Assembly: GCA_900320225.1 (NCBI GenBank)
Contig: ONRL01000056.1
Span: 1 to 37,496 of the forward strand
DNA: 37,496 nucleotides
Reading direction: 5' to 3'
Origin: an uncultured Lentisphaerota bacterium
GTDB lineage: Bacteria > Verrucomicrobiota > Kiritimatiellia > RFP12 > UBA1067
The translations under genes were made by a program, and so were the position numbers. This document shows positions 1 to 37,496 of this stretch, one piece after another. The notes under the pieces were generated by a model. It did no database searches and was not told where the DNA came from. It was given only the letters and a program-made list of their open reading frames with translations. The first letter of the stretch is position 1; each line of letters opens with the position of its first letter.

Positions 1-240
1 CGCCCGATCTTCTACTACACGCGCTACGAGGACATCGCCCCGGTCAAGCAGGCGTACGAGGACTACAAGAAGCTCTCGCATCTCCAGTATTTCTACATGG
101 ACGACCATCGCGAGCTCGCGCCCGGCGTCTTCCTCACGCGCTATTCCAACGGCGAGGAACTGGTCACGAACTATTCGCCGGAACCGTTTGCCTACCGTGG
201 CAGATCCGTGAAGCCGATGAGCAACGAACTGTTGAAATGA
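1..240 (+). CDS. C-terminal fragment of an unidentified protein
   Basis: The frame is open from the first base and ends at a TGA at 238-240, leaving 79 residues; the start lies outside the window. The fragment is rich in Tyr, Asp and Glu. It contains FYMDDHRELAPGVF followed by RYSNGEELVTNYS, which reads like alternating strands of a C-terminal beta-sandwich as found at the end of large glycosidase-like proteins (for example DUF5696-type). That resemblance is weak and no catalytic motif is present. It is convergent with the GH28-deacetylase gene on the other strand, and a symmetrical hairpin lies between them. Coding is near certain; the function is not established. Confidence 0.6.
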   Translation, partial: RPIFYYTRYEDIAPVKQAYEDYKKLSHLQYFYMDDHRELAPGVFLTRYSNGEELVTNYSPEPFAYRGRSVKPMSNELLK

Positions 241-262
241 CGACAGTCTCAATGGGCTGTGT

Positions 263-279
263 CAAAAGGGACCCTTTTG
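263..279. terminator. Bidirectional hairpin between convergent genes
   Basis: CAAAAGGG-A-CCCTTTTG is a perfect inverted repeat lying between the TGA at 240 and the minus-strand TAG at 280-282. Folded with a GGACC loop it has a six-pair stem with A/T-rich outer ends, so it can act in both directions. There is no long U-tract, so termination strength is uncertain. Confidence 0.45.
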
Positions 280-2197
280 CTACAGCTCGTCGAAGCCGAC
301 GGCGCGCACGCCGCATTCCTTCGCCGTCGAGAGGATCCGCTCGAGCCATTCGGTCTTCATGCTGATCCCCTTCGCGCCGGGCGAAATGCCATGCGAGGTG
401 AGCACGAACGCCACCTTGCGCTCCGCCGCGCGTCGGATGCACTTCAGGATGTCCTCGATGTCGGTGTGGTACGCCTCGCCGGCGATCACCGTGTCGAGGC
501 GGAACTGCCCCTTGGCCTTCTCCGCCGGAATGAACGCACGGTCGACCGTGTGGATCGGCTTCAGGCCCTCCTGCTTCTCGCCCTTCGGGTCGAAGGGCGC
601 CACGTCCTTGTGCCCGCCGCGCACGTGCGCGAACCCTTTCTTCCGGAACAGCTCGTCCGCCTCGTCCGACCGGCGGCAGTTCGGGTAGGCGAAGGACTTG
701 ATCGGGATGTACGCCACGCGGCACGCCTCCCGCTGCGGCTCGATCTCCTCCTTGTAGTAGCGGTCCGCGCCCTTCTTCGCGATCGCCTCGTCGGCGTTCG
801 CGTGCCGGAGCCCGTGGAGGCCCACGGAGTGCCCCGCCTCGGAGAGGCGCTTCATCGCGCGCACGGCCTCGCCGTCGATCGGGCCGCAGACGAAGAACGT
901 CGCGTGCGCGCCGTACTTCTCGAAGACCGGCAGCGCCTTCACCCAGTCGCCAAAGTTGCGGTCGTCGAAGGAGAGGACGAGCAGGCCCGTCTTCTTCTCC
1001 TCTTCCGGGGGCTGGCAGTTCTCAATGCGCAGGTTCGTCACCGGACCGCCCTCGATAAACTTCTTCGAGCGCTTTCCGCCCCATCCCCGGCGATTCCGCA
1101 CGCGCACCCGTTCGAGGTGCTTGCGCGTGCAGTTGCGGAACGTGACGTTCTCGGGATGGCGCGACGCGGGGCTGTGGAACGCGATCGGCTGGAGCGACTC
1201 GAACTGGCAGTCTTCGAAGAGAATGTCGCGGATGCGCCAGTCGTCGGAACGGGCGTTGGAGGTCACGGGCCGCGCGCACTCCAGGAACGCGCACCGCGAC
1301 ACGCGGACGTCCTCGATGTACACGCCCTTCTTGCCCGGAATCCAGGCGGGCGTGAACCCGATGCCGTGCGCCGTTTCGTGGAAACGGCAGTTCTCGACCG
1401 CGACGTCGCGCACCGTACCCGTGCCGATGCCGAAGCGGACGCCGTAGCAGCAGCTCCAGACGTCGCAGTTGGAAATGCGGATGTTCTCGCACGGGTGCTG
1501 TTCGGCGTGGCCCGGCTGCTTGCAACTCGCGCGTATGGCGAAGCCGTCGTCGCCCGTCTTGATCGTGCAGCCTTCCACCGTGACGTTGCGTGTGCAGTCG
1601 ATAGAGAAGCCGTCCGAGTTGGCGATCGTCCGGTCGGCGTCGATCGTCACGTTGCGGATGTCGAGCCCGTCGCAGCAGCGGAAATGCGCCGTCCACGCGG
1701 GCGTGTTGGCAAGCGTCACGCCGGAGAGGCGGATGTTCTTGGAGAGGAAGAAGATCACCATGTGGCCCGGACGGAACCAGGAGCGGTCGGTGGGATGCAG
1801 CTTGAGGCCGTACTTGTACCCAGGGAACCAGCTGTCCTCCTCGCATTCGCCGAAGAACGCGGGGCCGCTGCCGTCGATCACGCCCTCGCCGGTGATGGAC
1901 GCGCCCTCGACCTTGTAGCCGAGGACGAGGTGGCCGCGTACTGCCCTTCAGCACGGCGCCCTTCGCGAGGTGCAGCTCCACGCGCGAGCGGAGCCAGATC
2001 GTGCCGCTCGTCCATGTCCCCGCCGGCACGACCACCCGTCCGCCGCCCGCGGCGTCCGCCACGTCGAGGGCCCTCTGGATGGCCGCCGTGCACGTTTCGC
2101 CCGTGCAGGCACCGTACGCGCGGATGTCGAAATCCGCCGCCGCCGCGGCCAGAGCCGCGCAGCAGGCGATTGCAATTGTCATCGCTGGTTTATTCAT
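280..2197 (-). CDS. Secreted GH28 polygalacturonase-like / polysaccharide deacetylase fusion, interrupted by a frameshift
   Basis: The gene reads from ATG 2197, with AAGGG upstream, to TAG 280. It opens with a signal peptide (residues 1-20) and the GH28 entry segment FDIRAYGACTGETCTAAIQR. The frame breaks at about 1935-1950 and continues one base over as HLVLGYKVEGASITGEGVIDG. The beta-helix then shows NSDGFSID (about residue 194) and TGDDGFAIR (about 215), matching the GH28 NTD and DD motifs. The usual G-H-G histidine is not evident; CCYGVRFG stands in its place. From about residue 405 a NodB-like deacetylase domain follows: LSFDD, HGLRHAN and SFAYPNCRR. A substrate such as pectin-type glycan is inferred from the family. 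The start lies 7 nt after the hexokinase stop, so the two are probably co-transcribed. The GH28 block normally found between VLKGS and GHLVLGY is absent, so the break looks like a deletion. Confidence 0.75.
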
Positions 2198-2204
2198 GGT
2201 GCCC

Positions 2205-3440
2205 TTATTTTATCAAAATACGGACAGCCGCGACGGCCGCGCCGACCATCGGCGCCTCGTCGATGCGGACGATCTCGAACGGAACGTCCGGCACGAGTTC
2301 GGCGATTTCCTTCCGGACGAGTCCGTCGAAATCCACGGTGCTCGTTTTCCAGTAGGTCGAGCCGTCCGCCGTGATGCGCACGGGCGACCGCCCCGCCTCA
2401 GCCGAACGGCGCACGAACGCCGCGAGATGCGCCGCCGTGAGCGAGACCGCGCGCAGGAAAACCGCGCGGACGATTTCCCGCGCGGCGGGAACGTCCTCCG
2501 GCGCAAGGGCCGCCGCGAACGGAGGAGGCAACGAGACATCGCCCGCCCCGAACGCATCGAGATCACGCGTGGAAAGTGATACGCCGTCCAGTTCCGCACC
2601 GTCGATGAGCCCCGCGCGCACGGCAGCCTTAAGAAGCTCGCACCCCACGCCGCCCAGATAGGCCCCCGAAACCATCTTCTCGAACAGCGCTGCCCCCGTA
2701 TCTGGCAAGGTGGCGTCAAAAGCGACGTCGCACGGCGAACGCATCATCTTGTTGCACTCGCCCGATTCGGCGTTGCGGATCGTCCCCTTCTCGACGCAGG
2801 CCACGTTCGTGCCCGTGCCGAGGATGAAGCCGATCTGTCCCGGACATTCCGTGCCCCGACATGAAAGGCCTGCGAGCAGCGTCGCCACCGTGTCGTTCAA
2901 GACCACGACCGGAAGCGGGCCTCCCGCCAGCCGTCGAACGAGCTCGGCGCCCACGCGCTGCCCGATCACCTCCGGTGCCGAGACCTGCTTCGACCAGGCA
3001 ACGAGTTCCGCGTCGCCGTCCGGCAGGGAACGGCACTCGTAGGAAAAGCAATAACCGATGCCCGCGACCGCCGGCTCCAACGCGCGGACGGCGTCCACCT
3101 CCGCCGCAATCGCGGCGTGGAACGCGTCCGCCGAGACGGTGCCGTCCGTTCCCGGCATCCGCGACCGGCGCAGATGCGAGAACACGGGTCCGTCCGGCGT
3201 GAACCGGACGGCGGCCACGCGCAGGTTCGTGCCGCCCGCGTCCACGACGACGACCGGCGCGGAAGTCGCTGGGACGACGGACGAAAAAGAGAGGCACGAA
3301 TCGATCATCCGCAGGGACGACGGCGCGCCGGCGATCGCCGCATCCGCCTCCCCCTCAAATGCGCGCATCACCGCCACGCGGTCCGCGTGCGTAGGCGCGA
3401 AGCCGCTTTCCCTCAAGAATGCCTGTATTTTTTCGTTCAT
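2205..3440 (-). CDS. Hexokinase-family sugar kinase
   Basis: A 411-residue cytoplasmic protein of the eukaryotic-type hexokinase fold, expected to phosphorylate hexoses with ATP. Visible signatures are the phosphate-1 loop VVVDAGGTNLRVA (about residues 62-74), the sugar-binding LNDTVATLLAG, the second nucleotide loop GFILGTGTNVA, ESGECNK, and the small-domain helix KMVSGAYLG. The start was set at MNEKIQAF because AAAGGA lies 7-8 nt upstream; an in-frame ATG 27 nt further up has no such site. It is the first gene of a pair with the GH28-deacetylase, consistent with trapping sugars released by the neighbouring glycosidases. The stretch between GTNVACVEK and RNAESGECNK looks shorter than in relatives, which may be a small in-frame loss or natural variation. 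Substrate specificity cannot be read from the sequence. Confidence 0.85.
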   Translation of the reverse strand: MNEKIQAFLRESGFAPTHADRVAVMRAFEGEADAAIAGAPSSLRMIDSCLSFSSVVPATSAPVVVVDAGGTNLRVAAVRFTPDGPVFSHLRRSRMPGTDGTVSADAFHAAIAAEVDAVRALEPAVAGIGYCFSYECRSLPDGDAELVAWSKQVSAPEVIGQRVGAELVRRLAGGPLPVVVLNDTVATLLAGLSCRGTECPGQIGFILGTGTNVACVEKGTIRNAESGECNKMMRSPCDVAFDATLPDTGAALFEKMVSGAYLGGVGCELLKAAVRAGLIDGAELDGVSLSTRDLDAFGAGDVSLPPPFAAALAPEDVPAAREIVRAVFLRAVSLTAAHLAAFVRRSAEAGRSPVRITADGSTYWKTSTVDFDGLVRKEIAELVPDVPFEIVRIDEAPMVGAAVAAVRILIK

Positions 3441-3475
3441 ACTCATTTCCTTTCGACCTTGGCTCATGGGCGGGA

Positions 3476-4681
3476 TTACAGTTGCTGGCCCTGTCGGTCT
3501 TCATCCGCCAGCGCGTTGAAACGCTTGATGAGCTTGATCTCCTTCGGGTCGTACGGACGATAGGACGGACGGTAGATTTCGTGCATCCACTGCGTGAAGT
3601 CGTAGTCGTCCCCCTCGCCCTTCTCGTACCGCGTCCAGAGCGCGGGCCACGGCTCGCTCGACGACGGATGCCGCCGCGAGCGTACGAGACCCCAGCTCAC
3701 TGCGCCCACGCGCTCGAGGTAGAACAGCGGATAGCACTCCGCGAAGCGGTTGTTGGTGATTCGGTTCATCCACTCCGTGTTGACGAGCGGACGCCCGAAA
3801 CGCCGGCGCAGGTAGGCGATCCGCTTCACCTGGAACTCGAAGTCGCGGTAGCAGTGGTAGCTCACGATGTCCGAACACGCGGCCGCCACGTTCTCCGCCG
3901 GATTGGACTTCCCGCGCCCGAGCGTGGCGAAGAGGTCGGCGGCGAGCGGCTGGTCGGGGTTGACCCGCCAGCCGATCTCGAAGAGCCGCCGCAGGTGCGG
4001 CGCGGCGACCTTTCCGTGGCCGTTGTAGCCCGGCTCGTTCATGACGTTCCAGAAGAGGATGCGCCGGTCGTGCGCGTGCAGGCGCATCACCTCCTCGGTC
4101 ATCTCGTAGAGCTTTTCGGCGTATTCCGGGACGTCAAGGATGTTGTAGCCGATGTCCTTGCCGCCCGTGTGCGGGCTCCGCGCCCGGATGCCCACTCCCT
4201 TGTAGACCGTGGTCTGGTCGCCCATGCGCTTCAGGAAGAAGTTCGCCTTCGAGGGGGCGCAGTCGTTGAAGAGGACCACGATCGCCCGGATGCCATTCCT
4301 CTCGCAGGCGTCGAGGTAGCGGTCGAACCGCTCGAGGAAACCCTCGCGCTCGTAGAGCCACACCTCGAATTGGAGGAAGAGACGCACCGTGTTGAAGCCC
4401 GTCTCCTCCGCCAGCGCCAGCTCGCGCTCCGCCGTCGCGAACCGCTCCTCGAAACCGTGTTCCTGCCACAGGTCGACGAAGTTCACGCAGTCGGACGGAA
4501 CGAAGTTGACACCGCGGATCCACGGCTGGGCGTTGTACCACGCCCACGCCTTCTCCTTCGGCCACGGCCCCGTGCGCCCGCCCTCGCCGCCGAACGCCGG
4601 GAGCACCGCGCTTGCCGCAGCCACGATCACAGCCGCCGTCAGGCATTTTCGAAAGAAGTCTCGCGAATGATGATGCAACAT
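3476..4681 (-). CDS. Secreted clan GH-A glycoside hydrolase (cellulase/xylanase-like)
   Basis: A TIM-barrel glycosidase of about 401 residues. A cleavable signal peptide (basic RDFFRK, then a hydrophobic run ending near AFGGEGG) precedes the barrel. FWNVMNEPG carries the clan GH-A acid/base Glu after Asn, and LVNTEWM carries the likely nucleophile Glu. SYHCY supplies a typical substrate-cleft strand. I chose ATG 4681 because GGGACAAGAG precedes it; an alternative ATG at 4714 would add 11 residues but has no ribosome site. It is a clear paralogue of the protein at 27337-28524, sharing the opening GPW.KE.AW.WY.QPW.RG, the catalytic segments and the C-terminal RPYDPKEI.LIKRFN. Substrate is not identifiable; beta-mannan, xylan or cellulose-type linkages are possible. 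Confidence 0.8.
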   Translation of the reverse strand: MLHHHSRDFFRKCLTAAVIVAAASAVLPAFGGEGGRTGPWPKEKAWAWYNAQPWIRGVNFVPSDCVNFVDLWQEHGFEERFATAERELALAEETGFNTVRLFLQFEVWLYEREGFLERFDRYLDACERNGIRAIVVLFNDCAPSKANFFLKRMGDQTTVYKGVGIRARSPHTGGKDIGYNILDVPEYAEKLYEMTEEVMRLHAHDRRILFWNVMNEPGYNGHGKVAAPHLRRLFEIGWRVNPDQPLAADLFATLGRGKSNPAENVAAACSDIVSYHCYRDFEFQVKRIAYLRRRFGRPLVNTEWMNRITNNRFAECYPLFYLERVGAVSWGLVRSRRHPSSSEPWPALWTRYEKGEGDDYDFTQWMHEIYRPSYRPYDPKEIKLIKRFNALADEDRQGQQL

Positions 4682-4725
4682 ACTCTTGTCCCAACGCAGG
4701 TGGACACGCGTCATTTACCGGAATG

Positions 4726-6351
4726 TCAGCACGATGCCGAAGTTGGGGCGCTTCTCGACGCCGGTTCCACGAGCGGGTCGTCGATGCCGCGTGTTGAGGG
4801 ATCGTAGTTCACGCCCACGTAGAAAACGGGCAGCGAGGCATCGAGCCACGGATTGGCGTATTCTTTCGTCCGCGCCTGCGCAAGCGCCTCCTGAGCAGTC
4901 TTGCCGTACTTGAATTCGAACACGTAGATGCCGCTCTTGTCCGCGAGAACCGCGTCCGCACGCCCGCGCGCGCTCTGCCGCTCGCCGGAGATGTCCGCGC
5001 CGATCAGCTTCATGAAGAGGAGAAAATACCTTTTCGCCTCCTTCTCGTCCTCGATGTGCCACTCGTGCGGCACGGCGGCGAACGCGGCCTTGAGGTTTTT
5101 CTTCAGCAGCGTCTCGATGCCCTTTTCGATCAAATCGTCCTGCGCATCCGCTAAATCCTCGTTCCAGTCAGACATGCCGTTGCGCAACAAAGCGGACACA
5201 TATCCCTTTGCGAGCGAACTCGAGACCTCCTCGTTCGGGATGCCGAGGTCGATGCGTCCGGACGGGCGCACGCGCTTGATCGTGAGATAGCCGCCTTGGT
5301 AGAGCAGCGCGGCCAGCGGCATCGTCTCGGCGTCGCATACGTCGAGTTCCAGCGGATCGACGACCATCCCGTTCAGGTCGGCCGGGATCTCGTCCACAGC
5401 CTTTATGCGGTTCACGATCATCGTTGCCTGTCCGGTCGCTTCCCAGTAGTTGGCGAACTTGCAGGTCTTCAGCGCCTTCCCGAGAGACACGGGGTTGCAC
5501 ACCTTCGCCTCCGAATCGGGCGAGAAGCGGTAACCGTCATACCAGGAGAGAAGCGTCTTCTTCGCCTTGTCAAAGTCCATCCCGTTCTTCGCGGCGAACA
5601 CCTCCACGTTCTCGCGCAGCGGGCCGTCCAGTTCCTCTGGCGTGTAGCCAAGGAGCGTGGCGTAGTCCGGCGACATCGAGAGGTCGGTCAGGTGGTTGAG
5701 TCCCGAAAAGATCGAAAGCTTCGTCAACTTCGTGACGCCCGTCATCATCAGGAAGCGGATGGTGCCTGAGTTGACCTTGAGCTTCTCGTAGAAATCGTGG
5801 AGGACTGCGCGCACTTTCTTGAGCGTGTCGAGGTCGTCGAGGAACTTGGCGACCGGTTCGTCGTATTCGTCGATGAGGACCACGATCTGCCCCGTCGGCG
5901 ACTTCGCGGCGGCAGCCTGGAGAAAGTCGTCGAACTGTCCGGAGACGGCCCCGTCGCCAACGTACGGGACTCCCGCCTGCACACAAAGGCCCCTGACCAG
6001 TTTCGCCAGCTGCTCGATGAAAAGCTCGTACGTCTCGCCGACGGCCCGCGACATCGTGAAGCTGTACACGGGCGTGGGCCTCTCCCACCCTTCCCACGGC
6101 AACTTGTCGATGGCAAGCCCCTTGAAGAGCTCGCGCCGTCCCTCGAACATCGCCTGCAGCGTGGAGAGCATGAGTGACTTGCCGAAACGGCGCGGACGCG
6201 AGATGAAAAGCTGCGCATCTGCGGTGGATGACGCAAGACGGTACAGCAAGTCCGTCTTGTCAACGTACTTTCCCTCTCCGCCGAGAATCAATTTTGGGAA
6301 GTCGAACAGCCCCGTCGTGGGCACCTTGATTTTCTTTTCCGCCGTTTCCAT
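4726..6351 (-). CDS. AAA-ATPase-like / PD-(D/E)XK nuclease superfamily protein
   Basis: A 541-residue protein of the widespread AAA-ATPase-like plus DUF1703 architecture. Residues 1-270 hold a P-loop-like RPRRFGKSLMLSTL and a Walker B VVLIDEYDEP. The C-terminal part has GRADAVLADKSGIYVFEFKYGK (positions about 460-485), giving the D...ExK signature of a PD-(D/E)XK nuclease fold. Family members are common, often multicopy, and have no firmly established role; a defence or DNA-processing role is only inferred. An extended -10 sits 7 nt before the ATG with no leader or ribosome site, suggesting a leaderless mRNA. The last 12 residues (PASRSAPTSASC) are unlike the rest, while another frame over the same bases reads VEKRPNFGIVLTFR, so a small indel near 4755-4765 is possible. 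Confidence 0.85.
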   Translation of the reverse strand: METAEKKIKVPTTGLFDFPKLILGGEGKYVDKTDLLYRLASSTADAQLFISRPRRFGKSLMLSTLQAMFEGRRELFKGLAIDKLPWEGWERPTPVYSFTMSRAVGETYELFIEQLAKLVRGLCVQAGVPYVGDGAVSGQFDDFLQAAAAKSPTGQIVVLIDEYDEPVAKFLDDLDTLKKVRAVLHDFYEKLKVNSGTIRFLMMTGVTKLTKLSIFSGLNHLTDLSMSPDYATLLGYTPEELDGPLRENVEVFAAKNGMDFDKAKKTLLSWYDGYRFSPDSEAKVCNPVSLGKALKTCKFANYWEATGQATMIVNRIKAVDEIPADLNGMVVDPLELDVCDAETMPLAALLYQGGYLTIKRVRPSGRIDLGIPNEEVSSSLAKGYVSALLRNGMSDWNEDLADAQDDLIEKGIETLLKKNLKAAFAAVPHEWHIEDEKEAKRYFLLFMKLIGADISGERQSARGRADAVLADKSGIYVFEFKYGKTAQEALAQARTKEYANPWLDASLPVFYVGVNYDPSTRGIDDPLVEPASRSAPTSASC

Positions 6352-6358
6352 GCCGCAA

Positions 6359-6367
6359 AGTATACCA
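6359..6367 (-). promoter_or_regulatory. Extended -10 promoter of the AAA/PD-(D/E)XK gene
   Basis: On the minus strand the sequence is TTTT-TGG-TATACT, 7 nt before the ATG at 6351. It fits TGn-TAnAnT. No -35-like hexamer is evident at 17 nt. Transcription would start at or beside the start codon. Confidence 0.6.
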
Positions 6368-6426
6368 AAAATTCGCGGCTTGTGGCGGCATACGACGGCG
6401 CAAAGGTTTCGTCCCCGAACGATTGC

Positions 6427-8247
6427 CTAATGACCGTCGCGCGAAGGCCGCTTGTCGTATGCGGCTTTCGCGACGAGCCGCGCCCCGAGATCGTGGCTGG
6501 GCCTGAGCCAGTCGGCTTCGCCGTCTTTCACCACGCGCCGGACGATCGTGCCGCCCTGTGCCGATCCGTCGCCCTTGAGCAGCAGGCGGCGAAGCGCCTC
6601 CTGCGCGCCCGCCACGGCGGCGGGGGTGTGCGGCGGCGACGCGCGGATGAAATCCGTGAGGGCCGCGCGGGCGACGATGGGACTGCGCCGGGCAAGCGCG
6701 TAGACGAACGCGCCAAACGGCACGTCGCTCGTTTCGCCATCGGCCAGCTTGGAAGCCACAACGCCCTTGGCTCCATTGAAGCAATAACCGTAGTAACGGC
6801 GGAAGAACTCCCCTTCCTCCTGTGCGTCGGCCGCGCCACGCCAGGCGTCATGCGCCCGGCGCCACACCTCGCCGCGCGCCGCGTTCGCGGCCATCCAGGC
6901 ATCGAAGGCCGCCCTGTCGGCCTTCATCCCGGCAAGCAGCGACGCCGCCTTCTCAAAGGTGTAGATCTCGTCGTTCGGATCCTTCCGGTACGTCACGCGC
7001 ACCGGCGTGCCGCCGATTATCTCGACGTCCCCTTCGGAGCGTTTCTCGACGCAGGGGTCGACAAATCCTTCAAGCGACACGTTCTCAAAACGTATCTTCC
7101 TGAAATTGTAGCCGGACAACACCGGCTGCGCCTGCTTGCCCGGAGCCGCCGTCACACGGCAGTTCTTCAACGTGATGGAAAGCGGATCCTCCTCCCCGCC
7201 GTAGAAGCGGCCAAGGGTCTGCACGCCGAGTATCTCGCAGTTTTCAAAGGCGATGGACGCCAACGGACGGTTGCAGCACCATTGGCTGCGGCCGTCGAAG
7301 TTAAAGGAGAAGAATCTGGACGGATGGTCAAACGTGCAGTCGCGGAAGACGATGTTTTCCGGACGCGGCACGTCGCCCCACCGGAAATCGCAGTAGTAGG
7401 TAAAGCCAAACCCGCTGTGGCGCAACGTCTCGCCGTGGTTCACGGCCCTGCGTTTGTCCTCCGCCGAAAGCTTCCAACGGTGCCCGAACGAGCCGGGGGA
7501 GACCATGCGGCACCGTTCAAAAAGGCAGTTCCTCCCGCCAAAGCGCGCGGCGCTGCAGGCACTGTCGAGAATGGTGTCGCGCACGGTCATGCATTCGTTG
7601 CCGAAACCGGCGATGGCGTCGTCGCCCACGTGGAACTCACACGCGGAAACGACGACGTTGGACGAAGCGTGCGCGTCGAAACCGTCATGCCCGCCGTAGA
7701 CGCGCACCTTCTCGACCTTCACGTTGGCGCAGCGGAAGAGCGCGTGGGCCCAGTTGGCGCTGTCGCGCACGGAATATCCCTTCAACGTCACGTTCGTACA
7801 CCCGGTGAAACGGATCGCATGGGGCCCGCGATAGCTCTCCTCGCCGTTCGGATCGAAGCAGTTGCGTCCGTCGATCATGCTGTAGCGTCCGCCCACGACG
7901 GCGATGTCCTGCGCGCCGTCTGCGCGCAGAAGCCCGCGGTACCAGGGACGCGTCTCGCCCGCGTAGGCGTAGTCGGAGCAGTCCGCGCTTCCCTCAAGCG
8001 TCGCGCCGTCCAGAAGCCGCAGCGTCACGCCGCTCTTGAGCTCAAGGCCGCCCGTACGGTAAATGCCCTCCGGCACTACGACCTCGCCGCCGCCCGCCCG
8101 ATGGCACGCATCGATTGCCGCCTGGATGTTGGTCGTCACGAGGCAGTCCGTCACCCGAGCGCCGAAATCGACGACGTTGAACGCCGCCCCCGCCGCCACC
8201 GCGCACAGGGACATGCACAGGGAAGACAAGATGGTACTTTTGTGCAT
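6427..8247 (-). CDS. Secreted right-handed beta-helix protein, GH28-like
   Basis: A 606-residue protein whose start is fixed by AGGAAAGG 8 nt before ATG 8247. A signal peptide (about 1-21) leads into FNVVDFGARVTDCLVTTNIQ and GGGEVVVPEGIYRTGGLELK, the standard opening of GH28 and related pectinase-fold proteins. The helix runs to roughly residue 420 with repeated NV.. and F.NC turns. HDGFD (187-191) and GDD (208-210) take the place of the two GH28 acidic motifs. The canonical G-H-G and RIK motifs are not seen, so the active site is not canonical. A further 180 residues, predicted mostly helical, form an extra C-terminal region I do not recognise. It may be a pectin-type lyase, hydrolase or non-catalytic binder. 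It precedes the AAA gene with a 75-nt gap. Confidence 0.75.
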   Translation of the reverse strand: MHKSTILSSLCMSLCAVAAGAAFNVVDFGARVTDCLVTTNIQAAIDACHRAGGGEVVVPEGIYRTGGLELKSGVTLRLLDGATLEGSADCSDYAYAGETRPWYRGLLRADGAQDIAVVGGRYSMIDGRNCFDPNGEESYRGPHAIRFTGCTNVTLKGYSVRDSANWAHALFRCANVKVEKVRVYGGHDGFDAHASSNVVVSACEFHVGDDAIAGFGNECMTVRDTILDSACSAARFGGRNCLFERCRMVSPGSFGHRWKLSAEDKRRAVNHGETLRHSGFGFTYYCDFRWGDVPRPENIVFRDCTFDHPSRFFSFNFDGRSQWCCNRPLASIAFENCEILGVQTLGRFYGGEEDPLSITLKNCRVTAAPGKQAQPVLSGYNFRKIRFENVSLEGFVDPCVEKRSEGDVEIIGGTPVRVTYRKDPNDEIYTFEKAASLLAGMKADRAAFDAWMAANAARGEVWRRAHDAWRGAADAQEEGEFFRRYYGYCFNGAKGVVASKLADGETSDVPFGAFVYALARRSPIVARAALTDFIRASPPHTPAAVAGAQEALRRLLLKGDGSAQGGTIVRRVVKDGEADWLRPSHDLGARLVAKAAYDKRPSRDGH

Positions 8248-8285
8248 TTTAAAACCTTTCCTGTTTCCTGGTCTGTCAGGCGTTC

Positions 8286-9773
8286 TTATGGATTCACGAC
8301 GACCGGCGCTGTCAGCAGTTCATCGCCGCACACGCGGTAGCAGTCGCGCGGCGTGATTGAGAACACGACCTCCTTTCCCTTCGGAAGCTCGTGCCGACCG
8401 AGTATTGAGACGCCCTCGGTGAACGACCGGTCGCCCGGCAGGTAATACCCGCGATTGAGGATGTAGGTGCGCAGAACCTGGCGTCCGTCCACAAGCGCGT
8501 TGATCACGTAGTCGAACACCTTGCCGCCGCCCTCCTGCGGACGCGCGCAGGGGAACTGCACGACCGCGCACGGCTTGCCCTTGAGCCCGGGCCCACAATA
8601 TTGGGGATTCACCGCGAACTCCACCGTCGCCTTCGCGTCGGACGGGAACTGCGGCGCAGGACGGCTCTCCGCGCGGCGGGTGAAGTCGTATTCGCCGCCG
8701 GGAATCGGCGGCAACGCGATCGCGCGGTCCTCGCACAGCGGACAGTCGAACGCCAGCGACCAAGCCTTCATCACGAGATGGTCGGCATAGACCTCGAACA
8801 ACACGCAATTGCGCCCGTCGTTGCCCGTCTGGGGCGGACAGAGCATGCGCTGGTTCTTGTAGCTCGGCCAATACGGAGCGCCGCCGTTGTCGTAATTGAA
8901 GACCCGATAAGAAGGCCCAGCCTCCGCGACCGCGCCGCAGCCGATGGACGTGAAGCGGCCTTGCCAGACGCTGCGTTCGTCGATCGGCGTGTTATGCGAA
9001 TGCCCGGAGAGTGCGACTGCGTTCGGGAAATCCGCAAGTATCCTGTGCATCGAGCGGTCAGGCCAGGCACCTCTTGCGTCCTCGCCGTAGCATGTGTGGG
9101 CCGGATGGCCGTGCTGGACGTAGAAGAACGGCTTGTTCTGGCGCAGCTCCGCCGCATGGGCGGCGAAAAATCCGCTGTAGTCCGGCCGGTGCCACCCTTT
9201 CTGGTAATCCATGCCGCGTGGATAATGCGCGCCGACGAAGGTGATGCCCTTTACCTCGCGCTTCCAGATGAGCTGATAGTCCTCGCCGAAGAGCTTCCGC
9301 CAGTTCGCGTTGATGTGTTCCCTGTCGTAGTCGAACCGAATCTTCCGCAGCTGCTCGTCGGTGTAGCGGCTCCAAAGTCCCGGCCACTGCCCGATCTCGT
9401 GGTTGCCGGTCACGAGCATGCGCTCGACCTTCTCGCCGTCGGACCGCTTCATACCGGGGAACACCTTGTTCCAGACCTCGACAAGCTTCTCAAGCTCCTC
9501 CATGCGCCCCGTGTGCGCCATGTCGCCGGAGAACACGACCGCGTCGGCCTTGTTCGCGTCAAACCAACGAAGCGCCTTCTCCAAGAAGTACGGCTGGCTG
9601 CGAAGCCCGAGGCGTTCGGGGTCGCCGCCCTCCTTCCAGCCGACGGCGATATGCACGTCGCTCGCCACGCCGAAACGCATGATGGGCTCGCCCGCCTTGG
9701 CGAATGCCGTCGCCGGCAACACCGCGCTCCCGAGGGCGGCACCGAATCCGCCTAAAAACGTCTTCCTTGTCAT
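8286..9773 (-). CDS. Exported calcineurin-like metallophosphoesterase
   Basis: A 495-residue protein with the metallophosphoesterase metal ligands in order: ASDVH (38-41), SGDM (82-85), GNHE (123-126), HGH (221-223) and GHSH (257-260). The N-terminus TRKTFLGGFGAALGSAVLP resembles a Tat signal with RK in place of RR, followed by an AFAKA cleavage-like site, so export is likely. A C-terminal beta-rich region (about 330-495) follows the catalytic domain. The start at 9773 is preceded by GGGGGA at 5-7 nt. A second protein of the same design lies at 19633-21075. It follows the GH27 gene by 31 nt on the same strand. The substrate is unknown; periplasmic phosphodiesters or phosphorylated glycans are plausible. 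Confidence 0.85.
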   Translation of the reverse strand: MTRKTFLGGFGAALGSAVLPATAFAKAGEPIMRFGVASDVHIAVGWKEGGDPERLGLRSQPYFLEKALRWFDANKADAVVFSGDMAHTGRMEELEKLVEVWNKVFPGMKRSDGEKVERMLVTGNHEIGQWPGLWSRYTDEQLRKIRFDYDREHINANWRKLFGEDYQLIWKREVKGITFVGAHYPRGMDYQKGWHRPDYSGFFAAHAAELRQNKPFFYVQHGHPAHTCYGEDARGAWPDRSMHRILADFPNAVALSGHSHNTPIDERSVWQGRFTSIGCGAVAEAGPSYRVFNYDNGGAPYWPSYKNQRMLCPPQTGNDGRNCVLFEVYADHLVMKAWSLAFDCPLCEDRAIALPPIPGGEYDFTRRAESRPAPQFPSDAKATVEFAVNPQYCGPGLKGKPCAVVQFPCARPQEGGGKVFDYVINALVDGRQVLRTYILNRGYYLPGDRSFTEGVSILGRHELPKGKEVVFSITPRDCYRVCGDELLTAPVVVNP

Positions 9774-9804
9774 CGCATCCCCCGTTCAAATCTTCGCGTC
9801 TTCA

Positions 9805-11760
9805 TCACTTGCAGCAGCGGACGAAGAGCGGCGCGTGCGGAGGAAGCTCAACCGTGAACGTGTCCTGGAACGTTCCGATGTCCTTCCGCCGCCACAGGTC
9901 GCGCAGGCGCACGGTTCCCGACAGCCCGGCATCCTTGAAATTGACGGTCACGCGGCGCTTGAACGGACAGAGGTTCACCGCGCAGATGGCCGTGGAACCG
10001 TCGCACAGCTTTTTCGCGAAGACGAGATCGTCGTTCGTGCTGACGACGATCTCCCCGGGCGCTTCGGCGACGTCCTGATCGACGTCGATGACCTCCGGAT
10101 TCACCAGCAGCTTGACCGTGAAATCGTCAATGACATTCATCTGGCAGGCGATCAGGAGCGGCGCGTTGAGAATCGCCCACATCGAAATGTGCGCGTACTG
10201 CTCGTTTGGCGTCAACAGCGTGTCATGGTCCCCAAGGACGCCAGTGCACACGCGCCCGACAACCAGCATGTCGGGATCGATCCAGAAGCCCGGATGCGCG
10301 TTCAGCCGATGGCGCGCGGCCGACCTGGCCGCCGCCAGCACGCATCCCCATCCGTCCTTCAGGTCGCCCCAGATGCGCTGGAGGTTCGAGCCGTTCGCCT
10401 CGGCGCCCTTCAGGCTCACCCCGCCCCCACAGAACGAATACACGAGGTCGCGCGGCTGGCGCAGCAGCTCGTCGTACAGCTGCCGGAACGGCTTGATCCT
10501 GTCGGCGTCGGTGGGCTTGCGCCCTTCCGTCTCCTTCTTGAGGATGTCCCTGTAGAAGCACCAGTCGTACTTGATGAAGTCCACCCCCCATGCGACCCAT
10601 GTCTCCACGTCCTGCGCCTCATGTCCATAGCTGCCTTCCTGCCGCGTGCAGGTCCGCGGACCCGGCGACGAGTAGATGCCGAACTTGAAGCCGAACGAAT
10701 GCAGATGGTCGCCAAGCGCCTTCATGTCGGGGAAGCGCTCGTTCGGACGGATCGTCCCGTCTTCGTTCCGGGCGACTTGCTTCTCAAAGGCTTGCCAGCC
10801 GCCGTCGATGTTGACATACGTCCATCCGTGGTCCGCCAGCCCCTTCTCCACGAACGCGGCCGCCGTCTCGCGAACGATCTTGTCGCTGACCTTGCATTCG
10901 TAGGCATTCCAGGAGTTCCAGCCCATCGGCGGCGTCAGGCAGAGCGTGTCGCCGACCCGGATCGTCAGCGTCCGCGTGGCCCGGCCGCACGCGTTGCTCG
11001 CGGCAAAGACCACCTTGTGGTCCCCGCGTTCCGCGATCGAACCCGTCAGCAGCCGGCTCCGCGCGTCGAACGCCAGCCCCTTCGGCAGCGCGCCGACGAC
11101 CGAAAGCGCCAGCGGCGCCTTGCCCGTTGCGGCTATGCGGTGCAGAATCGGCTTGCCGGGCCGCACCCCGTACGTCCACGTGCCGTTCAGGCGCGGCTCG
11201 GGGTCGTCCGGCGGCGTCAATATCCCGAATTGCGGCGTCTCGGCGCCCGACGTGTCCTCCTCGACCGCCACCACCCCGTCTTTTCCCTCGAACCGGACAT
11301 CCTGCCACAGCGCCAGCAGCTGCGGCGTCCCGAGCCAGTAGCCGCCGTCGACGCTTTCAAGCGCGATCATCCTTGCCCCGCTGACATCGGCCTCTATCGT
11401 CTTCGTGCCGTCGCCCGGACGCATGATTCCGGCATCGGCGACGAGCCTGCCGTCGGCGTAGACCTTGAACCCCATCTTCGTCGCCGCAATGTGCGTCGGC
11501 CCCCACTTGCGCTTGAGCGTGTAGATCGCCGGATCGAACCCCACCGTCGCCTTGAAGCGCCGGACGTCTCCGTTCGTGCGGAAGAAGCGCGCCGCGGGCG
11601 CATGCATGCGGAGCGTGCCGGGCGCATCGACAAGGTCACGGCTCTCACGGGCTTTCTCCTGCGCGACCGAAACCATGCGCGCCCCGCAGTCCGAACATGC
11701 CGCCACAGCGAATCCGGCCGGCACAAGCAGCGCGAGGGAAAGGAAACTATACGCCGTCAT
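9805..11760 (-). CDS. Secreted GH27 alpha-galactosidase with NPCBM and Ig-like domains
   Basis: A 651-residue protein that should release terminal alpha-galactose. Order of parts: signal peptide (1-21), an NPCBM-type carbohydrate-binding domain (about 45-155), a putative Ig-like segment (about 190-270, with LPKGLAFDARSRLLTGSI), then the GH27 barrel from TPPMGWNSWNAY (277-288). YVNIDGGWQ and FIKYDWC follow; Asp399 in KYDWC is the family nucleophile and Asp466 in WGDLKDGW the expected acid/base. WIDPDMLVVG and LTPNEQYAHISMW are also family signatures. The start is set by AAAGGAG seven bases before ATG 11760; an ATG 15 nt upstream overlaps that site and is unlikely. It begins 11 nt after the GH99-like stop, so it is the second gene of that unit. 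Confidence 0.92.
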   Translation of the reverse strand: MTAYSFLSLALLVPAGFAVAACSDCGARMVSVAQEKARESRDLVDAPGTLRMHAPAARFFRTNGDVRRFKATVGFDPAIYTLKRKWGPTHIAATKMGFKVYADGRLVADAGIMRPGDGTKTIEADVSGARMIALESVDGGYWLGTPQLLALWQDVRFEGKDGVVAVEEDTSGAETPQFGILTPPDDPEPRLNGTWTYGVRPGKPILHRIAATGKAPLALSVVGALPKGLAFDARSRLLTGSIAERGDHKVVFAASNACGRATRTLTIRVGDTLCLTPPMGWNSWNAYECKVSDKIVRETAAAFVEKGLADHGWTYVNIDGGWQAFEKQVARNEDGTIRPNERFPDMKALGDHLHSFGFKFGIYSSPGPRTCTRQEGSYGHEAQDVETWVAWGVDFIKYDWCFYRDILKKETEGRKPTDADRIKPFRQLYDELLRQPRDLVYSFCGGGVSLKGAEANGSNLQRIWGDLKDGWGCVLAAARSAARHRLNAHPGFWIDPDMLVVGRVCTGVLGDHDTLLTPNEQYAHISMWAILNAPLLIACQMNVIDDFTVKLLVNPEVIDVDQDVAEAPGEIVVSTNDDLVFAKKLCDGSTAICAVNLCPFKRRVTVNFKDAGLSGTVRLRDLWRRKDIGTFQDTFTVELPPHAPLFVRCCK

Positions 11761-11771
11761 GGATTCTCCTT

Positions 11772-14369
11772 TCACTGTGCGCGGGGCGCAAGGCGGACGG
11801 ATTCGATCGTCACGCGCAGGTCCGGCATCTGGGCCGGGTCGAAGCGGAAGTGGTTGATACGGCCGCGCCAGTTGCGATTTGCGCCCACGGGGAAGCGGTA
11901 GTCGTGGAACGCGCCGTCCACCGTCACGGGCAGCATGGCCGAGGCGACCTCCGCCACCTTGCGTCCGGGCCCCGCCCAGAAGAGCTGGCAGTTTCCGGCA
12001 CGCACGCGTCCTTCCACTTTCATGCGCACCACCACCTCGCTGAAGTCGCGCGCGTCGATGGGCGCGAACGACACGCAGACGGCCGGGTCACGCGTCGCCG
12101 TGCGGAACGTGATCCCGCGCGGCGAGGCCGCGAAGTCCGAGAGGCCCATCATCGAGCGCCAGCCCTGCGTGCCGCCGCCCGTGAAATCCCAGGCGGAGAC
12201 GCGCGGCATCGGCGCCGGCGGCGGAAGATCGTAGGGGCCGAGCCCCACGTCCTTCGGACCGTAGTTGACCGGCCAGCCGTCCTCCGGACGCTTGCAGAAC
12301 GTGTCACGCACCGCCTCGTAGAACCCGAACCCGAACTCCGCGTTCGGCTCGGCGTAGGAGCCCTCGCCCCATTCGTTGAGCGGCGCGAGGCAGAGGCGCT
12401 TCACGCCCGTCTCGTCCGCGAAGCGCTTCGCGTCCTGACAGATGCGGCGGAAGCCCTCCGCGCTCTTCCCGTAGATCTCGCAGTGGTCGTTCCACGGACG
12501 GTCGTCCCAGCCCGTCGAGAGGTTGGGCATGAACGGCAGGATGCCGGACGCCTGCCGCTTGCGCCATGCGGGCAGGCTCGCCTCCACGCAGAGGTCGTAG
12601 CTGTAGCGGCGGCCCGACTTGGCCTTGCCGCCGTGGTCCATGAAGTGGTAGATGCTCGTCATGTCGAAGCCGCGGTCCTTGCACGACTGCACGGCCTTCT
12701 CGCCCCAGTCCGCCTCGGGCCACTTCATCGCGATGAAGTAGATGCCCTTGTAGCCGGCCTCGCGCGCCATCTGGCGCGAGATGTCCAGCAGCTTCTTGCA
12801 GCCGCCCGGGCCGAGGTCGCGGTCCATGTTCGCCGCCGCCCAGATCCACACCACGGGCTTGTCGTCGATGCGCAGGTACTCGGGCGTGTTGAAGTAGTTC
12901 TCGATCCAGAACTTCGTCACGGCGCGCTGGTCCTCCTCCGAGTGGCTGCCCGCCGGGTTGTGGTTCGCCCACATCATCGCCCACTTCAGGTGGCGGCGGT
13001 ACTTCGCCTTGTAGAACGCCTTCACCCAGTGGTCGAGGTGCTGGCGGCCCTGGTGCCAGTACCAGTCCACGTAGAGCGTGCGGATGCCGTTTTCGACGAG
13101 CCACTTGATCTGCCAGTCCACCACCTCGGGGTTCGCCTCGTCGTACCAGCCCAGCACGGGCTTGCGCTCGGGGCACACGTTCCACACGCGCTGCCACGCC
13201 TCCACGCGCGGCCAGCCGGGGAAGTAGAGCGCGGCGATGTCGTAGTCGGTCTCGACCGGCTTCGGCTCGGGCACGTACGGCGCCTTCGGGAGGTTGAGCG
13301 AGGGCAGCACCTTCACGGGCACCGAAAAGGGAATCGGGGCGACGCCCTCCGCCTTCAGGAAGAGCCGCGCCGTGAATGAACAGGGCGCGTCGACCTCGAA
13401 CGCGGCGACGAAGGATTTCGTGTCAAGTCCGCAGAGGTCGCCGATGTCGGCGAGCGCGGCGGCGTTCGCGAGGCGGACGCCGGCCGGGAGCGGTCCGGCC
13501 GTCAGCGACACGTGGCGGGCGGTGCGGGTGCCGATGTTCTCGATCGACACGCGCACGGGCACCTGCTCGCCCACGCGGTTGAAGGCGTCCTCGGCGCGCG
13601 CACCCTTCACCACGAGGTCCGCCGGGATTTCGGGCTCCTCGCCCACAAGCGACGCGGACGAAACCTGCGCGGCGTCGACCACGAGATTCGTCCAGGAGAC
13701 TACCCCGCTCCAGTCGGAATCGGCGGCGAGGTCGAGGTAGATCCGGTGGACGCGTCCGTCTCCGGGATAGCGGAAACCCTTCTTGCGGAGGCCGCTGCGG
13801 ACCGACGAGGCCCAGCAGAACTGCCCCGTGCCGGGCTCATCCGCCTTCACGTCAAGGACAAGCCCGCCCCAGTCGGCTGCGGAGAACGCCGTCACCTTCG
13901 CCGAGGAGACGACGGCGACCGACGCCACGTCGAACACGCCGCCCTGCGCGCCGGAGGGCGGGAAGTCGAGGCGCAGCTGTCCGATGCGCGGCTGGCACTG
14001 CCAGAACGGACGCACCCGGTACTCGTGCCATTCGCCGTCGCCGATCCACTCGAAGCTGACGGACTGCTTCTGCACGGGCCCCTTGCCGGGCTCCATCCAG
14101 AAGATCTCGCCGGTGCCGGCGCGGTTTCCCTTCGCGCGGAGCACGATCTCCTGCGCGGCCGACGAGGCGAGGTCGAACGCTCCGCTGTAGAGGTGCGTGT
14201 CCACGCCGCCGCACACGACGTGAAGCGCGCCGTCCTTCACGGACGCCGAGGCGACCTGGTGCCCGCGCTTCGTCCATGTGGCGAGCGATTCGGGCGTGTT
14301 CCATTCAAACTTCCCCGCCCCCGCCACACAGGCGGCGAGCAGGCCAACGCACAAGAGACAGTTTTTCAT
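11772..14369 (-). CDS. Secreted GH99/WbsX-like glycosidase with flanking beta-sandwich domains
   Basis: An 865-residue exported protein (signal peptide 1-18). Residues about 20-260 look like one or two carbohydrate-binding beta-sandwiches, and about 262-375 like a CARDB/Ig-type spacer (VPVRVSIENIGTRTARHVSL). The catalytic-type module, about 375-735, opens with ALYFPGWPRVEAW and KPVLGWYDEANPEVVDWQI, continues with LYVDWYWHQG, and ends with LAPLNEWGEGSYAEPN, which is the hallmark of the GH99-like/WbsX family. A last beta-sandwich (about 745-865) resembles the N-terminal ones. GH99 enzymes are endo-mannosidases, but WbsX-like members are poorly characterised, so the reaction is inferred only. 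An extended -10 lies 6 nt before the ATG. It forms a two-gene unit with GH27. Confidence 0.8.
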   Translation of the reverse strand: MKNCLLCVGLLAACVAGAGKFEWNTPESLATWTKRGHQVASASVKDGALHVVCGGVDTHLYSGAFDLASSAAQEIVLRAKGNRAGTGEIFWMEPGKGPVQKQSVSFEWIGDGEWHEYRVRPFWQCQPRIGQLRLDFPPSGAQGGVFDVASVAVVSSAKVTAFSAADWGGLVLDVKADEPGTGQFCWASSVRSGLRKKGFRYPGDGRVHRIYLDLAADSDWSGVVSWTNLVVDAAQVSSASLVGEEPEIPADLVVKGARAEDAFNRVGEQVPVRVSIENIGTRTARHVSLTAGPLPAGVRLANAAALADIGDLCGLDTKSFVAAFEVDAPCSFTARLFLKAEGVAPIPFSVPVKVLPSLNLPKAPYVPEPKPVETDYDIAALYFPGWPRVEAWQRVWNVCPERKPVLGWYDEANPEVVDWQIKWLVENGIRTLYVDWYWHQGRQHLDHWVKAFYKAKYRRHLKWAMMWANHNPAGSHSEEDQRAVTKFWIENYFNTPEYLRIDDKPVVWIWAAANMDRDLGPGGCKKLLDISRQMAREAGYKGIYFIAMKWPEADWGEKAVQSCKDRGFDMTSIYHFMDHGGKAKSGRRYSYDLCVEASLPAWRKRQASGILPFMPNLSTGWDDRPWNDHCEIYGKSAEGFRRICQDAKRFADETGVKRLCLAPLNEWGEGSYAEPNAEFGFGFYEAVRDTFCKRPEDGWPVNYGPKDVGLGPYDLPPPAPMPRVSAWDFTGGGTQGWRSMMGLSDFAASPRGITFRTATRDPAVCVSFAPIDARDFSEVVVRMKVEGRVRAGNCQLFWAGPGRKVAEVASAMLPVTVDGAFHDYRFPVGANRNWRGRINHFRFDPAQMPDLRVTIESVRLAPRAQ

Positions 14370-14375
14370 GCCGCT

Positions 14376-14384
14376 AGTTTACCA
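14376..14384 (-). promoter_or_regulatory. Extended -10 promoter of the GH99-like gene
   Basis: Minus-strand TT-TGG-TAAACT ends 6 nt before ATG 14369. It fits TGn-TAnAnT; the expected transcription start coincides with the start codon, so the mRNA would be leaderless. No ribosome-binding site is visible. Confidence 0.6.
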
Positions 14385-14413
14385 AACGCGGCATGGTTCG
14401 GCAACGCCGGAAA

Positions 14414-16309
14414 CTATTTCAACATCAGCGCCGTGAGGAGCTTCGTGAAGCGCGCGGGGTCGGGAATCGCCGAACCCTCCGCGATGAGCGCCTGGTCGTA
14501 GAGCAGCTCCACGGCGTCCTTCAGCTCGTCGCCGGAGAGGTCCTTCATCTTCGCGACGAGCGGGTGGGAGGCGTTGATCTCGAGCGTGCGCTTCTCGTGC
14601 GGCACCTCCTGGTTCATGGCGCGCATCATGCGCTCCATCGAGGCGGAGAGCGCGTTCGCGCCCGCCACGAGGCAACAGGGGCTGTCCGCGAGGCGCGTCG
14701 ACACGCGCACGTCGGCCACGTTGTCCTTCAGCTGCTCCTTCACGGCGTCGAGGAACGGCTTGAGGTCGGCGGACGCCTTCTCGTTCGCCTCCTTCTCGGC
14801 CTTCTGCTCCTTCTCGCTGCCGAACTGGACGTCGCCCTTCGCGATGTCCACGAGCTTCTTGCCCTCGTACTCGCGGAAGGAGTCCACCAGCCACTCGTCC
14901 ACGGGGTCGACGAAGAACAGCACGTCGCAGCCGTGCTTGAGCGCCTGCTCGATCTGCGGGGAGTGGCGCGCCTCCTCGATGCGCTCGGCGGCAAGGAAGT
15001 AGATGTCCTTCTGGTCCTTCGGCATCGCCTTCACGTACTCGTCGAGGGAGATGAGCTTGCCGGCCTCGGTCTTCGCGCTCGGGTAGAGGACGATCTTCTT
15101 GATGCGGTCGGCGTTCTCCCAGTCGGTGTGGATGCCCTCCTTGAGGACGCGGCCGAAGGTGGTCCAGAACTTCAGGTAGTTTTCGGCGCGCTTCTCCTTC
15201 ATTTCCTGGAGGGTGGAGAGTATCTTGGACGTGACGGCCTGCTTGATCTTGCGGATCACGGCGTCGTCCTGGAGCATCTCGCGCGAGACGTTGAGGGGCA
15301 GGTCGGAGGAGTCCACCACGCCCTTCGTGAAGCGGAGGTATTCGGGAAGGAGCATCTCGAAGTCGTTGCCGATGAACACGTTGCGCACGTAGAGCGAGAG
15401 GCCGTGCTTCGTCTGGGGCATGTAGATGTCCATGCCGGCTTTTTCGGGCAGGAAGAGGAGCGCCTTGAACTCCACCTGGCCCTCGCCGGAGAAGTGAATC
15501 GTCTCGAGCGGGGGCGTGTAGTCGTGCGTGAGATGCTTGTAGAATTCGTCGTACTCCTCCTTCTTCACGTCCTTCTTCGGACGCTTCCAGAGGGCGACCA
15601 TCGTGTTGAGGGGCTTCGGCTCCTCGGGCTTCTTCTCCTCCTCGCCATCCTTCTTCTCCTCCTCCTTCTTCTCGGGCAGGCCCTTGAAGTAGATCGGGTA
15701 GGCGATGAAGTCGGAGTAGTTCTTCACGAGCTCGCGCACGCGCCATTCGTCGAGGTACTCGGCGAACTCGTCGCGGAGGTGGAGCATCACGCTCGTGCCG
15801 TAGTCGTCGCGCACGCCGTCCTCGACGGTGTAGGCGCCCGTGCCGTCGGACTCCCACTGGTAGGCGGCGTCGCCGCCGCGCTTCTTGGAGACCACGCGCA
15901 CCTTGTCCGCGACCATGAACGCGGCGTAGAAGCCCACGCCGAACTGGCCGATGAGCTCGGGCAGGTTGGCGCCGCCCTTCTCCTTGAGCGCCGCGCGGAA
16001 CGCCTTCGTGCCGGAAGAGGCGATCGTGCCGAGGTTCTTCTCGAGGTCTTCGGCGTCCATGCCCGCGCCGTTGTCGGAGATCATGAGCGTCTTGGCGTCC
16101 TTGTCGGCCACGATGTCGATGCGCCACGTGGGGTTGTCCGCCACGAGCTCCTTCTGGGTGAGGCCCAGGTACTTCGCGCGGTCGATGGCGTCGGACGCGT
16201 TCGACACGAGCTCGCGCAGGAAGATCTCCTTCTTCGAGTACAGCGAGTTCACCACGAGGTCGAGCATTTCCTTGATCTCGGCCTTGAACAGATGGTTCTT
16301 CTTTTCCAT
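14414..16309 (-). CDS. htpG: Chaperone HtpG (Hsp90)
   Basis: A 631-residue cytosolic Hsp90 chaperone, complete end to end. The GHKL ATPase domain shows RELVSNASDAIDRAKY (ATP/Mg site), DNGAGM, GTIASSGTKAF (lid) and GQFGVGFYAAFMVAD. The middle domain has YVRNVFI and DSSDLPLNVSREMLQ, including the catalytic-loop Arg region. The C-terminal dimerisation domain ends LLTALMLK. A Lys/Glu-rich insertion (about 208-230) replaces the short linker of E. coli HtpG. AAGGAT lies 6 nt before ATG 16309, and TTGGTTACT upstream may be a weak -10. No internal block is missing when compared with the E. coli protein, unlike recA in this window. Confidence 0.98.
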   Translation of the reverse strand: MEKKNHLFKAEIKEMLDLVVNSLYSKKEIFLRELVSNASDAIDRAKYLGLTQKELVADNPTWRIDIVADKDAKTLMISDNGAGMDAEDLEKNLGTIASSGTKAFRAALKEKGGANLPELIGQFGVGFYAAFMVADKVRVVSKKRGGDAAYQWESDGTGAYTVEDGVRDDYGTSVMLHLRDEFAEYLDEWRVRELVKNYSDFIAYPIYFKGLPEKKEEEKKDGEEEKKPEEPKPLNTMVALWKRPKKDVKKEEYDEFYKHLTHDYTPPLETIHFSGEGQVEFKALLFLPEKAGMDIYMPQTKHGLSLYVRNVFIGNDFEMLLPEYLRFTKGVVDSSDLPLNVSREMLQDDAVIRKIKQAVTSKILSTLQEMKEKRAENYLKFWTTFGRVLKEGIHTDWENADRIKKIVLYPSAKTEAGKLISLDEYVKAMPKDQKDIYFLAAERIEEARHSPQIEQALKHGCDVLFFVDPVDEWLVDSFREYEGKKLVDIAKGDVQFGSEKEQKAEKEANEKASADLKPFLDAVKEQLKDNVADVRVSTRLADSPCCLVAGANALSASMERMMRAMNQEVPHEKRTLEINASHPLVAKMKDLSGDELKDAVELLYDQALIAEGSAIPDPARFTKLLTALMLK

Positions 16310-16354
16310 TACTATCCTTCTTTCTTCAAACTAGTAACCAATTCCAAGCCTTTA

Positions 16355-16455
16355 ATTTTTTAGCCACAAAAATCGCAAAGTACACATAGCTCAGAACCTT
16401 TCTTCTGATAGTTTCCATTTCTTTGTGGTCTTTGTGTTCTTTGTGGCTAAAAATC
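16355..16455. repeat. Dispersed imperfect inverted repeat, AGCCACAAAG family (copy 1)
   Basis: The left arm begins TTTTTTAGCCACAAAAATCG and the right arm ends TTCTTTGTGGCTAAAAAT, its imperfect reverse complement. Within each arm the unit CTTTGTG or CAAAG recurs. It fills the gap between the htpG start and the rnpB 3' end and is far more AT-rich than its surroundings. A second copy lies at 22704-22789. It could also serve as a terminator for rnpB. Confidence 0.7.
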
Positions 16456-16456
16456 T

Positions 16457-16857
16457 CCATGGCTCCGCGCGGCGAATAAGCCAGATTCTGTTCACCGCCG
16501 CAAGGCGGCTCCGGTCATTCATCTACGCAATCAACCCGGGATTTCATCGCTTCTCCAGGCCAGAATCGAGTCCCGGCCCCAGGAGGGCGAACCGGACGGG
16601 CCGCCCGTTCAATCCCCTATTTGATCTTGCTCCGAGGAGGGCTTGCCGTGCGGACGGGCTCTCGCCTCGTCCCGGTGGTCTCTTACACCGCCCTTTCACC
16701 CTTGCCGTCTTTCGACGGCGGTCTGTTTTCTGTGGCGCTTTCCATCCGCGGCGCTTGCCGCCGCGCTCCCGGCTTTGACGGCCGGGTCCTCTGCCCTGCG
16801 GAGTCCGGACTTTCCTCACCCTTTCGGGCGCGACCGGTCACGCGCGCGGAGCCATGG
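16457..16857 (-). ncRNA. rnpB: RNase P RNA (bacterial type A)
   Basis: The catalytic RNA of RNase P, which removes 5' leaders from pre-tRNA. The minus strand carries the conserved core in the right order. Near the 5' end is GAGGAAAGTCCGGACTCC (16800-16817, P4 strand and CR-I). AGATGAATGACCGG follows at 16512-16525 (CR-IV), then ACAGAATCTGGCTTAT at 16477-16492 (CR-V and the P4 partner). The termini CCATGGCTCCGCGCG and CGCGCGGAGCCATGG pair as helix P1 and fix the ends to within a few bases. Length is about 400 nt, usual for the A type. It starts 9 nt after the zinc-ribbon gene stop and may be co-transcribed and trimmed, or driven from within that gene. Confidence 0.97.
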
Positions 16858-16865
16858 AGAAAATG

Positions 16866-17606
16866 TCAAAGATCGCGGTAGAGGATGCGGCCGCACATCG
16901 TGCAGACCACGGGGCCCACGGGCTTCCCGCCGGCCTCGACGAGCTTGGCGTTGCGGTCCACGCTCTGCCCGACGAACGGAGGCTGCTTCATGTGGCAGCC
17001 GTCACACACGTCGTCGGAGTTGAGCAGGACCACGGCGGGCCAGCGGCGCGTGCGCAGGCGCTCGTAGTAGAGGAGGGTGCGGGGGTCGGCGTCGGAAACG
17101 ACCTTCGCCTTCTCCGCGCGCTCCTGCTGCAGCTTGGCCAGTTCGGCGTTCACCACGGCGAAACGCGCGTCAAGATCGGCCACGAGGCCGTCGACGCCGC
17201 CTTGGTCGGCGTCCACGCGCGCCTGCGCGACCGCGACGTTCTTCTCAAAGGACGGCGTATCCTCTTCCAGCGCCAGCGCACGGTTCTCGGCCGTCTCGGC
17301 CTCGCGCTCCAGCCCCTCGATCTGCATGATCGACTGCTGCATTTCCTTGTTGGACTTGATCGACGTCAACGCGAGCTTGAGCGTATGGACCTTCGCGCGG
17401 ATCTGCTCCGCCTCGGACTCCTCCTTGCGGATCATGTCGCGATGCGCCTCGAGGTGGTTTTTCGCGAACTCGAGGGCGGCGTTCACCCCCGCAAGGCGGG
17501 CCGTCTCCTGCGCCTTGCGCTGCGGGATGTCCCGGGCTTCGCGCTCCAAGTCACGGATACGGGAGTCCGTGTCCTGAAGTTCAATCAACGGTTGTATCAC
17601 GTTCAC
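16866..17606 (-). CDS. C4-type zinc-ribbon coiled-coil protein (zf-RING_7 family)
   Basis: A 246-residue protein. Residues 1-175 are a long coiled coil rich in Glu, Ala, Arg and Leu (LIELQDTDSRIRDLEREARD onwards). The C-terminus has paired cysteines CDGCHMKQPP and CTMCGRILY, which make the C4 zinc ribbon of the family. Bacterial homologues are linked to nucleic-acid or secretion-associated roles but the function is unsettled. The start is taken as GTG 17606 because AGGAAGG lies about 8 nt upstream; an ATG 63 nt earlier gives an unlikely N-terminus that would overlap its promoter. It is divergent from the decarboxylase gene and lies immediately upstream of rnpB. Confidence 0.88.
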   Translation of the reverse strand: MNVIQPLIELQDTDSRIRDLEREARDIPQRKAQETARLAGVNAALEFAKNHLEAHRDMIRKEESEAEQIRAKVHTLKLALTSIKSNKEMQQSIMQIEGLEREAETAENRALALEEDTPSFEKNVAVAQARVDADQGGVDGLVADLDARFAVVNAELAKLQQERAEKAKVVSDADPRTLLYYERLRTRRWPAVVLLNSDDVCDGCHMKQPPFVGQSVDRNAKLVEAGGKPVGPVVCTMCGRILYRDL

Positions 17607-17647
17607 CGTAGTGTTCCTTCCTGGTCTTGTCAAAAAACGGAGTGTGT

Positions 17648-17653
17648 ATTTTA
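17648..17653 (-). promoter_or_regulatory. Putative -10 of the zinc-ribbon/rnpB unit
   Basis: Minus-strand TTCGG-TAAAAT lies about 42 nt before the GTG start, leaving room for a short leader with its ribosome site. It has CGG where other promoters here have TGG. It would serve a transcript running into rnpB. Confidence 0.35.
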
Positions 17654-17727
17654 CCGAATCCTCGGCCATCCGTCAATCCCCTCCGCCCTGACATTTTTTC
17701 AGCGCGGTGGCGCAGAGACGTCGATTG

Positions 17728-17736
17728 TGGTATAAT
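17728..17736 (+). promoter_or_regulatory. Extended -10 promoter of the decarboxylase gene
   Basis: TG-TGG-TATAAT on the plus strand, 28 nt before ATG 17765. A consensus -10 with the TGn extension and no obvious -35. The leader holds AAAGGAG seven bases before the ATG. Confidence 0.65.
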
Positions 17737-17764
17737 GAGCGGACATGACACCAAAGGAGATTCA

Positions 17765-18728
17765 ATGATCCTCTCGAAAAAAGCGCTCGTGACCGGCGCC
17801 GCCGGCTTTCTCGGCTCGCACCTCTGCCGCCGCCTGCTGGCGGACGGCTACGAGGTAACGGCGCTCGACAACCTCTTCACCGGCACGAAGTCCAACATCT
17901 ACGACCTCTTCGGCAATCCCAAGTTCTCGTTTGTCCTGCACGACGTGACACAGCCCTTCTGGGGACAGTTCGACGAGATCTACAACCTCGCCTGCCCCGC
18001 CTCGCCCATCCACTACCAGAAGAACCCCGTGGAGACCACGAAGAGCTCCGTGCTCGGCATGATGAACGTGCTCGACCTCGCGCTCAAGACGAAGGCCCGC
18101 GTGCTGCACACCTCCACGAGCGAGGTGTACGGCGACCCGCTCGTGCACCCCCAGGTGGAGACCTACTGGGGCAACGTCAACACGATCGGCATCCGCTCCT
18201 GCTACGACGAGGGCAAGCGCTGTGCCGAGACCCTCTGCGCCGACTACCGCCGCGAGTACGGCGTGGACGTGCGCATGGTGCGCATCTTCAACACCTACGG
18301 GCCCAACATGCACCCGAAGGACGGCCGCGTGATCTCCAACTTCATCATGCCAGGACATCACCCTCTTCGGCGACGGCCTCCAGACGCGTTCCTTCCAGTA
18401 CTGCGATGACCTCATCGAGGCGTTCCGCAAGTACATGGAGCTCGACCGCGCGACCATCGACACCTTCATGGCCTCCCACGGGCTCGGCACCGCCGTGATC
18501 AACACCGGCAACCCCGGCGAGTACACGATCAAGCAGCTCGCCGAGGAGACGCTCCGCCAACTTCCGGAATCGACCTCCAAGCTCGTCTACGCGCCGTTGC
18601 CGAAGGACGACCCGAAGCGCCGCAAGCCCGACATCACGCTCGCCAAGTCACTCCTCGGCTGGGAGCCGAAGGTCCCGCTCCAGGAGGGCCTCGCCAAGAC
18701 GATCGCCTACTTCCGCAGCCTCGTCTAA
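17765..18728 (+). CDS. UDP-glucuronate decarboxylase-like NAD-dependent epimerase, broken by a small deletion
   Basis: A short-chain dehydrogenase of the UXS type, which makes UDP-xylose from UDP-glucuronate for cell-surface glycans. GAAGFLGSH is the NAD-binding Gly motif, [10 protein letters not shown] holds the catalytic Ser/Thr, RSCYDEGKR is the YxxxK active site, and [17 protein letters not shown] is a UXS-type substrate segment. At 18350/18351 the frame moves by one base. NFIM should be followed by QALRG-(E/Q)-DITLFGDG but only QDITLFGDG remains, so about 14 nt are missing. The second frame continues normally through [10 protein letters not shown] and [20 protein letters not shown] to TAA 18728. 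As written, the protein would end early with about 25 wrong residues. It is the only plus-strand gene apart from the left-edge fragment. Confidence 0.85.
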
Positions 18729-18739
18729 TAACCCGGGAG

Positions 18740-18759
18740 GGTCGCGCTCCGGCGCAACC
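18740..18759. terminator. Hairpin between the decarboxylase and pseudopilin genes
   Basis: GGTCGCGC-TCCG-GCGCAACC forms an eight-pair stem with one mismatch in the 41-nt gap between convergent genes. There is no U-tract, so it is a weak terminator candidate for either strand. Confidence 0.35.
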
Positions 18760-18769
18760 GAATCACCCC

Positions 18770-19636
18770 TCACTCCGTGTAATCGTCGCCCACGCCGAAC
18801 CCGCGCGGACCGTAGATGCCGTTCCCGGAGCTGATGAACGCTGAATATGTGTCCTTGTCAACCCAACCCTTTTTGCCGCCGGCCATGTAGGGCTGGTGGA
18901 ACTCCTCCACGTGCCCGTCGAGGAACGCCATGTTGCAGTGGCGCCACTGTCCCCAGCCGTGCCGGAACGCCTGCGTGCCGGCCTTGCGCAGGCTCGCCGA
19001 CGAACCGTCGTATTGCTTGTCCTGCATCGGCGCGCGCATGAACTTGTTGGGGCCGCCCGCATAGCCGCCGTCGCCAAACACCACCACGCCCGCCGGGTTC
19101 TTGATCGCGCCCCAGGCCGTCGGATAGTGCCGCTTTCCGGCGTCGTTCTCCACGTAGCCGAGGTAGCAGACGTTGTAGTTGTAGCCCGTGATGTGGTTGC
19201 CGTCCCAGTTGTCGCTCTTCGCGCGGCATTTGGGACAGCTGAAGACGGACCCCGCCTCCAGTCCGCCGAACATCTCGCCGCTTTTCCAGCCGAGTTCGTC
19301 CACCTTGCGCGTGAAGTCCCAGCAGAAGGACGAGAACTCGTCCCACCGCGCCACGCCGTGGCGCACGGGATCCTCCCGCGGAAACAACTGCCTGTATTCC
19401 GGTGTCTTGAAGTATTTCTGGCCGTGCTGCTCCGGATTGATCATCCCCCAGGGCAGAAAGCCCTCGCTCATCGCATAGTTCAGGCACGTCGCCGCCAGTT
19501 CGTGGAGGTTCGACTTGCACTGCGCGCTGAGCGCACGCTCGCGGGCGGACCTCAGAACGGGCAGGAGCACGGCGGCCATCACGGCGACGAGGCCGACCGC
19601 GAACAGGAGCTCAAGAAGTGTGAACGCCCTCTTCAT
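18770..19636 (-). CDS. Type II secretion-like pseudopilin with H-x(n)-DG motif
   Basis: A 288-residue protein with a prepilin N-terminus: MKRA-FTLLELLFAVGLVAVMA, where the FTLLE site is cut and methylated by prepilin peptidase and Glu5 of the mature form is present. The single hydrophobic helix (about 5-28) would anchor it in the inner membrane. The C-terminal part has HCNMAFLDGHVEEF, the H-x(n)-DG motif typical of large pseudopilin families in PVC bacteria. FSCPKC suggests a metal site or disulfide. Its ATG overlaps the TGA of the upstream phosphoesterase (ATGA), so translation is probably coupled. Its role is unknown; secretion or surface display of hydrolases is inferred. Confidence 0.88.
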   Translation of the reverse strand: MKRAFTLLELLFAVGLVAVMAAVLLPVLRSARERALSAQCKSNLHELAATCLNYAMSEGFLPWGMINPEQHGQKYFKTPEYRQLFPREDPVRHGVARWDEFSSFCWDFTRKVDELGWKSGEMFGGLEAGSVFSCPKCRAKSDNWDGNHITGYNYNVCYLGYVENDAGKRHYPTAWGAIKNPAGVVVFGDGGYAGGPNKFMRAPMQDKQYDGSSASLRKAGTQAFRHGWGQWRHCNMAFLDGHVEEFHQPYMAGGKKGWVDKDTYSAFISSGNGIYGPRGFGVGDDYTE

Positions 19637-21075
19637 TTCTCGGATTGCCGCCCCGGACGGTCATACTGGCAGACGATCGGCCTTCCCGCCGTGCCCAGCG
19701 AAGTGATTGGGCGCACGGCCACGGTGAGCGCGTCGCCCTTCGGCAGCTGCGCCTTCGGGATGTACAGCGTGGTGACGCCGCCGTTCGGTTCGTGCCCCAC
19801 GGCCAAATTACCGCCGACCGCGTAAACGCTCTTGCACAACTTGGCGCCGTCCTCGGCACCTGCCACCACCACGTCGTAGGCGAACACGCGCGTGTCGGGG
19901 TTGGCATCCGCAAGGGGGATGTCCACCTTCAGCGCGGGCTTGCCGGGCCTTTCCGGACGGTCTGGCGGAGGTGGCGTGACCGCCTCGGTCAGAACGATGC
20001 GCGCGCCGTCGCGGAACTGCGGCTCTCCGATGCGCTTCTTCAGTTCCTCCTTCGACAGCGGATGCGGTTCGTACGTGCCGAGCGGCATAATCCAATCAGC
20101 GCCGAGGCTGCCCTCGTCCTCTCCGAACTCGCGCCGCGAGATGACGATCTGGTCGTCGTACACCCGAACGACGTATCCCTGGTGCCCTTTGCCCAGACCC
20201 TCTTTGCCTTCCAGCGTTCCCTTCGCGAAACCCTTCTCCAATCCAGGCGACGAGCAGCCGCGCGGCTCGCACGAGGGGATCTCGATCGAGGGGAAGGACG
20301 ACCAGAAGTAGATGTTGTTCCAGTTCGTCGCGCTCTGGTGCCAGTGCCCGAAGAACCCCACGGCCTTCTTGAAGGAACGCAGCGACTTGTTCAGCTTGCT
20401 GTGCGGACGCACGTGCGAGAGAATGAATAACGGATCCTTCCCCGTCTGGAGTCCACATTCCTTGGCTTTCGCGCGAATGAGGCGCGCAAGTTCCATCTCG
20501 TCCACGCCGAAATGCCGACCGAAGAAATGGAACCCCTTCACGGTCTTGTGCCACACGGGCGCATATGGTTCGCCCCAGATGCGCTGCCAGTTCCCGGCCA
20601 TGTCGGTGGAGAGCACGTGCTTGGCGCGTTCCGCGGGGTCGGGGAAGGCCTTCTCGACGAAATCGCCGTAACGGCTGCCCTCCACGTCATGGTTGCCGTT
20701 GACGAAGAGTTTCTCCACCACGTGGCCGTCCGGCGCGCGGTTCTCCGGGAACACCTTCCGCCAGGCCGCTGCGTGGAACACCTGCTCCAGCACCTGGCCC
20801 CGGTGCGCCATGTCGCCGCAGTTCACCACCGCGTCCACGTTCTGCTCGCGGAAGTACTTGAACGCCGCGACGAGGTACTTGTCGGGCCAGTACTTGCCGC
20901 GCCCCTTGCCGTTGGCGGACGTGCGCAGGTGCGTGTCGCTGACGGCCCCGAAGACGAGGCGGGGATTCTTCGGCGGCGTCCACCCGGGCGGCGCGGCAAA
21001 GATCCTTCCGCCGCACGCACACGTGCCGAACGCGGAAAAGAGCCCCCTGAGGAAACTTGAGCGTGAAATGTTCAT
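19633..21075 (-). CDS. Exported calcineurin-like metallophosphoesterase, second copy
   Basis: A 480-residue relative of the protein at 8286-9773. The start at 21075 is set by GGAGG seven bases upstream; the frame is open for a further 300 nt, but that stretch lies inside the SpoU gene. The N-terminus MNISRSSFLRGLFSAFGTCA ends in a lipoprotein- or signal-like segment. Metal ligands are SDTH, CGDMAH, NGNHD, LSHVRPH and GHWH. A beta-rich C-terminal region includes a proline run (PPPPDRPERPG). Its ATG overlaps the SpoU stop and its TGA overlaps the pseudopilin start, each by the four bases ATGA, so the three genes form a coupled string. Substrate unknown. Confidence 0.85.
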   Translation of the reverse strand: MNISRSSFLRGLFSAFGTCACGGRIFAAPPGWTPPKNPRLVFGAVSDTHLRTSANGKGRGKYWPDKYLVAAFKYFREQNVDAVVNCGDMAHRGQVLEQVFHAAAWRKVFPENRAPDGHVVEKLFVNGNHDVEGSRYGDFVEKAFPDPAERAKHVLSTDMAGNWQRIWGEPYAPVWHKTVKGFHFFGRHFGVDEMELARLIRAKAKECGLQTGKDPLFILSHVRPHSKLNKSLRSFKKAVGFFGHWHQSATNWNNIYFWSSFPSIEIPSCEPRGCSSPGLEKGFAKGTLEGKEGLGKGHQGYVVRVYDDQIVISRREFGEDEGSLGADWIMPLGTYEPHPLSKEELKKRIGEPQFRDGARIVLTEAVTPPPPDRPERPGKPALKVDIPLADANPDTRVFAYDVVVAGAEDGAKLCKSVYAVGGNLAVGHEPNGGVTTLYIPKAQLPKGDALTVAVRPITSLGTAGRPIVCQYDRPGRQSEK

Positions 21076-21830
21076 GTGTTTTCCTCCTTCTTGTGCTGCG
21101 GTGCGCGGAAGAACGCGGCGGCGACGGCGAAGGCGCTCACCACGTTCAAAGAGTTCTTCATGCCGTGCGAGGGGATTTCCAGGATTTCGTCCGCCATCGC
21201 CACCACGTCGGGGTCGAGCCCGAAACGCTCGTTGCCGAGCAGGAGCGCACACGGCCAGACGGGCGCACACGCGGCGACGTCCGTCGCGCCGTCCGCCGTC
21301 TCGAGCGCGTACACGCGCCGCCCTTCGGCGTGCAGGCGGTCGATGACGTCGCGCACGTCGCCCGCGCGCTCCCACGGCGTCGTCTCGTCCGCGCCGAGCG
21401 CGGTCTTCTTCACCTGCGGATTGTCGGGACCGGGCGTGTAGCCGCAGAGGATGAGGCGGTCCGCGCCGAAGAAATCCGCCGTGCGGAAGACACCCCCCGC
21501 GTTGAACGCGCTGCGCACGTTGTCCGCCACCACCGTGAACGCCGCGCGGTCGGCATGGCCCGGCGCCGAATCGGTCGTGCGGATGCCCATCTCCGCGTCC
21601 GTCACGCGCGCGCGCTTGTCCACGCGCTCAAGCGGCACGAGCGCGGCCTGGATGGACCGCGGCGTGGCGCCGGGCTGGAGGAGATGCGCAAGTCCCACGA
21701 GGCGCTTCGACTGCGCGCACCGCAGGTAATCAAAAGCCGCGGCGCGCACGGCGTCGTCCCCCGGCGCGTCGAGGGCGGCCTGCACGAGGCGCAGCGCCTC
21801 CTTCCATTCCTCTGTGGAGAGGTCGATCAC
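21072..21830 (-). CDS. SpoU/TrmH-family RNA 2'-O-methyltransferase
   Basis: A 252-residue SPOUT methyltransferase that would methylate a ribose in tRNA or rRNA using S-adenosylmethionine. Motif 1 is VADNVRSAFNAGGVFRTAD; motifs 2 and 3 are LLLGNERFGLDPDV and IPSHGMKNSLNVVSA, which form the trefoil knot and cofactor site. About 85 N-terminal residues form a small extra domain. The gene starts 4 nt after the panC stop and its own TGA overlaps the phosphoesterase start. The precise RNA target cannot be assigned from sequence. Confidence 0.9.
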   Translation of the reverse strand: MIDLSTEEWKEALRLVQAALDAPGDDAVRAAAFDYLRCAQSKRLVGLAHLLQPGATPRSIQAALVPLERVDKRARVTDAEMGIRTTDSAPGHADRAAFTVVADNVRSAFNAGGVFRTADFFGADRLILCGYTPGPDNPQVKKTALGADETTPWERAGDVRDVIDRLHAEGRRVYALETADGATDVAACAPVWPCALLLGNERFGLDPDVVAMADEILEIPSHGMKNSLNVVSAFAVAAAFFRAPQHKKEENT

Positions 21831-21834
21831 GGCG

Positions 21835-22677
21835 TCACATCACGGCATTGTCAATGAGGCGTGTCTTGCCGGCGAAGGCGGCGAGCAATACGGCCGTCCC
21901 CTTCGCGAGCGTCTTCACGGGCGCGAGCGTGACGGCGTCCACGGCCTCGACGTAGTCAGGTCGCAGGCCCGCCTTCTCAAGCGCCGCCCACGCCTTCTTC
22001 TGCACGGATTTCCACGGACGCGCCCCCTTCGCCGCCTGCGCCTTGATCTCGCGCAGCGTGCGGGAGAGCGCGAGCGCGCATTCGCGCTCGGACTGGGAGA
22101 GGTACACGTTACGCGAGCTGCGCGCGAGGCCGGACGGCTCGCGCACGATCGGCGCCACGACGATCTCGAGGTCGAAGTTCATGTCGCGCACCATGCGGCG
22201 GATGATCGTCGCCTGCTGGAAGTCCTTCTGCCCGAACACGGCGAAGTCCGGATGCGCGAGGTTGAAGAGCTTCGCCACCACGGTGCAGACGCCGCGGAAG
22301 TGCCCGGGACGCCGCGCGCCGCAGAGGCAGCCCGAGAGCGCGCCGTCCTCGACCATCCACACGCTGTGGTCCTTCGCGTACATGTTCTCCGGCGTGGGGA
22401 AGAAAATCGCCGTCGCACCCGCCGCGCGGCACTTGGCGGCGTCCGCCTTGTGGTCGCGCGGGTACTGCGCGTAGTCCTCCTTTGGACCGAACTGCGTGGG
22501 GTTCACGAACACGCTCACCACGATTTCGTCCGCGCCCTTCTTCTTCGCCGCCGCGATGAGCGAGAGATGCCCCTCGTGGAGCGCGCCCATCGTGGGGACG
22601 AGCGCGATTTTCTTGCCGGCCAGCCTCTGGGCCTTCGCCCACCGCTGGAGTTTCCTCGGATCGTTGAATGTTTTCAT
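21835..22677 (-). CDS. panC: Pantothenate synthetase
   Basis: A 280-residue cytosolic enzyme joining pantoate and beta-alanine with ATP in coenzyme A synthesis. Motifs are complete: VPTMGALHEGHLSLI (HIGH-type ATP site), VFVNPTQFGPKEDYAQYPR, RPGHFRGVCTVVAKLFN, FGQKDFQQ and SSRNVYLS (KMSKS equivalent). The length is normal and there is no missing block. The upstream 124 nt hold a dispersed repeat, and no other pan gene is in the window. It is followed within 4 nt by the SpoU gene. Confidence 0.97.
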   Translation of the reverse strand: MKTFNDPRKLQRWAKAQRLAGKKIALVPTMGALHEGHLSLIAAAKKKGADEIVVSVFVNPTQFGPKEDYAQYPRDHKADAAKCRAAGATAIFFPTPENMYAKDHSVWMVEDGALSGCLCGARRPGHFRGVCTVVAKLFNLAHPDFAVFGQKDFQQATIIRRMVRDMNFDLEIVVAPIVREPSGLARSSRNVYLSQSERECALALSRTLREIKAQAAKGARPWKSVQKKAWAALEKAGLRPDYVEAVDAVTLAPVKTLAKGTAVLLAAFAGKTRLIDNAVM

Positions 22678-22703
22678 CTTTTAGTTTGTAGTTGGTAGAT
22701 GTT

Positions 22704-22789
22704 TATTTTTCTGCCACAGAGAACGCAAAGGACGCAAAGAAATTACCTATTCCATTCTTTGCGCTCTGGGCGTTCTTTGCGGCTAAAAT
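22704..22789. repeat. Dispersed imperfect inverted repeat, GCCGCAAAGAACGC family (copy 2)
   Basis: The left arm TGCCACAGAGAACGCAAAGG and right arm CGTTCTTTGCGGCTAAAA are imperfect reverse complements around AT-rich DNA. It shares the TTCTTTGYGGCTAAAA end with copy 1 at 16355-16455. It lies between the GH2 stop and the panC start. The adjacent CTACCAACTACAAACTA (minus strand, 22682-22698) is a second small repeat with ACTAC/AACTA units. Confidence 0.7.
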
Positions 22790-22801
22790 CATCTTCTTAA
22801 C

Positions 22802-25288
22802 TCAAAATGAGCACTTACCGGAAAGGCCACGGCCCGATGCCTCCACGACGATCGGCTCTTTGCAGTTCGGGCGCCGGCGCACGAGCACGGAGAGGTAGCC
22901 GTTGAACGTGCGACGTTCCGGATCGCGGAACCACGAGAAGTCGGACTCGTCGCCGTTCTCGGCCGAAACAAACTCGCCGCCGCCGCGGACCGTCACCTTC
23001 AAGGGAATCTTCGCCGTCGGACACGTCCGCCCCTGCGCGTCGCATACGCGAACCGTCACGTACGCCACGTCCTCGCCGTCCGCCGCCACCTTCCTGCACT
23101 CCGGCGCGAGCTCCAGCCTCGCCGGCGCGCCGGCGGTCTGCACGGTCTCCTCGCACCAGGCCTTTCCGTTGCGGTAGGCGACGGCCTTCAATTCACCCGG
23201 CTGGTAGACGACGCCGTCGAACACGAATCGCCAGATGTTCTTTACGCGTCGGCACCGTCCCTGCGAGACGCCATTCACGAACAGCTCCACCTCGTCGCCG
23301 GACGAGTAGACGTACACGGGGATTTTCTGTCCCTCGCGCCCCGGCCACGTCCAGTGCGGCAGGATGTGTGCCGAAGGCACGTCGGGACGCCACTTCGAGA
23401 GATACAGCCAGTATTCATCCTTCGGGAACCCCGCAAGGTCGAAGATGCCCGTGGCGCACGAATGGATCGCCGCGCGGGGGCGTCCGTAGCGCGTCCGTTC
23501 CGCGTACGCGCGCGCCTGGCGTTCCGGGTCGCTGAACAACGGCTTCTGCGTGCCCACCGCCAGCACAGCCGGCGAGCCGAAGTAGTCGAACGCGGTCCAC
23601 ACGAAGCAACCCGCCACGTACGGCGCGGCCTCCTCTTTCGCAAACTCATAGTCGGCGAGAATGATCGAATGCAGACCGTAGGAGATCGAATGGTAGTCGC
23701 GGAACTGCTGCTTCGCGGACGGCACGCCGAAGCGGGCGTTCCACTTGCCGAAGTTGTCGAGCTGGTATTCGCCGCGCGAGGAGAGCGTGCAGACCGTCTC
23801 TGTTGCGACGATGGGCTTCGCAGGATTGTTCGTGTGGTACTCGGCGTAGCAGTCGGGACGGTAGTTGAAGCCGAACACGTCGGTGAACTGCGCGTAGGAC
23901 GAGCGCCACACGTTCGCGTTGTCGTTCGCGGTCGTCGTCGGTCGCGTGGAATCTTCCTGGTGCGCGAGACGCACCATCTCCACGCCGTTGCGCTGGTAGA
24001 TCGGCCAGCGGTCCGCCCCCGAACGGGACTCCCAGATTTCGTTGCCGAGGCTCCAGATGACAATCGACGGATGATTGCGGTTATGGCGAATCCACGACCG
24101 CAGGTCGCGCTCGTGCCAACGCGCGAAGAGGACGTGGTAGTCGTTCGGCAACTTCGCAAGTCCCCAGGCGTCCGTCAGTTCGTCCATCACGAGAATGCCG
24201 AGTTCGTCGCAGAGGTCGTACCACTCCTCGGCGTGCGGATAATGGCTCATGCGCACCGCGTTCATGCCAGCCTCCTTCGCCTTGAGGAGGCGGCGGCGGA
24301 TGGCCGTGCGGTTGGCGACGGAACCAAGCGAACAGAGATCCTGGTGGAAGCAGAAGCCGTGCAGCTGCACGCGGCGTCCGTTGAGGTGGAAGCCGTCGTC
24401 CGCGGTCCACTGGATCGTGCGAATGCCGTAGCGGAACGTCTCGCCTTCGATTTCAAGGGTGTAGAGATGTGGATCGTCGACGTCCCAGAGGCGTGGTTTC
24501 TCCACGGTGAACGTCTTTTCCCTGCGCCCGCTGCGTGCAAGGTCGTAGGTGACGTGAACGGTCGCGCGTTCGCGCGACACCTCGGGAGTGGTGATGCGCA
24601 CGCTGTCCGGCACGACGTGGTCTTCCGGCAACGACACGAGCCGGCAGCGGCGCGTGAGGCCGAGGCCCGTGTGCCAGCGGGCGTAGCCGCCGGGACGGTA
24701 GGTGCGCACCGCGATCACGTTCCGGCCCTCGACGAGGTAGGGCGTGAGGTCCACGCGCCAGTGCATGTAGCCGTTCGGCCAGCCGCCCACGAAGCGCCCG
24801 TTGAGCCAGAGCATCGGGTAGGCCATTGCGCCGTCGCACGCAAAATGGAGTTTGCCCTTCTCGGGGACCGTGAGCGTGCGGCCGTCGGGGAGGGAAAGTC
24901 GCCCGCAGTCGTTCGTGAACGCATAGCGGTACCAGACGGCGCCCGTGCCCGCCAAGTAGGCGTCGAACGGCGCGCGGTCGTAGGAAAAGGCGTTGGCGAT
25001 GCCGGCGTCGTGGGGCACGCGGACGGGCTCCCAGTCGCGGTCGTTGAAATCCGGCTTCACGTAGGTACACGTGGGCTCCGCGCCGACCGGGCGACGGGAC
25101 GCGCACGGCGTCTCGAGGAGGTCGCGTCCCATGTCGTCCAGCCAGTCGATCATGGCGGGGATGCCGAACTCCCGCATCGCGGCAAGAGGTTCGTCGCGGA
25201 CGAACCGCCAGCCCGTTCTCAGCTCCGTGCAGGTGGAGGCCGCATGCGCCACACCCACAAAACCACAAAGAAAAACGAGACCTCTCAC
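22802..25288 (-). CDS. Secreted GH2 beta-galactosidase/beta-glucuronidase-like enzyme
   Basis: An 828-residue GH2 enzyme. Start GTG 25288 gives the signal peptide VRGLVFLCGFVGVAHAAS; it begins one base after the M28 stop (TAAAGTG) with GGGAAG upstream. The jelly-roll (about 20-200) includes WYRYAF, MLWLNGRFVGGWPNGY and the DLTPYL strand. A short Ig-like segment follows. The barrel starts at FHLNGRRVQLHGFCFHQDL and has MNAVRMSHYPH, NRNHPSIVIWSLGNEIWE (acid/base Glu in GNE) and PIVATETV (nucleophile Glu region). Two C-terminal Ig-like domains include DEVELFVNGVSQGR. The first Ig-like domain, at roughly 60 residues, is short for the family and could hide a small deletion. Beta-galactoside hydrolysis is most likely. 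Confidence 0.88.
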   Translation of the reverse strand: MRGLVFLCGFVGVAHAASTCTELRTGWRFVRDEPLAAMREFGIPAMIDWLDDMGRDLLETPCASRRPVGAEPTCTYVKPDFNDRDWEPVRVPHDAGIANAFSYDRAPFDAYLAGTGAVWYRYAFTNDCGRLSLPDGRTLTVPEKGKLHFACDGAMAYPMLWLNGRFVGGWPNGYMHWRVDLTPYLVEGRNVIAVRTYRPGGYARWHTGLGLTRRCRLVSLPEDHVVPDSVRITTPEVSRERATVHVTYDLARSGRREKTFTVEKPRLWDVDDPHLYTLEIEGETFRYGIRTIQWTADDGFHLNGRRVQLHGFCFHQDLCSLGSVANRTAIRRRLLKAKEAGMNAVRMSHYPHAEEWYDLCDELGILVMDELTDAWGLAKLPNDYHVLFARWHERDLRSWIRHNRNHPSIVIWSLGNEIWESRSGADRWPIYQRNGVEMVRLAHQEDSTRPTTTANDNANVWRSSYAQFTDVFGFNYRPDCYAEYHTNNPAKPIVATETVCTLSSRGEYQLDNFGKWNARFGVPSAKQQFRDYHSISYGLHSIILADYEFAKEEAAPYVAGCFVWTAFDYFGSPAVLAVGTQKPLFSDPERQARAYAERTRYGRPRAAIHSCATGIFDLAGFPKDEYWLYLSKWRPDVPSAHILPHWTWPGREGQKIPVYVYSSGDEVELFVNGVSQGRCRRVKNIWRFVFDGVVYQPGELKAVAYRNGKAWCEETVQTAGAPARLELAPECRKVAADGEDVAYVTVRVCDAQGRTCPTAKIPLKVTVRGGGEFVSAENGDESDFSWFRDPERRTFNGYLSVLVRRRPNCKEPIVVEASGRGLSGKCSF

Positions 25289-25289
25289 T

Positions 25290-26192
25290 TTACTTCCCGT
25301 AGAGGAGGATGTTGAGGAAAGCCGCCACGAGGCGACCCGAAGCAAAGAGCGACTCCTCGGACACCTTGTCCATCGTGTCCTCAGACGTGTGCCACCAGGC
25401 GTTTCCGGGGCCGTAGTCAAAGTCGATGAAGTTGATCGCCGGACAGCCGGCGGAGAGGAAGGCCGAATGGTCGTCGGTCACCACGAGCGACTCGTCCACC
25501 TTCACCAAGCCCTTCAGGCCAGCCTTCTCTGCGGCCTGCAGGGCCAGTTTCTTGAGAATGGCTGTCGTGTTCGCGGGGACGATCACGTGCAGGTCCTTGT
25601 CGCCGAGCATGTCGAGGCAAATGGCTGTTTTGACGCTACGTCCCTGTTCACGGAATTTGTCCACGAGATGGCGCGATCCGTGGAAGCCGTCGGTTGGGCC
25701 GTACGCCTTGGCACACTCCTCGCCGTCCGTCCAGACGAGCGCGATGTTGTCCGGATGCGGCCCCGTGCGGTGGATCGCGTCAGCCAACGCGATGAGCAAT
25801 CCGCTCGTGGAGGCGCCGTCGTTGGCGCCCGCGCACGGCTGCGTGGCGGTAGAAGGCGTATCGAAATGCGACATCAGCACAATCCAGTGTCCGTTCGTCT
25901 TCGTGCCAGGGAACTCGATCACGACGTTGGCGAATGCCCGCTCGCCGAACGGCGTCGTGTCGCGAAAGGCGTCCAGCGACGCGTCCGCCCCGCACCAGCT
26001 CGCGCGGTCGAGCAACCAATTGGCGGCCAGCCGGCCGCGCAACGTGCCAGCATGCCGCGGCGTACACTCCTTCACGAACGCGCTTGCGGCCTCATACGCG
26101 GACTTCGCGTCATCCTTTGTGAACGCCAACGGCGCCGCGCCGGCCGTCCACGCGGCCAGCACGCCCGCCGCAATTCCAACGATTCTGCTCAA
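25290..26192 (-). CDS. Secreted M28-family zinc peptidase / glutaminyl cyclase-like
   Basis: A 300-residue protein with a signal peptide (1-19, ending TAGAA). M28 zinc ligands are visible: SHFDT (His and Asp region), GANDGASTSG (bridging Asp), DGEEC (Glu pair), DMLGD and WWHTSEDTMDKVS (His). The spacing of DGEE, DMLGD and the final WHT-DT segment resembles glutaminyl-peptide cyclotransferases, so N-terminal pyroglutamate formation is as likely as aminopeptidase activity. It sits between parB (13-nt gap) and GH2 (1 nt after its stop), an unusual pairing of chromosome and secretion functions. Confidence 0.88.
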   Translation of the reverse strand: MSRIVGIAAGVLAAWTAGAAPLAFTKDDAKSAYEAASAFVKECTPRHAGTLRGRLAANWLLDRASWCGADASLDAFRDTTPFGERAFANVVIEFPGTKTNGHWIVLMSHFDTPSTATQPCAGANDGASTSGLLIALADAIHRTGPHPDNIALVWTDGEECAKAYGPTDGFHGSRHLVDKFREQGRSVKTAICLDMLGDKDLHVIVPANTTAILKKLALQAAEKAGLKGLVKVDESLVVTDDHSAFLSAGCPAINFIDFDYGPGNAWWHTSEDTMDKVSEESLFASGRLVAAFLNILLYGK

Positions 26193-26205
26193 TCTTCTCT
26201 CCTCT

Positions 26206-27288
26206 TCACCCCATCTTCACGCCCAGCATCGCGAGCACGCGGTCCAGGTCGTCGTTGTTGACGAAGTCGATTTCAAGCACGCCCTTCGTATGCTTGCCGT
26301 TGGCGTGCGTCATGCCGCTCGTGAGGCGCACGGCGCAGCCGAGCATGCGGCGGAGCTCCTCCACGATGGACCGGGAGTAACTCTCGGGGATGTCGGGCGT
26401 GCCGCTCTTGCGCTCGACGACGGGCGCGTGCAGCTTCGCCACGCGGCGTTCGAGCTCACGCACGGTGAGCCCTCCCACGAGCTTGCCGGTGCGGGCGTCC
26501 AGCACGGGCACGCAGGCCTTGGCAAGCTCGCACGTCTCCACCACGTTGCCGTAGCGGGCGTAAAGGCCCTGCAGCACCTTCGCGTGTCCGACGGAAATCG
26601 CGCGCTGGCGGATCAATCCCTGGACCTCCTCCGGCAAATCCAGTAGGCCCACCGCGTTCGCGATCGTCGAGCGGCCCTTCTTGCCGACGCGCTCCGCGAC
26701 CTCCTCGTACGTGAGGTTGAAGTCCTCCTTGAGTGTGCGATAGCCGACCGCCTCGTCAATCGGGTTGAGGTCGTCGCGCTGCAGGTTCTCCGTGAGCGTC
26801 ATCACGGCGGCCGTGGTGTCGTCCACGTCCCGCACCACGACCGGCACGAGCTTCAGGCCCGCCTCGGTGGCCGCGCGCTGGCGGCGTTCGCCGCAGATGA
26901 GCTCGAGCTTGCCGTCCTTGCGGCGGCGGCACGTCAGCGGCTGGATGATGCCGTTCTGGCGGATGGACTCAACGAGGTCCTCGAGCGCTTCGCGGCTGAA
27001 CTCCGTACGCGGCTGCCACGGCGAACGCTCGATCTCCCACGGCGGGACCTGGAGCACGCGCTCGCCCGCCGGCGCCGACGGCGCAGCCGGCACGAGCGGC
27101 ACCACGGGCGGCACCACGGCCGGCGGCGTGTCCGACGCCGAGGCGCTCGGGGCGATCAGCGAGTCGAGGCCGCGCCCGACGCGTCCGAGGCCGCCGTGCT
27201 TCTGCTGCGACTTGATCGCGGAGCGCGTGGGCGGCTTCACGCCGGACGCCTTCTTGAGAAATGGATTTGCTGGCTTCTTGTCTTTCAT
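26206..27288 (-). CDS. parB: ParB-family chromosome partitioning protein
   Basis: A 360-residue protein. Residues 1-75 hold a basic start (KGRGLDSLI-type VGRGLDSLIAPS) and a Pro/Val/Ala linker. The ParB/Srx CTP-binding fold follows with IERSPWQPRTEF, IRQNGIIQPL, GERRQRAA and ENLQRDDLNPIDEA. The helix-turn-helix that reads parS is around TYEEVAERVGKKGRSTIAN. The C-terminal part (about 300-360) should dimerise. No parA and no TGTTTCACGTGAAACA-like parS site is visible in the window, so this copy is away from a parAB pair as far as can be seen. It sits between a GH-A glycosidase and an M28 peptidase. Confidence 0.95.
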   Translation of the reverse strand: MKDKKPANPFLKKASGVKPPTRSAIKSQQKHGGLGRVGRGLDSLIAPSASASDTPPAVVPPVVPLVPAAPSAPAGERVLQVPPWEIERSPWQPRTEFSREALEDLVESIRQNGIIQPLTCRRRKDGKLELICGERRQRAATEAGLKLVPVVVRDVDDTTAAVMTLTENLQRDDLNPIDEAVGYRTLKEDFNLTYEEVAERVGKKGRSTIANAVGLLDLPEEVQGLIRQRAISVGHAKVLQGLYARYGNVVETCELAKACVPVLDARTGKLVGGLTVRELERRVAKLHAPVVERKSGTPDIPESYSRSIVEELRRMLGCAVRLTSGMTHANGKHTKGVLEIDFVNNDDLDRVLAMLGVKMG

Positions 27289-27336
27289 GTCTTCGCCTGT
27301 TTTTCGGTTTTCCGTCCCCCCATGCGGAGGCGCTTG

Positions 27337-28524
27337 TCATTTCTTCTGCGACTTTGCCTTGAACTCGTCGTCCGCAAGCTTGTTGAAACGCTTGATGAGG
27401 CCTATCTCCTTTGGGTCGTACGGACGCAACGACGGACGGTAGAGATCGTGGAACCACTTCGTGAAGTCGTACTTCTCCGCTTCTGGCTTGCCGTCCTCCA
27501 CCTGGCGCCACATGCTCTCCCACGGCTCGTACGTCTGGTACTTGCCCGCCACGAAGCCCCAGCACGTGCAGCCCACGCCTTCGATGAAGTAGAGCGGGTA
27601 GGCGGTGAACACGTCGTTGTGCTTGATGCGCGCGAGCCATTCCGTGTTCACGAGCGGTCGGCCGTAGTGGCGCTTCAGCTTCGAGAGGATGCGCACCTGC
27701 GTCTCGTAGTCGCCGTAGCAGTGGTACGAAATGATGTCGGAGAGCTCGCCGGCAAGCACCTGCGACTTGTTGGCGTCCTTCGGCGACATGCCGTAGTGGC
27801 CCGCCCACACGTCCGCCGCGAGCGGCTGCACGGGGTCGATCTTCCAGGCGAGCTCGAAGAGGCGGCGGATGAGCGCCACGTGCTCGGGCTTGCGGCGGTT
27901 GCCGTTGCCGGGCTCGTTCCAGATGTTCCAGAACGCGATGCGCCTGTCGGTGCGGTACTTCGTCATCACCTCTTCGCACATCGCGAAGAACTTCTCGCGG
28001 AGCTCCGGATCGTCCACGCACGTATAGCCCACGGCGCCGGGGAATGATCCGTGCTGGCTGCGCTTGCGTCCGCCGTGGTAACCCCAGTCGCAAGGCTGCG
28101 GGCCGGTCTTCGGGAAGGACCAAATCTCCTTCGGGCGCGAGCAGTCGTTGCCCAGCACGAGGATCATGCGCATGCCGTACTTGTCGAGGAGCGCGAGCAT
28201 CCGCTCGAGGCGCGCCATGAAGCCGTCGTGCTCCGCGCACCACACGGCGAAGCCCTGCTCCTCGATGAGGATGCGGAGCGTGTTGAAGCCGATGGACTGG
28301 GCGAGCTTCAGCTCCCGCTCCATCTCTGCGAAACGCTCTTCGCAGCCCATCTCCTGCCACTGGTCCACGCGGTTCGCGCAGCTCGCGGGCATGTAGTTGC
28401 AGCCACGCATCCACGGCTGGCGCGAATACCACTCCCACGCCTGTTCCTTCGTCCACGGGCCGTTGCGCGCCGCGGAAGCAACCAGCGCGGCGGAGGCCAT
28501 GAACGTCATGAGCAGTTTCTTCAT
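27337..28524 (-). CDS. Secreted clan GH-A glycoside hydrolase, second copy
   Basis: A 395-residue paralogue of the protein at 3476-4681. The signal peptide MKKLLMTFMASAALVASAA is cleaved near ASAA. FWNIWNEPGNGN carries the acid/base Glu and LVNTEWLAR the nucleophile Glu; SYHCYGDYE and the end RPYDPKEIGLIKRFN match the first copy. Differences cluster in loops: an extra GYHGGRKRSQHG stretch and a different C-terminal tail rich in Lys. AAAAGGA lies 8 nt before ATG 28524. It follows the sugar isomerase by 11 nt. The fold and catalytic pair are clear but the substrate is not. Confidence 0.82.
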   Translation of the reverse strand: MKKLLMTFMASAALVASAARNGPWTKEQAWEWYSRQPWMRGCNYMPASCANRVDQWQEMGCEERFAEMERELKLAQSIGFNTLRILIEEQGFAVWCAEHDGFMARLERMLALLDKYGMRMILVLGNDCSRPKEIWSFPKTGPQPCDWGYHGGRKRSQHGSFPGAVGYTCVDDPELREKFFAMCEEVMTKYRTDRRIAFWNIWNEPGNGNRRKPEHVALIRRLFELAWKIDPVQPLAADVWAGHYGMSPKDANKSQVLAGELSDIISYHCYGDYETQVRILSKLKRHYGRPLVNTEWLARIKHNDVFTAYPLYFIEGVGCTCWGFVAGKYQTYEPWESMWRQVEDGKPEAEKYDFTKWFHDLYRPSLRPYDPKEIGLIKRFNKLADDEFKAKSQKK

Positions 28525-28535
28525 CTCGTTTCCTT

Positions 28536-29375
28536 TTAGATTTTGGAGAGGAGGCGCGAGAGGTAGACGTGGCTCGCGCGGAGGTCTTCAATTGAACCGG
28601 GATGCGCCGTCGGCTTCACGGTGAGCCACTGACAGCCGTCCGCGGCGAGCGCCGCGACGGCGCGGGGCCAGTCCATCTTATCGCGCGCGGAGCCCACGCC
28701 GGCCTCGCCGGGCGCCAGGCCCGCGGCGTCCTCGATCGCGGGCATCACGTGCACGGTCGGGTTGCGGTGCGGCAGCTTCGCGAGCTCCGCGAGCGGGTCG
28801 CCGCCGCCGAGGAGGCAGTTGCCGAGGTCGAGTTCGCACACGATCTGCGGCGAGAATCGTTCCCACAGGAGATCCCACACGGTGCGTTTCCCGAAACGGA
28901 TGCGGAACTCGTGGTCGTGGTTGTGGTAAGCCACGACAAGTCCCTCCTTCGCGCAGATCTCCGCCGCGTAGTTGAGGGTTGCGACGAGCAGTTGCCAGTC
29001 GTTCTCGTTCACGGCGCTGCCTTGGAACCACGCCACGTTGATGCGGCGGCAACCCGCCTCGTGCGCGAAGCGAATCGTCTTCGGGAGCTCGGCGCCGGCC
29101 AGCGTCCAGGGGTAGAGCTGCAACGCGAAGAGTTCGAGACCGGCGTCCGCGCAGATGGACTTCAGCTCGCGCGCGGAGCGCCCGTAGAAACGGCCCGTCT
29201 CCACGCCCTCGTAGCCAATGGCGCGCGCGGCGCGGAGCGTGCCGGGGAAGTCGCGTTCGCAGAGGTCACGCACGCCGTACACCTGGAAACCCAGGCGCGG
29301 ACGGCGCGGCGCGGCGGCAAACGACGGCAGGGCGGCGCAGGCGAGCGCGCCCGCGAGGAAATCACGACGCCGCAT
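28536..29375 (-). CDS. Tat-exported sugar phosphate isomerase/epimerase-like TIM barrel
   Basis: A 279-residue protein of the xylose-isomerase-like TIM-barrel family. The N-terminus MRRRDFLAGALACAALPSF is a good Tat signal (RRxFL), so the fold is probably exported folded with its metal. Metal/active-site motifs are GYEGVETGRFYG, VAYHNHDHEF, CELDLGNC and HVMP. The start at 29375 has AAGGGGA five bases upstream and overlaps the end of rsfS by 14 nt. Homologues act on free sugars or inositols; export suggests an extracytoplasmic substrate. Function beyond isomerase-like is not resolved. Confidence 0.85.
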   Translation of the reverse strand: MRRRDFLAGALACAALPSFAAAPRRPRLGFQVYGVRDLCERDFPGTLRAARAIGYEGVETGRFYGRSARELKSICADAGLELFALQLYPWTLAGAELPKTIRFAHEAGCRRINVAWFQGSAVNENDWQLLVATLNYAAEICAKEGLVVAYHNHDHEFRIRFGKRTVWDLLWERFSPQIVCELDLGNCLLGGGDPLAELAKLPHRNPTVHVMPAIEDAAGLAPGEAGVGSARDKMDWPRAVAALAADGCQWLTVKPTAHPGSIEDLRASHVYLSRLLSKI

Positions 29376-29730
29376 CGGCGTCCCCTTCTTTCTTTTCCGC
29401 CGGCTTCTCCCACAGGCGCTCAAGCGCGTAGTACGCGCGCGCCTCGGGCGAGAACACGTGCACCACCACGTCCACGTAGTCCACCACGATCCAGCCCGAC
29501 TCGGGGTCGCCGCTCGTGCGGTACGACGCGACGCCAGCCGCCCGCATCGCCTGCTGCGTGCCCGCCACAAGCGCCTTGAGGTGCGGCGCGGCCGTGCCGG
29601 TCGCCACCACGAACGCGTCGCAAAGGCCGGAGATGCCGCGGACGTCGTACGTCCTGACGTCCACGGCCTTCTTCTCCTTCAGCGCATCGACCACGATCTT
29701 GACTTGCTCTTCCAATGTCATAGCATTCAA
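29362..29730 (-). CDS. rsfS: Ribosome silencing factor RsfS (YbeB/Iojap)
   Basis: A 122-residue protein that binds ribosomal protein L14 and blocks subunit joining in starvation. DVRGISGLCDAFVVATGTA, the SGWIVVDYVDVVVHVF core and YYALERLW are the conserved segments. The first ATG (29730) is preceded by GAAGAG, and a second ATG nine bases in is possible. The last 14 bases overlap the sugar isomerase start. It follows recA by 27 nt. nadD and proAB, common partners of rsfS, are not in the window. Confidence 0.93.
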   Translation of the reverse strand: MNAMTLEEQVKIVVDALKEKKAVDVRTYDVRGISGLCDAFVVATGTAAPHLKALVAGTQQAMRAAGVASYRTSGDPESGWIVVDYVDVVVHVFSPEARAYYALERLWEKPAEKKEGDADAAS

Positions 29731-29733
29731 CGC

Positions 29734-29757
29734 TCTTCACGAATCACGAACCACGAA

Positions 29758-29764
<7 letters not shown>
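29734..29764. repeat. Short tandem CACGAAYCACGAACC repeat
   Basis: CTTCACGAATCACGAACCACGAATCACTTC spans the whole gap between rsfS and recA and includes the recA stop. The unit ACGAATC/ACGAACC recurs three times at 7-9 bp spacing. The form resembles short heptamer-type intergenic repeats and may be dispersed in this genome. Confidence 0.55.
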
Positions 29765-30759
<995 letters not shown>

Positions 30760-30788
30760 GTTCTCTCCTAAATGTCCTGACAGGTGGA

Positions 30789-30797
30789 ATTATACCA
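30789..30797 (-). promoter_or_regulatory. Extended -10 promoter of recA
   Basis: Minus-strand TT-TGG-TATAAT ends 29 nt before the recA ATG. It overlaps the TAA stop codon of the upstream pseudouridine synthase (GGTATAAT). It gives a leader of about 23 nt with a TAGGAGAG ribosome site. Confidence 0.65.
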
Positions 30798-31503
30798 AAT
30801 CATACCCCGCGCGGGCAAGCCCCGCGTGCGCCCAAACCGGCGGGGGGGCCTCGAACGCGCACGTCTCGCGCGTGCGGGGATGGACGAACGCGAGGCGCCA
30901 CGCGTGGAGACACAACCCGCGTCCGCCCGTACCGTACCGCACGTCGCCGCACACGGGATGCCCGGCCTCGGCGAAATGCACGCGGATCTGGTTGCGCCGA
31001 CCGCTCTTGAGGACAACCTTCACGAGCGACGCGCCGCGATCCTCCGCCAGCACCTCCCACTCCGTGCGCGCGAGCTTGCCGCGCGCAGGATCGAGGACGC
31101 TGTACACGTTGAGCGTCTTCGGGTCCTCGCACAGGTAGCTCTCGAACACGCCAGACGGCGCGTCCATCTTCCCCTCCACGCGCGCGAGATAGGTCTTCTC
31201 CGTCAACTTGTTCCAGTTCGAGCGGAAGTAGTCCTGCACCTCCTCACTCTTCGCCACCATCATCACGCCCGACGTGTCGCGGTCGAGCCGGTGCACGAGG
31301 TACACGCGCAGGCGGCTCTTCGACTGCCCCTTCCGCACCCAGTCGCCGAGCGCGTCCTCAACCGTGTGCTCGTGCATCCGCGCGGACGCCCCGCACCGCG
31401 TCGCCTGCGACAGCACGCCTGCGGCCTTTTCCACCACGATCACGTCAGCATCTTCGAAGAGAATGCGGACTCCGCGGATATGTCGATGTGAACCCTTCTT
31501 CAT
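30790..31503 (-). CDS. RluA-family RNA pseudouridine synthase
   Basis: A 237-residue cytosolic enzyme that isomerises uridine in rRNA or tRNA. The catalytic motif is VHRLDRDTSGVM (Asp in RLD), with KTYLARVEG and GRRNQIRVHFAEAGHPVCGD (the C-terminal half of the fold). No S4 domain precedes it; the N-terminus goes directly to VRILFEDADVIVVEKAAG. The start was set at ATG 31503; an in-frame ATG 18 nt upstream lies inside the promoter element. The end overlaps the recA -10. The exact RNA target is not assignable. Confidence 0.93.
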   Translation of the reverse strand: MKKGSHRHIRGVRILFEDADVIVVEKAAGVLSQATRCGASARMHEHTVEDALGDWVRKGQSKSRLRVYLVHRLDRDTSGVMMVAKSEEVQDYFRSNWNKLTEKTYLARVEGKMDAPSGVFESYLCEDPKTLNVYSVLDPARGKLARTEWEVLAEDRGASLVKVVLKSGRRNQIRVHFAEAGHPVCGDVRYGTGGRGLCLHAWRLAFVHPRTRETCAFEAPPPVWAHAGLARAGYDLV

Positions 31504-31511
31504 GCGGATAT

Positions 31512-31520
31512 AGTTTACCA
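31512..31520 (-). promoter_or_regulatory. Extended -10 promoter of the pseudouridine synthase gene
   Basis: Minus-strand AA-TGG-TAAACT ends 8 nt before ATG 31503. It fits TGn-TAnAnT and predicts a leaderless or nearly leaderless mRNA. No ribosome site separates it from the start codon. Confidence 0.55.
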
Positions 31521-31578
31521 TTTCCCACGCGCGTTGCGCAAGAGGGCGCGGCGTTTCCGAAAGTGTAAGCCCCGCAGG

Positions 31579-32940
31579 TCACTTCATGATGTCGCCGAGG
31601 CCGGTGACGATGTCGGCGGCGACGGTCGACGCGAAGATCGAAGACCGCGCCTCGTAGCCGCCTTCCGCGTAGGCCGAGGCGACGGGGAAGTAGCCGCACG
31701 ACCCGTTCGTCAGGCACGTGCAGACGGTCATCCGAAACGGCGAGCTGTCGCGGACGGCGCGCCCGATCTCCGAGAATGGCTCTCCGGGAATGCCGGCAAG
31801 CGCCACGGCGTCGCTGAGGGCCAGCACGGACAGCGGCAGCGCGAACGAATCGGGCCCGTTCTCGAGAAGGAGCATCCGCTCCGCCTCCGCCACGACCGTC
31901 GTGAGCGCCATGCCCGTGAAGGGAATCTCGGCGTCGCGTCTTTCGCGGTGCAGCCGCACGTATTCGCGCGCCTTCGGCAGGTCGTCCGCCGCCGGACGCT
32001 GCGCCGGAACGGAGATCGTGCGCACGTCGAACCGCAGCGGCCCCGCGGACACCGGCTCGCACTTGCCCCATACCGACAGCGCGGCAGCCGCCACGACGCG
32101 CCCCATGTGCCGCGCATGCTCGTAGCCGCGGTCGACGTCGTCGAAGTCGGGATGGAGGCCCTCGCGCTCGCCCGGGCGCGGATCGGTGCAGACGTGGTTC
32201 ACGTCGCCCTGCGCCCCGTTGAGGAACACGCAGTTCACGCCCGGCTCCGCGCGTTCGAAGATGCGGCGCGTGAACGCGGGCCAGTCGCCGGAGATCATCT
32301 CGCCGCCCACGACGTCCGGATGGGTCGCGAAGTTGAGAATCGCGATGTCGTCCTTCCCCGCGCGGCGGATACGCAGGACGCGAACCGTTTCGTCGAGTGC
32401 GCCGATGGGCTCGGCGATGTCGGGATTGTTCACGCCGGGATTGGTGCGGATGGATCCGTCCTTCATGCGGTAACGGCGCAGGAAGGAGATGCGCTTCGCC
32501 TCCGAGAATCCAATCGCCAGGGATGCGGGAGCCAAGTCGTCAACGGCCAGGCGGGCGGCGTCCGCCAGCCGCGTCGCCAGGAACTCGTTGTAGAAGTCCG
32601 TCCCGTCGAAGAAGTCCGTGCGGCCCTTGTCGGCCTTGCCGGCGCCCGGCCCCGTGTGCGTGTGCGTGCAGTGCACGTAGACCGCGTCGTCCCGCACGCC
32701 CGCGGCCTCCGCGATGCGCCGCCGCAGGGACGCGTTGAACGCGACGCCCTCGATCCCGAGGAGATCGGCGGCAATCACCACCGCCGTGCCGTTTCCGTCG
32801 GAGAACGCGACGGCGTTGGCCTCCAGGCTGTCGAGGATGCCCTTCGCACGGCGTTCCTCGAAGTACCCGACAATCGGCGTCCCGAGCGGCGGCGTGATGT
32901 CCACCCGCGCGAAGCCGGCCTTGAACGAACTCTCGCTCAT
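31579..32940 (-). CDS. Neutral/alkaline ceramidase-like protein
   Basis: A 453-residue protein of the neutral/alkaline non-lysosomal ceramidase family, which hydrolyses N-acyl linkages in lipids; many environmental members have unknown substrates. Seen here: AGFARVDITPPLGTPIVGYF at the start, ADLLGIEG, HCTHTHTGP (zinc-ligand His pair), LNGAQGDVN, and FSEIGRAVR with NGSCGYFPVASAY near the end. No signal peptide is visible from the chosen ATG 32940, which has AAGGAT 8 nt upstream and lies 11 nt after the lyase stop. The long open frame extending upstream is inside the lyase gene. It forms a two-gene unit with that lyase. Confidence 0.85.
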   Translation of the reverse strand: MSESSFKAGFARVDITPPLGTPIVGYFEERRAKGILDSLEANAVAFSDGNGTAVVIAADLLGIEGVAFNASLRRRIAEAAGVRDDAVYVHCTHTHTGPGAGKADKGRTDFFDGTDFYNEFLATRLADAARLAVDDLAPASLAIGFSEAKRISFLRRYRMKDGSIRTNPGVNNPDIAEPIGALDETVRVLRIRRAGKDDIAILNFATHPDVVGGEMISGDWPAFTRRIFERAEPGVNCVFLNGAQGDVNHVCTDPRPGEREGLHPDFDDVDRGYEHARHMGRVVAAAALSVWGKCEPVSAGPLRFDVRTISVPAQRPAADDLPKAREYVRLHRERRDAEIPFTGMALTTVVAEAERMLLLENGPDSFALPLSVLALSDAVALAGIPGEPFSEIGRAVRDSSPFRMTVCTCLTNGSCGYFPVASAYAEGGYEARSSIFASTVAADIVTGLGDIMK

Positions 32941-32951
32941 GGATGCGATCC

Positions 32952-33806
32952 TTATTTGCGGGCGTCGTTGCGCCGGACGAAACCGAGCGCGTCGAGGCGG
33001 GCGAAGAGATCCTTCAGCTCGTCCTTCGAGAGGTGACGTCCGTTCGGCGCGCGGCCTTCGCCGCAGTCGAGCCCGATGTACTTCATCATGCTTTTGTGCC
33101 AGGAACCGTTCGGCTTGGCGATGAGCTGCTCCACGAACCGCACGACCTCGTCCTGGAGCTTCGCCGCCGCCACGAAGTCGTTCGCGCCGGCGAGTTCGCA
33201 GATCCCCGCGAAGAAGATGACCTCCTTGGAGAGCCTGTTCCGGAGCGCCTGCACGGTCCAGTACTTGTAGTTCGTGTACTTCATGCCCTTCACGTTCTTC
33301 AGGTCGAAGAACTTCGCATCGCGGTCCGGCACGATGTCCGCGCCGAGCGAGTAGATCATGAACGGCAGGTCGGTCGCGGACGAAATACGCCGGTAGTGGT
33401 CGTAGGCGGCGTCGAAGCACTGTCCGAAGTAGACCGGCGCAACGGAGCTCACCCAGTCGATGCCCGTCTTCGCGGCGAACTTCGCCAGCTCGACGGCGTC
33501 GTCCGTCGCGAGGCACCCGACATGGGCGATCAACTTCGCGCGCCCCTTCGCCGCCTTCGCCGCGCGCGCGTAGACGCGCTTGCGCTCGTCCTTTGAGAGC
33601 AGGAAGCCCTCGCCCGTCGAGCCCGTGAGGTAGAAGCCCCTCAAGCCCCTCGACAGGCCGTAGTCGATGACCTTCTCGATCATCTCCTCGTTGAGCGAGC
33701 CGTCCTTCTTGAACGGCGTGTAGAGCGCGGAGTAGGCCCCCGCCATTCCCGCGAACGCCTTGCCGCGGGGCAAGGGCAATCCAGCAGTTCCATTTGTCGT
33801 TTGCAT
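32952..33806 (-). CDS. N-acetylneuraminate lyase / DapA-family aldolase, missing the segment after strand 7
   Basis: A 284-residue member of the DapA/NanA TIM-barrel aldolases, which act on 2-keto acids through a lysine Schiff base. YLTGSTGEGFLLS is the GSTGE substrate loop, FMIYSLGAD holds the catalytic Tyr, and VKGMKYTNYKYW holds the Schiff-base Lys. VIFFAG should lead into the DE...ALGADGAIGSTYN segment; instead it jumps to ICELAGANDFVAAAKLQDEV near base 33207. About 25-30 residues, including the last barrel strand, are absent with the frame kept, so the protein as written would not fold. GAAAGG precedes ATG 33806. The ceramidase-like gene follows 11 nt downstream. Sialic-acid-like or other sugar-acid cleavage is inferred from the family. 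Confidence 0.85.
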   Translation of the reverse strand: MQTTNGTAGLPLPRGKAFAGMAGAYSALYTPFKKDGSLNEEMIEKVIDYGLSRGLRGFYLTGSTGEGFLLSKDERKRVYARAAKAAKGRAKLIAHVGCLATDDAVELAKFAAKTGIDWVSSVAPVYFGQCFDAAYDHYRRISSATDLPFMIYSLGADIVPDRDAKFFDLKNVKGMKYTNYKYWTVQALRNRLSKEVIFFAGICELAGANDFVAAAKLQDEVVRFVEQLIAKPNGSWHKSMMKYIGLDCGEGRAPNGRHLSKDELKDLFARLDALGFVRRNDARK

Positions 33807-33834
33807 TTAGACCTTTCGTCTCTTGTTGGTTTGT

Positions 33835-33843
33835 ATTATATCA
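33835..33843 (-). promoter_or_regulatory. Extended -10 promoter of the lyase gene
   Basis: Minus-strand TTT-TGA-TATAAT ends 28 nt before ATG 33806. It has the TGn extension and no clear -35. The leader carries GAAAGG seven to eight bases before the ATG. Confidence 0.6.
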
Positions 33844-33861
33844 AAAATCGCAGCACCGACC

Positions 33862-36790
33862 TCAGGGCGTTCCCGGCGCAGTACTGACGCCGCCATGCGT
33901 GGTACGTCCTATCAACAGTCGAACGGGGCCCAGCAAGCCGGACTCGAGAAGCGGATCGTCCGCCGTCCAGAGCCGGCATGTGGAAAAGGCGTGCCGACCT
34001 GTCGGAGACGGGCTTCCGCGCAGCAGCCAATCCGGCCACGCCTTCACAAGCGGATATCCCTTGCTCTTCTTGCCATCGTCCCATTCGCAGTCATCGGGCA
34101 GTTTGGCATCTCCAATCAACCGATTCGGCCAAAGATTCGTCACCTTGATTTCAATGTCAATCGGCCCGTTGGGGATACCATGCCCGCCGAGCGCATCAGT
34201 GATGTCGACTTGATACGGCGGCTTCCAAATTGCAGGATACGCCCTTCCATTCACCGTCACTTCGGCAATCTCCCTTACCTCGCCCAAGTCGAGAACCACC
34301 CTCTTCCCCAGGGGACAGGCCCCGCCATTTTGGGGACAGACCCCATGAGAACGAAAAGGAAACTTAATAAAATATCGAGCAGTTCCAGAAAAATAGCGAA
34401 TATCTGGATTCTCGCTCTTCGTCCATGACTCCAAACCGGGGTATTTCGCCGTAGCAATATCATGCTCCGCCCCTGGTTCACGGAAACTGACCTCCCAGAC
34501 TCCTTCAACGGGCACAGACCCCGAAAAAGTGGGGACAGGCCCCGTCGAAACGGGGACAGGCCCTGAGTCATGGAGACGGAAGACAACGAAAACGGAATGC
34601 GACGGGGGACAGTCGAGCGTAACTTCCGTCCGGCCGTCTGACGTGACGCGGAACCGGCTGTTGTCCAACATAGTGACCTCTCCCGTGACAGGATCCCACA
34701 GTTCCGGCACCTTTCCGCTGACGCGGAACGAGCAGACAACCTTTTTCTGCTCCTTGTTGGGCACTGCGACGAAATAGAAATCGTCGTCGCCGGCGCGGCG
34801 GTGAATCCACGTCACGTCCCGGTCGTCGCAGGTAAAGTCGGGCGTGCACTCGAGTCTTTTCAGCGCCGCGCCGACTTCGCCGTACGGCACCACCGTCGCG
34901 CCGGATGCCGCCAAACGTGCGACGGCGGCCGTTACCGCGGCGGACGGCTTTTCCGGCACGGAAACGACACGGTAGCGCGTGCCGCCCGGCACCTCGACGG
35001 CGCCGCCGTCCACGACCTTGGATTCCAACAGGGCCGCCGGATGGCACCTGTCCCCGTCGTAGCCCAAAGGAATCTCGCCGTCCGTCCCGTATTCCGGAGC
35101 TTCGCCCGGCACGCAGACAAGCACGTCGCCGACGAACGTACCCGCCTGAAGAAGATGCTGGGCGCGCGCCATGTAGGTGAAGAACTCCTTCGCGCCATGC
35201 TCCCACCACGTCTGCGTCCGCTCCAGATGCGCGCCGTATGCCGCCATCGTCATGCCGGGATAGCGCGTCGGATTCGTCCACGGCTGGTGGACGTAACGGT
35301 GGAAGATCATGCGGTTCACGCCTTCAGAGAAGACGCGGTCGCACTGGAGTTTCATCGCGAACGGAGACGCCAGCCACCGTCCCGAACCGCTGTCGGGATA
35401 GGACGTGAAAGCCTCCGCGCCCACGATGCGCCGCCCCCAGACATGCGCCGTGGCCGCGACGGCCTTCGAGTTGCCGAGCGCCTTGTTGCCCCAGCGGCAT
35501 TCCATGTACGAACGGTTCGTCTGCCGCGACAGCGCGGCGAAATCGCAGTCCGCATCACGCGGACGCCAGAACTCGGACATCGGCACGTCGCACTCGCGCG
35601 CGAACTCAAGGTCGTTGAACGGACCGTTTCCATACGGCTCGCAGTAGAGGATGAGCCCGTTCTCGTTGCACCGCGCGCGGAGACGTCCCGAATAGTTGCG
35701 GGAGAACAGGGTCGAGATCACGCGCCGGAAGTCGCGGAGGAACGTCTCCGTGCGCGCGGCACCGTCGACAGGATACCCGGCCAGCACCGGAAGGAAATTC
35801 GTGATGGGATAACCGGTCGCTTCCTTAAAGCTGCGCTCGAATCCGCGCGTCCAGTTCTGCCCGAAGACCTCGTAGCTGTCCAGCAGCACGCCCTTCAGCG
35901 CCCGGTCTTTCGGGAGTTTCTTCAGAAGCCTGCCCACGTAGGCGTCGAAATGCACATCAAGAGCATGCGGATCAAGCTTGTCGCATTCGAGGCCAAGTCC
36001 CGCCTTTGACGCGCTGCGGTTCGTGCGTCCGTTCGCCATGTAGCCCACGCGGAGGACGATCCACGCCGCATGGGAACTTGGAGCCTCCCATGCAAGGTGC
36101 CCGTCGGAACGCATCTGCGAGGTGAGGTTGATGATTTCCCGGCTCGCCACGCAGGCCTCGGGCGGAGCCAGCTCGTCGGTGATGCGCAGAGGCATCTGCG
36201 GACCGCCTTCCCCCGCGCCCATGCGGAAATTGCCGCGTCCGCGAAAGACCTGCATGTCGAAGTCGGGCAAATCGCGCAACACCGCCTTTGCCGCGGACGG
36301 TTCGGGGAACGCCAGCACCGCGATGTCCTCATAGAAGCCGTTCGTCTTCTTTGGAAGCGGCAACCGTCCGTCAAACCGTTCGCCGCCCTTCACGCGCACC
36401 GTCGTGTCGACGACGTATTTCATCGAAAGCTCGGGCGTGATCCAGGGCCCCGCGGAGCTCGTCCATCCGCTGCAGTTGGCGATGCAGAGCTCGATTCCAA
36501 GGCGCTTCGCCTCGCGGTCGGCATGCACGAGGCAGTCGAACCACGCGTCCGACGCAAACGCCACCGGGCCTTTCGGAAGCGCCAGCCCCGCGTCGAATAT
36601 CTGCGCGCCGCCAATGCCGACGCGCGCCATGGCCTCGAGGTCGGCGGTGATGCCCTCCTTCGTGACGTTGCCGTTCATCCAGTGCCACCACGTGTGCGGC
36701 TTCGCCTCCGATCAGCACCGCGACAGCCGCCAAAAACGCAGCTTTCACGACATCACGTCTCTTGCTGCCAAACATGATCGAATCTTTCAT
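33862..36790 (-). CDS. Exported GH106-like alpha-L-rhamnosidase, frameshifted after its signal peptide
   Basis: A large rhamnosidase-type protein. From ATG 36790 (GGAGAG six bases upstream) it begins KDSIMFGSKRRDVVKAAFLA, a Tat-like signal. At about 36708-36712 the frame shifts by one base. The correct frame resumes as EAKPHTWWHWMNGNVTKEGI, the GH106 opening, and runs about 940 residues to 33862. Barrel segments include GVLLDSYEVFGQNWTRGF, LILYCEPYGNGPF and GAEAFTSYPDSG. The C-terminal half has beta-sandwich regions, including VVLDLGEVREIAEVTVNGR. Family members cleave alpha-L-rhamnose from pectic rhamnogalacturonan. Two clusters of a 21-bp repeat lie inside the gene (34311-34344 and 34510-34564). 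The symporter gene upstream ends 25 nt before the start. Confidence 0.82.
34311..34344. repeat. Two 13-bp GGGGACAGRCCCC units, 21-bp period
   Basis: GGGGACAGGCCCC at 34311-34323 and GGGGACAGACCCC at 34332-34344, separated by 8 bp. Each unit is a near-palindrome (GGGG...CCCC). Within the GH106 frame they encode GVCPQNG and GACPLGK on the minus strand. Confidence 0.85.
34510..34564. repeat. Three 13-bp GGGGACAGRCCCC units, 21-bp period
   Basis: GGGCACAGACCCC at 34510-34522, GGGGACAGGCCCC at 34531-34543 and GGGGACAGGCCCT at 34552-34564, each separated by 8 bp. In the GH106 frame they encode the heptads GPVPVST, GPVPTFS and GSVPVEG, a different reading phase from the other cluster. Confidence 0.85.
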
Positions 36791-36815
36791 TGCACTCTCC
36801 GTATTCTGCTTTCGT

Positions 36816-37496
36816 TTATTCCTTCAGCGTCTTGAGCGTCAGACCCGTGAGGTCACGTTCGCGCTCGGGGACGACGAACGAGAGAAGCCACGCCGAGACA
36901 ACGCAGAGGACGAACCCGATTCCGCCGACGAGAAACACGTGCGGACGCTCGAACGGCAGCGGCGCGTAGCGCAGGGCGAAGCACGCGACGTAGTTGACCG
37001 CCAGCCCGGCGATCGCGGCGCGGCCGCCCACGCGGCGGAGGAACACGCCGATGAAGAACATCCCCGCGAGCCCGGCCGTCAGCACCGAGATGAACTCCTT
37101 GAACTTGTCGAAGAGCGACCGCGTCTCCGTGTGCGCGAGCACGAGCGCCGCCACGACGCCGAGGATGCCCGTCGCGAACGTGAAGATGCGTCCCCAGCGC
37201 ATCTGGGCCTCCGGCGTGGTCGAGGGTCGGAACTTCAGCACGAAGTCCGCCGTCAGCGCGGTCGCCGCGCTGGAGAGGTTCGCGGAGAGCGTCGAGATCG
37301 TCGCCGCGAAGAGCGCCGCCGCCACGAGTCCCGCCAGCGCCGGCGGCAGCCCCGACACGATGAAGAACGGCAGGATGCTGTCCGCCTTCGGCAACGACGG
37401 GTCGAGCATCTCCGGATGGCTGCGGTAGTAGGTCCAGAGCGCCGTGCCGATGGAGAAGAACACGGCGCAGACGAATACCGTGAAGATGCCGTTGAA
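36816..37496 (-). CDS. Sodium:solute symporter (SSS family), C-terminal part
   Basis: The frame runs off the right edge, leaving about 226 residues. Six or so hydrophobic segments are visible: FNGIFTVFVCAVFFSIG, LPPALAGLVAAALFAATIST, IFTFATGILGVVAALVLAH, EFISVLTAGLAGMFFIGVFL, AAIAGLAVNYVACFALRY and VGGIGFVLCVVSAWLLSFVV. The ATISTLSANLSSAATALTAD stretch is the conserved SSS sodium-site region. Such proteins import sugars, amino acids or organic acids with sodium; next to GH106 a sugar or sugar acid is plausible. It ends at TAA 36816, 25 nt before the GH106 start, so the two are probably one operon. The N-terminal half lies outside the window. Confidence 0.88.
   Translation of the reverse strand, partial: FNGIFTVFVCAVFFSIGTALWTYYRSHPEMLDPSLPKADSILPFFIVSGLPPALAGLVAAALFAATISTLSANLSSAATALTADFVLKFRPSTTPEAQMRWGRIFTFATGILGVVAALVLAHTETRSLFDKFKEFISVLTAGLAGMFFIGVFLRRVGGRAAIAGLAVNYVACFALRYAPLPFERPHVFLVGGIGFVLCVVSAWLLSFVVPERERDLTGLTLKTLKE

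Follow-up and report, generated by a model that had tools for sequence, protein, structure and literature searches.

A GH28-like beta-helix domain fused to a NodB-like deacetylase recurs in related Kiritimatiellae bacteria

The window (the whole 37,496-nucleotide stretch of DNA that was analysed) contains a minus-strand open reading frame, positions 1947 to 280, in which a GH28 beta-helix domain runs through a linker into a NodB-like deacetylase domain in a single frame with no internal stop (Table 1). Counted from the GTG at 1881, the protein is 533 residues long. Residues 41–174 match Glyco_hydro_28 (Pfam accession PF00295; 58.7 bits against a cut-off of 22.9) and residues 296–418 match Polysacc_deac_1 (Pfam accession PF01522; 54.8 bits against a cut-off of 23.1). 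These one-frame matches confirm the order of domains in the original prediction, which had drawn attention to positions 960–1010; this span is the domain junction, on the minus strand, and the motifs singled out there (QPPEEEKKTG, SFDD, HGLRH and SFAYPNCRR) are all present in the translation of that strand.

Table 1. Features of the GH28–NodB gene in the window
Feature	Positions	Strand	Basis
Original N-terminus with ATG 2197 and first part of the beta-helix; not in frame with the remainder	1933..2197	minus	Sequence; alignment with L024, L020 and L021
Junction of the frame-breaking 71-bp deletion, relative to three relatives	1932..1933	minus	DNA alignment, 71 gap columns
GH28-like right-handed beta-helix domain (open frame extends to 1947)	1015..1932	minus	PF00295; fold match of L024 to 3jur/5olp
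Charged 10-residue linker QPPEEEKKTG	985..1014	minus	Translation; short linkers at the equivalent place in the other 22 rows
NodB-like deacetylase with FDD...W signature, ending at the stop codon	280..984	minus	PF01522; model; 7fbw match
FDD motif, residues 305–307 (SFDD, 972–961)	961..969	minus	79/79 rows
HGLRH motif with H356 and H360	802..816	minus	Both His in 79/79 rows
H497 of LTSHGI	391..393	minus	79/79 rows

The stretch at ATG 2197, MNKPAMTIAIACCAALAAAAADF, resembles a signal peptide by eye, as do the starts of three related loci (L024, L020 and L021). A DNA alignment with these relatives, all of which are intact at this place, shows 71 bp to be missing from the window at about 1932/1933; the ATG 2197 start is out of frame with the remainder of the gene because of this loss. 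In L020, the 71-bp stretch is flanked on both sides by GCGGC. The loss may be a real mutation or an assembly error. Judged from the sequence, the window copy as it stands cannot yield one exported protein, because the 71 bp are missing from behind the signal-like start.

Just upstream on the same strand, a hexokinase gene (2205–3467) and a GH5-like gene (3476–4714) lie in an operon-like arrangement, spaced 7 and 8 bases apart. A tblastn search of 24 related loci, several with short flanks only, gave no match to either neighbour at 1e-6. A gene with AAA-ATPase_like and PDDEXK_9 domains (4726–6351) lies among the carbohydrate-enzyme genes of the window. Twenty neighbourhoods of free-standing deacetylase relatives were of mixed content by eye, and gene neighbourhood was set aside as a clue. 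In a plasmid collection, protein matches were limited to two weak ones (34% and 30%).

A search with the whole protein, with E-values calculated per genome, covered 59 relatives. Matches spanning both domains were found in five genomes of the same genus (G003, G004, G005, G014 and G006) at 88–95% identity, with the G014 and G006 matches short of 25 and 50 residues, respectively, at the N-terminal side. Five further genomes (G028, G045, G047, G049 and G051) contain both domains at 58–61% identity in frames of 655–673 residues. Seven two-domain loci from another collection (L020–L026) correspond to these same genomes by frame length and identity and so are not independent support. In total, the fused order with a GH28 or pectate-lyase-like partner occurs in 23 distinct rows and, by our own matching of loci to the genome list, in 21 of the 40 positive genomes, window included (20 without L087). 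The remaining fused rows are more distant, with NodB halves 34 to 73% identical to that of the window.

The original prediction had proposed looking for the same domain order in other genomes and had offered, as an alternative, that two adjacent secreted genes were artificially joined. In all 23 rows the two domains lie in one frame, separated by a short linker of varying letters in which nothing resembles a signal peptide by eye; a methionine occurs within 40 residues ahead of FDD in 4 of them. Recurrence of the order supports the proposed two-domain fusion, and the artificial joining is refuted by the relatives. The GH28–NodB fusion is genuine and recurs in related bacteria.

Comparisons between the window and its relatives give dN/dS values of 0.26 (GH28) and 0.077 (NodB) against L024, and of 0.23 and 0.094 against L020. 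Across the seven pairs computed, neither half exceeds 0.35 and the NodB half is lower in every pair; values for the short linker stretch range from 0.08 to 0.72.

Ten residues of the deacetylase half (F305, D306, D307, W313, H356, H360, P400, R421, H497 and I499) are invariant in all 79 NodB rows, a set that, like the trees, excludes the partial NodB domains of L086, L088, L089 and L094 (of 63). We take the aspartate pair of FDD to be the putative catalytic base and metal aspartate, the two histidines of HGLRH to be putative metal ligands and H497 to be the putative catalytic acid. In classical CE4 enzymes, motif 3 reads R-x-P-Y/F and motif 4 reads D-x-x-D-W. Neither motif was found in any of the 79 rows; the window reads FAYPN, and the invariant R421 sits elsewhere. 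The PF01522 score, the NodB fold, the Asp-Asp of motif 1, the His-x3-His of motif 2 and the histidine of motif 5 place this half in the NodB/polysaccharide deacetylase superfamily. Because motifs 3 and 4 are missing from all 79 rows, it is filed as NodB-like and not as classical CE4.

Modelled alone, the window's NodB half has a pLDDT of 90.8, and the model aligns to the CE4 acetylxylan esterase 7fbw with Z 18.4 (rmsd 2.3 over 177 residues). Solved relatives are remote by sequence, with best E-values of 8e-5 for a single-sequence search and 8.9e-10 for a profile. By Z, the top match is the turret protein of the archaeal Haloferax tailed virus 1 (8qpg; Z 20.3, rmsd 2.5, 200 aligned, 14% identity), a viral instance of a NodB-like fold.

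The GH28 half retains three aspartates (in NTD and DD) that align to D202, D223 and D224 of the Erwinia polygalacturonase 1bhe and that we take to be catalytic; out of 29 rows, 28, 29 and 28, respectively, have them, and L087 is the exception. The same enzyme carries H251 (the GHG histidine) and R280 with K282 (R-x-K), which we presume to be functional residues of polygalacturonases. Among the 29 GH28 rows, equivalents of these were found in none for His, 3 for Arg and none for Lys; the window has Tyr, Gly and Thr at the three places in the alignment to 1bhe. The PF00295 score and the aspartates thus speak for GH28 membership, and this half is not filed as a polygalacturonase because the His/Arg/Lys pattern is not kept. 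Some GH28 rhamnogalacturonases likewise lack these three residues.

A full-length model of L024 (pLDDT 74.4, pTM 0.57) is of moderate quality and uninformative about domain arrangement; its best matches are GH28 enzymes (5olp, E 3.1e-14; 3jur and 5olp, Z 33.5). The L024 frame (L024:2211-4175) lacks seven residues of the GH28 helix, after FFLSK, that the other rows covering that place contain.

Close relatives of the GH28 half that lack the deacetylase (L104–L107, 58–71% identity) indicate that this half can do without it. In L108:3282-5615, a GH28 domain 61% identical to the window's is joined to a GH5-type domain in the deacetylase's place; this GH5 is 57% identical over 344 residues to the GH5 behind the NodB domain of L078. 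On a GH28 tree of 30 rows, which takes in 22 of the 23 fused rows (L087 was not found by its search), the unfused L104–L107 and the GH28–GH5 protein L108 are interspersed among the fused rows. This interspersion suggests that whatever lay behind GH28 was dropped or swapped at about the same junction. The fused label needs 5 changes on this tree against a shuffled mean of 7.1, and 11 of 500 shuffles were as low, consistent with loose clustering.

The NodB half alone matches at least 40 of the 345 genomes of the class at an E-value of 1e-15 or better. Such genome counts are lower bounds, as up to 8 candidates were scored per genome in the class and up to 7 among 387 genomes of the phylum. Removal of copies left 63 distinct deacetylase-bearing ORFs, whose partners we grouped by BLAST clustering of the sequence before or after the NodB domain; each frame was taken as the whole stretch between two stops, and its first residues are therefore possibly not protein. 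The GH28/pectate-lyase-like cluster is the largest (23 ORFs); Pfam was run on 12 of these, window included, and assigned 11 to GH28 and L087 to a pectate-lyase family only. Next comes a second NodB domain in front (10 ORFs, Pfam run on 9), accompanied by GH39 in L031 and by Glyco_hydro_cc in L032. Smaller groups consist of a common unnamed partner with one weak, below-cut-off match to BNR_2 (4 ORFs), GH5 behind NodB (4, Pfam run on 1) and a 656-residue tail with no Pfam match in the one of 3 ORFs that was run. Single ORFs carry a BD-FAE esterase (in a frame cut at its 5' end), a metallophosphoesterase, a DUF4838 domain, an unnamed N-terminus and, in Planctomicrobium, from a different phylum, a sulfatase (L034:2393-4681). 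The remaining 14 frames are short, and 11 of these are complete deacetylase domains that stand alone. The window's own genome encodes a second fusion (L002:1486-3639) with a C-terminal deacetylase (38% identity) and an N-terminal part that has no Pfam match and looks BNR/sialidase-like by eye.

At an E-value of 1e-25, at least 41 of the 387 phylum genomes match, 30 of them outside the class. The outside-class matches listed (38, in these 30 genomes) all lie in free-standing frames of 229–309 residues, which suggests that the free-standing deacetylase is probably the older form and that fusion occurred mainly in this class, with Planctomicrobium an exception. On a NodB tree of 59 rows, 7 changes are required for the GH28 label, and well-supported branches force 4 of these; the full set of 11 architectures requires 17, against a possible minimum of 10. 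A quick tree of 79 rows, 20 of them from outside, needs 20 changes for 12 labels. These change counts do not separate gains from losses, and long branches meet in the trees, where L087, L060, L062, L034 and others are unsurely placed.

Fusions of a hydrolase and an esterase are a known kind, of which we read the GH28 pairing as a variant. The termite-gut metagenome enzyme Xyl, described as GH11-CBM36-CBM36-CE4 (PDB 7AX7; PMC9165906), resembles the fusion here in that a plant-polysaccharide hydrolase and a C-terminal CE4/NodB esterase domain form one protein, and its CE4 domain aligns to our NodB model with Z 16.2 (rmsd 2.9, 180 aligned). It differs in having a GH11 xylanase in place of GH28 and two binding modules in between, and the fusion here lacks CE4 motifs 3 and 4. 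PgaB (PMC5933820) joins a deacetylase to a GH153 domain in poly-N-acetylglucosamine (PNAG) biosynthesis, with hydrolysis depending on the active deacetylase. The shared trait is a deacetylase and a glycoside hydrolase acting on one polymer within one exported protein, where export and a common polymer are presumed for the protein described here; PgaB differs in its biosynthetic role, its N-terminal deacetylase and its other type of hydrolase (PMC5933820). The GH28 exo-polygalacturonases and galacturonidase 3jur, 2uve and 5olp share the beta-helix fold and, by alignment to 1bhe, the three aspartates of our GH28 half; they have no deacetylase domain, and the half described here lacks the His, Arg and Lys of 1bhe. 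Passages of PMC11672655 name a deacetylase for Prevotella, separately from Kiritimatiellia, and passages of PMC6083626 place GH28 and CE4 in different proteins. Among the titles and abstract openings listed from the open-access literature, we found no description of a GH28–NodB fusion or of such a partner-swapping NodB subfamily.

We lean toward a reading in which the gene encodes a genuine carbohydrate enzyme of two domains that is probably exported and whose GH28 cutting and NodB deacetylation act on one polymer. Supporting this are the fusion itself, its recurrence, dN/dS values under 1 for each half, the predicted folds of the two domains and the conservation of the putative catalytic deacetylase residues. 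Kiritimatiellae-type gut bacteria would export the protein, as its signal-like start suggests by eye. The GH28-like beta-helix may then break a glycosidic linkage of an acidic polysaccharide resembling pectin, and the C-terminal, presumably metal-dependent NodB-type deacetylase would strip acetyl groups, possibly the O-acetyls of pectin, from that polymer or from pieces of it, which would bring the two reactions together at one place. Acetylated pectin is a plausible substrate and only a guess, because the GH28 half lacks the polygalacturonase His/Arg/Lys and the NodB subfamily also sits on unrelated partners; for the latter reason the deacetylase need not be a pectin enzyme.

That same partner range gives some force to a competing account, less probable in our judgement yet a serious one, in which the deacetylase is a general-purpose module, not functionally tied to the GH28 reaction and fused to many enzymes, mainly for co-export or for action on a common acetylated glycan of plant, host or bacterial origin. 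Its Pfam-supported partners include GH28, GH5, a second NodB (preceded in one case by GH39 and in another by Glyco_hydro_cc), BD-FAE, DUF4838, metallophosphoesterase and sulfatase, and both the matches listed outside the class and the 11 complete domains within it are free-standing. The partners are, however, unevenly represented, with 23 of 63 distinct ORFs in the GH28-type cluster against 10 in the next largest, and the GH28 pairing extends from genus to order. Absence of the classical CE4 motifs 3 and 4 from all 79 rows could instead mean that the deacetylase half has no catalytic activity and functions in sugar binding, which we regard as improbable given that the putative metal triad and catalytic histidine are invariant and that this half has the lower dN/dS in all seven pairs. 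An artefact, in which a deletion or an assembly error brought two neighbouring secreted genes together, might be suspected from the 71 bp missing in the same gene; we reject this scarcely credible explanation, as other genomes carry the same junction with a short linker.

Beyond the preferred reading of a two-domain carbohydrate enzyme, a broader and more speculative proposal, which we put forward tentatively, is that the NodB subfamily with FDD...W and without classical CE4 motifs 3 and 4 might be a new carbohydrate-esterase family. Once free-standing, it would in Kiritimatiellae have turned into a plug-in module attached time and again, by one end or the other, to six or more unrelated kinds of domain (GH28, GH5, second NodB, BD-FAE esterase, DUF4838 and metallophosphoesterase), with the partners marking the acetylated polymers eaten by these gut bacteria and the GH28 form acting as a single protein that deacetylates and hydrolyses pectin or rhamnogalacturonan. 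Many pectinases are hindered by acetyl groups, and an enzyme that combines cutting with deacetylation in one protein would offer a compact means of breaking down plant fibre. Partner-swapping by one deacetylase subfamily would likewise offer a route to functions for unknown Kiritimatiellae enzymes from ruminant guts.
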